A DNA stretch of 64,000 nt, from the NCBI GenBank assembly GCA_009838175.1, contig VXSB01000060.1, forward strand, positions 1-64,000, written 5' to 3'. The position numbers and the translations under genes are program-made. The stretch comes from Chloroflexota bacterium. GTDB lineage: Bacteria > Chloroflexota > Dehalococcoidia > Lucifugimonadales > Lucifugimonadaceae. The notes beneath the pieces were generated by a model that worked only from the letters and a program-made list of their open reading frames with translations, ran no database searches and was not told where the DNA came from. This document shows positions 1 through 64,000 of this stretch, one piece after another (the stretch's first letter is position 1; each line of letters begins with the position of its first letter).

Positions 1-28
1 ACCCCGCTCGCGTCACTTCGTTTGCTCG

Positions 29-55
29 CGCCCCTTTCGCCCAGCGAAAGGGGCG
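29..55. terminator. Perfect 12-bp hairpin, terminator-like or repeat
   Basis: Positions 29-40 and 44-55 are perfectly complementary (CGCCCCTTTCGC against GCGAAAGGGGCG) around a 3-nt loop. No T-run follows on the plus strand, so this may be part of a dispersed palindromic repeat rather than an intrinsic terminator. It lies in the 244 nt before the first gene, where no coding frame is visible. Confidence 0.45.
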
Positions 56-63
56 TGGACTGC

Positions 64-115
64 CCTCTGGATGGACGTTCCGTCCGCTGAAGCGCTCGTC
101 TACGCGAGAATGACG
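64..115 (+). repeat. Dispersed repeat, copy A (partner at 22769-22818)
   Basis: The stretch aligns without gaps over about 49 nt to 22769-22818, with roughly three quarters of bases identical. Both share the core TTCCGTCYGCTGAAGCGCT and end in GAATGA. The ending resembles the palindromic element at 1866-1897 (CTGGATTCCGG...CCGGAATGACG), so all three may be decayed members of one intergenic repeat family. Only the sequence similarity is observed; family membership is inferred. Confidence 0.5.
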
Positions 116-244
116 TGGGTTTTTGGATTGGTCTCGGAGGCGGGAAGCATGATCGGTTCAGAAAAGGGATAAGATAGGCACTAAACGCGGATCGCTTATG
201 TGTGTTTCTAGCGATCACTCACGGCAGCGCACGGTTTCACTTCG

Positions 245-1006
245 ATGTCGAATTCGACACAAGACGGCAACTCCGACAACGCCTCGAAAACGATCTATTG
301 CATGCACTGTGGGACGGCGGCGTCTGTTGAGGACTATGCATGTGACCGGTGCGGGGAACGCGTGTACGTTCCAGATCCGTCGCGTGTGCCGCCCTTGGGT
401 TTCACGAGCTGTCAAGCGTGTTCGTCAGTAAACGAGGCACACGCTTCCTACTGTGCGGTGTGTGCGGTTGAGATTGACCAATCGGCTCGCATCTCTCCAG
501 ATGGTGCTGCGGGTGCCCGGAGCGAAGGTGTTGGGTCATTGGGTAGCCGATCAGGTGGCGATGATGCAAGATCGGATAGCGGTCGCGGCGGCGGGTACAG
601 AATCGGAACTGGTTCGTTTCGTCCTAGTCAATGGGGATTGCCGAGGCGCACGAGACCCTCGAGAGGTGAAGAAGACCAGATCCCTGAGGAGATCCAGCGG
701 TGGAACTGGTCAGCGTTCATTCTTGGGCCGATTTGGGGGTTGGTACACGGTATCTGGTGGTCGGCGCTGGGTTTTCTGCCGCTTCTGCCATTCTTACCGC
801 TGACGTTCCGTTTCATCGGCTACGTCGTTCTGGTGGGTGTGATGCTGATCCTTGGCTTAAAAGGCAACGAGATGGCATGGCGAGCGCGCCAGTGGGATTC
901 AGCGGAAAAGTTTCTAGCGGTTCAGCAACGTTGGGCGACTTGGAGCATAGTATTTGCAATCGGTGCCTTAGTCGCTTTTATCTTGTTCCTACTCGGTCAA
1001 GGCTAG
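245..1006 (+). CDS. Double zinc-ribbon, DUF2628-like membrane protein
   Basis: This 253-residue protein opens with two four-cysteine zinc ribbons: C19-x2-C22...C33-x2-C36 and C56-x2-C59...C70-x2-C73. A Gly/Ser/Arg-rich linker follows to about residue 150. The C-terminal third is a hydrophobic module starting WNWSAFILGPIWGL, with a GLKGNEMAWRARQW motif between membrane segments and a final segment at the extreme C terminus. That pattern resembles the DUF2628 family, seen in many bacteria fused to a zinc ribbon. The ribbons should face the cytoplasm. The function is unknown. The 3' end overlaps the convergent acetyltransferase gene by 18 nt. ATG at 245 is the first start in this frame. Confidence 0.75.
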   Translation: MSNSTQDGNSDNASKTIYCMHCGTAASVEDYACDRCGERVYVPDPSRVPPLGFTSCQACSSVNEAHASYCAVCAVEIDQSARISPDGAAGARSEGVGSLGSRSGGDDARSDSGRGGGYRIGTGSFRPSQWGLPRRTRPSRGEEDQIPEEIQRWNWSAFILGPIWGLVHGIWWSALGFLPLLPFLPLTFRFIGYVVLVGVMLILGLKGNEMAWRARQWDSAEKFLAVQQRWATWSIVFAIGALVAFILFLLGQG

Positions 1007-1729
1007 ATAAGGCGTTGGATCGAACTGCAATTTGGTCTTGCCTCGAATGCTGAGGTAGCCGTTCCACCGGCGTATCAAAGATCGCTTGTACTCCAAGTTT
1101 GAGAAGGCTGGTGTGGACATGATGATCGCGTCTTCTCGATTGTCGTGGTAGTAGCGATGGCGTATGCCAACGTCGTTGAACCCGTACTTTCGATACAGAG
1201 AACGCGCCGCGTTATTGGATTTTCGAACTTCCAAAGTTGCGTTCGCGGCACCGGTTTTCAATGCCTCAACGATGGTGGCAAGTACCAGTAATTCGCCAAC
1301 TCCGCGCCTACGCTCATTGGGATGAGTCGCAATCACAACGATGTGGGCTTGGTCCAAAGCGGTCCAAATGCCGACCAGTCCGACCACGTTGTTCATAGTT
1401 TTCCGTGGCCCTAAGTTCCCGGAAGAAAACAACGATTTGATCCGACTTCGCCACCCGGTGTTGTTCGTCGGTGTGTATGTGTCGTCAGCAATCGGCTTCG
1501 CAGTTGGAGACCTTGTCACGACGACGTATGTTGTTTTGTTGCGCTTGATGTCTCTGGCTACCGACGATCTGGGTGCTGAGTTTCCGAATGCGGCTTGAAC
1601 GATGTGGTCGATCGCATTTGCGTCGGCAAGCGTCGCATACCGTGCCATGTAGGGATTTTCACGGACCGCTGCGTCGCTGAATACAGGTGCTAGTTCGGGA
1701 GCGGCAGTGCTGATGGATGGATTCGCCAT
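989..1729 (-). CDS. GNAT family N-acetyltransferase (RimI-like)
   Basis: A 246-residue single-domain GNAT protein. The acetyl-CoA pyrophosphate loop is visible as ATHPNERRRGVGE (R/Q-x-x-G-x-G/A motif), followed by an LEVRKSNNAARSLYRKYGF block typical of RimI-like and other N-acetyltransferases. An N-terminal extension of about 30 residues and a C-terminal tail of about 40 residues are not recognisable. The substrate cannot be assigned from sequence; a protein N terminus or a small amine are both possible. The gene is divergent from the ABC exporter, sharing a 254-nt upstream region that holds a palindromic repeat. The start is the ATG read from 1729. Confidence 0.8.
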   Translation of the reverse strand: MANPSISTAAPELAPVFSDAAVRENPYMARYATLADANAIDHIVQAAFGNSAPRSSVARDIKRNKTTYVVVTRSPTAKPIADDTYTPTNNTGWRSRIKSLFSSGNLGPRKTMNNVVGLVGIWTALDQAHIVVIATHPNERRRGVGELLVLATIVEALKTGAANATLEVRKSNNAARSLYRKYGFNDVGIRHRYYHDNREDAIIMSTPAFSNLEYKRSLIRRWNGYLSIRGKTKLQFDPTPYLALTE

Positions 1730-1865
1730 GGGTTTGTTTGAGGTGGCATGAACGCGTCGGGGATCCGAGCACTTGGGTTCGGCCTCTTTCGCCCCCGCAA
1801 CTCACTCGCACATATGACTCTAGCGCATTCGAGGAGTGGTCAAGGCGGCCCGATTACCCTACCCC

Positions 1866-1897
1866 TCTGGATTCCGGCTTTCGCCGGAATGACGGGT
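1866..1897. repeat. Palindromic intergenic repeat (ATTCCGGC-TTTC-GCCGGAAT)
   Basis: Positions 1871-1878 and 1883-1890 form a perfect 8-bp stem with a TTTC loop, inside CTGG...ATGACGG. Short intergenic palindromes of the ATTCC-N-GGAAT type are widespread in bacteria (for example the dRS3 repeats of Neisseria). It sits in the divergent promoter region between the acetyltransferase and the ABC exporter. Membership in a named family is not claimed. Confidence 0.6.
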
Positions 1898-1983
1898 GTT
1901 TCACATGGTCTTCGGGATCGGTGAATTGACCAACAAGATGCAACGAACTGGGTTGTCTTCCTACGGTTGAGTCGTACAATCTG

Positions 1984-3897
1984 GTGTCTATGGGTTTCTT
2001 ATTGAACCTGTTCAAACGTCTGACCATGCCGACGGCTGCGTCAGCGACGGCTCCTGCTGCTGGAACTGCGCCTACGGAGGACGCGGATTCGACTGGCGGG
2101 AGTTTTCATGTGTTGATGCGCATAGTGCGCATGGCGTTTGACTATCCGTGGCTCTTGGCACTCGGCTTGGTATTCATCGTTGGCGCTTCTATCTTCCAAC
2201 TCTTCATACCGCTGTTGATCGGTGATGGTGTGGACACGGTGGAGGAAGTCTTCACATCTCCTGATGCCGACACCGACGCTCTCCGCCGCACCCTCGTCAC
2301 AACCGCCCTCTTCCTCCTCGCATCCGCGGTGCTACGTGGACTCTTCACGTTCGGTCATATGTACATCAGCGAAAACGTCGCGCAACGTCTCGGTTACCGC
2401 CTTAGGATGCTCTACTACGAAAAGCTCCAACGCCTCAGTTTTGCCTACCACGACCGGGTGCACACCGGTGACCTCCTCACACGCGGTCTCCTAGATATCG
2501 AAGGCATCCGGGCATTCGCGAGCCGGGGGCTCCTGCGTGTGGTCTACCTCGCGATCTTCGTGAGCACCGGCACTTTCTTGATGATGAGAGTCGATTGGGA
2601 GCTCGCGCTCATCAGCCTGAGTTTCGTGCCCATCGCAGCTTGGCGTTCAATTGTCGCCCGTCTCCAAACATCCCGGGGATGGCGTCTTTACCAAGAGGAA
2701 ATGGGTCGCCTCACCAAAGTCATGGACGAAAACCTGAAGGGCATCAGAGTCGTTCGGTCTTTCTCGGCCGAACCTTACGAGATGGAAAAGTACGACAAGT
2801 CATCCAATGAGGCTTTCAACAGAGCCTTCCATTTGGTCGGGGTGCGTGCGAAAAACCTCTCCATTATCACTTTTGCATTCCTCGGCGTCATGTCCGTTGT
2901 CCTTCTCGTAGGGGGGCTGAAGGTCCTCGACGAAAACGACCCGTTCTCCCTCGGTCAACTCGCCCAGTTCCTCGCATTCATGTCCATCATGCAGAACCCC
3001 GTCCGACAACTCGGAATGGTCGTCGCGGGATGGGCGCAAGGCGCGACCTCCGGTAAACGACTCTTCGAAGTCCTCGACCAAATCCCCGAAATCGACGATA
3101 AACCGGGCGCCAAAGACCTCGTGCTATCCGACGGTGCGCTCCGATTCGAAAACGTCGACTTTGCTTACATGGACGAATACGGCGACGAGCAGGTCCTAAC
3201 CGACGTTTCATTCGAGGCCCGGCCCGGACACACCATTGGCATCGTCGGACCACCCGGTTCTGGAAAATCGACCCTCGCGCACCTGATACCACGCTTCTAC
3301 GACCCCATCGCGGGGCGTATCCTCATCGACGAACAGGACATTTCGGATGTAACGCTTTCATCTCTCCGTCGAACTGTGGGCGTCGTGGAGCAGGACACGT
3401 TCCTCTTCACCACGACGGTCGATAACAACGTCGCATACGGCGACCCTTGGGCGGAGCACCGCAACATCGAAAGCGCAACCTCTCACGCTCAGATGAGCGA
3501 GTACGTTGAGAGACTTCCGAGTGGTTACGGCACCCTCGTCGGTGAACGTGGCGTCTCATTGTCTGGTGGGCAAAGGCAACGTTTGTCGATTGCCCGCAGC
3601 ATCATGCTCCACCCGCAGGTCATAGTATTCGACGACTCCACAGCGGCAATCGACGCTGCGACCGAACAGCGCATCCGCGCCGCGTTGCAAGAGGTAACGT
3701 CCGACCGGGCGACGATCATCATCTCGCACCGCCTCAGCTCCTTGATGCACGCGAATGAGATTCTCTTCCTCGAAGGCGGCAAGATCGTCGAGCGCGGCAC
3801 CCATGCGGAGCTTCTTGAACTCGGCGGAAAGTACCGAGATCTATACGAACTTCAAATCCGGCCCGAAGACGATGTACAAGGCGGAGACGGCATCTAA
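1984..3897 (+). CDS. ABC exporter, first half-transporter (degenerate ATPase site)
   Basis: A 637-residue type IV (MdlB/MsbA-like) half-transporter, with a six-helix membrane domain in about residues 45-350 and an ATPase domain after it. Walker A is GPPGSGKST (about 422), the Q-loop is VVEQD, the signature is LSGGQRQRLS (about 526) and the H-loop is SHRLSS. Walker B reads VIVFDD, so the catalytic glutamate is replaced by aspartate. This is characteristic of the degenerate subunit of heterodimeric exporters such as TM287/288 and BmrCD. The partner begins 2 nt downstream. GTG 1984 and ATG 1990 are both possible starts. The substrate (drug, lipid or peptide) cannot be predicted. Confidence 0.92.
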   Translation: MSMGFLLNLFKRLTMPTAASATAPAAGTAPTEDADSTGGSFHVLMRIVRMAFDYPWLLALGLVFIVGASIFQLFIPLLIGDGVDTVEEVFTSPDADTDALRRTLVTTALFLLASAVLRGLFTFGHMYISENVAQRLGYRLRMLYYEKLQRLSFAYHDRVHTGDLLTRGLLDIEGIRAFASRGLLRVVYLAIFVSTGTFLMMRVDWELALISLSFVPIAAWRSIVARLQTSRGWRLYQEEMGRLTKVMDENLKGIRVVRSFSAEPYEMEKYDKSSNEAFNRAFHLVGVRAKNLSIITFAFLGVMSVVLLVGGLKVLDENDPFSLGQLAQFLAFMSIMQNPVRQLGMVVAGWAQGATSGKRLFEVLDQIPEIDDKPGAKDLVLSDGALRFENVDFAYMDEYGDEQVLTDVSFEARPGHTIGIVGPPGSGKSTLAHLIPRFYDPIAGRILIDEQDISDVTLSSLRRTVGVVEQDTFLFTTTVDNNVAYGDPWAEHRNIESATSHAQMSEYVERLPSGYGTLVGERGVSLSGGQRQRLSIARSIMLHPQVIVFDDSTAAIDAATEQRIRAALQEVTSDRATIIISHRLSSLMHANEILFLEGGKIVERGTHAELLELGGKYRDLYELQIRPEDDVQGGDGI

Positions 3898-3899
3898 CC

Positions 3900-5825
3900 A
3901 TGGCATCAACTGACGCAACACAAAGTCGCCCCGCCGACAACGAGTCGCCCAGACCGCAATGGGTCGATGACAACAGGGCGAATCAGGAGGACCTCGACCA
4001 GCAGATCTTCAGTGCCGGATATAACGGCGACGTCGTCCGCCGCTTCCTAGGTTTCGTCAGTCCTTACCGAAACGTTCTGATCATCGGCATCATCGCCGTC
4101 ATCATCTTCGCTCTCTCCGTTCTCGCCCTGCCGTGGATCATCCGCACCACCGTCAACGACGTCCTAGATATCACCCAGCGCGACACATCCGATGCCCGCG
4201 ACGTCCTCTACATCATGGTCGGCCTCTTCTTCGGCGCTGTCACCCTCCACGTAATCGTCGGGTACATACAGAACATCATCGTTGGACGAATAGCCGAACA
4301 CATTCTGATCGACCTTCGACGCGCGATGTACGAACACCTGCAACGCGTCTCGATGTCCTTCATGGACAAGACCGAGGTCGGACGAATGATGTCCCGTCTT
4401 CAAGGGGATGTCGCGGCGCTCCAGGAGTTCCTTGAAACAGCCGTCATCAGCATCGGAGATTTCTTGCTACTTTTCGGCATCGTCATTGCGATGCTCATCA
4501 TGGATTGGCGGTTGGCACTGCTGACCTTCGCGGTAGTGTCCACTCTCGCGATCGCTCGCGCCGTCTGGCTCCCCATTGCTCGCCGTGCATTCCTATACTC
4601 TCGCCAGACCGCATCGATCACGAGCGGCGCGCTAGCCGAAAACATCAACGGTGTCAGGGTAGTGCAGGGCATGAGTCGCGAGCACGTCAACCTCGACCTC
4701 TTCAAAGAAAAAGCCGACGAACAGCTTTGGGCTTCAAAACGCGCCGCACGGATCGGCCTCGTAATGATCGCGATGGTCGATACGCTTTCCGGATCTGCCA
4801 TGGCGATCATCATCGTTGTAGGCGGGTCTTGGGTCATAGGCAACTCATTGGAAATCGGCTCCATGATCGCCTTCATCCTCTACGTCCAACTATTCTTCGA
4901 CCCGATCCGCTCGATTACTATGCACTACGCCGTTTTCCAACGCGCCATGGCATCCGGCGAGCGCATTTTCGAAGTCTTAGACGTCCCCGTTGACATCCAG
5001 GACAAACCAGACGCCAAACCACTCGTCGACAACGACGGCTCGGTCGAATTCAAAAACGTTACCTTCGGCTACCTCGAGGACGAACCCATCCTCAAAAACA
5101 TCAACTTCCGCGTCGAACCCGGCGAAACGGTCGCCCTCGTCGGACCAACGGGCTCCGGTAAGACCAGCATCACATCTCTCCTTCACCGCTTCTACGACAT
5201 CTGGGAAGGCGAAATCCTGATCTCCGGCAAGGATGTCCGAGACGTTGAACTCAGCAGCATGGGAGACAACATAGGCATGGTTCTACAAGAGCCATACCTC
5301 TTCTCCAGCACGGTCTTCGAAAACATCCAGTACAACAAAGCAGATGCCACCCGAGAGGAAGTCGTGGCCGCTGCCAGAGCTGTAGGTGCCCACGAATTCA
5401 TCATGCGCCTGCCAAACGGCTACGACACCGAACTCGAACAACGCGGCGGGAACCTTTCATTGGGCCAACGCCAACTCATCTCCTTTGCCAGAGCGATCGT
5501 CGCCGATACCAAAATTCTGATCCTTGACGAGGCGACGGCATCGATCGACAGCTACACTGAGTTGCTCATTCAGCAAGCGCTCGCGCGTCTCCTAGAGGGC
5601 CGCACCGGGATCGTAATCGCACACCGCCTCGCCACCATCCGAGGCGCTGACCGCATCATCGTCCTCCAAAACGGTGAAATCATCGAGACCGGCAACCATG
5701 ACGAACTCATCGCCCACGGTGGCCTCTACGCCCGCCTCTACTCCATGAACTACGCTTCGTTCGACGACATCCCGGACGAGTTGATCGCCGAAGCGATGGA
5801 GTATTCGCGGACGGCGGCGACTTAG
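3900..5825 (+). CDS. ABC exporter, second half-transporter (catalytic Walker B)
   Basis: A 641-residue fused membrane-ATPase protein, the partner of the preceding gene. Six helices lie in about residues 55-345. The ATPase domain has Walker A GPTGSGKTS (about 415), a VLQEP Q-loop, the signature LSLGQRQ (about 520), a canonical Walker B ILILDEA and an AHRLAT H-loop. The signature departs from LSGGQ, and it is this signature that would face the glutamate-less Walker B of the first subunit. The degenerate site is therefore complete on both faces, while the other site (LSGGQ of the first subunit, Glu of this one) looks intact. The stop lies only 7 nt from the convergent end of ruvB. Confidence 0.92.
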   Translation: MASTDATQSRPADNESPRPQWVDDNRANQEDLDQQIFSAGYNGDVVRRFLGFVSPYRNVLIIGIIAVIIFALSVLALPWIIRTTVNDVLDITQRDTSDARDVLYIMVGLFFGAVTLHVIVGYIQNIIVGRIAEHILIDLRRAMYEHLQRVSMSFMDKTEVGRMMSRLQGDVAALQEFLETAVISIGDFLLLFGIVIAMLIMDWRLALLTFAVVSTLAIARAVWLPIARRAFLYSRQTASITSGALAENINGVRVVQGMSREHVNLDLFKEKADEQLWASKRAARIGLVMIAMVDTLSGSAMAIIIVVGGSWVIGNSLEIGSMIAFILYVQLFFDPIRSITMHYAVFQRAMASGERIFEVLDVPVDIQDKPDAKPLVDNDGSVEFKNVTFGYLEDEPILKNINFRVEPGETVALVGPTGSGKTSITSLLHRFYDIWEGEILISGKDVRDVELSSMGDNIGMVLQEPYLFSSTVFENIQYNKADATREEVVAAARAVGAHEFIMRLPNGYDTELEQRGGNLSLGQRQLISFARAIVADTKILILDEATASIDSYTELLIQQALARLLEGRTGIVIAHRLATIRGADRIIVLQNGEIIETGNHDELIAHGGLYARLYSMNYASFDDIPDELIAEAMEYSRTAAT

Positions 5826-5832
5826 CCTCGCC

Positions 5833-6936
5833 TTACAGCAAAGAGTGTTGACTTGCGTCGGATGCGCCAATCTCATTTACAGGCACTCCGACATGCGCCA
5901 TCCCTTGCGGCGTGGCCTTGCGTCCCTGCGGTGTCCGCAAGATGAAGCCGATCTTGAGCAAGAACGGTTCTACGACATCCTCTAGCGTCTGCACCTCCTC
6001 GTTGGCCGAGGCGGCTAGGGCGTTGATGCCTGCGGGGCCGCCGCGATACTGCTTGCACAGCGTCTCCAGATACAGACGGTCTAACCGATCCAACCCCAAC
6101 TCATCAACACCCTCGACTCTTAACGCCTCGGCTGCAACCTCCGCATCGATTGTCCCATCCCCTCGCACCTGCGCGAAGTCTCTGACGCGTCGCAACAGAT
6201 TGTTGGCGATGCGAGGAGTACCGCGCGATCTCTTCGCGATCACCACCGCACCTGCCTCGTCGATCGGCACCGACAGAATCATCGCTGACCGCTTCACTAC
6301 CTGCGTGATCTCGTCATCCGAGTAGAAGTCAAGATGGTACGTCAGGGCAAAGCGTTCCCTCAGTGGCGGGCTCAACATACCAGCTCGTGTCGTCGATCCG
6401 ATCAAGGTGAATTTCTGCAAGGGCAAATTGATCGTTTTGGCGAATGCTCCCGTGCCGGTGATGAAATCGACGCGGAAATCTTCCATCGCTGAGTACAGAT
6501 ACTCCTCCACCGCATGAGACAGACGGTGTATCTCGTCGATGAACAATACGTCGCCGTGTTTCTGGTTGGATAGTATTCCGACGACATCGGCTGGGCGTTC
6601 CAATGCTGGGCCTGACGTGTGGACGAGTGTTGTGTCCATCTCTCGGGCGATGATCTGGGAAATCGTCGTCTTTCCCAGTCCTGGGGGTCCGTGAAACAGG
6701 GCATGGTCTAGAGTGTCGCCACGGTGCTTTGCGGCCTCGACTGCGATCTGAATGCTGTTGACGACGTCGCGCTGTCCGATGTAGTCGGCAAAACGGCGAG
6801 GGCGTAGATCGTTCATGCCCGGCGAGTTGGAGTTGCGTTGCGCGCGATCGCGCAGCAGTTCAGTTGCCCTTCGTTCGGCGCTCGAATCGGTGTCGTTAGC
6901 GCCGGTAACTATACGCTCTCTCGCAGACTCTGCCAT
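5833..6936 (-). CDS. ruvB: Holliday junction branch migration ATPase RuvB
   Basis: RuvB is the hexameric AAA+ motor that, with RuvA, drives branch migration of Holliday junctions during recombinational repair. The 367-residue protein shows RPRRFADYIGQ at the domain start, Walker A HGPPGLGKTT, Walker B FIDEIHRL, the sensor region IGSTTRAGML, and the C-terminal winged-helix with GGPAGINALA. It is slightly longer than the usual 330-350 residues because of about 30 extra N-terminal residues, so a later start is possible. It is the last gene of ruvC-ruvA-ruvB, 13 nt after ruvA. Confidence 0.97.
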   Translation of the reverse strand: MAESARERIVTGANDTDSSAERRATELLRDRAQRNSNSPGMNDLRPRRFADYIGQRDVVNSIQIAVEAAKHRGDTLDHALFHGPPGLGKTTISQIIAREMDTTLVHTSGPALERPADVVGILSNQKHGDVLFIDEIHRLSHAVEEYLYSAMEDFRVDFITGTGAFAKTINLPLQKFTLIGSTTRAGMLSPPLRERFALTYHLDFYSDDEITQVVKRSAMILSVPIDEAGAVVIAKRSRGTPRIANNLLRRVRDFAQVRGDGTIDAEVAAEALRVEGVDELGLDRLDRLYLETLCKQYRGGPAGINALAASANEEVQTLEDVVEPFLLKIGFILRTPQGRKATPQGMAHVGVPVNEIGASDASQHSLL

Positions 6937-6949
6937 CAGATGACCATGC

Positions 6950-7588
6950 TTACTGGGTCACTGCTGGCGTTGCAGGATGGTTGCGGAATACATCTCTGAG
7001 CAATGCTTGAGGGTCTTCGATGAGTTCTGGGTCACGCCTAATTGCGTCGTCAACCATCGTGACCGCCTCGTTGTTTCGATAGCCGAGATTTACCAGCACA
7101 GCAACGACGTCGGCTCGCGTGTCGGGCACTCGAGCCCTGTGTGCAGCGGTCTCAATGGGACGGCTCGCGGACTCTGAGACTTTTCCTTTCAACGTAGCGA
7201 TGATCTTGTGTGCGCCCCGCTGACCGATGCCCGGCATCAGAGTCAGGGTTACCAAATCCTCGGTTTCAATCGCGTATGCCAATGTTGGGACTGGCATGGT
7301 TAGGGCTGAAGCCGCGCGTGCCGGACCGATGCCTTCGACCTGAACGAACTGCTCGAAGAAATCTCGGTCGCCCGCTTCCTCGAACCCCACTAGGGTGGGC
7401 ATTGGTTGACGCTCCGATACGGAGTAGTAGATGTGCAATCCGAGTTCTTGACCCTCGTACGGTTGGAGCGCTTCTTCAACGAATACTGGCAATGTCACCG
7501 TGTAGCCGACCCCGCTCGCCGTCAGGACCACCACCCTGGGAGGATTCTGTTGCACTTGGATAACTTCGCCTTTTAGGTAGGAGATCAT
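6950..7588 (-). CDS. ruvA: Holliday junction DNA helicase subunit RuvA
   Basis: RuvA binds the four-way junction as a tetramer and loads RuvB. The 212-residue protein starts MISYLKGEV, typical of the family, with an N-terminal OB-fold (about 1-65), two helix-hairpin-helix motifs in the middle (VEGIGPARA and MPGIGQRGAHKI) and a C-terminal three-helix domain that contacts RuvB (NLGYRNNEA). It lies between ruvC (27-nt gap) and ruvB (13-nt gap) in one apparent operon. Confidence 0.97.
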   Translation of the reverse strand: MISYLKGEVIQVQQNPPRVVVLTASGVGYTVTLPVFVEEALQPYEGQELGLHIYYSVSERQPMPTLVGFEEAGDRDFFEQFVQVEGIGPARAASALTMPVPTLAYAIETEDLVTLTLMPGIGQRGAHKIIATLKGKVSESASRPIETAAHRARVPDTRADVVAVLVNLGYRNNEAVTMVDDAIRRDPELIEDPQALLRDVFRNHPATPAVTQ

Positions 7589-7614
7589 TGTTGGTCTGCC
7601 GATCAGTTGGTCGA

Positions 7615-8118
7615 TCAGTTAGTTGGGGGAGCCCCGGTTACTTGGACGTGACAGATAGCGATGCCGACCGCGTCAGCGACATCGTCTTTGGTAATCTCGG
7701 TCGTCAATCCGAGGTGTATGGAGACTGCTCGCTTCATCTGTGCCTTATCAGCACGGCCGCTGCCGGCGACTATGTTCTTGACCCGCGCTGGTTGATAGTG
7801 GTGCACCGGCAGGTCGGCACTTCCGGCCGCCAATATCGCCACGCCACGCGCGTGTCCCATAATGATCGCCGTCTTCAGATTCCGGTAACGCGCGTGGAGG
7901 TCCTCGATTGCGACTTCGTCGGGTTCAAACTCTTCAATCACTTCGGACAGCGTCGAATTTATCGTCTTCAAGCGCTGTTCCAATGAGTCGCTGGATTTTG
8001 TCCGGATGAGGCCACCTTCGAGCAACGAGACACTACCCCGAGAATCGGCGGTAACTACCGCGTATCCTGTGGTCGTCAATGCAGGGTCAATGCCCAGTAT
8101 CGTGCGATTTCCTGTCAT
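7615..8118 (-). CDS. ruvC: Holliday junction resolvase RuvC
   Basis: RuvC is the metal-dependent endonuclease that cuts Holliday junctions symmetrically. From the ATG read at 8118 the protein is 167 residues, the normal family length. The frame stays open to 8226, but that extension is not RuvC-like. The RNase H-fold acidic residues are visible: D in LGIDPALTTTG, E in AIEDLH, and the C-terminal DDVADAVG cluster. It heads the ruvCAB block. Confidence 0.96.
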   Translation of the reverse strand: MTGNRTILGIDPALTTTGYAVVTADSRGSVSLLEGGLIRTKSSDSLEQRLKTINSTLSEVIEEFEPDEVAIEDLHARYRNLKTAIIMGHARGVAILAAGSADLPVHHYQPARVKNIVAGSGRADKAQMKRAVSIHLGLTTEITKDDVADAVGIAICHVQVTGAPPTN

Positions 8119-8290
8119 ACGTCCCGGGTCATGCGTCCCGGTTGGGGGAATTGAGAGATGGAGCGATAAGCAGATTTTAACGCCCAATCTGACTATGCGA
8201 CCCTTACATCGACTCTGATGATCCATATTTCCGACACTTAGAATTACACCAACTCACGCCACGAACCAGCTTCCAAAATAGACCCTCACT

Positions 8291-9436
8291 ATGCAACCTT
8301 TCTATAACGAGCAACAGCAGATGCTTGCGGCGACTGTCCGCGAATTCGCCGAGAATGACTTGGCGCCGGTCGCGGACGATGTCGACACGAACGAGGAGTT
8401 TCCGAAAGCGCAGTTCGCGGCGCTGGCGGAAATGGGTCTGACCGGATTGCTGACTTCGCCAGAGTTTGGTGGCGCGGGTATGGGATATCGCGACTTCATG
8501 GTGGTTCTCGAGGAGATCGGGGCCGTTTGCGGGAGCACCAGCACTGTGCTTATCACGCATACTTCGCTGGGTTCAGAGACGATTAACCGCTTCGGGTCCG
8601 ATGAGCAGCGTGAGCGTTGGATGCCGAGTCTGGCGGCGGGGGAGAAGATCGCAGCTTTCGCGCTGACGGAGCCACAGACGGGGTCTGATGCTTTGGGATT
8701 GCAGACGACGATCGTTGATGAAGGCGAGTTTTACGTGCTGAACGGCAGCAAGTTGTTCATTACTAACGCTTCGGTGGCGGATGTTTTTGCGGTTTTCGTT
8801 ACTGCGGATCGGTCTGCTGGTTATCGGGGTATTTCGGCGATTGTGGTTGAGCGGGAGACGCCGGGGTTCGAGATCAACGAGCAGCACGGGAAGATGGGGA
8901 TGCGCGGGTCTGGAACTGCGGAGTTGGTATTTTCCGATTGCCGAGTTCCCAAATCGCACTTGCTGGGAAACGTGGGGGACGGTTACAGCATCGCATTGAA
9001 GATTCTCGACTCTTCGCGTATTACGGTTGCCGCGCAGTGCCTCGGGCTTGCGAAGGGTGCTCTGGACCAGTCCGTCGCGTACGCCAAGCAACGTAACGCT
9101 TTCGGGCGTCCGATAGCGACTAAACAGGCGATTCAGTTCATGCTGGCGGATATGTCTACGGAACTCGACGCCGCTCGTCTGATGGTCTATCGCGCCGCAT
9201 CGCTATATGACAAGGGTTTCCCATACGGGACCGAATCTGCCAAGGCGAAGCTGTATGCGTCGGAGGTTGCTGGTCGGAACGTGGATAAAGCGGTGCAAAT
9301 CCACGGCGGAATCGGGTATTTTAAGCCTACTCCGGTTGAGCGGATGTATCGGGACCAACGTGTGACAGAGATTTACGAGGGGACTTCTGAGATTCAACGG
9401 TTGGTTATATCTCGGGATCTGATCGGGGAGATTTAG
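8291..9436 (+). CDS. Acyl-CoA dehydrogenase
   Basis: A 381-residue flavoprotein of the short/medium-chain acyl-CoA dehydrogenase family, which oxidises acyl-CoA to enoyl-CoA and passes electrons to ETF. The N-terminal helical domain, the beta domain with FALTEPQTGSDA and GSKLFITNASVAD (FAD contacts), and the C-terminal helical domain with RNAFGRPIA are all present. The catalytic glutamate lies in EIYEGTSEIQR near the C terminus. The chain-length or branched-chain substrate cannot be told from sequence. It is transcribed alone, divergent from ruvC; the 95-bp repeat element follows it. Confidence 0.95.
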   Translation: MQPFYNEQQQMLAATVREFAENDLAPVADDVDTNEEFPKAQFAALAEMGLTGLLTSPEFGGAGMGYRDFMVVLEEIGAVCGSTSTVLITHTSLGSETINRFGSDEQRERWMPSLAAGEKIAAFALTEPQTGSDALGLQTTIVDEGEFYVLNGSKLFITNASVADVFAVFVTADRSAGYRGISAIVVERETPGFEINEQHGKMGMRGSGTAELVFSDCRVPKSHLLGNVGDGYSIALKILDSSRITVAAQCLGLAKGALDQSVAYAKQRNAFGRPIATKQAIQFMLADMSTELDAARLMVYRAASLYDKGFPYGTESAKAKLYASEVAGRNVDKAVQIHGGIGYFKPTPVERMYRDQRVTEIYEGTSEIQRLVISRDLIGEI

Positions 9437-9763
9437 GGTGGTGGAAGTTGGAGCGAAATTGCTTTTCTTGCCGCGAAATTGCCGCTGATTCCGGCAATTT
9501 AGCGGCGTGGGCGGCAATTTAAGGGGGATCTTGCCGCTGGGAGCGGCAATTTGGCGGCAAGATTATTTTTTGAACTTGTTCAAAAAGTAGGGCAAATTTC
9601 AAACCTGCCCCTACCGCGTTGTCTGGGTATCGAGCCGTCGGTGGGTGGGTGTGTAAAAGGCGTAACTGCCGGGCGGATTGACAAGATTCGTTTGGTGGAT
9701 TTAACATTGACTGGGTTGCGTAATTCATCCGCGCCTCGGCGCGCGTATTCGGATTCGAATGCC
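9437..9763. other. Non-coding spacer with mobile-like repeat, upstream of yceD
   Basis: This 327-nt gap contains the inverted-repeat element at 9467-9561 and its flanking homology (9451-9589). The yceD frame is open upstream to 9551, but that part is not conserved and runs through the repeat, so I treat it as non-coding. No terminator with a T-run is seen for the acyl-CoA dehydrogenase gene unless the element itself serves. Confidence 0.6.
9467..9561. mobile_element. 95-bp MITE-like element, copy 1
   Basis: The first and last 20 nt (9467-9486 and 9542-9561) are inverted repeats with one mismatch, beginning CTTGCCGCGAAATTGCCG. A second element of exactly 95 bp, with perfect 20-bp terminal repeats, lies at 34140-34234. 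Internal GCCGC/GCGGC blocks give further stem-loops. No reading frame or transposase is inside. Homology to copy 2 continues about 16 nt to the left and 28 nt to the right. No target duplication is clear. Movement is inferred from the copy number and terminal repeats only. Confidence 0.7.
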
Positions 9764-10252
9764 ATGCTGTTTAACGTGTCGGGTCTTTTGACCGGTTCCG
9801 TGGGCGATGAGCTTCGGTTCCATTTCGCGAACGAGACTTTGGAGAGCGACGGACTGTTGTTCCACGAGGTCGAGGCACGAGGCAAACTGATGCGCACAGA
9901 TCGGACGGTCTTTGCCGATGTAAAGGTTGAAGCCCAGTTTGATGTTGAGTGCTCGAGGTGTTTAGTAGACACCGTGATGCCGCTCAGTCTTAACTTCGCT
10001 GAGGAGTTCAGACCGTTGAACGCCGATCTGATGGCAAGTCATCGGGGATGGTTTGAAGAGTACGGAACAGATGAAAACGACGAGGCGTTGATAATCGATT
10101 CAGCGAACGTGTTAGACATATCGACTGCACTTTGGCAAGGCTTGAGTGCTGCGTTGCCGATGAACCCGCTGTGCGACCCCGCATGTAAGGGAATGTGCTC
10201 CAGCTGTTTAGTCGACCTAAATATCGGAAGTTGCAAGTGCCAGTCTGGCTAG
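9764..10252 (+). CDS. yceD: YceD/DUF177 family protein
   Basis: A 162-residue protein of the DUF177 (YceD) family, which is almost always encoded directly before rpmF, as here, and has been linked to 23S rRNA and ribosome accumulation. Visible family features are a CSRC pair in the middle and a Cys-rich C terminus (CDPACKGMCSSCLVDL...CKC) that probably binds zinc. ATG 9764 gives the conserved start MLFNVSGLL; the frame extends upstream to 9551 through the repeat element but without family similarity. rpmF starts 59 nt downstream. Confidence 0.88.
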   Translation: MLFNVSGLLTGSVGDELRFHFANETLESDGLLFHEVEARGKLMRTDRTVFADVKVEAQFDVECSRCLVDTVMPLSLNFAEEFRPLNADLMASHRGWFEEYGTDENDEALIIDSANVLDISTALWQGLSAALPMNPLCDPACKGMCSSCLVDLNIGSCKCQSG

Positions 10253-10311
10253 AACGTCGCAGAAGTATCGGGATCGAACGTTCAACCCGCAAACATTGAG
10301 TGGTAGGTGAG

Positions 10312-10539
10312 ATGCCCCCGCTTCCCAAGAAAAAGCACACTCGAGCCCGAAAGGGCAACCGAGCCGCGCATCATGCGATCGGCTTGCCGACTCTGGTGCG
10401 TTGCCCGTGTGGCGATATTAGAATTCCGCCGCATCGGGTATGCCCGGAGTGCGGAAACTACAAAGGGCGGACCGTGAAGGGCAACTGGCCGAAATCGAAT
10501 GTCTTAGACATCGAAACTACTGAAACCACTGAAAGTTGA
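10312..10539 (+). CDS. rpmF: 50S ribosomal protein L32
   Basis: A 75-residue zinc-binding large-subunit protein. It starts MPPLPKKKHTRARKGNRAAH, the usual L32 beginning, and has a zinc ribbon C-P-C...C-P-E-C-G. The ATG at 10312 is preceded by GGTAGGTGAG; a GTG at 10300 is in frame but less likely. A Thr/Glu-rich tail of about 12 residues is longer than usual. It lies between yceD and fabD, the common rpmF-fatty-acid arrangement, although plsX and fabH are absent here. Confidence 0.95.
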   Translation: MPPLPKKKHTRARKGNRAAHHAIGLPTLVRCPCGDIRIPPHRVCPECGNYKGRTVKGNWPKSNVLDIETTETTES

Positions 10540-10618
10540 TACCATTGGCGCAACTGCAGACCAGTTGCGTCGCCAACCAACGGATTGGCTGTCTGAAAAG
10601 ACCATTTTGGAGAGCGAA

Positions 10619-11563
10619 ATGACCACAGAGCTCGCAGAATCAAGATCTACCGCATTCGTCTTTCCCGGACAAGGATCGCAAGCGGTGGGAATGGGCAAGG
10701 ACCTGTATCTGAACTCAAGCTCGGCGCGTGAAGTATTCGACGAAGTCGACGATGTACTAGGTCGGGAACTTAGCGAGATCATGTTTAACGGTCCCGCGGA
10801 CGAGCTGACTCGCACCGAGAACGCGCAACCCGCAATCCTGACCACGTCGATCGCGGCGTGGCGGGCGCTAGAAGAGACGACCGAGTCGGTCGCGGTGCCG
10901 GACATGACTGCCGGGCACAGCCTCGGAGAGTATTCCGCGTTGGTCGTTGCCGGCGTGCTTTCGGTTTCAGACGCGGTGAGCTTGGTTTGCGAACGTGGGC
11001 GGCTGATGCAGCTGGCGTGTGATGAGCGACCAGGTGGGATGGCTGCGTTGATCGGTATCGACGAGGTGACCGTCGCCGAGATCTGTCGAGAGGCTGGTGT
11101 TGACATGTCGACCGTTAACACGCCCGAGCAGATCATCATCGCTGGCGAACACCGCGGATTAGCAGTGGCACTTGACATGGCGTCGGCTCGTGGTGCCAAG
11201 AAGGCGATTCCGTTGAGCGTAGGTGGTGCGTTCCACTCTGGCTTGATGTCCCCGGCGCAGAGCGGGTTGAACGAAGCGATAGACGCTACGGAGTTTAATG
11301 ATCCCCTAGTTTCGATCATCGGCAATGTCGACGCAAAGCCGTTGGAGACGGCGGATGATGTCAAGAGCGAGTTGCGCCGTCAGTTGACGTCCTGCGTGCA
11401 GTGGAGCAGCGGCATCCGGCATATGTTGGACAACGGTGTCAACGAATTCGTCGAGATGGGTAACGGCAAGATACTCAGCGGTATGATCAAGCGCATCGAC
11501 CGCCGGGCGAAGATCGTCAACATCAGCGAGTACGACGCGGCGTGTGACTTCGCTGCAGCATAG
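10619..11563 (+). CDS. fabD: Malonyl-CoA:ACP transacylase FabD
   Basis: FabD transfers malonyl from CoA to acyl carrier protein for fatty-acid elongation. From ATG 10619 (preceded by GGAGAG) the protein is 314 residues, the normal length. It shows FVFPGQGSQ at the N terminus, the nucleophile Ser101 in GHSLGEYSAL, the conserved QPAIL segment and the catalytic His in GGAFHSGLM. The frame is open to 10565, but that extension is not conserved. acpP, encoding its acceptor, is 740 nt downstream after nusB. Confidence 0.96.
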   Translation: MTTELAESRSTAFVFPGQGSQAVGMGKDLYLNSSSAREVFDEVDDVLGRELSEIMFNGPADELTRTENAQPAILTTSIAAWRALEETTESVAVPDMTAGHSLGEYSALVVAGVLSVSDAVSLVCERGRLMQLACDERPGGMAALIGIDEVTVAEICREAGVDMSTVNTPEQIIIAGEHRGLAVALDMASARGAKKAIPLSVGGAFHSGLMSPAQSGLNEAIDATEFNDPLVSIIGNVDAKPLETADDVKSELRRQLTSCVQWSSGIRHMLDNGVNEFVEMGNGKILSGMIKRIDRRAKIVNISEYDAACDFAAA

Positions 11564-11650
11564 CTCCTCCACGTCCAACTGAATTTCCCGGATCGCTCAA
11601 ACTTGGCGTCCATGGTTAGTGGGCGACGCACCTGAGATACGTACTGTCCG

Positions 11651-12187
11651 ATGACCTCAGCTCGCGCCAATGAAACTAGCAATTGGCTGTCGGCTGTCTC
11701 TGACGAGCGCGCACGTGCGTGGATGGGCGACTTCGATGTTGACGCTCCTGATTTCGAAGCGATCCCGCGTGACAAGACTGGTGCCCGAGCAGCGGCGGTC
11801 TTATCGCTCTACGAATCTGACCTCACGAATCGTCCAGTAACGCAGTGCGTCGAGTGGGTGGTGTCTGAGATGGGTTTGAGCAAGAAGTCTAAACAGTTTG
11901 TTTCTTCGCTTGCTACTGGGGTTGAGGAACGGCGGACGGAGCTGGACCGTCGATTGAATCGATACTCGAAACGTCGCACGATGCAGGAAGCGTCGCCGGT
12001 GGTTCGGAACGTTCTTCGCACGGCGTTGGTCGAGTTGGAAATGTATCCGAAGACTCGGACCGCGGTGATCATCAACGAAGCGGTCAAACTGTCGCAGATG
12101 TTCGATGCCCAAGGTTCCGGCAGATTTGTTAACGGCGTTCTCGGCGCGATTGTGAGAGACACCGGTAGGGAAGACGGAACTGCGTAA
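11651..12187 (+). CDS. nusB: Transcription antitermination factor NusB
   Basis: NusB forms the boxA-binding complex with NusE/S10 and is needed for rRNA antitermination. The 178-residue protein has the NusB helical fold, with RAAAVLSLYESDL near residue 45 and the conserved C-terminal block VVRNVLRTALVELEM...TAVIINEAVKLSQ...RFVNGVLGAI. About 40 extra residues precede the core, so the true start could be later. It sits between fabD and acpP. Confidence 0.93.
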   Translation: MTSARANETSNWLSAVSDERARAWMGDFDVDAPDFEAIPRDKTGARAAAVLSLYESDLTNRPVTQCVEWVVSEMGLSKKSKQFVSSLATGVEERRTELDRRLNRYSKRRTMQEASPVVRNVLRTALVELEMYPKTRTAVIINEAVKLSQMFDAQGSGRFVNGVLGAIVRDTGREDGTA

Positions 12188-12226
12188 AGCGGGACTGTTG
12201 AGCGGATAGATGTGTTAGCGCAGGTA

Positions 12227-12232
12227 TATAAT
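12227..12232 (+). promoter_or_regulatory. Candidate -10 box upstream of acpP
   Basis: A perfect TATAAT at 12227-12232 lies 72 nt before the acpP start codon, in the gap after nusB. No good -35 hexamer lies at 16-18 nt, so the call rests on the -10 alone. It would let the abundant carrier protein be transcribed independently of the upstream operon. Confidence 0.4.
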
Positions 12233-12303
12233 TGCGGTTGCGTCGCCACGTAACGGCGTATACGAGAATCAGCGGTTAATCAAGCTCGGGAGAGCAAATA
12301 ACG

Positions 12304-12561
12304 ATGTCATCAATCTTGGATCGAGTGCGGGCAATTACAGCCGAAAAATTGAGCGTGGACGAAGACGAAATCTCGCCCGAATCGTCATTCACCGAGGATC
12401 TCGATGCGGATTCGTTGGATGTCGTTGAGCTGATTATGGCTTTCGAAGAGGAGTTCAGCACCGACGATAACGCGGTAGAGATTTCGGACGATGAAGCCGA
12501 GACTATCGAGACGGTGCAGAACGCGGTTGACTACCTTGAGGGCAAGGGAGTCACGGGCTAA
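12304..12561 (+). CDS. acpP: Acyl carrier protein
   Basis: An 85-residue acidic carrier protein. The phosphopantetheine attachment serine is S37 in the [10 protein letters not shown] motif. It is charged by holo-ACP synthase and receives malonyl from FabD encoded upstream. It is slightly longer than the usual 77-80 residues, with an inserted STDDN stretch near residue 52. A hairpin terminator follows at 12629-12655. Confidence 0.97.
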
Positions 12562-12628
12562 CCGATCGGCGGTTAGGTTTCGCATTTTATGGAGTGGCGG
12601 GAAAGCTACTTCAAGCGAGGTGAATTTG

Positions 12629-12662
12629 GAGCGGCACGGAAATCCGTTGCCGCTCTATGTTT
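12629..12662 (+). terminator. Intrinsic terminator after acpP
   Basis: Complementary arms GAGCGGCA (12629-12636) and TGCCGCTC (12648-12655), continued by CGGA/TCCG around an AA loop, form a strong hairpin. A T-rich tract (TATGTTTTG) follows. It separates acpP from the lipoprotein gene. Confidence 0.75.
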
Positions 12663-12702
12663 TGTTGGGGAGTTACACACAAATCACCCATAGGAGGGCC
12701 CC

Positions 12703-13224
12703 TTGTCGAAACTTGGTCTAATGGTCGTGTCCGTCGTAATGTTCGTCCTGCTGTCGTGTTCTGCACCAGAGCCCACCTCTACGCCAGTCCCTACACCAAC
12801 TCCGAGACCCACGCCTACCCCCGAGCCGGTCGTAGTGTGCGTCCCAGAGGTCGTCGACTACGTGACGACCATGGCAGAAGAAGTGGAGACGGTGATCGAG
12901 TCGGGCGAGGAACTAGATGCGTTGCTTGAGGATCCTTCGGATGACTTGGTGTGGCGGGCAAAGGTTGCCAAGGAAGTGTTGGACATGGGCGGTGCTGTCA
13001 ACACCATAGCCACGACCGCTCCGCCTGAACCGCTTCCCACCGTCTATGAAGAGATCAAGAACGTAGCCGCTGACTTCGAACGCATTATCGAATCCGCCGA
13101 GCTAGCCAGCGACAACGTGGATATCGCGTTGGAGGAGGGAATAGAGATGCTAGGGCAGGCGATCGAGAACGCGGTCAAGAGCCACGACCTCATCGTCGAT
13201 TGGTTGGGCGGCTGTAGCAACTGA
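12703..13224 (+). CDS. Putative lipoprotein with Thr/Pro linker
   Basis: A 173-residue secreted protein. A hydrophobic N terminus ends in the lipobox LLSC at about residues 16-19, so the mature protein should start with a lipid-modified cysteine. A Thr-Pro repeat (PTPTPRPTPTPEP) then acts as a spacer, and the rest is acidic and helical, with two cysteines (one after the linker, one near the end) that could form a disulphide. The start is TTG at 12703, chosen because GGAGGG lies 5 nt upstream. No family is recognised. Such TPTP-linked lipoproteins are frequent in Chloroflexota. Confidence 0.75.
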   Translation: MSKLGLMVVSVVMFVLLSCSAPEPTSTPVPTPTPRPTPTPEPVVVCVPEVVDYVTTMAEEVETVIESGEELDALLEDPSDDLVWRAKVAKEVLDMGGAVNTIATTAPPEPLPTVYEEIKNVAADFERIIESAELASDNVDIALEEGIEMLGQAIENAVKSHDLIVDWLGGCSN

Positions 13225-13280
13225 CCCGATGTGTAGTCACGTATATAACTCCCTTTTGTTGCGACCCGCCGTTACTGGCG

Positions 13281-14174
13281 GTGGTAGCCTTGAATTTTGA
13301 GATGGATGAGGGAGATTCCAAGTCGCACAAATCGGTGTCTGAAAAGCTTGAAGCGATTGCCGATGTCGTGTCGGAATGTCGGAAGTGCCCGTTAGCGGAA
13401 ACACGTACCAACACCGTTCCCGGCGAAGGATCACCAACTGCGGAGGTCATGTTTGTAGGAGAGGGGCCTGGGCAAGATGAAGACCTGTCAGGACGGCCGT
13501 TCGTAGGCAGGGCAGGCAAATTACTGGATGAGTTGATCGAGTCGCTTCCGATGCGGCGTGAGGATGTTTACATCGCCAATGTTGTCAAGTGTCGCCCGCC
13601 GGGAAATCGGGATCCTGAACGGGGAGAAGTCGAGGAATGTTCGGGTTATTTGCGGCAACAGATTGAGGCTATCGACCCTCTGGTGATCGTTCCGCTTGGC
13701 AGACACGCGCTGGGTTGGTTCAACCCGAGCCTTCGAATCACGGCGAGCAATGGCAAGATTTTCCGACATGAAGACCGAGTGTTGATGCCTCTACTGCATC
13801 CGTCGGCCGGTCTACGCAACCCGTCCAACGCCGAGATGCTGCGCGAAGGTATACACAACCTTCGCGAAGCGATTTTGGAGGGCATCCGCGTCAAGCGCGA
13901 GGCGATTGCAGAGCCGGAAGTTGCAACGCGTCCAAGTGATGGTGATGCGGAAGCACCTTCGTCTGTGCTTGAGGAAGCAGGAAAAATCGCGTCGGATGAA
14001 GCTGCTGAAACGGACACTGGCGAGACACCGGTTGGGCTTTTCGAACGAGCGCAGACGCCGGAAGAGGTGCAAGAGGAGATGCGAAAGCAGCGCGCGATCG
14101 AGGAAGCGGCGGAAGCGGCTGAGAATGAAGAGCCGGCGGTTGTTGTGGATGATCGCCAATCTTCGTTTTTCTAA
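13281..14174 (+). CDS. Type-4 uracil-DNA glycosylase
   Basis: A family 4 (thermostable type) uracil-DNA glycosylase, which removes uracil from DNA at the start of base excision repair and carries a [4Fe-4S] cluster. Visible are CRKCPL near the N terminus, the uracil-binding GEGPGQDED block, GRPFVGRAGKLLD, NVVKCRPPGNRDP and a further cysteine in EECSGYL, giving the four cluster cysteines. The motif LLHPSAGLR closes the catalytic core at about residue 180. The remaining 110 residues are a Glu/Ala-rich, low-complexity tail ending SSFF, not part of the family. GTG 13281 or ATG 13302 may be the start. Confidence 0.92.
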   Translation: MVALNFEMDEGDSKSHKSVSEKLEAIADVVSECRKCPLAETRTNTVPGEGSPTAEVMFVGEGPGQDEDLSGRPFVGRAGKLLDELIESLPMRREDVYIANVVKCRPPGNRDPERGEVEECSGYLRQQIEAIDPLVIVPLGRHALGWFNPSLRITASNGKIFRHEDRVLMPLLHPSAGLRNPSNAEMLREGIHNLREAILEGIRVKREAIAEPEVATRPSDGDAEAPSSVLEEAGKIASDEAAETDTGETPVGLFERAQTPEEVQEEMRKQRAIEEAAEAAENEEPAVVVDDRQSSFF

Positions 14175-14217
14175 TCATGAGCGGTTTTGGCGATCCAAAT
14201 GACACTCTATTTTGAGC

Positions 14218-15927
14218 ATGGAACTACGCATGAATGACGACAGTTTGGAATATGGCGAATCTGCGGTTCGAATAATCCCACTCGGCGGTTTGGGCGAGGT
14301 CGGGATGAACATGATGGTCGTCGAGACTGATGATGACTTGCTGGTGATCGACTGCGGCGTGCAGTTTCCGGAGTACAACACTCCCGGCATTGAGCGAGTG
14401 ATTCCTAATATGGAGTACGTCCGCCAGAACCGTGATCGAGTCCGCGCGGTGCTGATCACGCATGGTCATCTCGACCATATCGGCGGATTGCCTCATTTGA
14501 TGCGCATCATCGACGCGCCGATTTACGCGCCTCGCTTGGCCGCCGAGATGATCAGACGTGAGTTGAAGAAATCTGGAGGGCGACAATTTTCGGGTGTACA
14601 GGTGAACTCTGTGCGACTGGAACGCGACTACCGTTTCGGGGACTTCGGAGTGCAGTGGATCAGCGTGTGCCACAGCATCCCGGACTCGTGCAGCATCTAT
14701 CTGGACACGCCGCAAGGCGGAATATTGCACACTGGGGATTTCAAATTTGATAACGAACCGATGCTCGGTTTGCCGACCGACTATCAAGCGCTGAGCGAGA
14801 TCGGACAGCGTGGTGTGCGGTTGTTGCTTTCCGATTCGACGAATGCGGAGGACGATGGATCTGCCCGGTCAGACCGTATCGCCGCTGAAGCGATTTACAG
14901 GGCGATAGCCGAGTCTAAGGGACGCGTGATAATCGCCAGTTTTTCGACGCAGATCGCGCGGGTGCAGATGGTTGTGGACGCGGCGCAGGAGATCGGACGT
15001 CGAGTGGCGATCATTGGCAGGAGCATGATCGAAAATACCCGTCTCGCAGAAGAGGTCGGGCACTTGCACATTCCGCCGGGGATACGGATCAACATCAATG
15101 AGGCGAACAGCTTGCCGGATGACGAAGTGGTGATCATGACCACGGGCAGCCAGGGTGAGTTCGAGGCTGGAATATCTCGGATGGCACGGGGGGACCACCG
15201 CGAGGTGAAGTTGGTCGATGATGACACGTTGATACTGTCTGCTCGGACGATTCCGGGCAATGAAATCGCGGTCAACGAGGTTATGAACAACCTCGCTCGG
15301 CGGAACGTACGGGTGATCACTGCAAGTTCGCGGCAGGTTCACGTTTCCGGGCACGCGAAGCGGGATGAGTTGAAAACGATGTTCAGCATCTTACGGCCAG
15401 AGCATTTCACACCGATTCATGGCGAGTATCGGATGCTCAAGGCTCACACCGAGATCGCGGTTGATATGGGAGTACCGGAAGACAACGTAAAGTTGATCGG
15501 GGACGGTGATGTTCTAGAGCTTGACGAGCGAGGAGCATCAGTAATAGACAGGGTTCCTTCAGGTTACGTTTTGGTTCAGGGTCAAGGCGAATGGGATATC
15601 GATTCGAGCGTCATGGAGGAGCGTAAATCGTTGGCAAGCGACGGCATCGTGTTTGTGACCATGGCGCGTGACGAAGGAGTGTTGGTTGGTCGTCCGCAAC
15701 TGGTGACGTCGGGATTTGTGGATGCTGCGGATGAGCCTCGATTGATGAAAGATGCTTCGGAAGCGTTGAGCCAAGCTATTGAACCGGTGGTTGCCGATCT
15801 CGTAGATTGGAACGAGATGGACCGACTAGTTCGGGCTTGCTTGGGTCGATTCTTTTACCGCAGGACCAAGCGCCGACCGTTGATCGTGGTGACCGAAATT
15901 GAGCTACAACCTGGACGCGCTGAATGA
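14218..15927 (+). CDS. rnj: Ribonuclease J
   Basis: RNase J is a metallo-beta-lactamase/beta-CASP enzyme with endo- and 5'-exonuclease activity in mRNA decay and rRNA maturation. From ATG 14218 it has 569 residues. It shows RIIPLGGLGEVGMNM, the metal-binding THGHLDHIGG motif (about residue 82), further ligands in HTGDFK and the beta-CASP motif C region VSGHAKRDELK, then PIHGEYRML. The C-terminal domain is complete. Its final 29 nt overlap the ftsK frame. A TTG at 14212 is in frame two codons earlier. Confidence 0.95.
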   Translation: MELRMNDDSLEYGESAVRIIPLGGLGEVGMNMMVVETDDDLLVIDCGVQFPEYNTPGIERVIPNMEYVRQNRDRVRAVLITHGHLDHIGGLPHLMRIIDAPIYAPRLAAEMIRRELKKSGGRQFSGVQVNSVRLERDYRFGDFGVQWISVCHSIPDSCSIYLDTPQGGILHTGDFKFDNEPMLGLPTDYQALSEIGQRGVRLLLSDSTNAEDDGSARSDRIAAEAIYRAIAESKGRVIIASFSTQIARVQMVVDAAQEIGRRVAIIGRSMIENTRLAEEVGHLHIPPGIRININEANSLPDDEVVIMTTGSQGEFEAGISRMARGDHREVKLVDDDTLILSARTIPGNEIAVNEVMNNLARRNVRVITASSRQVHVSGHAKRDELKTMFSILRPEHFTPIHGEYRMLKAHTEIAVDMGVPEDNVKLIGDGDVLELDERGASVIDRVPSGYVLVQGQGEWDIDSSVMEERKSLASDGIVFVTMARDEGVLVGRPQLVTSGFVDAADEPRLMKDASEALSQAIEPVVADLVDWNEMDRLVRACLGRFFYRRTKRRPLIVVTEIELQPGRAE

Positions 15928-18529
15928 AGAGAACAGGCTGGCAGAGGAAGAGCCTGTCAGATCGTCGAAACGTGGCAAGAATACAGAAGAATCTGGGAAC
16001 GATCTCGAAACAACGTCCGAGAATGGCGGGACATCTAATCTCACGCTGATTCGTCACATCGTCTTTTTCGTACTGTTTGCCGCCGCTGGTGTCGCGGGCT
16101 TTCTTTTCCGCGACGAGGTCATGGCGAACGTCGGTTACGGGGCACTCCCAATTGGCTTGTGGGGCGTCTTGTTCGTATACCTCGCGTTGACTCAGACGCG
16201 ATGGTTGATAAGCCGCTATCGTGAGACGATTTCCTCGTTGATAATCGTCCTAGGGGGCGTTACGGTCTTGGGCATATTCGAGGCACCACTCGGCTCTGCA
16301 ACTGGTGCGACGATGGGTGGGCGTTTCGGCGAGATTCTGGCCCGTGAACCCTACGATTGGCACCGATATGATCTCGTGCTGTGGCAACAAGCATTGGCTT
16401 GGGTGCGCGCCGGGGCGTTATTTGCGATCGGTGCGGCGTTCCAATTTCCGGCGGCATTTGGCATGGGTCTCAAGGTGATATGGATCGGTGCGCTAATGGC
16501 AATGTCGGCATCGGTGAGTCTGTTCATGATGGCCGGAGGAGTGGCGTTCACCATCGCGAGCAAACGCCATCGGGACAAGTCTGGTGTTTGGGTCGAAGGC
16601 GCCGAAAGAGACGATGGGAGTAGTAGTGCGACATCCCTGCCAGTTGAGGCACTAGATGACATCACGGATCCGAAGCGCGAAGAACCGGCACCAGAGATCA
16701 GGGGCGATGTGTTCGATTCCTCTACCGAATTTGTAGTGGATATTGGAAACACGATCATAGTTGAGGACGAGGAGCAATTCGATGTCGATGACCAGTTGGA
16801 GTCCGATGAAGGCTGGAAGTCTGTAATCCAGGACGATGCTTCGGTCGTCTCGCACCCTTCGATCGCGGCGCAGGACGACTTGCCTGAGTTTGTCGCGGTA
16901 GGAGACCACATCGGAGACGATGTTCCTGATGTTGACGTGTATGAAGGTGCCGATGAGTTTTTCGAAGCCGAGATCGATGCGTTTGTTCCGGAAGAGCAGG
17001 ATGGTGTCGCGCACAATGGCATCAGCGAAGCCACTGAAGAAGCGTTGGAGACGATCACGTCTGGCGCGGCGATTGAAGCGGCCATGAACGCGTTTCCGTG
17101 GAGCTTGCCATCGGGAGAGAATCTATCGAAACCGCCTAAGGGTGGTGTTGCAACTACGGAGATCAAGGCGACAAGCGACCTCATTGAGGAGACGTTGGAT
17201 GACCACGGTATCGCAGTGACTGTTGATCAGGTGCGAGTGGGTCCAACAGTGACGATGTACGGCCTTAAGCCCGGGTGGAAAGGCGGAGGCACGAACTCGA
17301 AGGCTCAGCGGCAACGAGTCCGCGTCGACACTATTCTCAACCGAGAGAAAGACATTGCGCTGGCGTTGTCGTCGCCCAATATCAGGTTCGAATCAGTTGT
17401 TCCGGGATCATCAGTAGTTGGGATTGAAGTCCCCAACGCGCGGCCAACACCGGTTAATTTGCGGACGGTGATGGATACGCCTGAGTGGGCGGAATTTGCC
17501 GAGGATGCTGCGTTGCCGGTGCCTTTGGGCATGGGCAGTGGCGGCGACCCGGTGATGGCAGATTTTGCGAAGATGCCTCACACGCTGGTTGCTGGAGCGA
17601 CGGGTTCTGGCAAGAGTGTGTGCATGAACACGATAGTGACGGGCTTGTTGATGACGCGTACCCCGCTGGATCTGCGGATGGTGATGATTGACCCCAAGCG
17701 CGTCGAGTTAACGCCGTATCAGGGTATTCCGCATCTCTATGCACCGGTGATCGTCGAACCGGAGCGAGCCGTAAAGGCTTTGAAGGCACTGGTCAAGGAG
17801 ATGATGGATCGTTTCTCGACGCTCGAGGCTTCCGGTGTCAAGAACATCACGTCCTACAACGAGAAAAGCGCGTTCAAGATGCCATATCTGTTGATACTGG
17901 TTGACGAACTTGCCGACTTAATGCTGACCTCCTCTAGTGAGGTTGAGCAACTGCTTGTGAGGTTGGCACAGCTTGGAAGGGCGACGGGGGTGCATCTGGT
18001 AGTTGCCACGCAACGCCCATCGGTCGATGTCGTCACAGGGTTGATCAAGGCTAATTTCCCATCGCGCATCAGCTTCGCGGTCGGCTCACAGGTTGACAGT
18101 CGGACTATTTTGGACGCCACCGGAGCAGACCGTCTGTTGGGTAAGGGCGACATGCTTTACAAGCCGATCGATCTTAGCCAACCAGTGCGAGTCCAAGGCG
18201 CGTTCCTAGGCGAAGAAGAAATCGAGACGATTGTGGAGTTTTGGAAGCACGTCGGTGCGCCGCCGTTGCCACAGCTTGATGTTGATGAGGCTGGCGATGA
18301 TGAAGATTTCAGCATGCCAGGGTTCTCCGAAGACTCCGGTGACGCTTTGTTCATGCAGGCTTCAACGATGGCAAAGAGCCAGAAGACATTGTCGACTTCG
18401 TTGTTGCAACGACGCTTGCGTATCGGTTATCCGCGAGCGGCTCGTCTGATGGACGAGTTAGAGGATGCGGGCATCGTCGGACCTGGTGAGCCGGGTAAAC
18501 CGCGGCAAGTCATCGGCAATTTGTCGTAG
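15899..18529 (+). CDS. ftsK: DNA translocase FtsK/SpoIIIE
   Basis: An 876-residue septal DNA pump that segregates chromosomes at division. Four to five hydrophobic segments occupy about residues 40-225. A long acidic linker follows (to about 400), then the alpha/beta motor domains with Walker A GATGSGKSV (about 565) and Walker B LILVDELADL, and the winged-helix gamma domain at the end (LLQRRLRIGYPRAARLMDEL), which reads KOPS-type polar sequences. The start is uncertain: TTG at 15899, inside the RNase J gene, is the best available, because no ATG occurs before the first membrane segment. Confidence 0.92.
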   Translation: MSYNLDALNEENRLAEEEPVRSSKRGKNTEESGNDLETTSENGGTSNLTLIRHIVFFVLFAAAGVAGFLFRDEVMANVGYGALPIGLWGVLFVYLALTQTRWLISRYRETISSLIIVLGGVTVLGIFEAPLGSATGATMGGRFGEILAREPYDWHRYDLVLWQQALAWVRAGALFAIGAAFQFPAAFGMGLKVIWIGALMAMSASVSLFMMAGGVAFTIASKRHRDKSGVWVEGAERDDGSSSATSLPVEALDDITDPKREEPAPEIRGDVFDSSTEFVVDIGNTIIVEDEEQFDVDDQLESDEGWKSVIQDDASVVSHPSIAAQDDLPEFVAVGDHIGDDVPDVDVYEGADEFFEAEIDAFVPEEQDGVAHNGISEATEEALETITSGAAIEAAMNAFPWSLPSGENLSKPPKGGVATTEIKATSDLIEETLDDHGIAVTVDQVRVGPTVTMYGLKPGWKGGGTNSKAQRQRVRVDTILNREKDIALALSSPNIRFESVVPGSSVVGIEVPNARPTPVNLRTVMDTPEWAEFAEDAALPVPLGMGSGGDPVMADFAKMPHTLVAGATGSGKSVCMNTIVTGLLMTRTPLDLRMVMIDPKRVELTPYQGIPHLYAPVIVEPERAVKALKALVKEMMDRFSTLEASGVKNITSYNEKSAFKMPYLLILVDELADLMLTSSSEVEQLLVRLAQLGRATGVHLVVATQRPSVDVVTGLIKANFPSRISFAVGSQVDSRTILDATGADRLLGKGDMLYKPIDLSQPVRVQGAFLGEEEIETIVEFWKHVGAPPLPQLDVDEAGDDEDFSMPGFSEDSGDALFMQASTMAKSQKTLSTSLLQRRLRIGYPRAARLMDELEDAGIVGPGEPGKPRQVIGNLS

Positions 18530-18609
18530 TTTCATCGTCTGAACGGCATTTAGATAATTCCCCAAGCCGCTGTTCTGTGCTGGGTGTGTGGCATCGGTGT
18601 TGATGTCAA

Positions 18610-20586
18610 TTGGCGAGAGCGGCTTTACAATGCTGGATAGACCCCAATGGGGTTGCGCCGGTTCCGCGCATTGCATTCCATCTCGTGACGATTAAACCCC
18701 TATATCCCGAATTCGACGACGCGTTTGACGCTGGCGATGATCCAGAGGTTGTTGAACTTGCGCCGCTTGACTTGGAGCAGGAGCTTTCGGTCTGTTTGGT
18801 GTGTGGCACCGAGTTGGGTGGTTCGGAGTTATTCCAAAGAATTCGGGTTTGCCCGCAATGCGGCTTTCACTACAACATCTCGGCGCGCTCGCGCATTGCG
18901 GCGTTGGTGGACCCGGGAACGTTCGAGGAGTCACACCGGTGGATAACCTCGATCGATCCGCTAGTGTTTTCGCCTCGAGTGTCGTACCAAGTGCGCGTTT
19001 TGAACGATCAGGAGCGCACTGGGCTTTCCGAGGCGGCAGTGACTGGTATCGCCCGAATCGGCGGTGCTCGATGCGCGATTATTGCTATTGACTTTGGTTT
19101 TCTCGGTGGGAGCATGGGGCTGGTTGTTGGCGAGAAGGTTGCGCGGATGTTTGAGCTTGCGGCACGCCAACGGTTGCCGGTGATCACATTCGCTACGAGC
19201 GGTGGAGCGAGGTTGCAGGAGGGTGTGCTATCTCTGACCCAGATGGCGAAGACGGTGGTGGCAGCGCGAACGCTTCGAGAACGCGGCATTCCGTTGATCT
19301 CTGTGTTGGCGAATCCGTCGTCGGGACAGATACTTTCCAGCTTCGCTTCGATGTCAGATATCCGTATCGGTGAACCGGGGGCACACATAGCGTTCGCATC
19401 GTTGGGAGCGTTGCGAGAGATCGAAGAGTCTGAGGATGTTGGTGATCACGCAAATGCCGAGGCGATGCTGAACTACGGCCACCTGGACATGGTTTTGAGC
19501 AGGGATAAGCAACGCGATCAACTCTCAGTGCTTTTGGGATTGTTCGACCGTCATGTCAAAGATGACGCCAGAACCCGGCGGCGCGGGTCGAGATATCGGC
19601 CTAGTCGCCAAGACGCGTGGGAGTCGGTGCGTTTGAGCCGGCGGGCCGACCGTCCAACGGCATCAACGTATATTCCGCGTCTATTTCGCAACTTTGTAGA
19701 GCTGCACGGCGACAGGTCTGGTGCGGACGATAAGGGTGTGAAGATAGGACTCGGGTATTTGGGTGTCTATCCCGTCATGGTGATCGCTCAAGAGCGGATA
19801 AGAAGCGATGAAGAAACATCGCAGGAGGATGACGGCTCTATAGAGTCGTTCACCGAGAGGTTTGGTTACGCGGAGTTAGGGCGTGGCGGCATTGGAGTTA
19901 CGGGGTTCCGTAAAGCACGTCGAGCTGCCGTTATGGCCAACGACTTCCGTCTGCCTTTAGTGGTTCTGATTGATACTCCGGGGCCGAAGTTAGGTATCGG
20001 CCAAGAATTGAGCGGTCTAGCGAGCGAGATAGCCGAAACGATCAACGTGATGCTCGGCATTGAGACGCCCGTGGTGTCTGTAGTAATCGGCGAGGGTGGT
20101 TCAGAGGCAGCATTGGCGTTTAGCGTCGCAGATCGAATGATGATGATGGAGAACAGCATCTACACGCCGATCTCACCCGAAGCCGGTGCGGCGACGGAGT
20201 TGCGGGACAGGGCCCGCGCGCCTGAAGTTGCAAGATCGTTGCGTCTTACTTCGTATGATGCGTTGGAGATGGGTATCGCGGATCTAATCATTGCGGAGCC
20301 TGACGGCGGAGCAAATGCGGATCCGGCGAGGGCGGCGAGAATGTTGAAACGCGAATTGATATCCGAGGTGTCGCTATTGCGCAGACGTCATAGGCGAGTC
20401 TTAGCGCGTCATCGCCGGAAACGTTTCCGCCACATCGGCGAGTACGGTCCAGAGTTCCGCGCTGCGGTTCGATCGGAGCTGAATACTTGGGGTTCTGCCG
20501 TTCGTGCACAGATGCGCCGCGTGTTTGGCAGCGGAGACGGGATTGGCGACGAGGAACGTGATGGCGGGCGTTCCGACGAGGTTTGA
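18610..20586 (+). CDS. accDA: Fused acetyl-CoA carboxylase carboxyltransferase, AccD-AccA
   Basis: One 658-residue chain carries both carboxyltransferase subunits that make malonyl-CoA. The AccD part (to about residue 330) has the zinc ribbon CLVCG...CPQCG, and the acyl-CoA pocket region VITFATSGGARLQEG. The AccA part (about 345-600) has FVELHGDRSG, LIDTPGPKLGIGQE and SVVIGEGGSEAALAFSVADR. Most bacteria encode the subunits separately. The AccA half departs from the usual IDTPGAYPGIGAEERGQ wording, and a basic tail of about 60 residues follows. The start is TTG 18610 or, more conservatively, GTG 18685. No biotin carboxylase or BCCP gene is nearby. Confidence 0.9.
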   Translation: MARAALQCWIDPNGVAPVPRIAFHLVTIKPLYPEFDDAFDAGDDPEVVELAPLDLEQELSVCLVCGTELGGSELFQRIRVCPQCGFHYNISARSRIAALVDPGTFEESHRWITSIDPLVFSPRVSYQVRVLNDQERTGLSEAAVTGIARIGGARCAIIAIDFGFLGGSMGLVVGEKVARMFELAARQRLPVITFATSGGARLQEGVLSLTQMAKTVVAARTLRERGIPLISVLANPSSGQILSSFASMSDIRIGEPGAHIAFASLGALREIEESEDVGDHANAEAMLNYGHLDMVLSRDKQRDQLSVLLGLFDRHVKDDARTRRRGSRYRPSRQDAWESVRLSRRADRPTASTYIPRLFRNFVELHGDRSGADDKGVKIGLGYLGVYPVMVIAQERIRSDEETSQEDDGSIESFTERFGYAELGRGGIGVTGFRKARRAAVMANDFRLPLVVLIDTPGPKLGIGQELSGLASEIAETINVMLGIETPVVSVVIGEGGSEAALAFSVADRMMMMENSIYTPISPEAGAATELRDRARAPEVARSLRLTSYDALEMGIADLIIAEPDGGANADPARAARMLKRELISEVSLLRRRHRRVLARHRRKRFRHIGEYGPEFRAAVRSELNTWGSAVRAQMRRVFGSGDGIGDEERDGGRSDEV

Positions 20587-20752
20587 TCAGTCCCGGCGAC
20601 GGTCACTTGTTACCGGTAACGAAGTCTGAACGCCGCAGGGTGCTTGGATAGCAGTAAGGTGCGATGATAAGATAACCATCATCTTCCAAGAGCGAAGCTT
20701 GCCATATATCGCGCCTTAAGCATGCTCTTGGTTCCGACGTTTCCAACGTTGA
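20587..20752. other. Structured spacer after accDA
   Basis: The gap holds a perfect 12-bp palindrome, GTTACCGGTAAC (20609-20620). It also holds a nested hairpin made from CTTGGA/TCCAAG (20643-20648, 20685-20690) enclosing GATGAT/ATCATC. Neither is followed by a T-run. They may be a weak terminator or an operator for the downstream gene; there is no direct evidence for either. Confidence 0.35.
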
Positions 20753-21571
20753 ATGTCTAGCGATAGCGAAGAGCCTGGCAATAGTAGGAGCGACAGAACT
20801 TGTCGCTGCGGCGAGGGTCGCGCGCAAGACGCGGCGGTGATTGCCGCGCTTGATGCTGGTGTCGAATTTCAGGACCCGACCTCGGTTTATATCGACGCCC
20901 AGGCGGAGATAGAGCGCGGGGCGTGGGTAGGTGCCGGAAGCCACATTCTCGGACGTTCTAGGATCGAGAGCGAAGCACGTATCGGTCCGAATGCAATCAT
21001 CGACGATTCGAGGATCGGCAGCGGCGCTACGGTGCAGCCGTTCTCGAGCGTGACCGACGTGTCGGACGTTCGTTCTGGCGCTTTAATCAAAAACCGTTCT
21101 GAGGTACGGGGAAGCGTTGTTGAGTGTGGTGCTGAGATTGGGCCCAATGCATTGGTCGAAGATTCTCACGTTGCTTCGAAAGCAAAAGTAGGTCCTTTCT
21201 GTAGGGTGCGCGCTGGATCTGAGGTGGGTGTCGATGCGTATATCGGAACGCAGGCAGAGGTCAAATCCAGCCGGATAGGAGATGGCTCCAAAGTTGGACA
21301 TTTCTCGTTTGTCGGTGACGCTGAACTTGGTCGGACGGTCAATATTGGTGCGGGCTCAGTGACTGCTAATTTCGATGGTCACAGCGTCCAGAAGACGGTA
21401 ATAGAGGACGACGTGTCGGTTGGTGCGGGTTGCGTGCTGATCGCGCCGTTGCGATTGGGCGCTGGAGCACGGACCGGTGCAGGCGCGGTAGTGACGCGGG
21501 ATGTTGCCGATGGCGAGTTGGTGCTAGGTGTGCCAGCCCGGGTTCATGGCAACGGGTTGGTGCGGAACTGA
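20753..21571 (+). CDS. Stand-alone GlmU-type acetyltransferase domain (left-handed beta-helix)
   Basis: A 272-residue protein made almost wholly of hexapeptide repeats (left-handed beta helix). It matches the C-terminal half of GlmU, which acetylates glucosamine-1-phosphate. The GlmU-specific segment is present: KVGHFSFVGDAELG, including the catalytic histidine, then VNIGAGSVTANFDG, and later AGAVVTRDV. The N-terminal uridylyltransferase half of GlmU is missing. In its place are about 35 unrelated residues including CRCGEG. It may work with a separate nucleotidyltransferase. A general sugar-O/N-acetyltransferase role is the alternative. Confidence 0.8.
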   Translation: MSSDSEEPGNSRSDRTCRCGEGRAQDAAVIAALDAGVEFQDPTSVYIDAQAEIERGAWVGAGSHILGRSRIESEARIGPNAIIDDSRIGSGATVQPFSSVTDVSDVRSGALIKNRSEVRGSVVECGAEIGPNALVEDSHVASKAKVGPFCRVRAGSEVGVDAYIGTQAEVKSSRIGDGSKVGHFSFVGDAELGRTVNIGAGSVTANFDGHSVQKTVIEDDVSVGAGCVLIAPLRLGAGARTGAGAVVTRDVADGELVLGVPARVHGNGLVRN

Positions 21572-21711
21572 CCCTTCGATTGAAACGAAATTAAGTGCCT
21601 CGGTTGCGATGGCACAGAGTAGATTGGCAGGATATGAAATGAAAGATGCGGACGATCCTTTAGGTAGCAGATATCGAGGGATTTCAACAGGTTTATTCGG
21701 GGGATGCCAAG

Positions 21712-22662
21712 ATGGCTGAAGACTGGGTCCCTTGGTTAGTTCTAGCGTTATCGGCGTTTGTCTACGGGATCATGACGCTTACGCTAAGCGTGTTGCAGCC
21801 GCAAGGTCTTGCAGCGATGCTTGGCATGGCGTCGACGGAATCATCGGACCTCAATCCTGGGAGTGCGGGTGATTACCGTGCGACTCGGATCGTGGTGACG
21901 ACGATGCGTAGCGCTTCTTTCATCGCAATCGTTATCTCGGCGTACCGTGCTGCGCAAACGACGTTTGCACCGGAAAACGAAATATGGCTGGTATCGGGTG
22001 TTGCGGCGGCTGTGTTGATCAGCGTCATTGCGATGCGGATGGTTTTGAACCGAATGGCGAGCGGTTGCTACGAGGAGGTCAAGATTTGGTTGGCTCCTGT
22101 GATCTGGCCATCCCGCTTCATCGGACGCCGGTTGCACCTGAATCGCGTAGCGAGTTACATGAACGACGTAGAGAGTCAGGGCGACGCGAATGACGAGCCG
22201 GTGGAGAACGTCTTGAATGTTCTCCAAAACCTGTCATCCAAAGACTTGCGGGCCGATGATTTCATGGTGCCCATATCGGACACGGTGGCGGTGCACGCGG
22301 ATACGGCTCTCGAAGACGTGGTGCTGATGATGGACCAACTATCGATCGACAACGTTGTTGTCTATGACAAGACGGTCGACGAAGTGTTGGGGACGATACA
22401 CAAGGCTGAGGCTTTGCAGGGGTTGAGGCAGAGCGATGGCGGTTCGCCAATCTGCCGAGATTGGATCAGCGCGTCAATCTTCCCGGTACCTGTGACGCAG
22501 CAAGTGGCGACGTTGTTTGACGATTTCCGAGACCGAATGCACGAAACTGCCGTCATGCTCGACGAAGAGGGCAAGGTGGCAGGGATCCTGACTTTTGGCC
22601 TCCTGATGGAGCAGCTTCTCAGGGACGCCAGCTTGGTGGCAAATGAAGCGCAAGAGGCTTAG
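21712..22662 (+). CDS. CNNM-like membrane protein with CBS pair
   Basis: A 316-residue protein. Three hydrophobic segments in about residues 5-125 resemble the CNNM (DUF21) membrane domain of CorC/HlyC-type proteins. A cytoplasmic CBS pair follows (about 180-305), with DFMVPISDTVAV and GILTFGLLMEQLL as recognisable CBS edges. CNNM proteins are linked to magnesium or cobalt efflux in other bacteria. The membrane part is shorter and more divergent than usual and the C-terminal CorC-HlyC domain is absent, so the transport role is tentative. It is followed by several hairpins before the convergent collagen-like gene. Confidence 0.7.
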   Translation: MAEDWVPWLVLALSAFVYGIMTLTLSVLQPQGLAAMLGMASTESSDLNPGSAGDYRATRIVVTTMRSASFIAIVISAYRAAQTTFAPENEIWLVSGVAAAVLISVIAMRMVLNRMASGCYEEVKIWLAPVIWPSRFIGRRLHLNRVASYMNDVESQGDANDEPVENVLNVLQNLSSKDLRADDFMVPISDTVAVHADTALEDVVLMMDQLSIDNVVVYDKTVDEVLGTIHKAEALQGLRQSDGGSPICRDWISASIFPVPVTQQVATLFDDFRDRMHETAVMLDEEGKVAGILTFGLLMEQLLRDASLVANEAQEA

Positions 22663-22768
22663 CCTGAACCGCAGACTACGCTGATTGTGCAGACGGCCTG
22701 TGACGTGACGTCACTTGCAGGCTCCTAACCCTCTCTGAACGAGAGAGGATTTGCACCACAGACACTTT

Positions 22769-22818
22769 CCTCTAGATTGAGGTTCCGTCTGCTGAAGCGC
22801 TTGCATTGACCCGAATGA
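22769..22818 (+). repeat. Dispersed repeat, copy B
   Basis: This is the partner of 64-115. The two copies align gap-free over about 49 nt, with the core GTTCCGTCTGCTGAAGCGC best conserved and the same GAATGA end. The degree of decay suggests old copies. Confidence 0.5.
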
Positions 22819-22939
22819 AGGGGTTCAAAATATCCGATCAGGAGGGTGGATTTACGCTGTGCGGTCTAGGCTCTAGTTGCTGTTGCTTCGCTCCGTATTC
22901 CAAATCGCTGCGCGAAAAGGAGACTTCTTCACACGCGCA

Positions 22940-22975
22940 AAAGCACTTCAGAGACTTGCGCCTCTGAAGTGCTTT
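22940..22975. terminator. Bidirectional hairpin terminator, 14-bp stem
   Basis: AAAGCACTTCAGAG and its exact complement CTCTGAAGTGCTTT flank an 8-nt loop. The stem ends in A/T pairs, so a short U-run arises on either strand. It probably ends transcription from the CBS gene, the collagen-like gene, or both. Confidence 0.7.
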
Positions 22976-22992
22976 GACTAGGTGGAAATTTG

Positions 22993-23024
22993 AGCGTGAA
23001 GCCGACTAATGTCGGCTTCACGCT
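22993..23024. terminator. Second perfect hairpin, 14-bp stem with TAAT loop
   Basis: AGCGTGAAGCCGAC (22993-23006) pairs perfectly with GTCGGCTTCACGCT (23011-23024). It lies 35 nt beyond the stop of the collagen-like gene and 18 nt from the neighbouring hairpin. The tandem pair suggests one terminator per direction, though no long T-run is present. Confidence 0.6.
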
Positions 23025-23058
23025 ACAAGTTCCTAGGAAGGGAACCTCTCGGGAGAGG

Positions 23059-23856
23059 TTACTTGGTCTCGACAACCACCAAGGCGGTCGATGCCTTAGA
23101 ACCTTGGTCACCGGTTGCGACTAACGACTTGACATCGCCGATCACAAAGGAACCGGAGTCGAGGGTTACGTCAGCAGCGAATGCGCCGCTGTCGTTTGCG
23201 GTTGCACTGCCTACGGCCATGTCGGTTTCGCCTGAAACCGTAAGAGCAACTGCTTCTCCAGCCATGAAACCAGAACCGGTTATCAGGACGTTCGAACCTG
23301 CGGCATCCCAGACGATCTTCGAGATCGAGTAGACACCGTCCAAGACTTCAATGTTGGCGTAGTTGTCGGCACCATCAGCACCTGCTGGACCTGGTGCGCC
23401 AGGGGGGCCGGGGTCACCCGGTGCGCCTTGTGCACCAGAAGCGCCATCGGCTCCAGCCTTGCCTTGCGGTCCTGGAACTCCGGCAAGTCCGGGGATTCCT
23501 TGCGTACCTTGCAATCCCGGTTCGCCTGGTGCTCCCGCCTCGCCTGGTGCTCCCGGCTCACCCGGTGCTCCCGGCTTGCCCGGATCTCCCGGCAATCCTG
23601 GCTCACCTGGCTCGCCCGGTGATCCTGCTTCACCTGGCGCTCCCGGCTCGCCCGGTGCTCCCGGTTCGCCCGGTGCTCCCGGCTCGCCCGGTGATCCCGG
23701 CTCACCCGGTGCGCCTGGCAGACCTGGTTCACCTTGCGGACCAGCGCCAGCTAGGCCGATGATCGAGATGATGATTGCGATTACCGACAATATGGCGACT
23801 ACCGCCATAATTGGGTTTTCTCGCAAAGAATCCATCGGGCTACGCGATTCATTCAT
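23059..23856 (-). CDS. Membrane-anchored collagen-like protein
   Basis: A 265-residue protein in three parts. An N-terminal cytoplasmic stub and one membrane segment (about 16-36, [19 protein letters not shown]) anchor it. About 40 Gly-X-Y triplets (about 37-158) follow, rich in GEPG, GAPG and GLPG, and should form a collagen triple helix. The C-terminal domain of about 100 residues is beta-rich, with [16 protein letters not shown] resembling an immunoglobulin-like TIG/IPT fold. Bacterial collagen-like proteins are usually surface stalks or adhesins. Triplet copy number is likely to vary because the DNA is repetitive. Transcription runs toward the paired hairpins at 22940-23024. Confidence 0.9.
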
Positions 23857-24383
23857 GAGGACCCGTCCTCCAATCTGATGCTTTCAGATTACTAGCTTGT
23901 CTTAAGCAACAATTACCGTGATCGTTCGGCACGAGGTTCTCTCAATCGCCGTAGTCCACGATGTAGGCATCGAAGCACGGAGCTCAGCCATACTTCGCCA
24001 GTCTCACCGTTCGATGCACACTGAATAATCTTATGCCCGCTTTAGCGCACGTGTCAAGACGGCTCATGCAAGCAACATGCTTATTCGGACGCAACGACCA
24101 GCGATCCTTGCCACGATAGAAGAATGTTACACGATGTTGCGACAATCGCGCTCTACATTTGCGTGAAATAGCGTCTTTTGGCAGATTTTGGGAAGCCGAA
24201 AGCGCTTGGAATCGCCCCGTGACGTTGCGATGTTGCAGCGATGGTCGAGATTTTAGATGCGGCGATGGTATCCTATTAGGTTGAGCTAAACGAATTAGCG
24301 GAAGCATCAAAAGAGATTCAAAGCGCTGGCAGGGCGGAGTAGCGGCAGATCGTCTTCAAACCCCACTTGCGAACAGCGCTTGC
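23857..24383. other. Divergent spacer upstream of collagen-like gene and rpsO
   Basis: This 527-nt gap should hold both divergent promoters. A candidate -10 TATCCT lies near 24269 for rpsO. The segment 24319-24383 carries the inverted repeat described as the rpsO leader. The rest shows no gene, repeat or clear structure. Confidence 0.5.
24321..24381 (+). promoter_or_regulatory. Inverted repeat in the rpsO leader, possible S15 autoregulation site
   Basis: AAGCGCTG (24321-24328) is perfectly complementary to CAGCGCTT (24374-24381), which ends 2 nt before the rpsO start codon. Pairing would bury the ribosome-binding region, which lacks an obvious Shine-Dalgarno. S15 represses its own mRNA through leader structures in several phyla, but these structures differ. 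A regulatory role here is inference. Confidence 0.35.
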
Positions 24384-24662
24384 ATGAAAGAGAAGAGATT
24401 GGAAGCCAGAGCGAAGACGCAGACGATCGAGAAGTTTCGCAAGCACGAGAAGGATACCGGTTCTACTGAGGTCCAAATCGCAATCCTTACGGACCGGATC
24501 AGGGAACTGACAGAGCATTTCAAGGCTCACAAGCACGATGCCGCGGGTAGACGCGGCCTGCAAATGATCGTCGGGAAACGCCGACGATTGCTCCGATACC
24601 TCGCGAAAGAGGATGTTCGCAGATACCGAACGCTGATTGAAGCGTTGGGACTCCGTGGTTGA
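24384..24662 (+). CDS. rpsO: 30S ribosomal protein S15
   Basis: A 92-residue primary 16S rRNA-binding protein. The family signature is clear: [19 protein letters not shown], then [20 protein letters not shown] and [13 protein letters not shown]. It precedes pnp by 271 nt, the classic rpsO-pnp arrangement. The ATG start at 24384 gives a normal length. Confidence 0.97.
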
Positions 24663-24933
24663 ACGGTTCGCTGTCGCTATCCGAGATTGCAGGCGGGGCG
24701 ATGGTACTGCTTCATTCACAAATCCCTTAGACCTTTCAATCGACCGCGCACGACATCTACCTAGGTGCGTACCACGACAGCAACTATGAAGCTGGCAATC
24801 CCGAATTCAACATTAAGGCATATTTCACGCGTCTCTCGACTAAAGGCTTACGCAATCACCACGCTCACAACCAACCCAAGAATTGCCACCCGATGAACGG
24901 GTAGACAAAACAGAAACCAAGAAAGAAAGAAAA

Positions 24934-27369
24934 ATGATTCGAACATTCGAAATAGAAGTCGGCGGCCGAATGATGTCGTTCGAGACAGGCAGGCTGGCGA
25001 AACAGGCTGGCGGCGCAGTGACGATCCGATACGGCGATTTGGTATTGCTGGCGACAGCGACCGCGAGCAAGGAACCGCGTCAAGGGGTCGATTTTCTACC
25101 GCTGACGGTGGATGTTGCCGAAAAGGCGTATGCAGCTGGCAAAATGCCCGGAGGATTCTTCAAGCGAGAAGGTCGACCTAATTCCGAGGCGATACTGGCC
25201 GCGCGATTGTGTGACCGTCCGTTGCGCCCGCTGTTTCCCAAGAGCTACTACAACGAGACGCAGCTGATCATCACGATCCTAGCCGCTGACGAGGTCAACC
25301 CTCACGCGCCGTTGGGCATCGTGGGAGCTTCGGCGGCACTTGCAATCTCGGATATCCCGTTCGATGACCCAGTGGGGGCCTGCAACATCGGCTATATCGA
25401 CGGCGAGCTCGTAGTCAATCCGACGTACGAAGAACTTGAGACATCCGCGCTGGAACTGACCGTCGCAGGCACGGCTGACGCCATCATGATGGTTGAAGCC
25501 GGCGCGAACTTCGTTTCCGAGGATGTGATTCTCGAGGCGTTGAAGTTGGCTCAGGAAGTGAACGGTGAAATTGTTTCCCACATCCGCGAGATGCAAGCAG
25601 AGGTTGGGAAAACCAAGTGGGCGGCATCGGAGGCTTCTGAAGCGGAGCTCGAAGCCAAAGCGGCTACGCAAGAACACGTGGGCGACGCGATCAAAGAAGC
25701 GTTGAAACTTGGTGGCGGCAAAGAAGCGCGTGAGGATGCGATTCGAGAGATCATGTCCGAGGCGAAGTCGGAGTTGACATCTGGCGACGAAGCCCACGAC
25801 GCGTTGCATGTGCAGACTGAACTTTATTCCTTGGAGAAAGAGGCCGTTCGAGAGAGCATCCTAGCTGAGGATCGACGCCCCGATGGTCGCGTCTTGCACG
25901 AATTGCGAGACCTCGATTCGATGGTGGGATACCTTCCTCGGGTCCATGGTTCTGGGATATTCCAGCGCGGCGAGACACAAGTTCTCGGCGTGTTGACGCT
26001 GGCTTCGGCCGCGGATGCGCAGCGTCTGGACAACCTTTCGCCGATCACGACGAAGCGTTTCATGCATCACTACAACTTCCCACCGTACTCGACGGGCGAG
26101 GCCGGTAGGTTCGGATTTACCGGTCGGCGTGAAGTCGGGCACGGGATGTTGGCTGAACGCGCACTGCGGCCAGTTATTCCGTCAGAAGAAGATTTCCCAT
26201 ACTCGTTACGGCTGGTTTCAGAGGTGATGGAATCTAACGGCTCTTCTTCGATGGCCAGCGTTTGCGCAGGAACTCTCGCGTTGATGGACGGTGGCGTACC
26301 GATATCTGCACCGGTAGCGGGTATCGCGATGGGTTTGATAACCGGCGAGAACGGTGCTGCGAAGGTTTTGACGGACATCCAAGGTGCCGAAGACCACGCG
26401 GGCGATATGGACTTCAAGGTCGCCGGGACGCGTGATGGCATCACTGCTTTGCAGATGGACATCAAGGTAAAAGGCATCACCTTCGAGATCATGTCAGAAG
26501 CGCTCGAGCAGGCACGGAATGCCCGCTTCGAGATCCTTGATCACATGGAGCAGACGATCTCATCGCCACGAACCGAGTTGCGCGATGGCGCGCCTCGAAT
26601 GACGACGATCAAGGTTCCGACCGACAAGATCGGCATGGTGATAGGTCCAGGTGGTGCAAACGTACGGGGCATCCAAGAAGAGTTCGGCGTAAGCGTCAAC
26701 ATCGAGGACGATGGATCCGTGACGATTGGCGGCACTGAGGCCGACAAGGTTCAAGGTGCCATCGACAACATTCGCACCATGACTAAGGACATTGAAGTCG
26801 GGGAAAACTACACCGGCAAGGTCGTCAAGATTATGGACTTTGGTTGCTTCGTCAACCTGATTCCTGGCAAAGACGGCATGGTTCACATCAGCGAACTGTC
26901 CGACACTCGAGTTCCCGATGTTCAGTCGGTTGCCAACGAAGGCGACGAGTTGGATGTGATGGTGGTGAACGTCGACCAGAACGGCCGTGTTGACCTCTCG
27001 GTCCGCGCAAGGATCGAAGAGAACAGCCACGGCGATCACGGTCGCGCACTGGAAGAAGCAGTAGGACGACGACGGCCCAATAACCGCGGCGGTGGTCGCG
27101 GTGGAGACCGTGGCGGACGCGGTGGCGGTCGGTTCGATCGCGATAACCGCGGAGGTGGGCGTGGTGGTTACGACCGCGGCGGCAGACGAGATGACTTTGA
27201 TCGCGGTGGCCGGCGTGATCGACGCGACGACTATGACCGCGGGGACAGGCGCGATAACTACGACCGAGGTGGTCGCCGGAACAACCGACGTGACGATTTC
27301 GATGATGGAGACGGCCGTGAGCGCCGCCCCCGTCGCCGAATGATCACTCGCGATCGACGCGACCGATAG
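24934..27369 (+). CDS. pnp: Polyribonucleotide nucleotidyltransferase with Arg/Gly-rich tail
   Basis: PNPase degrades RNA from the 3' end using phosphate. ATG 24934 gives the standard start MIRTFEIEVGGR and 811 residues; the frame is open back to 24883. Two RNase PH domains with a helical linker fill about 1-545 (motifs GGFFKREGRPNSEAILA and SNGSSSMASVCAG). A KH domain (about 555-612, VIGPGGANVRGIQ) and an S1 domain (about 625-695) follow. The last 95 residues are an unusual low-complexity tail of RGG, GGRGG and DRGGRRD repeats. Ordinary bacterial PNPases end near residue 700-720, so this tail is an addition and probably adds RNA binding. Confidence 0.96.
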   Translation: MIRTFEIEVGGRMMSFETGRLAKQAGGAVTIRYGDLVLLATATASKEPRQGVDFLPLTVDVAEKAYAAGKMPGGFFKREGRPNSEAILAARLCDRPLRPLFPKSYYNETQLIITILAADEVNPHAPLGIVGASAALAISDIPFDDPVGACNIGYIDGELVVNPTYEELETSALELTVAGTADAIMMVEAGANFVSEDVILEALKLAQEVNGEIVSHIREMQAEVGKTKWAASEASEAELEAKAATQEHVGDAIKEALKLGGGKEAREDAIREIMSEAKSELTSGDEAHDALHVQTELYSLEKEAVRESILAEDRRPDGRVLHELRDLDSMVGYLPRVHGSGIFQRGETQVLGVLTLASAADAQRLDNLSPITTKRFMHHYNFPPYSTGEAGRFGFTGRREVGHGMLAERALRPVIPSEEDFPYSLRLVSEVMESNGSSSMASVCAGTLALMDGGVPISAPVAGIAMGLITGENGAAKVLTDIQGAEDHAGDMDFKVAGTRDGITALQMDIKVKGITFEIMSEALEQARNARFEILDHMEQTISSPRTELRDGAPRMTTIKVPTDKIGMVIGPGGANVRGIQEEFGVSVNIEDDGSVTIGGTEADKVQGAIDNIRTMTKDIEVGENYTGKVVKIMDFGCFVNLIPGKDGMVHISELSDTRVPDVQSVANEGDELDVMVVNVDQNGRVDLSVRARIEENSHGDHGRALEEAVGRRRPNNRGGGRGGDRGGRGGGRFDRDNRGGGRGGYDRGGRRDDFDRGGRRDRRDDYDRGDRRDNYDRGGRRNNRRDDFDDGDGRERRPRRRMITRDRRDR

Positions 27370-27435
27370 CCTAGAATCGAATTAACAGGAACCGTTCACG
27401 TCGACGGCAGAAATTAAGCAGCATCCAAAGTAGAC

Positions 27436-28239
27436 ATGTCCGAAATAGCTGTTGCAGTTAACGGAGTGTTGGGACGAATGGGTTCCACCGTGTTGAACGC
27501 GGTGGGACAAGAGCCGGGAATGGTTCCGGTTGGAGGTGCCGATCTGTTCGCTGGTGCTAATACGACGGTTGAAACCGCTGGCGGAAACGAACTCCCGCTG
27601 GCCAAGGACCTTGAGGCACTCTTCATGACCGTGAAGCCTGACGTAGTCGTCGACTTCACGAACGCGGAAGGCGGAACTACAGCTATGCGGACGTGCATCG
27701 CTAATGGTGTCCGATGCGTTTCTGGATCGACGGGCATTTCGCCGGAAGAGCTGTCTGCGATTGGTGATAGCGCGTCGGAGACTGGTGTAGGTGTTATCTC
27801 GGCATCAAACTTTGCGCTCGGATGCGTAGTATTGATCCACTTGGCGCGCATTGCGTCGAGTTACTTCGACTATGCGGATGTTATCGAGAGTCACCACGAG
27901 ATGAAGATCGATGCGCCATCCGGCACCGCGCTGTCGATCGTTCAAGCGATGCTAGAAGGTAAAGGCAGCGATTTCGATCAGAACATCGTCGAGAAAGAGT
28001 TGCTTGCCGGAACGCGTGGCGGCTCGATGGGCGGCATCAATGTGCATAGCGCACGAATGCCGGGTCGCGTAGCTCGTCACGAAGTCGTGTTCGGTGCGTT
28101 GGGGCAAACGCTGACTCTCCTGCACGATTCTGTTGATCGCCAGAGCTTCATGCCTGGAGTGATGCTCGCAGTACGCCGCGTAGTAAACGAAAAATCCATG
28201 ATCATTGGCCTCGACAAAGTACTTGGCCTGTCGGGCTGA
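27436..28239 (+). CDS. dapB: 4-hydroxy-tetrahydrodipicolinate reductase
   Basis: DapB performs the second committed step of the diaminopimelate/lysine pathway using NAD(P)H. The 267-residue protein has the dinucleotide motif VNGVLGRMGS, DFTNAEG, the signature SNFALGC, and the substrate-binding block ESHHEMKIDAPSGTA with the catalytic His and Lys. It forms a dapB-asd-dapA cluster in which all three products act in the same pathway. Confidence 0.96.
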   Translation: MSEIAVAVNGVLGRMGSTVLNAVGQEPGMVPVGGADLFAGANTTVETAGGNELPLAKDLEALFMTVKPDVVVDFTNAEGGTTAMRTCIANGVRCVSGSTGISPEELSAIGDSASETGVGVISASNFALGCVVLIHLARIASSYFDYADVIESHHEMKIDAPSGTALSIVQAMLEGKGSDFDQNIVEKELLAGTRGGSMGGINVHSARMPGRVARHEVVFGALGQTLTLLHDSVDRQSFMPGVMLAVRRVVNEKSMIIGLDKVLGLSG

Positions 28240-28303
28240 AACACGTTGCTCGAAAATTAAACGAACCGGGAATAGGTTCGATCCGAAGCCTCAGGAGATA
28301 TAG

Positions 28304-29350
28304 ATGCAGGCGGCAGTTTTAGAAATCGCTATCGTAGGTGCAACGGGTGCGGTCGGTGCTGTTGCGCTTGAGTTGTTGGCCGAGCGTGGCCACCCGGCCG
28401 AAAAATTGCGTCTTCTGGCATCTAAGCGGTCTCACGGCAAGCAGATCGAATATGCCGGTCAACTGTTGACTGTGGAGGAGGCGACGCCTGAATCCTTTGA
28501 CGGTGTTGACGTAGCGTTTATTTCTGCGTCATCCGAAGTAAGTTTGGCGCTGGCACCGGAAGCGGTCAAGCGCGGAGTATTGGTGATCGACGACGGGTCG
28601 GCGTATCGAATGGATCCGGCTGTTCCCCTTGTAGTTCCGGAAGTCAACGGTGCGGATGTCGAGTGGCATTCCGGCATCATTTCGATACCGAACTGCACGA
28701 CTACGCCGCTGGTTATGGCACTGGCCGCGCTCAGAGGCCTGACTGAGATCAGTTCCGTTACGGTTTCAACCTATCAATCGGTAACGGGTACTGGTGCGGC
28801 AGCGAGAGCGGAACTCTTGAATCAGTCGCGTGAGATGTTGGGAGAGAAAGAGGTGTCGCCGCCTAGGGAGTATCCTCATTCGATCGGGTTCAATCTGTTG
28901 CCGCAAGTCGACGACTTCATTGATGAGGGATACACGAAGGAAGAGTGGAAGATGGTCAACGAGTCTCGAAAGATTCTCGACGATCCGAAGTTACGCCTAG
29001 CGTCCACCTGTGTTCGTGTCCCAGTTGAGGTATCCCACTGCGAAGCGGTAACGGTCGAGTTCGATGACCCGATATCGGTCGATGAGGCGCGAGTGGCAAT
29101 CGCTGAATTCCCCGGCATAACGCTCTTGGATCGACCGCATGAATCGGTCTATCCGATGCCTTCGAACTCGGCGGGCGAAGACGATGTGATGGTCGGTCGG
29201 ATTCGACGAGACCTCGCGCACGAGAACGGCGTTGTGTTCTGGCTCGCGACTGACAACCTGCGCAAAGGTGCAGCGCTCAACGCGTTGCAGATCATGGACG
29301 AGTGTGTAAAGCGAAACTGCGTCCGTCCACGTGTCGCCTCCGCAGCCTGA
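28304..29350 (+). CDS. asd: Aspartate-semialdehyde dehydrogenase
   Basis: Asd reduces aspartyl phosphate to the semialdehyde, the substrate that DapA condenses with pyruvate. The 348-residue protein has the NADP-binding VGATGAVGAVAL, the nucleophile Cys131 in SIPNCTTTPL and the later RVPVEVSHCEAV block that includes the catalytic acid/base region. ATG 28304 has AGGAGAT immediately upstream, one of the clearer ribosome-binding sites in the window. Confidence 0.96.
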   Translation: MQAAVLEIAIVGATGAVGAVALELLAERGHPAEKLRLLASKRSHGKQIEYAGQLLTVEEATPESFDGVDVAFISASSEVSLALAPEAVKRGVLVIDDGSAYRMDPAVPLVVPEVNGADVEWHSGIISIPNCTTTPLVMALAALRGLTEISSVTVSTYQSVTGTGAAARAELLNQSREMLGEKEVSPPREYPHSIGFNLLPQVDDFIDEGYTKEEWKMVNESRKILDDPKLRLASTCVRVPVEVSHCEAVTVEFDDPISVDEARVAIAEFPGITLLDRPHESVYPMPSNSAGEDDVMVGRIRRDLAHENGVVFWLATDNLRKGAALNALQIMDECVKRNCVRPRVASAA

Positions 29351-29442
29351 CCCGGCACAACCGTTCCGACATCGACGGCCTGTCTCTAACCACGTCTGAA
29401 CTCATGACGTGATGTAAGATTTGGTGCGTAAGGGAGTTTGAA

Positions 29443-30345
29443 ATGGCAGAGATCGGACGAGTTCTAACAGCAATGGTCACCCCGTTTACCGAAGAGGGTG
29501 AAGTCAACTATCCCCAGGCTCGTAAGCTGGCAAAGTCGTTATTGGCATCGGGCTCGGATGGACTAGTGATCGGCGGTACGACAGGTGAAGCTCCTGCGAT
29601 GTCGGACGAGGAACGTTTGAAGCTATTTGCGGAAGTTAAGGATGCGATCGGAGATTCTGGCGCAGTCGTAGCTGGCACCACAGACAACAACACGTACCGC
29701 TCCATCGAGCTCTCCAAAGAGGCAGAAGCCGCGGGCGTCGACGCGATCTTGATGACAGTGCCGGCGTATAACAAGCCAACAATGGGCGGGCTGGTCAAAC
29801 ACTTCATCTCCATCGCCGAAGCCGTCTCGATCCCTGGGATTCTCTACAACGTCCCCACCCGCACCGCACTCAACATGACCGCGGCAACGACGTTGAAATT
29901 GGCAGAAGTTCCAAACATCGTCGGCGTCAAAGAAGCCAGTAGCGATGCCGACCAGATCGCGTACGTTATCAAAGGCTCGCCGGAAGGCTTCAACGTCTGG
30001 TCGGGCAATGACAACGAGACGTTCTCGATAGTTTCGACTGGGGGCTACGGCGTTGTTAGCGTCGCGAGCAACATCATGGGCAATCAGGTCAGAGGGTTGA
30101 TCGGTGCGGTCTTGGAGGGCGATATAGAGCGTGCGGCAGCCGAACACCTTCGATTGTTGCCGATCTTCAACGCGTTGTTCTTCATCACGAACCCAATACC
30201 GGTTCGTTACGCGATGAACCGTTCCGGGTTCAACGTAGGACCTGCGCGTCATCCGATGCAAGCCGACGAGGGCGAGATGGCGGCCTTTGCGGCGCAGTTC
30301 GATCCGATCATGGATCAATACCAGATCGACCTGCCCAACGGCTAA
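29443..30345 (+). CDS. dapA: 4-hydroxy-tetrahydrodipicolinate synthase
   Basis: DapA condenses pyruvate with aspartate semialdehyde. The 300-residue TIM barrel has the GGTTGEAPA motif (Thr46, Thr47), the catalytic Tyr135 in YNVPTRT and the Schiff-base Lys163 in VGVKEASS. An AAGGGAG site precedes the ATG at 29443. It ends the dapB-asd-dapA series; the acetyltransferase gene starts 7 nt after the stop. Confidence 0.97.
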   Translation: MAEIGRVLTAMVTPFTEEGEVNYPQARKLAKSLLASGSDGLVIGGTTGEAPAMSDEERLKLFAEVKDAIGDSGAVVAGTTDNNTYRSIELSKEAEAAGVDAILMTVPAYNKPTMGGLVKHFISIAEAVSIPGILYNVPTRTALNMTAATTLKLAEVPNIVGVKEASSDADQIAYVIKGSPEGFNVWSGNDNETFSIVSTGGYGVVSVASNIMGNQVRGLIGAVLEGDIERAAAEHLRLLPIFNALFFITNPIPVRYAMNRSGFNVGPARHPMQADEGEMAAFAAQFDPIMDQYQIDLPNG

Positions 30346-30352
30346 TGTTGTC

Positions 30353-31744
30353 ATGACGGACGTGTCGCCGGAAAAAATCATCGAAGATCTCGGCGATGGG
30401 TTGATCATGCGTTCCGCGCGCCGCGAGGAAGCGGACGCGCTCGCTGAATTTTGTGCCAAGGTATTCATCGACGAAGAATCGGGCACGGAAGCGTATTGGA
30501 TCGCAGAGTGGATTCGCGATCTCGTCGGCAAGCCACATCCGACCCTGAGCCTCGACGACGTGATCATCGTCGAAGATGTCGAAAAAGGACGCTACGCGTC
30601 AACGACGACGTACCTTACGCAGACGTGGAGCTATGATGGGATCGAATTCGAGATTGGACGCCCTGAGATCGTCGGTACCCACAACGATTACAGGAATCGG
30701 GGTCTAGTAAGAAACCAGTTCGAAGTCATGCATCGATGGGCATCGGAACGCAGGCACCACGTTCAGATCGTGCTCGGCATTCCGGGCTACTACCGCCAGT
30801 TCGGGTACGAATACGCTTTGCATGCAGAGGGCGGACGTCAAACGTCGATACACACTTTCCCCCGTTGGGGCGATAAAGAAGAAAGAAAGTTTCGGCTACG
30901 CGAACCGACCGTTGACGATGTTCCGTTCATCACCAAGCTCCTGAACGAATCGGCTAAACGATCACTCGTGTCTCCCATATTTCGTGAGAAAGAGGTGCGT
31001 TACCTGACATTTGATCGTACCGATCGTAGCGCGGTGTGCCATCGTACTGCCATTCTCTGCAAGTCGGAAGAGGGTGTTTTCGGCGAACCAATAGGCGTGA
31101 TGATGTATGCCATGGTGACGCCGATAGACCTTGGCGGTATCCTGCGTTTGGAGATGTCGGAACCGCGGTATTGGCGTGAGGCGTTACATTCGGCATTGTG
31201 CGAGTTCGTTGAGTTGGCGGATAAGGCTTCCGACGAGGACCCCGATCCTGAGCGGGCTATCAAATCAGTTCGCCAGGATATGCAGCCCGATCATCCTGCT
31301 TACGTCTTCGACGATGGGGCATTGGGGCAGCCACCAGAGCGCCAATATGGGTGGTACGTAAGAGTCCCCGATGTCGCCGCGTTCTTGCGAAAGATATCTA
31401 CAGCGTTGGAGAGGAGGCTTGAGGAGTCGTTGCACGCGGGATTTACCGGCCATTTGGTACTCCGATTCGATCGCGACACCGTCAATATCGCCTTCAAAGA
31501 AGGCCGAATAACCGATGTAGTCACGCATTCCGCGGCACATCGTAATACGGCATCCAGCGGCTGGCATACTGCAACGGCGAGATTTCCGGGTACGTCATTT
31601 CTGCCCGTGCTGTTCGGAATGCGTTCGGTAGGTGAAACACTCCTCGCGCATACAGATGCCAACGCCGGGTCTAAGTCGGATCGCCATCTCATAGAGACGC
31701 TCTTTCCAAAGCGATCATCCGACTTAATGCTTACTCTTACCTAG
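30353..31744 (+). CDS. Eis-like GNAT acetyltransferase with SCP2-like C terminus
   Basis: A 463-residue multi-domain acetyltransferase. The N-terminal GNAT domain (about 15-160) has GTHNDYRNRGLVRNQ and GIPGYYRQFGYEYAL, typical of the Eis/YhbS branch. A second GNAT-like region spans about 180-330. The C terminus (about 355-460, starting GFTGHLVLRF) resembles the SCP2 sterol-carrier fold found in Eis. Eis enzymes acetylate aminoglycosides or protein lysines in mycobacteria; the substrate here is unknown. ATG 30353 was chosen because the earlier frame runs through dapA. Its stop abuts the yvcK start codon with no gap, implying translational coupling. Confidence 0.75.
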   Translation: MTDVSPEKIIEDLGDGLIMRSARREEADALAEFCAKVFIDEESGTEAYWIAEWIRDLVGKPHPTLSLDDVIIVEDVEKGRYASTTTYLTQTWSYDGIEFEIGRPEIVGTHNDYRNRGLVRNQFEVMHRWASERRHHVQIVLGIPGYYRQFGYEYALHAEGGRQTSIHTFPRWGDKEERKFRLREPTVDDVPFITKLLNESAKRSLVSPIFREKEVRYLTFDRTDRSAVCHRTAILCKSEEGVFGEPIGVMMYAMVTPIDLGGILRLEMSEPRYWREALHSALCEFVELADKASDEDPDPERAIKSVRQDMQPDHPAYVFDDGALGQPPERQYGWYVRVPDVAAFLRKISTALERRLEESLHAGFTGHLVLRFDRDTVNIAFKEGRITDVVTHSAAHRNTASSGWHTATARFPGTSFLPVLFGMRSVGETLLAHTDANAGSKSDRHLIETLFPKRSSDLMLTLT

Positions 31745-34055
<2,311 letters not shown>

Positions 34056-34139
34056 TTAACAAACGAATTATATCGCGGTGTGCGGGCGATGATTTTGTCG
34101 GGGATCGGGTGATTCTGGCGTTGCCGCGAACTTGCTTTT

Positions 34140-34234
34140 CTTGCCGCGAAATTGCCGCTGATTCCGGTAAGAACGGCAATTTCGCGGCAATTTAAGGGGG
34201 AACTTGCCGCTGGGAGCGGCAATTTCGCGGCAAG
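34140..34234. mobile_element. 95-bp MITE-like element, copy 2
   Basis: Terminal 20-nt inverted repeats at 34140-34159 and 34215-34234 are perfectly complementary. Length and most internal bases match copy 1 at 9467-9561, about 25 kb away. The homologous block extends from about 34124 to 34260 and ends in the palindrome TTTTGAAC-AA-GTTCAAAA. It lies between the divergent purA and PH-domain genes and encodes nothing visible. Confidence 0.7.
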
Positions 34235-34376
34235 ATTAGTTTTTGAACAAGTTCAAAAGTGGTTGGGGCGGGTTTGATTGCGTTCGCAAACCGCTTGAGT
34301 GTCCGCGTCTGATCGATTGGGGTACTATGGGCGCAGGACAATTTTGCTGGTCTGTATGGAAGCGAGGATTAGAGGG

Positions 34377-34928
34377 ATGTCGGAACGAGGAGCTGCCAAC
34401 GAAATCTCTGTCGAGATCGATGACAGGGTGAAGCAGTATCTTTTCTGGACCGCGATGTGGATTTCGGCGGTCACGGTGGTCGGGATACCGTTGATCCCGA
34501 TAATCGCCATCATCTACTGGGTTTGTTACGCGCCGCGGTACCGGGAGTTTCACACTTTGGAACTTGATGGAATCAATGTGAAGTCGAAGCGTGGGGTTGT
34601 GTTCCGCAGCGAGACGAACGTTCCGCTTGAACGCATCACCGACGTTTCCGTGCATCAAGGGCCGCTGATGCGTAACTTCGGCGTCTACAAAGTCAGTGTT
34701 GAGAGTGCAGGACAAACCCAAGTGGAGGGCGCGGCGACGATTATCGGAGTGGCCGATCCTTATGATTTCCGGGATGCGGTGCTAGAGAATGTTGAGATGA
34801 TCAAACAGCGAACTGGCGGTGATGGATCAACAGCGGCGGATGCGCCAGCAGCCGCGAGTTCGAACGCCCAGACGGAGCTGTTGACGGAGATAAGAGACAT
34901 CCTCAAACGCATCGACACGAAATCGTGA
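34377..34928 (+). CDS. PH-domain (DUF304/bPH2-like) membrane protein
   Basis: From ATG 34377 (GAGG 8-9 nt upstream) the protein has 183 residues. Two adjacent hydrophobic segments at about 20-47 are followed by a bacterial PH-like domain with FHTLELDGINVKSKRG and VPLERITDVSVHQGPL, the hallmark of the YdbS/DUF304 family. The C-terminal 40 residues contain an Ala-rich linker and a short amphipathic helix. The function is unknown; such proteins are cytoplasm-facing membrane proteins. The frame is open back to 34299, with another ATG at 34356. Confidence 0.78.
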   Translation: MSERGAANEISVEIDDRVKQYLFWTAMWISAVTVVGIPLIPIIAIIYWVCYAPRYREFHTLELDGINVKSKRGVVFRSETNVPLERITDVSVHQGPLMRNFGVYKVSVESAGQTQVEGAATIIGVADPYDFRDAVLENVEMIKQRTGGDGSTAADAPAAASSNAQTELLTEIRDILKRIDTKS

Positions 34929-34985
34929 TGACATGGTGCGATACAAAGAGGGGCTGATAACCCGATTGAGGTTGCGTATGGGTGG

Positions 34986-35014
34986 TTGACGGTTTGTTTT
35001 GGAGGGGTTATACT
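34986..35014 (+). promoter_or_regulatory. rRNA operon promoter
   Basis: TTGACG (34986-34991) and TATACT (35009-35014) are separated by exactly 17 nt, a near-consensus sigma-70 type promoter. Initiation would be near 35021, about 115 nt before mature 23S rRNA. The leader then contains the 5' arm of the 23S processing stem. The position confirms that transcription of the locus begins with 23S and not with an upstream 16S gene. Confidence 0.75.
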
Positions 35015-35081
35015 TTGGGGTTACCCGCTGAGAGAATCATGTGTTTCTGCTTGGTTTAAATTGGTGGGTGCACCTTTAAAG

Positions 35082-35135
35082 TTGAATATCGATTCCGCAT
35101 TCTCCGAGAACCGGAGCAAGCCGATTCATGAAGAT
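35082..35135 (+). other. 5' arm of the 23S rRNA processing stem
   Basis: These 54 nt are imperfectly complementary to 38113-38165 on the other side of 23S. Blocks such as GATTCCGCATTCTC with GAGAATGCGGAATC, and GCAAGCCGATT with AATCGGCTTGC, pair without mismatch. Long stems bracketing rRNA are the normal substrate of RNase III, which releases pre-23S. Confidence 0.75.
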
Positions 35136-35136
35136 G

Positions 35137-38106
<2,970 letters not shown>

Positions 38107-38112
38107 TTAAAT

Positions 38113-38165
38113 ATCTTCATCAATCGGCTTGCGCCGGTCAGGAGAGAATGCGGAATCGGTTTCAA
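38113..38165 (+). other. 3' arm of the 23S rRNA processing stem
   Basis: This arm is complementary to 35082-35135 with a few mismatches and a small internal loop. It ends 40 nt before the initiator tRNA gene, so the 23S precursor can be excised independently of the downstream tRNA and 5S. Confidence 0.72.
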
Positions 38166-38205
38166 TGACATGTTCGACAGGCGTGTCTAGGATCAACATA
38201 TGCGT

Positions 38206-38280
<75 letters not shown>

Positions 38281-38335
38281 GCACCAGCGCCCGATTCCAA
38301 AGCGCCGCGTCGAGACACAACCAAATATCGCAAAG

Positions 38336-38455
38336 CCCTTTGGTGATAAGAGCGCGATGGAACCACCCGTTCCCATCCCGAACACGGAAGTGAAACGTCG
38401 TAGCGCTGACGATACTGCACTGTGAGGTGTGGGAAAATAGGTCGTTGCCAGGGGG
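38336..38455 (+). rRNA. rrf: 5S ribosomal RNA
   Basis: About 120 nt. Conserved features are AGCGCGATGGAACCACCCG, CCCATCCCGAACACGGAAGTG, and the 3' half GGTGTGGGAAAATAGGTCG. Helix I forms between CCCTTTGGT and GCCAGGGGG with G-U pairs. The AAA just upstream and TTTT just downstream extend the stem and may aid processing or termination. Confidence 0.95.
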
Positions 38456-38496
38456 CTTTTACAATTGTTAAAGCTATTTGCAGATCGAAATAACGG

Positions 38497-38588
38497 GGAG
38501 AGGTGGCTGAGTGGTTGAAAGCGCCGGTTTCGAAAACCGGTATCTCGGGCAACCGGGATCGCGGGTTCGAATCCCGCCCTCTCCGCCA
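38497..38588 (+). tRNA. tRNA-Ser (CGA)
   Basis: A 92-nt class II tRNA with a long variable arm. The acceptor stem is GGAGAGG/CCTCTCC, followed by G and the encoded CCA. The anticodon loop TTCGAAA gives anticodon CGA, reading UCG serine codons. It follows 5S by 41 nt and is probably co-transcribed. Confidence 0.95.
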
Positions 38589-38641
38589 CAATTCATCGAG
38601 CATTCCAACGCTAACTTTCAAAATTCTCGAATTTACATCGC

Positions 38642-38731
38642 GGAGAGGTGCCGGAGCGGCTTAACGGGCACGCCTGGAAAGCGTGTGTGGGCTTACACCC
38701 ACCGCAGGTTCGAATCCTGTCCTCTCCGCCA
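38642..38731 (+). tRNA. tRNA-Ser (GGA)
   Basis: A 90-nt class II tRNA with a long variable arm and encoded CCA. The anticodon loop is CTGGAAA (anticodon GGA, reading UCC and UCU). The acceptor stem is identical to that of the neighbouring tRNA-Ser(CGA), which shares the same synthetase identity set. Confidence 0.95.
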
Positions 38732-38943
38732 GCCAGCGACCATCGCCGCCCTCAGACCGCCTAAATCCATCGTTTCGCGATTTGTGCCCGCGATTTGTGC
38801 CACAGGGAATCGAATAACTCTTAGAGCGTGTAGTAACGTGAATCCCGGCTGGTCGACCAGTGTTCGCCGGCCGCAAAATTCGAAGACAAAGGCACGAGCG
38901 TAGTAGAGGCAGCTCGATCATTTCGAAACGGGCAAGAGACGAT

Positions 38944-40185
38944 ATGGACGATTTGAAATACTGGGTCGCCTTCCACGGTATTGATGGAATGGGTCCTCAA
39001 CGATTCAATCGTATTGAGACTTATTTTGGCAGCTTAGAAGACGCGTGGCAGGCTAGGCGAGGAGAGCTGCGTGATGCTGGGATCGGACCAGCACTCCTAG
39101 AAGACATCGACGTTAGGCGAAACCAAATCGATCCCGATGATGAGATGGACAAGCTGATCCGGAGCGGCATTCGACCGATACACTTGCGCTCCGAGGAGTA
39201 TCCCGATCAACTCGCGGAATCTGACGATGCACCCGCGGTCATATACGTCTGCGGAGACCTAGTTTCGCATGACAGCAATGCAGTCGCCGTTGTAGGAACT
39301 CGAAATGCTACCCCTTACGGGATTGAGATGGCCAGCATGATTTCCGGCGAGCTTGCTCGGATGGGTGTCACGATCGTCAGCGGTTTGGCCATCGGTATCG
39401 ACACCGCAGCGCACCGCGCGGCGTTGAATGCTGGCGGACGAACTGTCGCTGTTCTGGCCGGGGGCCTAGATTCGATTTACCCACAACAGAATAGGGGGCT
39501 TGCACGTCAGATCGTGGAAAGCGGGAGTTTAATCTCCGAATATCAACTCGGCACAAGATCCAAACGTGACCACTTCCCACGGCGGAACCGAATAATCAGC
39601 GGGTTGAGCAGAGGTGTGGTTGTCGTAGAAGCCGCGAAAAAGAGTGGCGCGACGTGGACGGTGAAGTGGGCATTGGAGCAGAATCGGGAGGTCTTTGCGG
39701 TTCCTGGGAACGCAACATCGCCGCAAAGTGAGGGAACAAACTGGTTGATTCAACAGGGTGCTAAACTCACCACTTGCGCCGATGATGTGCTCGAAGAGTT
39801 GAGTGCTTTTTTCGGTGACCTCGAGCGAGACCCAGAGATCGAACGCCGACAATCTTCGGCCCATGTTTCGTCGACCGTGACTGCCCGAAAAGAGCCGAGG
39901 AGTTTTTCGGAAGCAAGACCAAGGCAACCGCGCGTTGAGGAGATCGAGACGTTCAACGAGCAAGAGCACGCAATCGCCAAGTCTCTCAGTGACGCTGAAG
40001 GTCCGATGCATATAGACGAAGTAGCGCGTTCGATGTCGGCTTCTGTTAACGATGTCATGTCGGCGCTTACTATGATGGAGGTGAGAGGTGTGGTGCGGTG
40101 CACAGAAGGCGCGTTGTACGAGTTGACTAACAAACGCGCTGAAATTGGCGCGCCCAGACTGCTCGACCAGGGACAACCTGCATAA
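38944..40185 (+). CDS. dprA: DNA processing protein DprA
   Basis: DprA protects incoming single-stranded DNA and loads RecA during natural transformation, and is found in many non-competent bacteria too. ATG 38944 gives MDDLKYWVAFHGIDGMG and 413 residues. An N-terminal SAM/HhH-like region is followed by the Rossmann core: VVGTRNATPYG, VSGLAIGIDTAAHRAAL, GGLDSIYP, FPRRNRIISGLS. A C-terminal winged-helix (about 340-405) is present. It precedes topA, a common dprA-topA-xerC order. Confidence 0.94.
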   Translation: MDDLKYWVAFHGIDGMGPQRFNRIETYFGSLEDAWQARRGELRDAGIGPALLEDIDVRRNQIDPDDEMDKLIRSGIRPIHLRSEEYPDQLAESDDAPAVIYVCGDLVSHDSNAVAVVGTRNATPYGIEMASMISGELARMGVTIVSGLAIGIDTAAHRAALNAGGRTVAVLAGGLDSIYPQQNRGLARQIVESGSLISEYQLGTRSKRDHFPRRNRIISGLSRGVVVVEAAKKSGATWTVKWALEQNREVFAVPGNATSPQSEGTNWLIQQGAKLTTCADDVLEELSAFFGDLERDPEIERRQSSAHVSSTVTARKEPRSFSEARPRQPRVEEIETFNEQEHAIAKSLSDAEGPMHIDEVARSMSASVNDVMSALTMMEVRGVVRCTEGALYELTNKRAEIGAPRLLDQGQPA

Positions 40186-40232
40186 TTACAAATTCCGACA
40201 AAACGGAATCTCTCATCGGAAGTGGTGACGAA

Positions 40233-42536
40233 TTGGCACGGAGCCGAAAGAAACCTAACGGCAATCTTGTGATTGTCGAATCTGCCGCTAAAGCGCGCAC
40301 AATAGAGCGCTACTTGGGCGAAGAGTTCCAGGTTAAAGCGTCGGTTGGTCACGTCCGTGACTTGCAGAAATCTAGGATGGGCGTCGACGTAGAGAACGAT
40401 TTCGAGCCCAAGTACAGCATCGTCACCGACCGCCGAAAGGTCGTTAACGAGCTGAAGGCCGCGGCCAAAAATGCCACCGATGTTTACTTGGCGACGGACC
40501 CGGACCGTGAGGGCGAAGCGATTTCTTGGCACCTCAGTCAGATTTTGAACATCCCCGAAGACGATGCGCGGCGTGTGGTATTCCACGAAATTACCAAGGG
40601 AGCGGTGATGGAGGCGTTTAAGGATCCACGTCCCATCGACTATCAGCTAGTTGAAGCACAACAGGCACGCCGGATTCTTGATCGCCTGGTCGGTTTCAAA
40701 CTCAGCCCGTTCATCCGAAACAAGGTCGCAGGCGCGCAGTCAGCAGGTCGCGTCCAGTCGGTTGCCTTGCGGTTGGTGGTTGACCGTGAAGCCGAGATCG
40801 AAGCGTTTGTGCCGAAAGAGTACTGGCTCGTTTCAGTCGATCTCAACAAAGAGATTTCCGACATTCCGGTCAACGCTCGGTTATACCGGTTAGACGGCGA
40901 AAAGAAGGACCCGAATAAACCCGAGAACGGCCTGGTCCCGAACAAAGAAACTGCGACATCGATTGTCGAAGAACTCAAAGGCGCTGCTTATTCGGTGGTC
41001 AGCGTCACCAAGCGAGAAGTCAAGGTTAGACCTCGTCCTCCGTTCATAACCAGCACGTTGCAGCAGCAGGCTGCCCGGAGCTTGCGGTTCAGCGCTCAAC
41101 GAACGATGTCCGCCGCTCAGAGTCTTTACGAAGGGGTTGTGCTTGGAGACGGTGAACCCGTAGGTTTAATCACCTACATGCGAACCGACTCGACCAATTT
41201 GGCGACATCGGCGCTTGAGCAGGCGCAGGCGTTTATCTTGCGAGAATTCGGAGACAAGTACGCGGTTGGGCGTCGGATTTATCGCACAAGCTCGCGAAAC
41301 GCGCAGGAAGCGCACGAGGCGATTCGCCCGACTTCGATAGCGAATACGCCGGCAAGGGTTTCGCGATATCTCAACGATGATCAGCGCAGGTTGTACGACC
41401 TGATCTGGAAACGCACGGTTGCGAGCCAGATGGCTAATGGCGTTGACGAACGTACGCGCGCGGACATCGATGCCAAGCTGGATGATGGGCGGATGCATCG
41501 AATGCGCGCCACCGGCTCGGTTATGGTGTTCGATGGCTTCCGTGCTCTATACATCGAGGCCAGAGATGAAGACTCCGAATCTGAAGACGCCAAGCGGTTG
41601 CCGCCGTTGGTCGAAGGCGAATCGCTGAATCTCCTGAAGGTCAACAGCGATCAGAAGTTCACCCAACCTCCGCCGCGCTACACCGAAGCCAACCTCATCC
41701 GCACATTGGAGGAACTTGGCATCGGAAGACCTAGCACCTACGCCACCATAGTTGGCAGAATTGTCGATAGGAACTACGTAACGCGCGAGCGAAACCGGTT
41801 TCACCCGACAAAGAGCGGTACAGCTGTGTGCGCCATGTTGAAGCAGTTTTTCCCTGACATCGTGGATGTCGGGTTCACCGCTGGCATGGAGACGAAGCTC
41901 GACGACATCGCGAACGGCGATATGGAGCGTGTCGAAATGCTCCGCGAGTTTTACGGGCCTTTCGACGCTGCTTTGGATCACGCTTTCCAAAACGCGCAAA
42001 GAGTGCGCCGGGCCGAGTTCGATGTTGCGAGCGGGATCAAATGTGAAGGTGGAACCGAGCTAGTCGTACGCAACGGGCGTCGAGGCGATTTTTTGGCGTG
42101 CCCGGAGTATCCGACATGCAAGTTTGCGATGGATTTGCGGCCCAGTGACGAGTCCGATGGTGAAAAGATTGAAGAGTGGCAAGGCGAATTTACTCGTCGG
42201 ATGTCACAGTGTCACGCCGCGCACCCGGACGGCGTACCGGAGCTTGAGAAGCGTGTCGAAGTCGGCTCTGGCGTTGTCTGCGATGGTGGCACCGAACTCG
42301 TTGTTCGCAACGGGCGCCGTGGCGAGTTCTTGGCGTGCCCTGAATTTCCTAAGTGCCGTGTGGCTCTCGACCTCAAACCCTCTGACGAATCAGAGATTCC
42401 GGAGTGGGACGAGAAAAAGAATCAACGCATGCAACGTTGCTTTAAGGAGCATCCTGAAGCGGCAAAGCGACGCACTACGAGGTCATCACGCTCGCGATCT
42501 CGAACCAGTACGCGACGGACACGTACATCGCGATAA
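40233..42536 (+). CDS. topA: DNA topoisomerase I (type IA)
   Basis: TopA relaxes negative supercoils. The 767-residue enzyme has the TOPRIM start NLVIVESAAKARTIERYLG, the acidic ATDPDREGEAI cluster and the active-site tyrosine in ITYMRTDST (about residue 313). Two tandem C-terminal zinc-ribbon-like repeats (about 603-640 and 680-716) each show only one Cys in the first half (KCEGG, VCDGG) instead of CPxCG, so each keeps three of four ligands. An Arg/Ser/Thr-rich basic tail ends the protein. The start is TTG 40233; no ATG fits. Confidence 0.96.
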   Translation: MARSRKKPNGNLVIVESAAKARTIERYLGEEFQVKASVGHVRDLQKSRMGVDVENDFEPKYSIVTDRRKVVNELKAAAKNATDVYLATDPDREGEAISWHLSQILNIPEDDARRVVFHEITKGAVMEAFKDPRPIDYQLVEAQQARRILDRLVGFKLSPFIRNKVAGAQSAGRVQSVALRLVVDREAEIEAFVPKEYWLVSVDLNKEISDIPVNARLYRLDGEKKDPNKPENGLVPNKETATSIVEELKGAAYSVVSVTKREVKVRPRPPFITSTLQQQAARSLRFSAQRTMSAAQSLYEGVVLGDGEPVGLITYMRTDSTNLATSALEQAQAFILREFGDKYAVGRRIYRTSSRNAQEAHEAIRPTSIANTPARVSRYLNDDQRRLYDLIWKRTVASQMANGVDERTRADIDAKLDDGRMHRMRATGSVMVFDGFRALYIEARDEDSESEDAKRLPPLVEGESLNLLKVNSDQKFTQPPPRYTEANLIRTLEELGIGRPSTYATIVGRIVDRNYVTRERNRFHPTKSGTAVCAMLKQFFPDIVDVGFTAGMETKLDDIANGDMERVEMLREFYGPFDAALDHAFQNAQRVRRAEFDVASGIKCEGGTELVVRNGRRGDFLACPEYPTCKFAMDLRPSDESDGEKIEEWQGEFTRRMSQCHAAHPDGVPELEKRVEVGSGVVCDGGTELVVRNGRRGEFLACPEFPKCRVALDLKPSDESEIPEWDEKKNQRMQRCFKEHPEAAKRRTTRSSRSRSRTSTRRTRTSR

Positions 42537-42590
42537 AAGTCTGTATTTCTTCGCGCGGACTCGCGGTTTCCCAATCGGACGGAGCGCGTA

Positions 42591-43598
42591 ATGGCGGACA
42601 CTGAGCCACGGGTTGCTGGTGTCAGCGTTCCAGGCCTATGGAACACTGTGTATGGGACGGACTGGGTACCGATCCTCAAGGAGTACGAGCAACACCTGCT
42701 CGCAATCCGACAACTCGCGAATCCGACAGTCCGCAACTACATGAACGATTTGGCAGCGTTCATGGAATTCTTGGCTGAGAACGAACACATCGAAAAGGTC
42801 TTGTCGCCTGATCGTCGTCAACTTCGAAGCTATTTGGCTTGGTTGGCAAACCGAAAATACGCGAAGACCTCGATCAGCCGCAAACTTACCGCACTTCGCA
42901 CCTTCTTCGGTTGGATGCAAGAAACGGGACGCGTCGAATCGAACGAAACCGATATGGTTTCAGCGCCCAAGCAACCCAGAACATTGCCGTACGTTGTTTC
43001 GGAATCTGAAATCGAGCGACTCTTGGACGCGCCAGATACTTCGACTACTCTAGGTCTGCGCGATCGGGCGCTTCTCGAAATGATCTATGCTTCCGGAGTT
43101 CGCGTTTCTGAGCTGAATGCCATGGATATTGCTGATGTAGAGCCTAAGTCGCGGGAATGTCGAGTATTCGGCAAGGGCTCCAAGCAGCGTATCGTCTTGC
43201 TTGGCAATCCAGCGGTGAAATGGTTGGCCGAGTACATCAGTCACTCGCGCCCGAAGCTCGCTACCCGACGATCCGGCGACGCGACGTTTCTGAACAATCT
43301 AGGAGGCCGCTTGAGCGAGCGCGGAATTCAGAGCATCGTCAAGAAACATGCGTTGGCAGCAGGATTGGATTCCGTATTCCATACGCACAATCTCCGGCAC
43401 AGCTTCGCCACACATCTCCTGAATGGCGGGGCCGATCTGCGTGTCGTTCAAGATCTTTTGGGCCACGAATCGCCGTCGACTACTCAGGTCTACACGCATG
43501 TTTCGGCCGAACAGGCGCGTAAGGTGTATCTGAATGCGCACCCCGGGGCTGGGCGAAGACGCGGCCGCAAAATCCGCAAATCGCCCGACGCGTTATAG
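42591..43598 (+). CDS. xerC: Tyrosine recombinase XerC/XerD
   Basis: A 335-residue site-specific recombinase that probably resolves chromosome dimers at dif. The N-terminal SAM-like domain covers about 20-115. The catalytic residues are Arg in YASGVRVSELN, Lys in FGKGSKQR, HNLRHSFATHLL (His and Arg), His in LGHESPSTTQ and the nucleophile Tyr in VYTHVS. Position after dprA-topA supports a housekeeping XerC rather than a phage integrase. XerC and XerD cannot be told apart by eye. Confidence 0.92.
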   Translation: MADTEPRVAGVSVPGLWNTVYGTDWVPILKEYEQHLLAIRQLANPTVRNYMNDLAAFMEFLAENEHIEKVLSPDRRQLRSYLAWLANRKYAKTSISRKLTALRTFFGWMQETGRVESNETDMVSAPKQPRTLPYVVSESEIERLLDAPDTSTTLGLRDRALLEMIYASGVRVSELNAMDIADVEPKSRECRVFGKGSKQRIVLLGNPAVKWLAEYISHSRPKLATRRSGDATFLNNLGGRLSERGIQSIVKKHALAAGLDSVFHTHNLRHSFATHLLNGGADLRVVQDLLGHESPSTTQVYTHVSAEQARKVYLNAHPGAGRRRGRKIRKSPDAL

Positions 43599-43672
43599 CC
43601 TTGAGTATTGTGCGTAAAGCGATTTTGGTCATCGCAACGCGCAAATTTACCGTTGAATGACAGCCCCAAACG

Positions 43673-44119
43673 ATGGACCGCATCCTGATAATCAACGGCC
43701 CGAACCTGAACAATTTGGGCAAACGCGACGCCGGACACTACGGTTCGATCACGCTCGCAGACATAGAGGAGCGGGTAACCGCGCGCGCTGAGAAGCTTGG
43801 GGTCAAAGTTGCCTTTTTCCAATCGAATCACGAGGGTGCGATAGTCGATTGGATACAGGCTGAATCAGGCAGCGCAGCCGGCATCATCATTAACGCCGGA
43901 GCCCTCACTCAAGTCGGTTACTCAATTCTCGACGCATTGCTGGACAGCAAACTTCCCGTCGTTGAGGTTCACATATCTAACATCCACGCACGTGAAGAGT
44001 TCCGTCGCCACTCTGTGATTGCTCCATATGCAGTGGGGCAGATAGCCGGTCTGGGATACCGCGGCTACATCTACGCTCTGGAGAGCCTAGTGGCAGACGT
44101 AGAGGAAGCATCCGCATGA
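43673..44119 (+). CDS. aroQ: 3-dehydroquinate dehydratase, type II
   Basis: AroQ performs the third step of the shikimate pathway. The 148-residue protein has INGPNLNNLGKR at the N terminus, the active-site Tyr in GHYGS, NHEGAIVDWIQ, INAGALTQVGYSILDAL, and VEVHISNIHAREEFR with the catalytic His. It overlaps the next gene by 4 nt (ATGA), which implies translational coupling. Confidence 0.96.
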   Translation: MDRILIINGPNLNNLGKRDAGHYGSITLADIEERVTARAEKLGVKVAFFQSNHEGAIVDWIQAESGSAAGIIINAGALTQVGYSILDALLDSKLPVVEVHISNIHAREEFRRHSVIAPYAVGQIAGLGYRGYIYALESLVADVEEASA

Positions 44120-45210
44120 GCCAACACGGTTTTCGGCACCCGAATCGCGTAGCCGCTCTCCGATCGTTGATTCAGGAACAAGAGATCGATGCCATGTTGA
44201 TCTCCGATCCGCACAACCGTCGCTACCTGTCAGGTTTCATCGGGACTGCTGGATACCTATTCATAACCGAATCCGACGCAGTCCTAGCGACCGATTTCCG
44301 TTACACCGAACAGGCCGGATTTCAGGCCACCGGCTTCGAGATTTCGCAGATCCAAGGCCGATTGTCGGAGTGGTTCCCCAAGCTACTTGCCAATCTGGAA
44401 GTCTCCAATCTCGGCTTTGAGGCTGACAACTTGACCGTATCCGCACTCAAGATGTTTGAAGACGCGGTTGCCGAGAGCGATGTCGAGGTGTCATTCGAAC
44501 CTAAATCCGGCGATGCGGCCAAGTTGCGCGCCATCAAGGATGCCGGTGAAATCGAACTACTTCAGAAAGCAATCGACATTGGAGATGCAGCCTTTGAGGA
44601 AACTGCGGCCAAACTGACCGCGGGCATGACCGAGAAGGAAGCCGCGTGGGAGTTCGAGAAAGCGATTCGCGAACGCGGCGCTGAGTGTCTGTCATTCGAC
44701 ACGATCGTCGCCAACGGCCCAAACGCGGCGCGCCCGCATCACCAAACAGGTGACTCCGAACTCCAAGAAGGCGAAACCATAGTCTTCGACTGTGGTGCCA
44801 CATACCAAGGCTATTGTTCCGACCTTACAAGGACAGTGGTTCTTGGAGATGCAGACGACGAAGTGGCGAAGATCTACAACATCGTGCTAGAAGCTCAAGA
44901 AGCCGCTATCGAGCAAGTCGAAGCGGGGCTAACCGGCGGTGAAGCGGACGGCATCGCTCGCAAAATCATCGCTGATGCCGGATACGGAGACATGTTCGGT
45001 CACAGCCTCGGCCATGGACTGGGCCTTGAGGTGCATGAAGAACCGAATGTCGGGCCACGCGGCACAACGTCGCTAGAGGATGGAATGCCGTTCACCATTG
45101 AGCCAGGTATCTACATTCCCGGATGGGGCGGTGTCAGAATCGAAGATGTAGTAGTTCTCGAAAACGGGCGCGCACGCGTCTTGAGTCACGCAGAAAAGAT
45201 GCGGTTTTAG
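44116..45210 (+). CDS. M24 family Xaa-Pro aminopeptidase/dipeptidase
   Basis: A 364-residue metallopeptidase of the creatinase/pita-bread fold that cleaves X-Pro bonds. The N-terminal creatinase domain spans about 1-130. The five metal ligands are visible: Asp in VFDCGATY, Asp in CSDLTRT, His in HSLGHGLGLEVHE, Glu in FTIEPGIYI and Glu in VRIEDVV. It lies between aroQ and efp, a frequent pepP/pepQ-efp context. Aminopeptidase versus dipeptidase specificity is not clear. Confidence 0.94.
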   Translation: MSQHGFRHPNRVAALRSLIQEQEIDAMLISDPHNRRYLSGFIGTAGYLFITESDAVLATDFRYTEQAGFQATGFEISQIQGRLSEWFPKLLANLEVSNLGFEADNLTVSALKMFEDAVAESDVEVSFEPKSGDAAKLRAIKDAGEIELLQKAIDIGDAAFEETAAKLTAGMTEKEAAWEFEKAIRERGAECLSFDTIVANGPNAARPHHQTGDSELQEGETIVFDCGATYQGYCSDLTRTVVLGDADDEVAKIYNIVLEAQEAAIEQVEAGLTGGEADGIARKIIADAGYGDMFGHSLGHGLGLEVHEEPNVGPRGTTSLEDGMPFTIEPGIYIPGWGGVRIEDVVVLENGRARVLSHAEKMRF

Positions 45211-45270
45211 AGTCCGCGACAACCAACCAACAATCAACGAACATCCGCATAGCAACGAAAGCACCTACGT

Positions 45271-45834
45271 ATGACCATCTCCTCATCCGAAATCCGCCGC
45301 AACATGACCATCTTGCTCGATGGTGATGTCTACCAGATCATGGAGTGGCAGCACCGACAGGCACCTAAAGCCCCGCCGACCTTAACCCTGAAGGTTAGGC
45401 AATTAAGCACCGGCAGCGTGTTCGAACGCAAATTAAACGGCAACCATAAGCTGACGGTGGCGCAGACCGAACGTCGCAACGCACAGTACCTCTATAAGGA
45501 AGGCGAATTCTACGTCTTCATGGACATGGAGACCTACGAGCAGCATCTTCTCGGCGACAATCTTCTCGGCGACGCGACCTATTTCCTGCCCGAAGGCGGG
45601 GAGTTGGTTCTGTTGATGTACGAAGAGAAGCCTATCCTCGTCGAGTTGCCGTCCGCCGTCAATCTCTCAATCGCCCATACCGAAGTCGGACTGAGAGGCG
45701 ACACTCAAAGCGGCGCGACAAAACCTGCTACCACCGAAACCGGCCTGACCCTGCAGGTGCCGCTGTTCGTCAACGAAGGCGACACCATTAGCGTCAACAC
45801 GACCACGAAAGAGTACATCGGCCGCGCCGACTAA
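45271..45834 (+). CDS. efp: Elongation factor P with atypical tip loop
   Basis: EF-P rescues ribosomes stalled at polyproline. The 187-residue protein has three OB-like domains: KOW-like N-terminal (MTISSSEIRRNMTILLDGDV), middle, and C-terminal (VPLFVNEGDTISVNTTTKEYIGR). The tip loop, normally KPGKGGA around the modified lysine 34, reads QAPKAPPT here, with the lysine (K33) kept but the glycines replaced by Ala and Pro. No epmA-type modification gene is in the window. Confidence 0.95.
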   Translation: MTISSSEIRRNMTILLDGDVYQIMEWQHRQAPKAPPTLTLKVRQLSTGSVFERKLNGNHKLTVAQTERRNAQYLYKEGEFYVFMDMETYEQHLLGDNLLGDATYFLPEGGELVLLMYEEKPILVELPSAVNLSIAHTEVGLRGDTQSGATKPATTETGLTLQVPLFVNEGDTISVNTTTKEYIGRAD

Positions 45835-45872
45835 TCCGTCTGGAGAAAAACGCCGATAATGGGGGCAACACG

Positions 45873-47114
45873 ATGTACAGCTCCGTAGAATCCCCCGCTA
45901 CATCTACCGACAAGCCTGGTCCCAGCTCAGTCTCCGAGGTTTCGCAGCTGATTCAAGGATTGCTCAAAAGCGATCCTCAGCTTGCGAACGTCAGCATAAT
46001 CGGCGAAGTTTCGGGGCACTCTCAACCCGCGTCTGGACACAGCTACTTCTCGTTGCGCGACCGCGAGGCATCGCTCAGATGCGTCATGTTCCGCTACGGT
46101 CGCGGCCATCAATACTTGGAAGACGGCGCGTTAGTAGTGTGCGAAGGCTCAGCCGGCATCTACGCGCCGCGCGGCGATCTCCAAATCATTGTCACATCTG
46201 CCGAACCCGCCGGCGTGGGCGATCAGCAGGCCCAACTCGAAGAATTAAAGCGCAAGCTTCGTGCCGAAGGGTTGTTCGATCCGTCCCGCAAACGCACACT
46301 TCCGCAATTTCCTCAACGGATCGCAGTCATTACCTCCGAACAAGGTGCAGTCTGGCACGACATCGCAAACGTGGTACGACGTAGATACCCTTTGATGGAA
46401 TTGATGCTTGTCCCGTCAGCCGTACAAGGCGAATTGGCACCAGTCTCCATCATCGAAGCCTTCGCCGACCTTCATGCATATGCCGAGACCGAAACGGTCG
46501 ATGCTGTAGTCGTGGCTAGGGGAGGCGGATCTGCCGAGGACTTGATGCCATACAACGACGAAATGGTTGCAAGAACCATCTTCGCCAGCCGTATACCCGT
46601 CATCAGCGCCGTTGGCCACGAAACCGATTTCACCATCGCAGATGATGTCGCGGACCTCCGCGCTCCGACGCCTTCAGCCGCAGCTGAGTTGGTTTCACCC
46701 GACATTGCTGGACTTACCTTCGAGACCGCCGACTTCGCACAAAGGTTGATGCGCGGATTATCGGGACGGGTAACGCTAGCGAGACAACGCTTGGAACTGA
46801 CCCATGACCGGCTAGCCGAAAACGCTCCTGACACCCAACTTTTCCGCGATCGCGTTGACGAGTTGAAAGCACGAGCCCAAGACTCGTGGGCGCGATACAT
46901 CACGATTAAGCGCGAAGGCATGAAGCGCGTCGAGGCGGAGCTCAGAGCTCTAGCCCCACACAACATTCTGGAACGCGGCTACGCCATGGTTCGCGGCACC
47001 GACGGACGCGTTATCTCAAGCGCCACCAATATCGAACCAAAGGAAAACCTCGAACTAACCTTTGCGGATGGTACCGTCGAAGCCGAGGCTAAAGTCGTAT
47101 CGACAAACAACTAA
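45873..47114 (+). CDS. xseA: Exodeoxyribonuclease VII large subunit
   Basis: XseA is the catalytic subunit of the single-strand exonuclease used in mismatch repair. The 413-residue protein has an N-terminal OB-fold (NVSIIGEVSGHSQPASGHSY), the catalytic domain with PQRIAVITSEQGAVWHDI, ARGGGSAEDL and ISAVGHETDFTIADDVADLRAPTPSAAAE, then a helical coiled region. It is slightly shorter than the E. coli protein. xseB follows 14 nt downstream. Confidence 0.95.
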   Translation: MYSSVESPATSTDKPGPSSVSEVSQLIQGLLKSDPQLANVSIIGEVSGHSQPASGHSYFSLRDREASLRCVMFRYGRGHQYLEDGALVVCEGSAGIYAPRGDLQIIVTSAEPAGVGDQQAQLEELKRKLRAEGLFDPSRKRTLPQFPQRIAVITSEQGAVWHDIANVVRRRYPLMELMLVPSAVQGELAPVSIIEAFADLHAYAETETVDAVVVARGGGSAEDLMPYNDEMVARTIFASRIPVISAVGHETDFTIADDVADLRAPTPSAAAELVSPDIAGLTFETADFAQRLMRGLSGRVTLARQRLELTHDRLAENAPDTQLFRDRVDELKARAQDSWARYITIKREGMKRVEAELRALAPHNILERGYAMVRGTDGRVISSATNIEPKENLELTFADGTVEAEAKVVSTNN

Positions 47115-47128
47115 CTCCAACCCAAGCC

Positions 47129-47374
47129 ATGACCGACTCAGATCAATCCCAACCTGAACCGCCGGCATCTTTCGAAGACGCCTTCACAAGACTCGAATCG
47201 GTGGTGCGTCGATTGGAAAGCGGGCAAATGTCTTTGGATCAATCGACCGCTCTCTTTGAAGAGGGGATGCAACTCGCGAAGACCTGCACCGAATTGCTAA
47301 ACGGAGCCGAACTCAAGATTCAGCGATTGCAACAAGGTCTAGCCGAACAGCTCAACCTAGTTTCGGATGAGTAA
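47129..47374 (+). CDS. xseB: Exodeoxyribonuclease VII small subunit
   Basis: An 81-residue helical protein that binds XseA. It has FEDAFTRLESVVRRLESGQM, LDQSTALFEEGMQLAKTC, and the C-terminal helix typical of the family. It lies between xseA and the formyltransferase gene, whose GTG start is 2 nt after its stop. Confidence 0.94.
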   Translation: MTDSDQSQPEPPASFEDAFTRLESVVRRLESGQMSLDQSTALFEEGMQLAKTCTELLNGAELKIQRLQQGLAEQLNLVSDE

Positions 47375-47376
47375 AC

Positions 47377-48201
47377 GTGGGCGGTGATTCGCGCAACCCC
47401 AAACATCGACCACTGCGCGTAGGTTGGTTCACGACCGCAAACGGACCAGGGTCGCGCGGAATGTTCACCGCGATATTGAATGCAATCCACTCAGAGCGCC
47501 TGAATGCCGAGTTTGAGTTCGTTTTCGTCAATCGCGAACGAGGTCAAACTGCTCCCACCGATAGCTTCCTTGATCTGACTGCGGCAAACAACGTTGAAAC
47601 GGTAACGCTATCTTCCCAACGTTTCCGGCACAATAACGATGACGCACCTTGGTCAAAGCTCCGTGAAAGCTACGACAAAGCCGCGTTGTCAGCACTCGAA
47701 CGATTTTCACCTGACGTTTCTGTCATGGCGGGCTACATGTTGTTCGCTCCTGAAATCAGCCGACGCATGTTGATCCTCAACCAACACCCGGCCCTTCCCG
47801 GCGGAGCCATCGGAAAGTGGCAGGACGCGGTCTGGGACGTCATCGAAAACAACGAAGATCAACACGGCGCAATGATGCACATCGCCACCCCCGAACTGGA
47901 CCGAGGTCCCGTTGCGACGTATTGCAGCTTCTCGATCCGGGGTCCAGAGTTCGATCCGTATTGGGAAGAAGCGAAGGCAAGCGACATCGATCAGATGAGA
48001 CGCGCGAGCGATGAGAGTCTGCCACTGTTCGCCGCAATCCGCGAGGCTGGACTTAAGCGTGAGCGGCCGTTAGTAGTCGAGACGCTGAAAGCGGTCGCGA
48101 ATGGTGAAATCGATCTGAGCGAGATCGCTGCTGGTATGCAGTCCCATCCCATAGATATGACCGAAGCCGTTGAGGCCGCGGTAGCGCTTGATCAATCCTG
48201 A
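47377..48201 (+). CDS. PurN-like formyltransferase
   Basis: A 274-residue single-domain protein resembling glycinamide ribonucleotide formyltransferase, which uses 10-formyl-tetrahydrofolate. The Rossmann start VGWFTTANGPGSRGM, the catalytic N-x-H-P (LNQHPALPGG) and the Asp in TPELDRGPV are present. The chain is longer than typical PurN (about 200 residues), with an insert in the nucleotide-proximal half and an extended C-terminal helix region. A related formyltransferase acting on another substrate is possible, because no other purine gene is adjacent. The start is GTG 47377; the 3' end overlaps thiE by 10 nt. Confidence 0.75.
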   Translation: MGGDSRNPKHRPLRVGWFTTANGPGSRGMFTAILNAIHSERLNAEFEFVFVNRERGQTAPTDSFLDLTAANNVETVTLSSQRFRHNNDDAPWSKLRESYDKAALSALERFSPDVSVMAGYMLFAPEISRRMLILNQHPALPGGAIGKWQDAVWDVIENNEDQHGAMMHIATPELDRGPVATYCSFSIRGPEFDPYWEEAKASDIDQMRRASDESLPLFAAIREAGLKRERPLVVETLKAVANGEIDLSEIAAGMQSHPIDMTEAVEAAVALDQS

Positions 48202-48860
48202 TCCGCGCTCGCGTCCAGCATCGCATCAATCAATTCCCGCGTCGCAGTCGCAGGATCCGATGCTCCAAGTATCGATCTCACCACTGCTATCCCCCGTGCT
48301 CCAGCGGCGATCACATCACCCGCGTTCTCAACACTTATGCCACCGATGCCGATGACTGGCAACTTTGCTTCACTCGTGACTTGCCTGACGCTGTCTATAC
48401 CTTGGACGTCGCCACCTGGGTGAGTCGCCGACGGAAACACTGTGCCGAAGACTACAAAGTCTGCGCCTGCTAAGTAAGCCTGACGAGAACCATCCAAACT
48501 GTGCACGGATCGTCCGACCAATGCGCTGACTCTATAAACCCGGCGCACCTCATCGATCGAAGCACGTGCGTTCTCCGGTAATTGAACTCCATCAATATCG
48601 AGATATGGCAATAACGGACGTGACGATGGATTGATGATTATCCGAGCGCGTCCCGCGACCGTCTGAACTATCTCCTCGACCAATAGATCGAACTCGTTTT
48701 CCCCCAAATCTGGAGCACGAATTTGGACCATATTGACTCCGTTTTCAACGGCGAGGGAAACCCGCTCACCCAATCGACCCACATCATCGCCAACCACGCC
48801 GAGATCGGTGACCAGACAGAGCGTAGGGTTTGGGAGACGCGGGCGCGCCGTTTCGAACAT
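48192..48860 (-). CDS. thiE: Thiamine phosphate synthase
   Basis: ThiE joins the pyrimidine and thiazole halves of thiamine. From ATG 48860 it has 222 residues, the normal length; the frame is open upstream through the end of thiG. Visible are LCLVTDLG, VENGVNMVQIRAPD, the pyrophosphate-binding region around IINPSS, GVQLPENA, VGRSVHSLD, the GTVFPSATHPGG loop and IGIGGISVENAGDVIAAGARGIAVV. It lies 19 nt downstream of thiG. Confidence 0.93.
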   Translation of the reverse strand: MFETARPRLPNPTLCLVTDLGVVGDDVGRLGERVSLAVENGVNMVQIRAPDLGENEFDLLVEEIVQTVAGRARIIINPSSRPLLPYLDIDGVQLPENARASIDEVRRVYRVSALVGRSVHSLDGSRQAYLAGADFVVFGTVFPSATHPGGDVQGIDSVRQVTSEAKLPVIGIGGISVENAGDVIAAGARGIAVVRSILGASDPATATRELIDAMLDASADQD

Positions 48861-48879
48861 GACGTTCGCCGGACCTGCC

Positions 48880-49656
48880 TCAGGCAGTAACGGCCAGCGA
48901 CTCCTGTGGACTGCTCGGTGAGGCTTCGGAGACAGGTATTCGCCCTGCAAGATACGCTTTGCGTCCGGCTTCTACACCGAGTTTGAACGCCTCACCCATC
49001 AGAGCAGGATTCTCAGCCTGCGCAATGGCGGTATTGACGAGAACGGCATCAGCCCCCATCTCGATGACCTTTGAGGCATCAGAAGGCACGCCTAATCCAG
49101 CGTCGACAACCACCGGAACACTCGACTGGTCAATGATGATTGCGATCTCCTCTGCCGTGTGGACGCCACGCCCCGAACCAATCGGTGATCCGAGGGGCAT
49201 GACGGTAGCGCACCCCAAGTCCTCGAGTTTCTTTGCCAGCACCGGGTCAGCGTGGATGTAAGGCAGAACCGTGAATCCTTCAGCCAGTAACATCTTTGCC
49301 GCTTCATACGAACCAACCGGATCCGGGAGCAGGTGCGCGGGCTCCGGTATCACTTCTAGCTTCACCCAGTCAGAACCGGTAACTTCGCGCGCCAGTCGAG
49401 CAATACCGACTGCCTGCTCGGCGGTGCGCGCTCCAGCCGTGTTCGGCAGGATCTGATACTTCTCCCAGTCCAAGACGTCTAACAGCGTCTCTTCGTTGGG
49501 GTCGTCAAGATTCAATCGCCCAATCGCAACCGTGATTATCTCAGTTCCGGATGCGACGACCGAATCGAGTAGCTCTCGTGCTGATCGATGCTTACCGGTT
49601 CCGGTCATCAACCGTGAACTGAAGGATTTGCCGGCTATTACTAGGTCGTCTTTCAT
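48880..49656 (-). CDS. thiG: Thiazole synthase
   Basis: ThiG assembles the thiazole phosphate of thiamine from deoxyxylulose phosphate, dehydroglycine and ThiS-thiocarboxylate. The 258-residue TIM barrel has [25 protein letters not shown], the Schiff-base Lys99 in [18 protein letters not shown] and [12 protein letters not shown]. No thiS gene precedes it: only 33 nt separate it from the upstream dehydrogenase gene. The sulfur carrier must be encoded elsewhere. Confidence 0.95.
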
Positions 49657-49689
49657 ATCTACGAATTCTCGGCGGATGAATGATGCCGC

Positions 49690-50466
49690 TTAGAAGAGGT
49701 TGTGCGACTGGCCACCATCTACGTTGATGCACGCACCAGTAATAAGGTCCGCATGCTTGGATGCCAAGAATGCAACGGTTGCTCCGACCGGTTCTGGCCA
49801 CCCGAACTTGCCCATTGGGAGGTTCCGAGCTACGAATTCATCGACAAATTCCTGAGTGTTTATCTCTTGGAATCGTTCCCAAGTTCCGCCTGGAAACAGG
49901 ATCGAACCTGGAGCTACAGAGTTGACCGTTACACCGGTCGGCGCGCTTGACAGTGCGGCATGTTTCGAAAGGGCGATCATACCTGCCTTCGCCACCATGT
50001 ATGGTGCTGTTCCACCAGCTTCGCGCCCGTAGATGCTAGAGATGTTGATGATCCGGCCCCAGCCGCGTTCCTGCATCCCCGGCAAAGTCGCCTTGATCAA
50101 ACGAATTGCGGACCATAAGTTCAGGTCGATCACCATCCCGAAATCTTCGACGGAAGAATTGATCACGTCACTAGTGCCCATGCTCCCGCCTACGTTGTTG
50201 ACGACGATATCGGGTTCTCCCAGATCAGCCTTCATCTGCTCGACCGCCTGATCCGGTGCGTCGGGGTCGCCCATATCTAGCGCGTACCCGACCGCATTGA
50301 CGCCGATGGCAGAAATCTCGCCAACTGTCGCATCCAGAGTCTCTTTGCCACGAGCACATATCGCTACGTCGACGCCTTCGTTCGCCAAAGCCAGCGCAGA
50401 TTGACGTCCGAGACCTCTGCTGCCGCCGGTAATGAGAGCTCGCTTGCCTCTGATTCCAAGATCCAT
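49690..50466 (-). CDS. Short-chain dehydrogenase/reductase
   Basis: A 258-residue classical SDR starting at ATG 50466 (open to 50520). The nucleotide motif is TGGSRGLG, the NNVGG motif is present, and the catalytic residues are Ser in NISSIYG and YMVAK. The tail ...GACINVDGGQSHNLF is typical of FabG-like SDRs. NADP preference is suggested by Arg in the glycine-rich loop. The substrate is unknown. It is the first gene of the minus-strand block leading to thiG-thiE, but a shared function is not implied. Confidence 0.9.
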   Translation of the reverse strand: MDLGIRGKRALITGGSRGLGRQSALALANEGVDVAICARGKETLDATVGEISAIGVNAVGYALDMGDPDAPDQAVEQMKADLGEPDIVVNNVGGSMGTSDVINSSVEDFGMVIDLNLWSAIRLIKATLPGMQERGWGRIINISSIYGREAGGTAPYMVAKAGMIALSKHAALSSAPTGVTVNSVAPGSILFPGGTWERFQEINTQEFVDEFVARNLPMGKFGWPEPVGATVAFLASKHADLITGACINVDGGQSHNLF

Positions 50467-50721
50467 CGTCAAGATTCTCCGGTTACTGCCTGACTTGTAG
50501 TGCGGTGCAGAACTAGCCAAGATTCAAGTTAGTGAGTTCTGCAATCAAGAATAATGCAACCGACGAACGTAGATTCCTAGAATCAGATTCTGATACATTG
50601 TCCCAAATCGGGCAATGAGCACGCCATGTGGTTAAAATCGGTTGACACAACCATCGTTAAACGGGCATCAAATTCCCAACTACGATGCAGTTTCCGAAAC
50701 AAGGCGGAAACCAAAGGTGCT

Positions 50722-50756
50722 TATAATTAGGGCGTACAGTCCAACGGGACTGTACG
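50722..50756 (+). promoter_or_regulatory. rpsA -10 box followed by 5' leader hairpin
   Basis: A perfect TATAAT at 50722-50727 is followed, 5 nt later, by a perfect 10-bp hairpin: CGTACAGTCC (50733-50742), loop AACG, GGACTGTACG (50747-50756). The predicted start of transcription is at the hairpin base, so the mRNA would begin with it. The -35 region is poor. A 5'-end hairpin could stabilise the mRNA or control it. Confidence 0.55.
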
Positions 50757-50779
50757 GATACACCCTCAAGGATCACTAA

Positions 50780-52090
50780 TTGACGACCACAGAGACGGAG
50801 CAGGCGGCGAACCCGGGAAACGTCGCAGTAATTACTAACGAGCCCGACGGAGCCGATGCGCCAGATGCAGTGCAGGATGTGGTAGCTACGTCCAACGGCG
50901 AGGAAGCGAGTACCGAGCCTGAAGATCTCGATCTGGTATTCCAGTACCTGCCGAAGGAAGGGTTGAGGCGAGGCGACATCATCGATGGCATCGTACTCGA
51001 TGCCGCACGCGACGGCCTGCTGGTCGACATTCAACAGAAATCTGAAGGCTGGGTCCCTATCCGCGAGACGCGGCTATTGACAGACGAAGAAGGCGAAGAC
51101 GCTCTCCCCAAGATCGGTGACGAAGTAATCCTCTATGTATCACGTCCCGAAGGTCCTGAAGGCTACCCATTGCTCTCGATTGACCGCGCGCGTGGCGAGC
51201 ACGGCTGGCGAGACCTCGAAAAAGCTCGCGAAGCCGAAGAGACGGTCAAGGGTCGAATTATCGGCTCTAACCGCGGTGGTGCTGTAATCCAGGTCAAAGG
51301 CGTGCAAGGTTTCGTCCCACTATCTCAACTCGTCGGACCAGCACGCGATCTCTACGTTGGAGATGGCGCACCTCCCAAGCCCGGATTCATCGGGATGGAG
51401 ATCGACTGCAAAATCCTCGAGCTTAACCGACGACGCAACCGGGCTATCTTCTCAGAACGCGCCGCACTAGAGGCGATCAACCATATGCAAAAGATGCGCC
51501 TCGTGCAGGAGTTGGAGGAAGGCGATATCCGACGCGGACGCGTCGCTGGGATATCCAGTTTCGGCGCTTTCATCGACCTCGGCGGTGCCGACGGCTTGGT
51601 TCACATCTCAGAAATGTCGTGGTCCTCGGTAAATCGACCTGACGATGTCGTGAAACTTGGTGAAGACCTCGATGTGTTGGTCTTGAAAGTCGATCGCGAG
51701 ACTTTGAAGATCGCGTTAAGCATGAAGCGTTTGATGCCCGAACCTTGGGAAAACATCGAGAACCAGCTCAGCGTAGGTCAAGTTGTTGAAGGCAAAGTAA
51801 CCAAACTGGCGCATTTCGGAGCATTTGCTAGGGTTGGAGAAGGTATCGAAGGCCTGGTACACATCTCCGAACTTACTAACCGACACATCAAGAGCCCCGC
51901 GGAAGTGGTAAAAGAGGGTGACGTGAAGAACTTCCGTGTGATACGAATCGAACCAGAACGCCGACGACTCGGTCTGAGCCTCAAACAGGTGGAAGACTCT
52001 CAAAGCGGACAAGGCGACGCGGTGGCATCTTCCGGTGAAGCCTCGACTGGCATCGCCGACGGTGGTTTCGAAGATCTTTTTGACGATTGA
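50780..52090 (+). CDS. rpsA: 30S ribosomal protein S1
   Basis: A 436-residue RNA-binding protein that helps mRNA load on the 30S subunit. Four S1 domains are seen at about 58-128, 149-215, 243-313 and 329-400. The last two are canonical (GAFIDLGGADGLVHISEMS and GAFARVGEGIEGLVHISEL). Acidic, disordered tails flank them. Four domains is usual outside Proteobacteria. The start is TTG 50780, supported by AAGGA 8 nt upstream. Confidence 0.94.
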   Translation: MTTTETEQAANPGNVAVITNEPDGADAPDAVQDVVATSNGEEASTEPEDLDLVFQYLPKEGLRRGDIIDGIVLDAARDGLLVDIQQKSEGWVPIRETRLLTDEEGEDALPKIGDEVILYVSRPEGPEGYPLLSIDRARGEHGWRDLEKAREAEETVKGRIIGSNRGGAVIQVKGVQGFVPLSQLVGPARDLYVGDGAPPKPGFIGMEIDCKILELNRRRNRAIFSERAALEAINHMQKMRLVQELEEGDIRRGRVAGISSFGAFIDLGGADGLVHISEMSWSSVNRPDDVVKLGEDLDVLVLKVDRETLKIALSMKRLMPEPWENIENQLSVGQVVEGKVTKLAHFGAFARVGEGIEGLVHISELTNRHIKSPAEVVKEGDVKNFRVIRIEPERRRLGLSLKQVEDSQSGQGDAVASSGEASTGIADGGFEDLFDD

Positions 52091-52145
52091 TATTTGCGGG
52101 CGCGTAGGGCGTCCGTGACAACCTGACTGAAGGGAGCGTTGAGCA

Positions 52146-54713
52146 ATGCCCGACAGCAGTGAACGTGGTTTCAACATGTTCTCGGCACCCGCGCGGCGGG
52201 TGTTCGAGACGGCTCAGGAGGAAGCCAAGCGATTCAATCAGCGGTACATCACCGCTGAGCACCTTTTGCTTGCTTTGCTGGGCGAGAAAGAGGGTGTAGT
52301 CGCCCAAGTCTTTACCAACCTCAAGGTCGATGTGCGTGAGATGCGCACGGCCCTTGAGTTTTCCATCAACCGCGAAGCAACCCCCGGCGACCGTCCACCG
52401 AGCCTCGGTCCGAGAGCTAAGAAGGCGATTCGCCTCGCTGTAGACGAAGCTCGCTTAACCGAACTCAACCGAGTCGGTACTGAACATCTCCTGATTGGTC
52501 TACTGCGCGACGGCGAAGGAACCGCCGCAGAACTGCTCAACTCCAACCAAGTTACCCTCGACAGAGTTCGCGACGAGACACAGAAGCTCGAAACCGGTAC
52601 GAAACGCTCACGCCGCAAGGGCGGAGCCGACGACAAAAAGAAACGCACCCCAATGCTCGACAGCATGGGTGTCGACCTCACCGAACTCGCCTCCGACGGC
52701 AAACTAGACCCGGTAATCGGTCGCGACACCGAACTCGAGCGAGTGATTCAGATACTGAGCCGCCGCACCAAGAACAATCCCGTACTTGTCGGTGACCCTG
52801 GAGTCGGCAAAACCGCAATCGTTGAAAAACTCGCGACAACTATCGTCGATGGCGCTGTCCCTGACATGCTCAAAGGACGCCGAGTCGTGGCGTTGGACAT
52901 GGGTTCGCTAATCGCCGGCACCAAGTACCGCGGCGAGTTCGAAGAGCGGATGACCAAAATCATCGCCGAGTTGAAGGCAAACCGCGAGTGCATCCTCTTT
53001 ATCGAAGAGATCCACACGTTGGTGGGCGCTGGTGCCGCAGAAGGCGCAGTCGACGCTGCCAATATCCTCAAACCCGCGCTGGTTAGAGGCGAGTTGCAAG
53101 TCGTCGGTGCAACAACACACGATGACTACCGCAAACACATCGAGCGCGACGCGGCCCTTGAGCGCCGTTTCCGCCCGGTCAAGGTGGAACCGCCCGACGT
53201 CGAAGAGACCGTAAAGATCCTGCACGGCGTCAAGAAGCAATACGAAGACCACCATCAACTGACGATTGCCGACGAGGCCATCGAGATTGCAGCGCAACTG
53301 GCCGATCGATACATCGTCGATCGCCACCTGCCAGACAAAGCGATCGATCTGGTCGACGAGGCAGTGTCACGTGTTCGCGTCAAGAACACAATGCCCCCAC
53401 CAGAAGTCCGCGACGCCATACGCGTCCTCAATGACATCCTACGGGAGAAAAACGAGGCGGTCACGCGTCAGGATTACGATGCGGCGTCAGAACTGTTCGA
53501 ACGCGAGACGAACCAGAAGGCATTGATAGCCCGAGTCGAAAAGCGTTTCGAGCAAACCCACAAGGACAAGATCAAGACCGAAGTTTCCGCGGACGACGTC
53601 ACTGAGGTCGTTTCAATGTGGACCAGCATCCCGGTGACTCGACTCGACGTCGTAGAGGTTGAACGCCTCCGCAACATGGAGATCGAGCTCCAGAAACGCG
53701 TCCTCGGACAGCAGGAACCGATCGAGATCGTCTCGAAAGCGGTCCGACGTGCCCGCGCAGGCTTCAAAGACCCGAAGAGACCGATTGGCGCTTTCCTGTT
53801 CCTCGGACCGACCGGTGTCGGCAAGACGTATTTGGTCAAGCAACTCGCAGAGTACCTATTCGGCGACGAGCGACTGATGATCCGCCTCGACATGTCCGAG
53901 TACATGGAGAAGCACACCGTTTCACGCCTCATCGGTTCGCCACCCGGATACGTCGGTTACGGCGACGGTGGCCAGTTGACCGAAGAGGTGCGCAAGCACC
54001 CCTACAGCGTTATCCTGCTCGACGAAATCGAAAAGGCGCATCCCGACGTGTTCAACGCCCTGCTTCAGGTATTTGAAGATGGCGTGCTGACAGACGGTCA
54101 GGGACGCAAAGTAGATTTCAAGAACACGATCATCGTGATGACGTCGAACTTGGGTTCCAACTTGATCGCTACTGGTAACAAGATCGGTTTCGGCACCGCC
54201 GAATCTGGCGATGGAACATCTGAAGACGACTACATGCGCATGAAAGATCGAGTGCTTGAGGAACTCAAGAATCCACGCAACGGATTCAAACCCGAATTCC
54301 TCAACCGCATCGATGGCGTCGTCGTGTTCCACGCGCTGACCCGCCAAGATGTCCTCAACATCGTTGACCTGATGATGAGCGAGGTGCGAGAACGCGCCAT
54401 GGAGCACGAGATGGAACTGCGGGTTACCAATACCGCCAAGGAATACCTCGCAGACGTCGGTTTCGACCCGAAGATGGGTGCGAGGCCACTGCGCCGCAAG
54501 ATCCAAGACGAAGTTGAGGACGTGATCTCGGAGATGTTCCTCACCAAAGAGATCTGCGAAGGCGACATCGTCCTCATCGACGCCACTCAAGGCGAAGACC
54601 GCGACGCGCAGTCGATCGTGATCAAACGCGATGACGAACGCCGAACAATACTGGAAGAGACCGCTTCCGTCGCAACAGCCGACGATGCGCCCCTCCCTGT
54701 ATCGACCGGGTGA
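52146..54713 (+). CDS. clpC: ATP-dependent Clp protease ATPase subunit ClpC
   Basis: An 855-residue double-AAA+ unfoldase that feeds ClpP. The N domain has two Clp repeats ([16 protein letters not shown] start). AAA1 has Walker [10 protein letters not shown] (about 217) and [16 protein letters not shown] short UVR-like segment ([16 protein letters not shown], about 437) marks ClpC rather than ClpB. AAA2 has GPTGVGKTY (about 555), [17 protein letters not shown] and [15 protein letters not shown]. No mcsA/mcsB/ctsR genes accompany it. A strong terminator follows. Confidence 0.96.
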
Positions 54714-54733
54714 ATCAAAGGCTAATCGCCGAC

Positions 54734-54768
54734 AAAAGGGGGATTCGCGGTCCGCGAATCCCCCTTTT
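54734..54768. terminator. Bidirectional intrinsic terminator after clpC
   Basis: GGGGGATTCGC (from 54738) pairs with GCGAATCCCCC (to 54764) around a GGTCC loop, flanked by AAAA on the left and TTTT on the right. This is one of the strongest terminators in the window and isolates clpC from larE. Confidence 0.85.
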
Positions 54769-54792
54769 GCGTAGTTGCGAACCGACCGATCT

Positions 54793-55620
54793 ATGACCGA
54801 AAAGACGCTAGCAGAAAAGACTCAGTTGCTACGCGAAACGATCGCTTCGTTCGGTTCGACCATCGTTGCGTACTCTGGCGGCGTAGACTCCGCACTCGTC
54901 AGTCACCTGATACACGACACCCTCGGCCCCGACAACGCGTTAATCGTCACCGCAGTTTCGGACAGCTTGGCGGAGTACGAACTTGAGGATGCACGCCGTC
55001 TGGCTGAGGATCGAGGTTGGAACTTCCAACCTATCGCAACCTCCGAAATGGAAGATGAACGCTACTTGCGAAACGACGGAGCCCGTTGTTTTTTCTGCAA
55101 GTCCGAGTTGTACGATCGCCTCGAACAATTGGCGAAATCGGCGGGATACAACGTCATCGCCAACGGCGCAAACCTCGACGACCTCGGCGATTATCGACCG
55201 GGAATGAAAGCGGCCAAGAACTTCGCCGTGCGATCTCCACTCTTGGAGGTCGGTATGGGCAAACAAGAAGTCCGCACCCTCGCACATCAGGTGGGATTAC
55301 CGAACTGGAATAAACCTGCGCAACCATGTTTGTCTTCGCGTATCCCGTACGGAATCCATGTCACTATCGACGCTCTGAAAATGATTTCAAACGCCGAGAA
55401 ACATCTCCGCAATCTTGGCTTCGCCGAGTGCAGGGTACGTCACTACGGCGAGACAGCACGCGTCGAGTTGCCCTTGGATATGTTGCCCATCTACAACGAA
55501 TCTTCGATGCGCTCTCAGGCCGATGCAGGGATCATTGCCGCCGGATACCGCCGAGTCGAGATTGACCCCAAAGGACTGAGGTCGGGCAATCTCAACGAAG
55601 CACTAAAATCCAGTAGGTAA
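54793..55620 (+). CDS. larE: ATP-dependent sacrificial sulfur transferase LarE
   Basis: LarE adds sulfur to the carboxylates of the nickel-pincer cofactor precursor, the cofactor of lactate racemase LarA and its relatives. From ATG 54793 it has 275 residues. The PP-loop SGGVDSALVS is at about residue 28, RCFFCKSELYD and ANLDDLGDYRPG follow, and the sulfur-donor cysteine is in KPAQPCLSSRIPYG (about 179). It is followed by larC. larB and larA are not in the window. Confidence 0.93.
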   Translation: MTEKTLAEKTQLLRETIASFGSTIVAYSGGVDSALVSHLIHDTLGPDNALIVTAVSDSLAEYELEDARRLAEDRGWNFQPIATSEMEDERYLRNDGARCFFCKSELYDRLEQLAKSAGYNVIANGANLDDLGDYRPGMKAAKNFAVRSPLLEVGMGKQEVRTLAHQVGLPNWNKPAQPCLSSRIPYGIHVTIDALKMISNAEKHLRNLGFAECRVRHYGETARVELPLDMLPIYNESSMRSQADAGIIAAGYRRVEIDPKGLRSGNLNEALKSSR

Positions 55621-55677
55621 CCCCGTTACAGCCGCGAAAACCTGTCTGCCGGTCTTCGTCGGAATATCGAACCTATC

Positions 55678-56901
55678 ATGCCCGACATCGCATATCTAGA
55701 CATCATCGGCGGTGTCAGCGGTGACATGCTGATATCTGCCATACTCGACGCCGGGCTCGATAAGACTGAACTCGAAAGCGAACTCGCCAAAATCGTCCCT
55801 GGCCAATTTCACCTCAAGGCAACGAATACGACTCGCGGCTCCATCTCCGCGACGCACGTAGACGTAGTTTTAGGAGATGATGCGGATCAGCGTATGGGAT
55901 GGCAAGAATTCGAGGACTGCATCGAAGCGAGCAACTTGCCCGATACCGATCGCGCCAAAATCCGCTCAGTGTTCGAATGTCTGCGCGCTGCCGAGGCTCA
56001 AGCTCACGGGACCCCGGAAGGGAAATCACATCTCCACGAACTCGGCACACTCGACACATTGATCGACATCGCTGGGGCAGTAATCGGCATGAGAATCCTT
56101 GGCATAGATACGCTTCACGCATCGTCACTCCCAGCTTCCACTGGAATGTCCTCTAGCAGCCACGGCAAGAACGCATCGATAGCACCAGCGACGATGGCCA
56201 TCATCCAGAACGCAAGCATCCCATTACGCATCTCAGGACACAACCAACCCGTGGGTGAGGCGATCACGCCGACAGGTGCTGCAATCATCGCAACATTGGC
56301 AAAATTCAGTCCCTCCAACATGTCGATCGAAACAATCGGATACGGTGCCGGCACCCGGAATACCGACACTCCTCCAAACGTAATCGGCCTGTGGCTCGGG
56401 CAGTCGATTAGCGAATCTTCACTCGACGAAACCGCAGAACACATCGGCGTGAGCGTGCAGTCCGACGTTTTTCTGATCGAAACCAATATCGACGACATGA
56501 CCGGCGAGGAAATCGGTTACGCCATGCAAGTCCTATTCGACACTGGCGCCCTAGACGTTTGGACGACACCCATCCAGATGAAGAAATCTCGCCCCGGTAC
56601 GACTCTCTCAGTAATCGCAGCCCAAAACAATTTAGGCCCGATCGCCACAGTATTATTCACCCATACATCCACTCTAGGCGTCCGAACCAGGCAACTCGAA
56701 CGCTTGGTTGCAGATAGACAAAGCGTACAAGTTGAAACCGAATATGGTCCCGTAAGAGTCAAACTACGCAAAATCGGCAACCAGGTCACACAGATCGCCC
56801 CCGAATACGATGACTGCGCCAAGATCGCAACAGAACTCGGTGTGCCGATCAGCCAAGTCATGCAATCCGCCAAATCAGCTGCATCGAATTATCTCGAATA
56901 A
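55678..56901 (+). CDS. larC: Nickel insertion protein LarC
   Basis: LarC inserts nickel into the pyridinium bis-thiocarboxylate cofactor using CTP. The 407-residue DUF111 protein has YLDIIGGVSGDMLISA, the HLHELGTLDTLIDI metal-ligand region, PVGEAITPTGAAI, ETNIDDMTGEEIGYAM and TLGVRTRQLER. In Lactobacillus the gene is split by a programmed frameshift; here it is one continuous frame. It lies 57 nt after larE and probably shares its transcript. Confidence 0.93.
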   Translation: MPDIAYLDIIGGVSGDMLISAILDAGLDKTELESELAKIVPGQFHLKATNTTRGSISATHVDVVLGDDADQRMGWQEFEDCIEASNLPDTDRAKIRSVFECLRAAEAQAHGTPEGKSHLHELGTLDTLIDIAGAVIGMRILGIDTLHASSLPASTGMSSSSHGKNASIAPATMAIIQNASIPLRISGHNQPVGEAITPTGAAIIATLAKFSPSNMSIETIGYGAGTRNTDTPPNVIGLWLGQSISESSLDETAEHIGVSVQSDVFLIETNIDDMTGEEIGYAMQVLFDTGALDVWTTPIQMKKSRPGTTLSVIAAQNNLGPIATVLFTHTSTLGVRTRQLERLVADRQSVQVETEYGPVRVKLRKIGNQVTQIAPEYDDCAKIATELGVPISQVMQSAKSAASNYLE

Positions 56902-56962
56902 TCGCGTTTCGGCTGTGATCCCAAGTAACAAAGACGTTTCATCGAGACACCGAATTTTCGAC

Positions 56963-57538
56963 GTGTCCCCCAACAAGCCCGACAAGCCCGAAATAGGCTC
57001 TCGCATCTGCGTATACGGCCAGGGTGGCAAGACCTCACTTAGTCGCGCCCTCGGCACCCTCACAGGACTCCCTGTCATAGAGCTCGATGCCATATTCTGG
57101 CTGCCAAAGTGGATCGAACGAGATCCCGAAGAAATGCTAGAGATCGTCACTGACCGAGTCGCACAAGCCACCGACGGTTGGATCGTCGACGGAAACTACA
57201 GCAAAATCCGACCTCATGTGTTGCCTTTGGCCGACACTGTCATTTGGTTGAACCTGCCGCGAATACCAACGACCCTGCGCGTTGCAAAACGGACTATCTT
57301 GAACGCCATCAATAGAAACCGAATCTGCGGCGACAACTACGAGTCCCTCAAAACAGCGCTTTCGCCAGACTCGATCATCTGGTACAGGGCAATCCACGGA
57401 CAAAAGTCTCAACACGGAATCGCTGTTGATCTGGCCGATTCCCAAACCCGCGCAACCATCTACGAAATCCGCTCCTACCGACAGCTCAGCGCTTTTTACC
57501 GATCACTAGGCCTTGAACCGCATCACTATTTGACGTGA
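56963..57538 (+). CDS. Adenylate kinase-like P-loop NTPase (FlaR-like)
   Basis: About 191 residues from GTG 56963; GTG 56915 is another start in frame. The fold resembles the small adenylate-kinase or topology-modulation (FlaR) group: P-loop region ICVYGQGGKTSLSRALG, then LPVIELDAIFWLPKW, GWIVDGNYSKIRPHVLPLADTVIWL, and a lid-like helix. The P-loop reads GQGGKTS, two residues shorter than GxxGxGKS/T. The substrate and pathway are unknown. It follows larC with no clear link and precedes the tRNA cluster. Confidence 0.72.
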   Translation: MSPNKPDKPEIGSRICVYGQGGKTSLSRALGTLTGLPVIELDAIFWLPKWIERDPEEMLEIVTDRVAQATDGWIVDGNYSKIRPHVLPLADTVIWLNLPRIPTTLRVAKRTILNAINRNRICGDNYESLKTALSPDSIIWYRAIHGQKSQHGIAVDLADSQTRATIYEIRSYRQLSAFYRSLGLEPHHYLT

Positions 57539-57635
57539 AAGGTCGCCCTTCCTATTAGTCGCCTTGACAGCACAGATCGCGCAACCGCCCCGATTAGAAT
57601 CAAATACGTGGCCTTTCGGCTACCTCCTCTATTCA

Positions 57636-57711
57636 GCCCCAGTGGCGCAATGGCAGCGCAGCCGATTTGTAATTGGCAGGTTGGTGGGTTCGAATCCCCC
57701 CTGGGGCTCCA
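57636..57711 (+). tRNA. tRNA-Thr (TGT)
   Basis: A 76-nt cloverleaf with acceptor GCCCCAG/CTGGGGC, discriminator T and encoded CCA. The anticodon loop TTTGTAA gives TGT, reading ACA threonine codons. It is the first of three tRNAs upstream of tuf. Confidence 0.94.
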
Positions 57712-57771
57712 AAACATGCGGGCCGACAGACGCCATATTTTGGCATTCGCAACGGTTACGAATCTCGTAAC

Positions 57772-57804
57772 TTGACAAGGTGGAATTCGCAACTGTGTTA
57801 ATAT
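57772..57804 (+). promoter_or_regulatory. Candidate promoter between tRNA-Thr and tRNA-Tyr
   Basis: A perfect TTGACA (57772-57777) is followed by an AT-rich GTTAATAT at 57797-57804, giving a spacing of about 19 nt. It would start transcription just before tRNA-Tyr and could drive tRNA-Tyr, tRNA-Thr(GGT) and tuf together. The long spacing makes the call tentative. Confidence 0.45.
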
Positions 57805-57814
57805 GAAGGTTTGT

Positions 57815-57899
57815 GCAGGGATTGGGGAGCGGTCAAACCCAGCAGACTGTAAATCTGCCGCCTTGTGCTTCGTAGGTTCGAATCCTACTCCCTGCACCA
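57815..57899 (+). tRNA. tRNA-Tyr (GTA)
   Basis: An 85-nt class II tRNA with a long variable arm. The acceptor is GCAGGGA/TCCCTGC, the discriminator A, and CCA is encoded. The anticodon loop CTGTAAA gives GTA, reading both tyrosine codons. Confidence 0.95.
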
Positions 57900-57939
57900 A
57901 ACAGGGAGCAAAGGAACAATTCGAACCAAGGAGTGCCGA

Positions 57940-58014
<75 letters not shown>

Positions 58015-58115
58015 CAAACGCTGGAACCACGCTCGAGACCTTCCTGCAGAGCCGGTAAAACGGCAAAAATTGTCATAGGTTAGGACCCTTTAAGAAAGGG
58101 CAGGCAAAGAGGAAA

Positions 58116-59318
58116 ATGGCGAAGCAAGTCTTTGACAGGACCAAGCCGCACGTTAACGTCGGCACGATCGGGCACGTCGACCACGGGAAGACGACCCTCA
58201 CAGCGGCGATCACCCAGGTTTTGGCTAACAACCCCGATTTGGACGTTACAGCCAAAAACTTCGATGACATCGACAACGCTCCCGAAGAGCGCGAGCGAGG
58301 TGTCACGATCGCTACCACCCATACCGAATACGAGACCACCAACCGGCACTACGCTCACGTCGACTGCCCGGGTCACGCGGACTACATCAAGAACATGATC
58401 ACTGGTGCCGCCCAGATGGACGGCGCTATTTTGGTCGTGTCCGCCGCCGACGGCCCCATGCCACAGACGCGCGAGCACATCCTGCTCGCTCGCCAGGTGA
58501 ACGTCCCCGCACTCGTGGTCGCTCTCAACAAATGCGACATGATGGACGACGAGGAACTGCTCGAACTCGTCGAGCTCGAAGTCCGGGAACTGCTCTCGTC
58601 TTACGATTTCCCCGGTGACGATCTGCCCGTTGTGCAGGTCAGCGCTCTTGAGGCGCTTGAGAACGCCGACGACTCCGGCAACAAATGGGTCCAGCAGATC
58701 TACGAACTCATGGAATCCGTTGACGACTATATCCCGATCCCCGATCGGCCTGTTGACCTTCCCTTCATCATGCCCATCGAAGACGTCTTTGGCATCAAGG
58801 GTCGCGGCACCGTAGTCACCGGACGAATCGAACGCGGCAAGGTAGAGACTGGCGAGCAAGTTGAGATCGTCGGATTCGGAAAGACCCAGTCCACCGTCGT
58901 AACCGGCGTTGAGATGTTCCAAAAGACCCTCAACGAAGGCATCACTGGCGACGCCGTCGGATGCCTGCTCCGAGGTATCGACCGCGACGAAGTCTCACGT
59001 GGCGCCGTCCTCGCCAAGCCTGGCACTATCACGCCGTATACCAAAGGCAAGGCTCAGGTCTACGTCTTGACCGCCGAAGAGGGCGGGCGTCGAACCCCGT
59101 TCTTCTCCGGATACAAGCCGCAGTTCTACATCCGGACCACCGACGTCACTGGCGAGATCAAATTGCCGGACGGCATCGAGATGGTCATGCCCGGCGACAA
59201 CACCGAGATGGAGATCGAGTTGATCTACCCGGTGGCGCTCGAAGAGAACCTCCGCTTCGCCATCCGAGAGGGCGGCCGAACCGTTGGCTCCGGTGTTTTC
59301 ACCGAAGTAACCTCGTAA
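58116..59318 (+). CDS. tuf: Elongation factor Tu
   Basis: EF-Tu carries aminoacyl-tRNA to the ribosome. The 400-residue GTPase has G1 GHVDHGKTT, switch I with [13 protein letters not shown]3 [13 protein letters not shown]4 NKCDMMD, and domains 2 and 3 ([36 protein letters not shown]). AAGAGGAAA precedes the ATG. It is the only tuf copy here and is followed by rpmG-secE-nusG. Confidence 0.98.
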
Positions 59319-59332
59319 ACACGACCAATGAT

Positions 59333-59380
59333 GATCGCCTGCGGCGTTCGCGGCAACATCCGCGTAGACCGCAGGCGATC
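59333..59380 (+). other. Long two-tier hairpin between tuf and rpmG
   Basis: GATCGCCTGCGG (59333-59344) pairs perfectly with CCGCAGGCGATC (59369-59380), and a smaller CGCGG/CCGCG stem lies inside. No T-run follows, so it is unlikely to be an intrinsic terminator. It may mark a processing point or lower expression of the downstream genes relative to tuf. Confidence 0.55.
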
Positions 59381-59441
59381 TGCCCATTAAATCGAATCTC
59401 TGATTCATCTGGATACCAACATCCGCCAAGGAGGAGTTGAT

Positions 59442-59609
59442 ATGGCAAGGAAAAACGCAGTCAGAACGCTTGTCGAACTCACCTGCGAGTGCGGATCGCA
59501 CACGTATCATACAGAGAAAAACAGACGCAACACCCCTGACCGAATCACTCTCAAGAAATACTGCCCCCCGTGTCGCTCTCATAAGGAATTTCGAGAACGC
59601 CGCCGCTAA
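59442..59609 (+). CDS. rpmG: 50S ribosomal protein L33
   Basis: A 55-residue protein too short for most gene-length cut-offs. It reads [19 protein letters not shown]..., with a zinc-binding C-x-C and C-x2-C ([12 protein letters not shown]), and the [15 protein letters not shown] segment typical of L33. A full AGGAGG lies 8 nt before the ATG. Position directly before secE-nusG is the classic one for rpmG. Confidence 0.95.
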
Positions 59610-59634
59610 ACACTGAATCGGAAAACGATCCAAA

Positions 59635-59868
59635 ATGGCACAAAACCGAGTCAGACCTGATGTCCGATTAACGCCCTCACGGCGTTTTTCGGTCTTCGGC
59701 TTCTTCGGAGACGTCTTCGGAGAACTGCGGAAAGTTACCTGGCCTACGCGCCAAGAAGCCACTCGATTGACGATGCTCGTCATCGCTCTCGCCGCAGTGA
59801 TGGGCGTGTTCCTCGGTGCTTTCGATTGGATGTTCGCACGAATCTTCTCATTGCTGGCAGGAACTTAA
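59635..59868 (+). CDS. secE: Preprotein translocase subunit SecE
   Basis: A 77-residue subunit of the SecYEG channel. The amphipathic helix with ELRKVTWPTRQEATRLT is the family signature, followed by one membrane segment (MLVIALAAVMGVFLGAFDW). The single-helix form is usual outside the enterobacteria. It lies 3 nt before nusG. Confidence 0.94.
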   Translation: MAQNRVRPDVRLTPSRRFSVFGFFGDVFGELRKVTWPTRQEATRLTMLVIALAAVMGVFLGAFDWMFARIFSLLAGT

Positions 59869-59871
59869 ACC

Positions 59872-60450
59872 GTGACTACCGCATCTTCACCAACTCGTTC
59901 GATACCCAACACCGCTCGGTGGTACGTGGTTCACACCTACTCCGGACGTGAGGATCGCACCTGCGAAAACCTAAAGCAGCGCATCGTTTCGATGGACTTC
60001 GAAGACCAGATATTCGATGCCGTCGTACCCAAGCAGACCGTCGTCCAAATGACCGACGGCGAGACCAAGAACGTCGAAAAGACGATGTACCCCGGCTATC
60101 TCCTCGTCCAGATGGTCATGAACGACGACAGCTGGTACGTGGTACGCAACACCCCCGGCGTCACCAACTTCATCTCCGTCGAAGAAGGCGTAGAGGGCAG
60201 AGCGAAGCCGACTCCGTTGACAGACGAAGAAGCGCAACACATGATCCAGGGCCCTTCTGGCGACAGCCCACAGGTCAACTTCGGCTTCGAACGCGGCGAT
60301 GTCGTCGTCATCAAAGACGGCCCCTTCTCAGAGTTCAGCGGAACCGTCGACGAAGTTATGGGACAGCGCGGCACTCTCCGCGTCACCGTCTCCTTCTTCG
60401 GACAAGACACCCCGGTCGAACTACCGTTCCTGTCCGTCGAGAAGGCATAA
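59872..60450 (+). CDS. nusG: Transcription termination/antitermination protein NusG
   Basis: NusG binds RNA polymerase and ribosome or Rho. The 192-residue protein has an NGN domain (ARWYVVHTYSGRED, YPGYLLVQMVMND, VRNTPGVTNFI) and a C-terminal KOW domain (ERGDVVVIKDGPFSEFSGTVDEV). The start is GTG 59872. It sits in the secE-nusG-rplK-rplA series. Confidence 0.97.
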   Translation: MTTASSPTRSIPNTARWYVVHTYSGREDRTCENLKQRIVSMDFEDQIFDAVVPKQTVVQMTDGETKNVEKTMYPGYLLVQMVMNDDSWYVVRNTPGVTNFISVEEGVEGRAKPTPLTDEEAQHMIQGPSGDSPQVNFGFERGDVVVIKDGPFSEFSGTVDEVMGQRGTLRVTVSFFGQDTPVELPFLSVEKA

Positions 60451-60510
60451 TCACTCCGTTAGGCAATACCGTCTGACGAATCACCACGAAAAACCCGGAA
60501 GTAGATCGAA

Positions 60511-60936
60511 GTGGCAAGGAAAGTAGTCGCAAAGATAAATCTCCAACTCGCCGCTGGCGAAGCCACTCCGGCACCTCCGGTCGGCCCCGCCCTCGGACAG
60601 CACGGCATCAACATCCCGCTCTTCATCAAAGAGTTCAACGAGCGTTCATCGTCGCAACGAGGAATGATCGTCCGTGCCGCCATCGACGTCTACGCCGACC
60701 GTTCATTCACCTTCGTCGTAAAATCGCCGCCCGCGTCAGCGCTTTTGAAGCAAGCCGCAGCCGTCGAAGCCGGCTCCCAAACTCCCGGCACCGTCGTAGC
60801 TGGCCAGGTCTCACGTGACCAGCTCAAGCAGATCGCCGAAACCAAGATCGAAGAGCTGAACGCCAACGACATCGAAGCCGCAATGAAAGTCATCGAAGGC
60901 ACCGCCCGAAGCATGGGCATCATGGTCGCCGACTAA
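60511..60936 (+). CDS. rplK: 50S ribosomal protein L11
   Basis: A 141-residue stalk-base protein bound by GTPase factors. It has the N-terminal [20 protein letters not shown] and the C-terminal rRNA-binding domain with [20 protein letters not shown] and ARSMGI. The start is GTG 60511 (AGTGGCAAGG context). Confidence 0.97.
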
Positions 60937-60960
60937 CTATATCTCCGAGATTCACACGAT

Positions 60961-61680
60961 ATGCCTAAGCAGAAACACAGCAAACGATACCGACAAGCCG
61001 TTGCAAACCTACCAACGGACCTTCTCGACGCCAACGAAGCTGTAAAGCTCACCCGCGAGTCCGCAACTGCAAAGTTCGACGAGAGCATCGAGATCCACCT
61101 CGCCACTCACGCTGATCCTCGCCACGCTGACCAGCAGCTGCGCGAAGTCGTATCGCTTCCTCACTCCTTGGGCGACGTTGTCCGAATCCTCGTCTTCGCC
61201 GAAGGTGATGCCGCACGTATCGCCACCGAAGCCGGTGCCGACTACGTCGTCGACGACGAGATGCTCGACCGCATACAAGGCGGATGGACCGATTGGGAAG
61301 TCTCACTAGCCACACCCGACCAGATGCCAAAAGTCGGACGTTTGGGACGTGTGCTTGGACCACGTGGATTGATGCCCAACCCGCGCAACAACACCGTGGT
61401 ACTGCCCAACAACCTCGAGTCCGCAATTAACAGCGCCCGTCAAGGCCGCCTCGAGATCCGCATGGATCGACACGCAAACCTCCACGCCCGTATCGGCAAG
61501 CGATCATTCACCGAAGAACAACTGCTCAACAACCTCGCCGCAGTCTACGAGACCATCACCCGCGCCAAACCCGAAGGCGTAAAAGGACAATTCGTCAAGA
61601 CCGCATCCCTCTGCTCCGCCATGGGCCCAAGCTTCAAAGTAAACCTGCCCAGTTTGGAAAACCTCACCGTCTCCGATTAA
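60961..61680 (+). CDS. rplA: 50S ribosomal protein L1
   Basis: A 239-residue L1-stalk protein. It has KRYRQAVANLP, DESIEIHLATHADPRHADQQ, the conserved GRLGRVLGPRGLMPNPR and a C-terminal TRAKPEGVKGQFVK. In many bacteria L1 also represses its own mRNA at a leader that mimics its rRNA site; no such copy was identified here. The L10 leader follows. Confidence 0.97.
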   Translation: MPKQKHSKRYRQAVANLPTDLLDANEAVKLTRESATAKFDESIEIHLATHADPRHADQQLREVVSLPHSLGDVVRILVFAEGDAARIATEAGADYVVDDEMLDRIQGGWTDWEVSLATPDQMPKVGRLGRVLGPRGLMPNPRNNTVVLPNNLESAINSARQGRLEIRMDRHANLHARIGKRSFTEEQLLNNLAAVYETITRAKPEGVKGQFVKTASLCSAMGPSFKVNLPSLENLTVSD

Positions 61681-61764
61681 ACTAAATTAGAATCGAATCT
61701 GGCGAAAGCCGAAAATCACAAACTAAGGACATCGACAACTAGAACTACCCCTGAAACAACCGAT

Positions 61765-61860
61765 CGCTGGCTGCAGACAGCGGGTGCTCCTCAATAGCTA
61801 AACGCTCGAGGACCAATGACGAGAAACGTCGCCCGCCGAGGCTGATACCGACTACAGCAC
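61765..61860 (+). promoter_or_regulatory. L10 (rplJ) mRNA leader
   Basis: The 297 nt between rplA and rplJ contain two sequence blocks typical of the ribosomal L10 leader, CTGCAGACAGCGGGTG (about 61771-61786) and CGCCCGCCGAGGCTGATA (about 61830-61847). In other bacteria L10 with L7/L12 binds this structure and represses the operon. The spacing looks right, but a covariance-model check is needed to confirm it. Confidence 0.7.
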
Positions 61861-61895
61861 AAACACCATACCGCCGTAGTCGAAATCCCCAAACC

Positions 61896-61950
61896 GCCTC
61901 GTGGCGAACTGCATCCCACCCTTACCTAAGCAGTCAGCCCGAGGCTTTTT
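61896..61950 (+). terminator. Attenuator-type terminator before rplJ
   Basis: GCCTCG (61896-61901) pairs with CGAGGC (61940-61945), and ACTGC with GCAGT inside it, forming a long stem. TTTTT follows at 61946-61950, 27 nt before the rplJ start codon. Placed directly after the L10 leader, it looks like a conditional terminator rather than an end of the operon. Confidence 0.7.
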
Positions 61951-61977
61951 GATTCCACAGACAAAGAGACCACCAAC

Positions 61978-62511
61978 ATGCCATCAAAACGCAACGAAGA
62001 AATCCTCGCGAGCATCCTCGACCGGATCCAGGACAAACCCCTGATCGTCACCGCACGATACTCCAACGTCAACGCCGCCCAGATGAACGACCTCCGCCGC
62101 GACATCACCAACGGCGGCGGCAGAATCTTCATCGCCAAAAACAACCTCGTCAAAATCGCCGCCGACCAGATCGGAATCCAAGACATCGACAAAATCATCG
62201 ACGGTCCCACCGCATACATCGTCGCCGATGACGACATCGCCGGCATGGTCAAAGCCTTGACCACATCCATCAAAGACCAGAGCCTCGAAGTACAGATCCT
62301 CGGCGGAATCATGGAGAGCGAGATGATCGATGCCAACCGCGTCGAGCAAATCGCCGACCTACCGTCACGCGAACAGCTCATCGGAATGCTCGCATCCGCA
62401 CTCAACGGACCGTTGAACTCCTTCGCCCGAGTCCTAAACGCCCCCGTCCAGAACTTAGCCAGCGCACTCGAACAAATCGCCGAACAACGCCGCACCGCCG
62501 AAGAAGCATAA
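61978..62511 (+). CDS. rplJ: 50S ribosomal protein L10
   Basis: A 177-residue protein that anchors the L7/L12 stalk and, in other bacteria, represses its own operon through the leader upstream. N-terminal rRNA-binding domain: ILASILDRIQDKPLIVTARY, with the conserved RRDITNGGGRIFIAKNNLVKI... block. The C-terminal helix (LASALNGPLNSFARVLNAPV) carries the L7/L12 dimer sites. rplL follows after 112 nt. Confidence 0.96.
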   Translation: MPSKRNEEILASILDRIQDKPLIVTARYSNVNAAQMNDLRRDITNGGGRIFIAKNNLVKIAADQIGIQDIDKIIDGPTAYIVADDDIAGMVKALTTSIKDQSLEVQILGGIMESEMIDANRVEQIADLPSREQLIGMLASALNGPLNSFARVLNAPVQNLASALEQIAEQRRTAEEA

Positions 62512-62623
62512 CTAATCCCAAACCCCGGCCTCCAGGTTTCCCCTGTTCACGGGGGAAATGTCCGAAGGACAAAGGGGGCACACCAAAAAACACCAGCCAA
62601 TAAAACTCCAGAGGAGGAGATAA

Positions 62624-63010
62624 ATGACCCTGACAAAAGAACAATTCATCGACGAGATAAAGTCGATGTCCGTTCTCGACCTCGCCGACATCGTTAAGGC
62701 CATCGAGGAAGAGTTCGGCGTATCTGCCGCTCCCATGCCCGTCGCTATGGCCCCCGGCGCTGTCGGCGCCGTTGCCGAAGCCGCCGCCGAGGAAGAGCAG
62801 ACCGAATTCGACGTCAAAATCACCGACATCGGCGCCAAGAAGATCAACGTCATCAAGGCCGTTCGAGAAGTCACACCACTCGGACTCAAAGAAGCCAAAG
62901 ACCTCGTCGAGTCCGCTCCCGTCGTCGTCCTCGAGCAGATCGGCAAAGAAACCGCCGACGAAGCAAAAGAAAAACTCGAAGCCGCCGGCGCCTCCGTCGA
63001 ACTCGCCTAA
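62624..63010 (+). CDS. rplL: 50S ribosomal protein L7/L12
   Basis: A 128-residue acidic stalk protein. The N-terminal dimerisation domain has [22 protein letters not shown]. An Ala/Gly/Met hinge follows, then the factor-binding domain with [20 protein letters not shown] and [18 protein letters not shown] strong GAGGAGGAGA site precedes the ATG, as expected for a multi-copy ribosomal protein. rpoB, its usual neighbour, does not follow. Confidence 0.97.
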
Positions 63011-63316
63011 TCCAAAACCCGCTACCAAACATCCCTCTCACTCGATAGCATAGAGGTAGAGGCTGCCCCGGGCTTGAACCGGGGTAAGGGTGAAAACCCA
63101 ACACGCATCCCCTCTCCCTTGATGGGAGAGGGTTAGAGCCTGCCCCGGGCTTGAACCGGGGGTGAGGGTGAACCACATCCCTAGACGTGCGATAGAATCG
63201 AACCTACCCCCTCCCTTCGGATCGCCGACAATCCGACACATCCGACGAAACACGCCCAAGCACGCCGCCAAACCTATCCATAACTTCAGTCAGCCACAAA
63301 ACTAGGCACCCACAAG
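63011..63316. other. Repeat-filled spacer after rplL
   Basis: This 306-nt gap carries the two direct repeats and the hairpin described separately. The last 120 nt, which include AATCCGAC-type sequence before the next gene, show no clear structure. No separate rplL terminator with a T-run was found, so the hairpins of the repeat may stop transcription. Confidence 0.55.
63056..63172. repeat. Tandem direct repeats with internal hairpins
   Basis: Two near-identical units of about 38 nt (63056-63095 and 63135-63172) share the core CTGCCCCGGGCTTGAACC; each core forms a CCCCGG/CCGGGG hairpin. Between them lies a perfect 9-bp hairpin, CCCTCTCCC-TTGAT-GGGAGAGGG (63110-63132). A decayed relative of this hairpin occurs at 22731-22749. 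The pattern resembles intergenic palindromic repeats common in many bacteria. Confidence 0.65.
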
Positions 63317-63586
63317 ATGACCACCAAGAAAGCCAGCCCTCGCAATAAAAACGCCAACGCGAAGGTGGAAGAAGAAGAAACCGAAGAAGAGGAACTCACC
63401 CCCTGCCAGCTCGAAGGCTCTAACTGCCACTGGCGTATCGAATCCCCCAACGGACCCGAATCCACCGGCATCTGCCGAAAATGCGGGACCCAACGACAGT
63501 TCCGCAACTCCTTCGAATACTCCTCTTGGTACGGCGCTAAAGCCGCCGGCGGACGCGGACGAGGACGCCCCCGCAAAACGTCTTAA
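63317..63586 (+). CDS. Small Cys-containing basic/acidic protein, function unknown
   Basis: An 89-residue protein with a charged N-terminal region (a Glu-rich stretch at about 17-26), a central C-x6-C-H-W...C-x2-C-G segment (CQLEGSNCHWRIE...STGICRKCGTQRQF) that could bind zinc, and a Gly/Arg-rich C terminus (GGRGRGRPRKTS) of AT-hook type. I do not recognise a named family. The C..CG pair and basic tail suggest nucleic-acid binding. It occupies the place after rplL where rpoB would normally be. Confidence 0.7.
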   Translation: MTTKKASPRNKNANAKVEEEETEEEELTPCQLEGSNCHWRIESPNGPESTGICRKCGTQRQFRNSFEYSSWYGAKAAGGRGRGRPRKTS

Positions 63587-63707
63587 CGCAACAAGCGACA
63601 ATACATCAACTCGCGTTACCCGGTCATCAGCATCAATCCGAATATCTAGACCGCTTTAGCAGCGCGACAACAACTGTTCAAGTTCTCCTCTAATCGGAAC
63701 ACCGATT

Positions 63708-63713
63708 TATAAT
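63708..63713 (+). promoter_or_regulatory. Candidate -10 box upstream of the window-edge gene
   Basis: TATAAT at 63708-63713 lies 48 nt before the TTG start of the partial gene. A short CCCGA/TCGGG inverted repeat follows at once. No convincing -35 is seen, so the call is weak. Confidence 0.35.
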
Positions 63714-63760
63714 TCCCGAAGTAATCGGGTTTTCAGATCGATTGTCCTGCTACGCGCGCT

Positions 63761-64000
63761 TTGTCGAGTCTGGACAATCATTATCAAAAGCAATGGTTGA
63801 TATTGCAGCTTTGGCAAAGGTTTAGTCGCTTCTCCATCCTCCTGTTTGTTGCATCCATTCTCGTTGCGTTAACAGCTTCTGCTCATCACCGGACTCACGA
63901 GTCTCCAGACTCCTTTTCTGTCGCCGCGGCTCATTCCCTTGTTGCCGCCCATGACTTACCAGTAGTAACGGTGTCCGAATTTGAAAGTTCAACCGACGCT
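63761..64000 (+). CDS. Partial secreted or membrane protein, cut by the window end
   Basis: The frame from TTG 63761 stays open for 80 codons to the last base. It encodes a basic N-terminal segment (QRFSRF), a hydrophobic stretch (SILLFVASILVALTASA) and a polar, His/Ser-rich continuation, which looks like a signal peptide or signal anchor. No domain is visible yet. It has no ATG, so the start codon is uncertain, and the whole call needs sequence beyond 64000. Confidence 0.5.
   Translation, partial: MSSLDNHYQKQWLILQLWQRFSRFSILLFVASILVALTASAHHRTHESPDSFSVAAAHSLVAAHDLPVVTVSEFESSTDA

Follow-up and report, generated by a model that had tools for sequence, protein, structure and literature searches.

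EF-P helps ribosomes through proline runs, and it usually requires a post-translational group at its tip. The EF-P of C. glutamicum is reportedly unmodified, which a 2020 Cell Reports paper is said to have described. According to PMC6544042, K34 was found in 81.11% of 1166 EF-Ps, and P32 was found in 98.73% of those of the lysine type. The same paper reports that E. coli EF-P function was abolished by P32S, P32G, G33A and G33S, that G35N kept 3.8%, that the K34 variants A, M, N and Q were inactive, and that unmodified E. coli EF-P, when overproduced, retained about half activity. For both E. coli and P. putida it further links G33 with modification as well as with function, and it states that over half of all bacteria lack a gene for any known modifying enzyme. 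Loop stiffening is presented as a strategy effective without modification in PMC11611912, which cites work on Actinobacteria.

The efp gene and its tip loop

The DNA analysed here, the window, is a 64,000-nucleotide stretch of contig C59 of a 2.64 Mb genome that is 91% complete. The ORF at 45271-45834 (+) is the efp gene. Its 187-aa product has three domains, the Pfam models EFP_N, EFP OB and Elong-fact-P_C each scoring above cut-off, and the TIGR00038 efp model gave 204 bits against a cut-off of 185.8. A genome-wide profile search found a single EFP_N match in the source genome. The neighbourhood consists of ordinary housekeeping genes: upstream, a class II dehydroquinase gene (43673-44119) precedes the gene for an M24 peptidase with a creatinase N domain (pepQ-like; 44116-45210, +), and downstream the large subunit of exonuclease VII (45873-47114, +) is followed by the small subunit (47129-47374).

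The initial annotation described the tip loop as lacking the usual glycines, with the lysine retained between Ala and Pro neighbours. This description was borne out by phmmer alignments to the solved EF-Ps of S. aureus (6rji) and C. glutamicum (6s8z), which run without gaps through the tip loop, found in the window protein in the context ...WQHRQAPKAPPTLTLK. The PGKGSA of 6rji was aligned to APKAPP of the window EF-P, and the PGKGP of 6s8z occupies the same loop positions. In E. coli numbering, P32 is replaced by A, G33 by P and G35 by A, two prolines follow, and K34 is kept as Lys33 (codon AAA, 45367-45369, +). An AF2 model made with 29 input sequences (mean pLDDT 90.3) placed residues 30-36 as a seven-residue turn between strands 19-29 and 37-44; together with the gapless alignment and K33, this indicates that the seven-residue beta3-beta4 loop with a basic tip is present. 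The top 21 PDB matches to the model were all EF-P or EfpL, and the highest TM-score among the matches listed was 0.88, for 6s8z, in a whole-chain comparison that did not probe the loop itself. The position first given for the loop, 45361-45393, misses its first codon and extends four codons beyond its end; the QAPKAPPT codons, for residues 30-37, lie at 45358-45381 (+). By way of this segment the efp gene itself contains Pro-Pro codons (PPKAPP in some genera), so that EF-P may in part be needed for its own synthesis.

Conservation and origin of the loop

The loop proved to be a family signature rather than a local mutation or a sequencing accident. PKA[PA]P was present in 51 of 51 genes read, from 50 genomes of one SAR202 family of the Dehalococcoidia that counts the cultured Lucifugimonas marina among its members, and the family consensus was R-x-[AP]-P-K-A-[PA]-P-T. 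All 32 nearest loci had QAPKAPP, one of them with an ambiguous residue at the arginine; variants elsewhere in the family were RKPPKAPP, RNPPKAPP and RKAPKAPP. Among 63 distinct family genes the residues H-5, P-1, K, A+1, P+3, T+4 and T+6 were invariant, P+2 was present in 62, and position -2 was Ala in 52 and Pro in 11. Synonymous codons vary at the invariant loop residues, where each of the four Pro codons and each of the four Ala codons occurs; fixed residues with varying codons argue that the residues are under selection. One family genome carries a tandem EF-P pair (L142:4223-5427, -), with the loops RSAPKAPPT and RKAPKAAPT.

An order-wide search gave an EF-P match in 233 of 250 genomes of the order, and in 73 of 76 within the family. 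A DNA pattern for H-R-x-[AP]-P-K-A-[AP]-P-T was found in 21 of 393 genomes of the class, all 21 in the family, and in none of the 372 class genomes outside it. The close relatives found in named genomes were SAR202 or Dehalococcoidia assemblies. Because metagenome assemblies make up most of the genomes, we considered whether the loop arose as an artefact of assembly or binning, or belongs to an odd gene acquired horizontally. However, the loop is also carried by Candidatus Lucifugimonas marina JH1073, whose chromosome is complete, and by all 50 family genomes read, and the family forms one clade adjoining other families of the order, with 100/100 support, in a careful EF-P tree (58 rows chosen from 181; a first, quick tree had 160 rows). 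This explanation has next to no probability and was excluded. Under midpoint rooting of the 58-row tree, the order's EF-Ps were not placed as one exclusive group.

The other families of the order have a different loop, mostly KMQQRAP and also MQQRTP in the 20 loci read (L162-L181). The tip residue was Gln in 18 of these, Lys in one and Gly in one, and Arg stood at +1 in 19. The EF-Ps of these sister SAR202 families resemble the window EF-P in lacking the glycine pair and in having Pro at +3 from the tip, but the tip is mostly Gln where the window family has Lys, and +1 is Arg where the window family has Ala. Elsewhere in the Chloroflexota, EF-Ps of two families (f39 and f44) have a PGNWRA loop, with an Asn tip followed by Trp (L090, L091, L094, L095, L097, L099-L104, L110 and L111), and two Dehalococcoidia EF-Ps (L034 and L036) have loops, KTKKSA and KMKRTA, that are seemingly one residue shorter.

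Comparison with described types and search for modifying enzymes

The window EF-P has the fold and the tip lysine of lysine-type EF-Ps modified by EpmA/EpmB or YmfI, but it has lost P32 and G33. The lysine-type rule of Pro at -2 and Gly at -1 is broken throughout the family, -1 being Pro in 63 of 63 distinct genes. The Arg tip of the arginine type, modified by EarP, is absent, Lys being found in all 63. The initial annotation also likened the loop to the actinobacterial PGKGP loop, and this likeness stands in part: in the alignment to 6s8z the seven-residue loop, the tip lysine (K34) and the Pro at +2 (P36) are common to both, whereas the actinobacterial loop keeps Gly at -1 and +1 and Pro at -2, and the window family has Pro at -1, Ala at +1, Ala or Pro at -2, and Pro at +3. 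EfpL (YeiP) offers a further comparison. Its tip is unmodified in E. coli according to PMC11611912, and the tip of the window EF-P is best read likewise, but EfpL has an Arg tip and a loop of more than seven residues, in contrast to the Lys tip and seven-residue loop found here; the EfpL model gave the window protein 130.5 against a cut-off of 216.

The observation that no EpmA/B or YmfI-like gene lies in the window holds, and it extends to the family: in profile searches of 76 family genomes, neither EpmA, EpmB nor YmfI (cut-off 238) had a match above cut-off. Among 14 named control genomes, the EpmA cut-off was passed in two and the EpmB cut-off in one. Of the four enzymes proposed for this search, EarP also gave no match in the 76 genomes, with a profile that matched no control genome either. 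The matches examined individually were the YmfI-like gene of the source genome, the family's best EpmA-like gene and the neighbourhood of L184. The first, the source genome's top candidate for a hidden YmfI, scored 202 bits as YmfI against 283 as FabG and adjoins plsX, and was rejected as FabG. Some relatives' YmfI-like matches fell short of the cut-off by less than 8 bits (230.1), and the 230.1 match, at L184, also adjoins plsX. The family's best candidate for a hidden EpmA was rejected as a 503-aa LysS.

A proposed mechanism for the loop

Since the family has an unusual, conserved, proline-rich tip, and since EpmA, EpmB and YmfI were not found, the tip may work unmodified. The best reading of the sequence comparisons, and one that we hold to be somewhat probable, is that the loop is a pre-organised and probably unmodified lysine loop, akin to but distinct from the actinobacterial PGKGP. 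The flexible PGKGG of the seven-residue tip loop would have been replaced by R-x-[A/P]-P-K-A-P-P; prolines flanking the lysine, with both glycines lost, would hold the loop in one shape; and the unmodified Lys33 of this pre-shaped loop would then be able to contact the CCA end. Rigidity would thereby take over the job done in other EF-Ps by beta-lysyl, aminopentanol or rhamnose groups. Because the E. coli variants at P32, G33 and G35 are inactive or nearly so, the new loop must compensate fully for the replaced residues. Here we infer loop rigidity, the absence of modification and EF-P activity alike.

The lysine may instead owe its conservation to modification by a still undescribed enzyme, one that takes the Pro/Ala context as its recognition site. 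The invariance of the lysine in 63 of 63 distinct genes is consistent with such an enzyme, as is the statement in PMC6544042 about bacteria with no known modifying enzyme; negative profile searches are uninformative on enzymes of that kind. On the other hand, G33, to which the same source ties modification and function, is Pro in every family gene, and the predominance of Gln at the tip in the sister families makes it improbable that a lysine modification was passed down within the order. We therefore regard a modified Lys33 as unlikely.

D-loops of tRNA-Pro and initiator tRNA

According to PMC4890201, the D-loop of tRNA-Pro has to be 9 nt long for E. coli EF-P; shortening or lengthening it by a single nucleotide abolishes the effect, and initiator tRNA carries the same D-arm. 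At 38206-38280 (+) the window encodes an initiator-type tRNA-Met(CAT) whose D-loop has 7 nt (GAGC-AGTGGTA-GCTC), and the genome's own tRNA-Pro(UGG) likewise has a 7-nt D-loop; the loci for these 7-nt D-loops are window 38206-38280 and L190:8380-8454. Among classifiable rows of the matches listed, the D-loop of tRNA-Pro(UGG) was 7 nt in 41, 9 nt in 14 and both 7 and 10 nt in one of the family's 56 classified genomes; the corresponding counts were 7 nt in 41, 8 nt in six, 9 nt in five and both 7 and 10 nt in one for the order's other families (n=53), and 8 nt in 27, 9 nt in 22, 10 nt in 13 and 7 nt in six for other Chloroflexota (n=68). Initiator-type tRNA matches had a 7-nt D-loop at 66 of 67 places, in 65 of 192 genomes of the order, only matching genomes being read. 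For tRNA-Pro(GGG), the D-loop was 9 nt in both genomes where this tRNA was found.

A link between the EF-P tip loop and the D-loop of the tRNA was considered and rejected. The tRNA-Pro(UGG) D-loops of 14 of the 56 classified family genomes are 9 nt only, among them genus g229 with the same RQAPKAPPT loop, and 7-nt D-loops dominate in the order's other families too. The 7-nt D-loops are thus order-wide and not tied to the EF-P tip loop, and because D-loop length is independent of the EF-P loop we do not claim coevolution. A broader proposal is that SAR202 bacteria have re-engineered both contacts between EF-P and P-site tRNA: this family would have a rigid, enzyme-free, proline-rich tip, and EF-P would recognise tRNA-Pro(UGG) and initiator tRNA with D-loops of 7 nt instead of 9 nt. 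The proposal is tentative, and we hold it to be possible rather than probable.

Demand for rescue at proline runs

Work for EF-P remains in these bacteria, given that ValS retains PPP and that PP motifs are still common. Counts of PP dipeptides in mechanical ORFs of at least 150 aa, over about 375-400 kb in each of five genomes, gave observed/expected ratios of 0.80-1.13 against a shuffle expectation: 1.06 in the source genome (298 observed, 282 expected), 0.80 and 0.93 in two other family genomes, and 1.07 and 1.13 in two genomes of the order outside the family. The deficit in two of the three family genomes could mean weaker rescue, and the ratios neither prove nor exclude full rescue activity. 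One might argue from this deficit that drift has left EF-P with a weak or altered role, so that the loop no longer needs to reach the peptidyl-transferase centre. The unrelated MQQRAP loops of the sister families point the same way, as do the D-loops of tRNA-Pro(UGG) and initiator tRNA, mostly 7 nt against the 9 nt that E. coli EF-P needs according to PMC4890201. Such drift is nevertheless quite improbable, since the loop residues are fixed in the family while codons vary, the gene is kept in nearly all family genomes, and PPP persists in ValS. The window EF-P, the only one found in the genome, has most likely kept its role of freeing ribosomes that stall on runs of proline.

Implications

A literature search for SAR202 with EF-P, and for APKAPP with EF-P, found no report, with most subscription journals outside its coverage. 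How EF-P works without a tip modification is the question that this natural loop addresses: it breaks both of the lysine-type sequence rules, and within an entire family of ocean bacteria it is fixed. A cultured member of the family exists, according to PMC10444878, and with a fixed loop it would allow the rigidity idea to be tested directly. The 7-nt D-loops, for their part, would question the generality of the D-arm recognition rule. If both contacts have indeed been re-engineered, two rules drawn from E. coli EF-P fail in these SAR202 bacteria.
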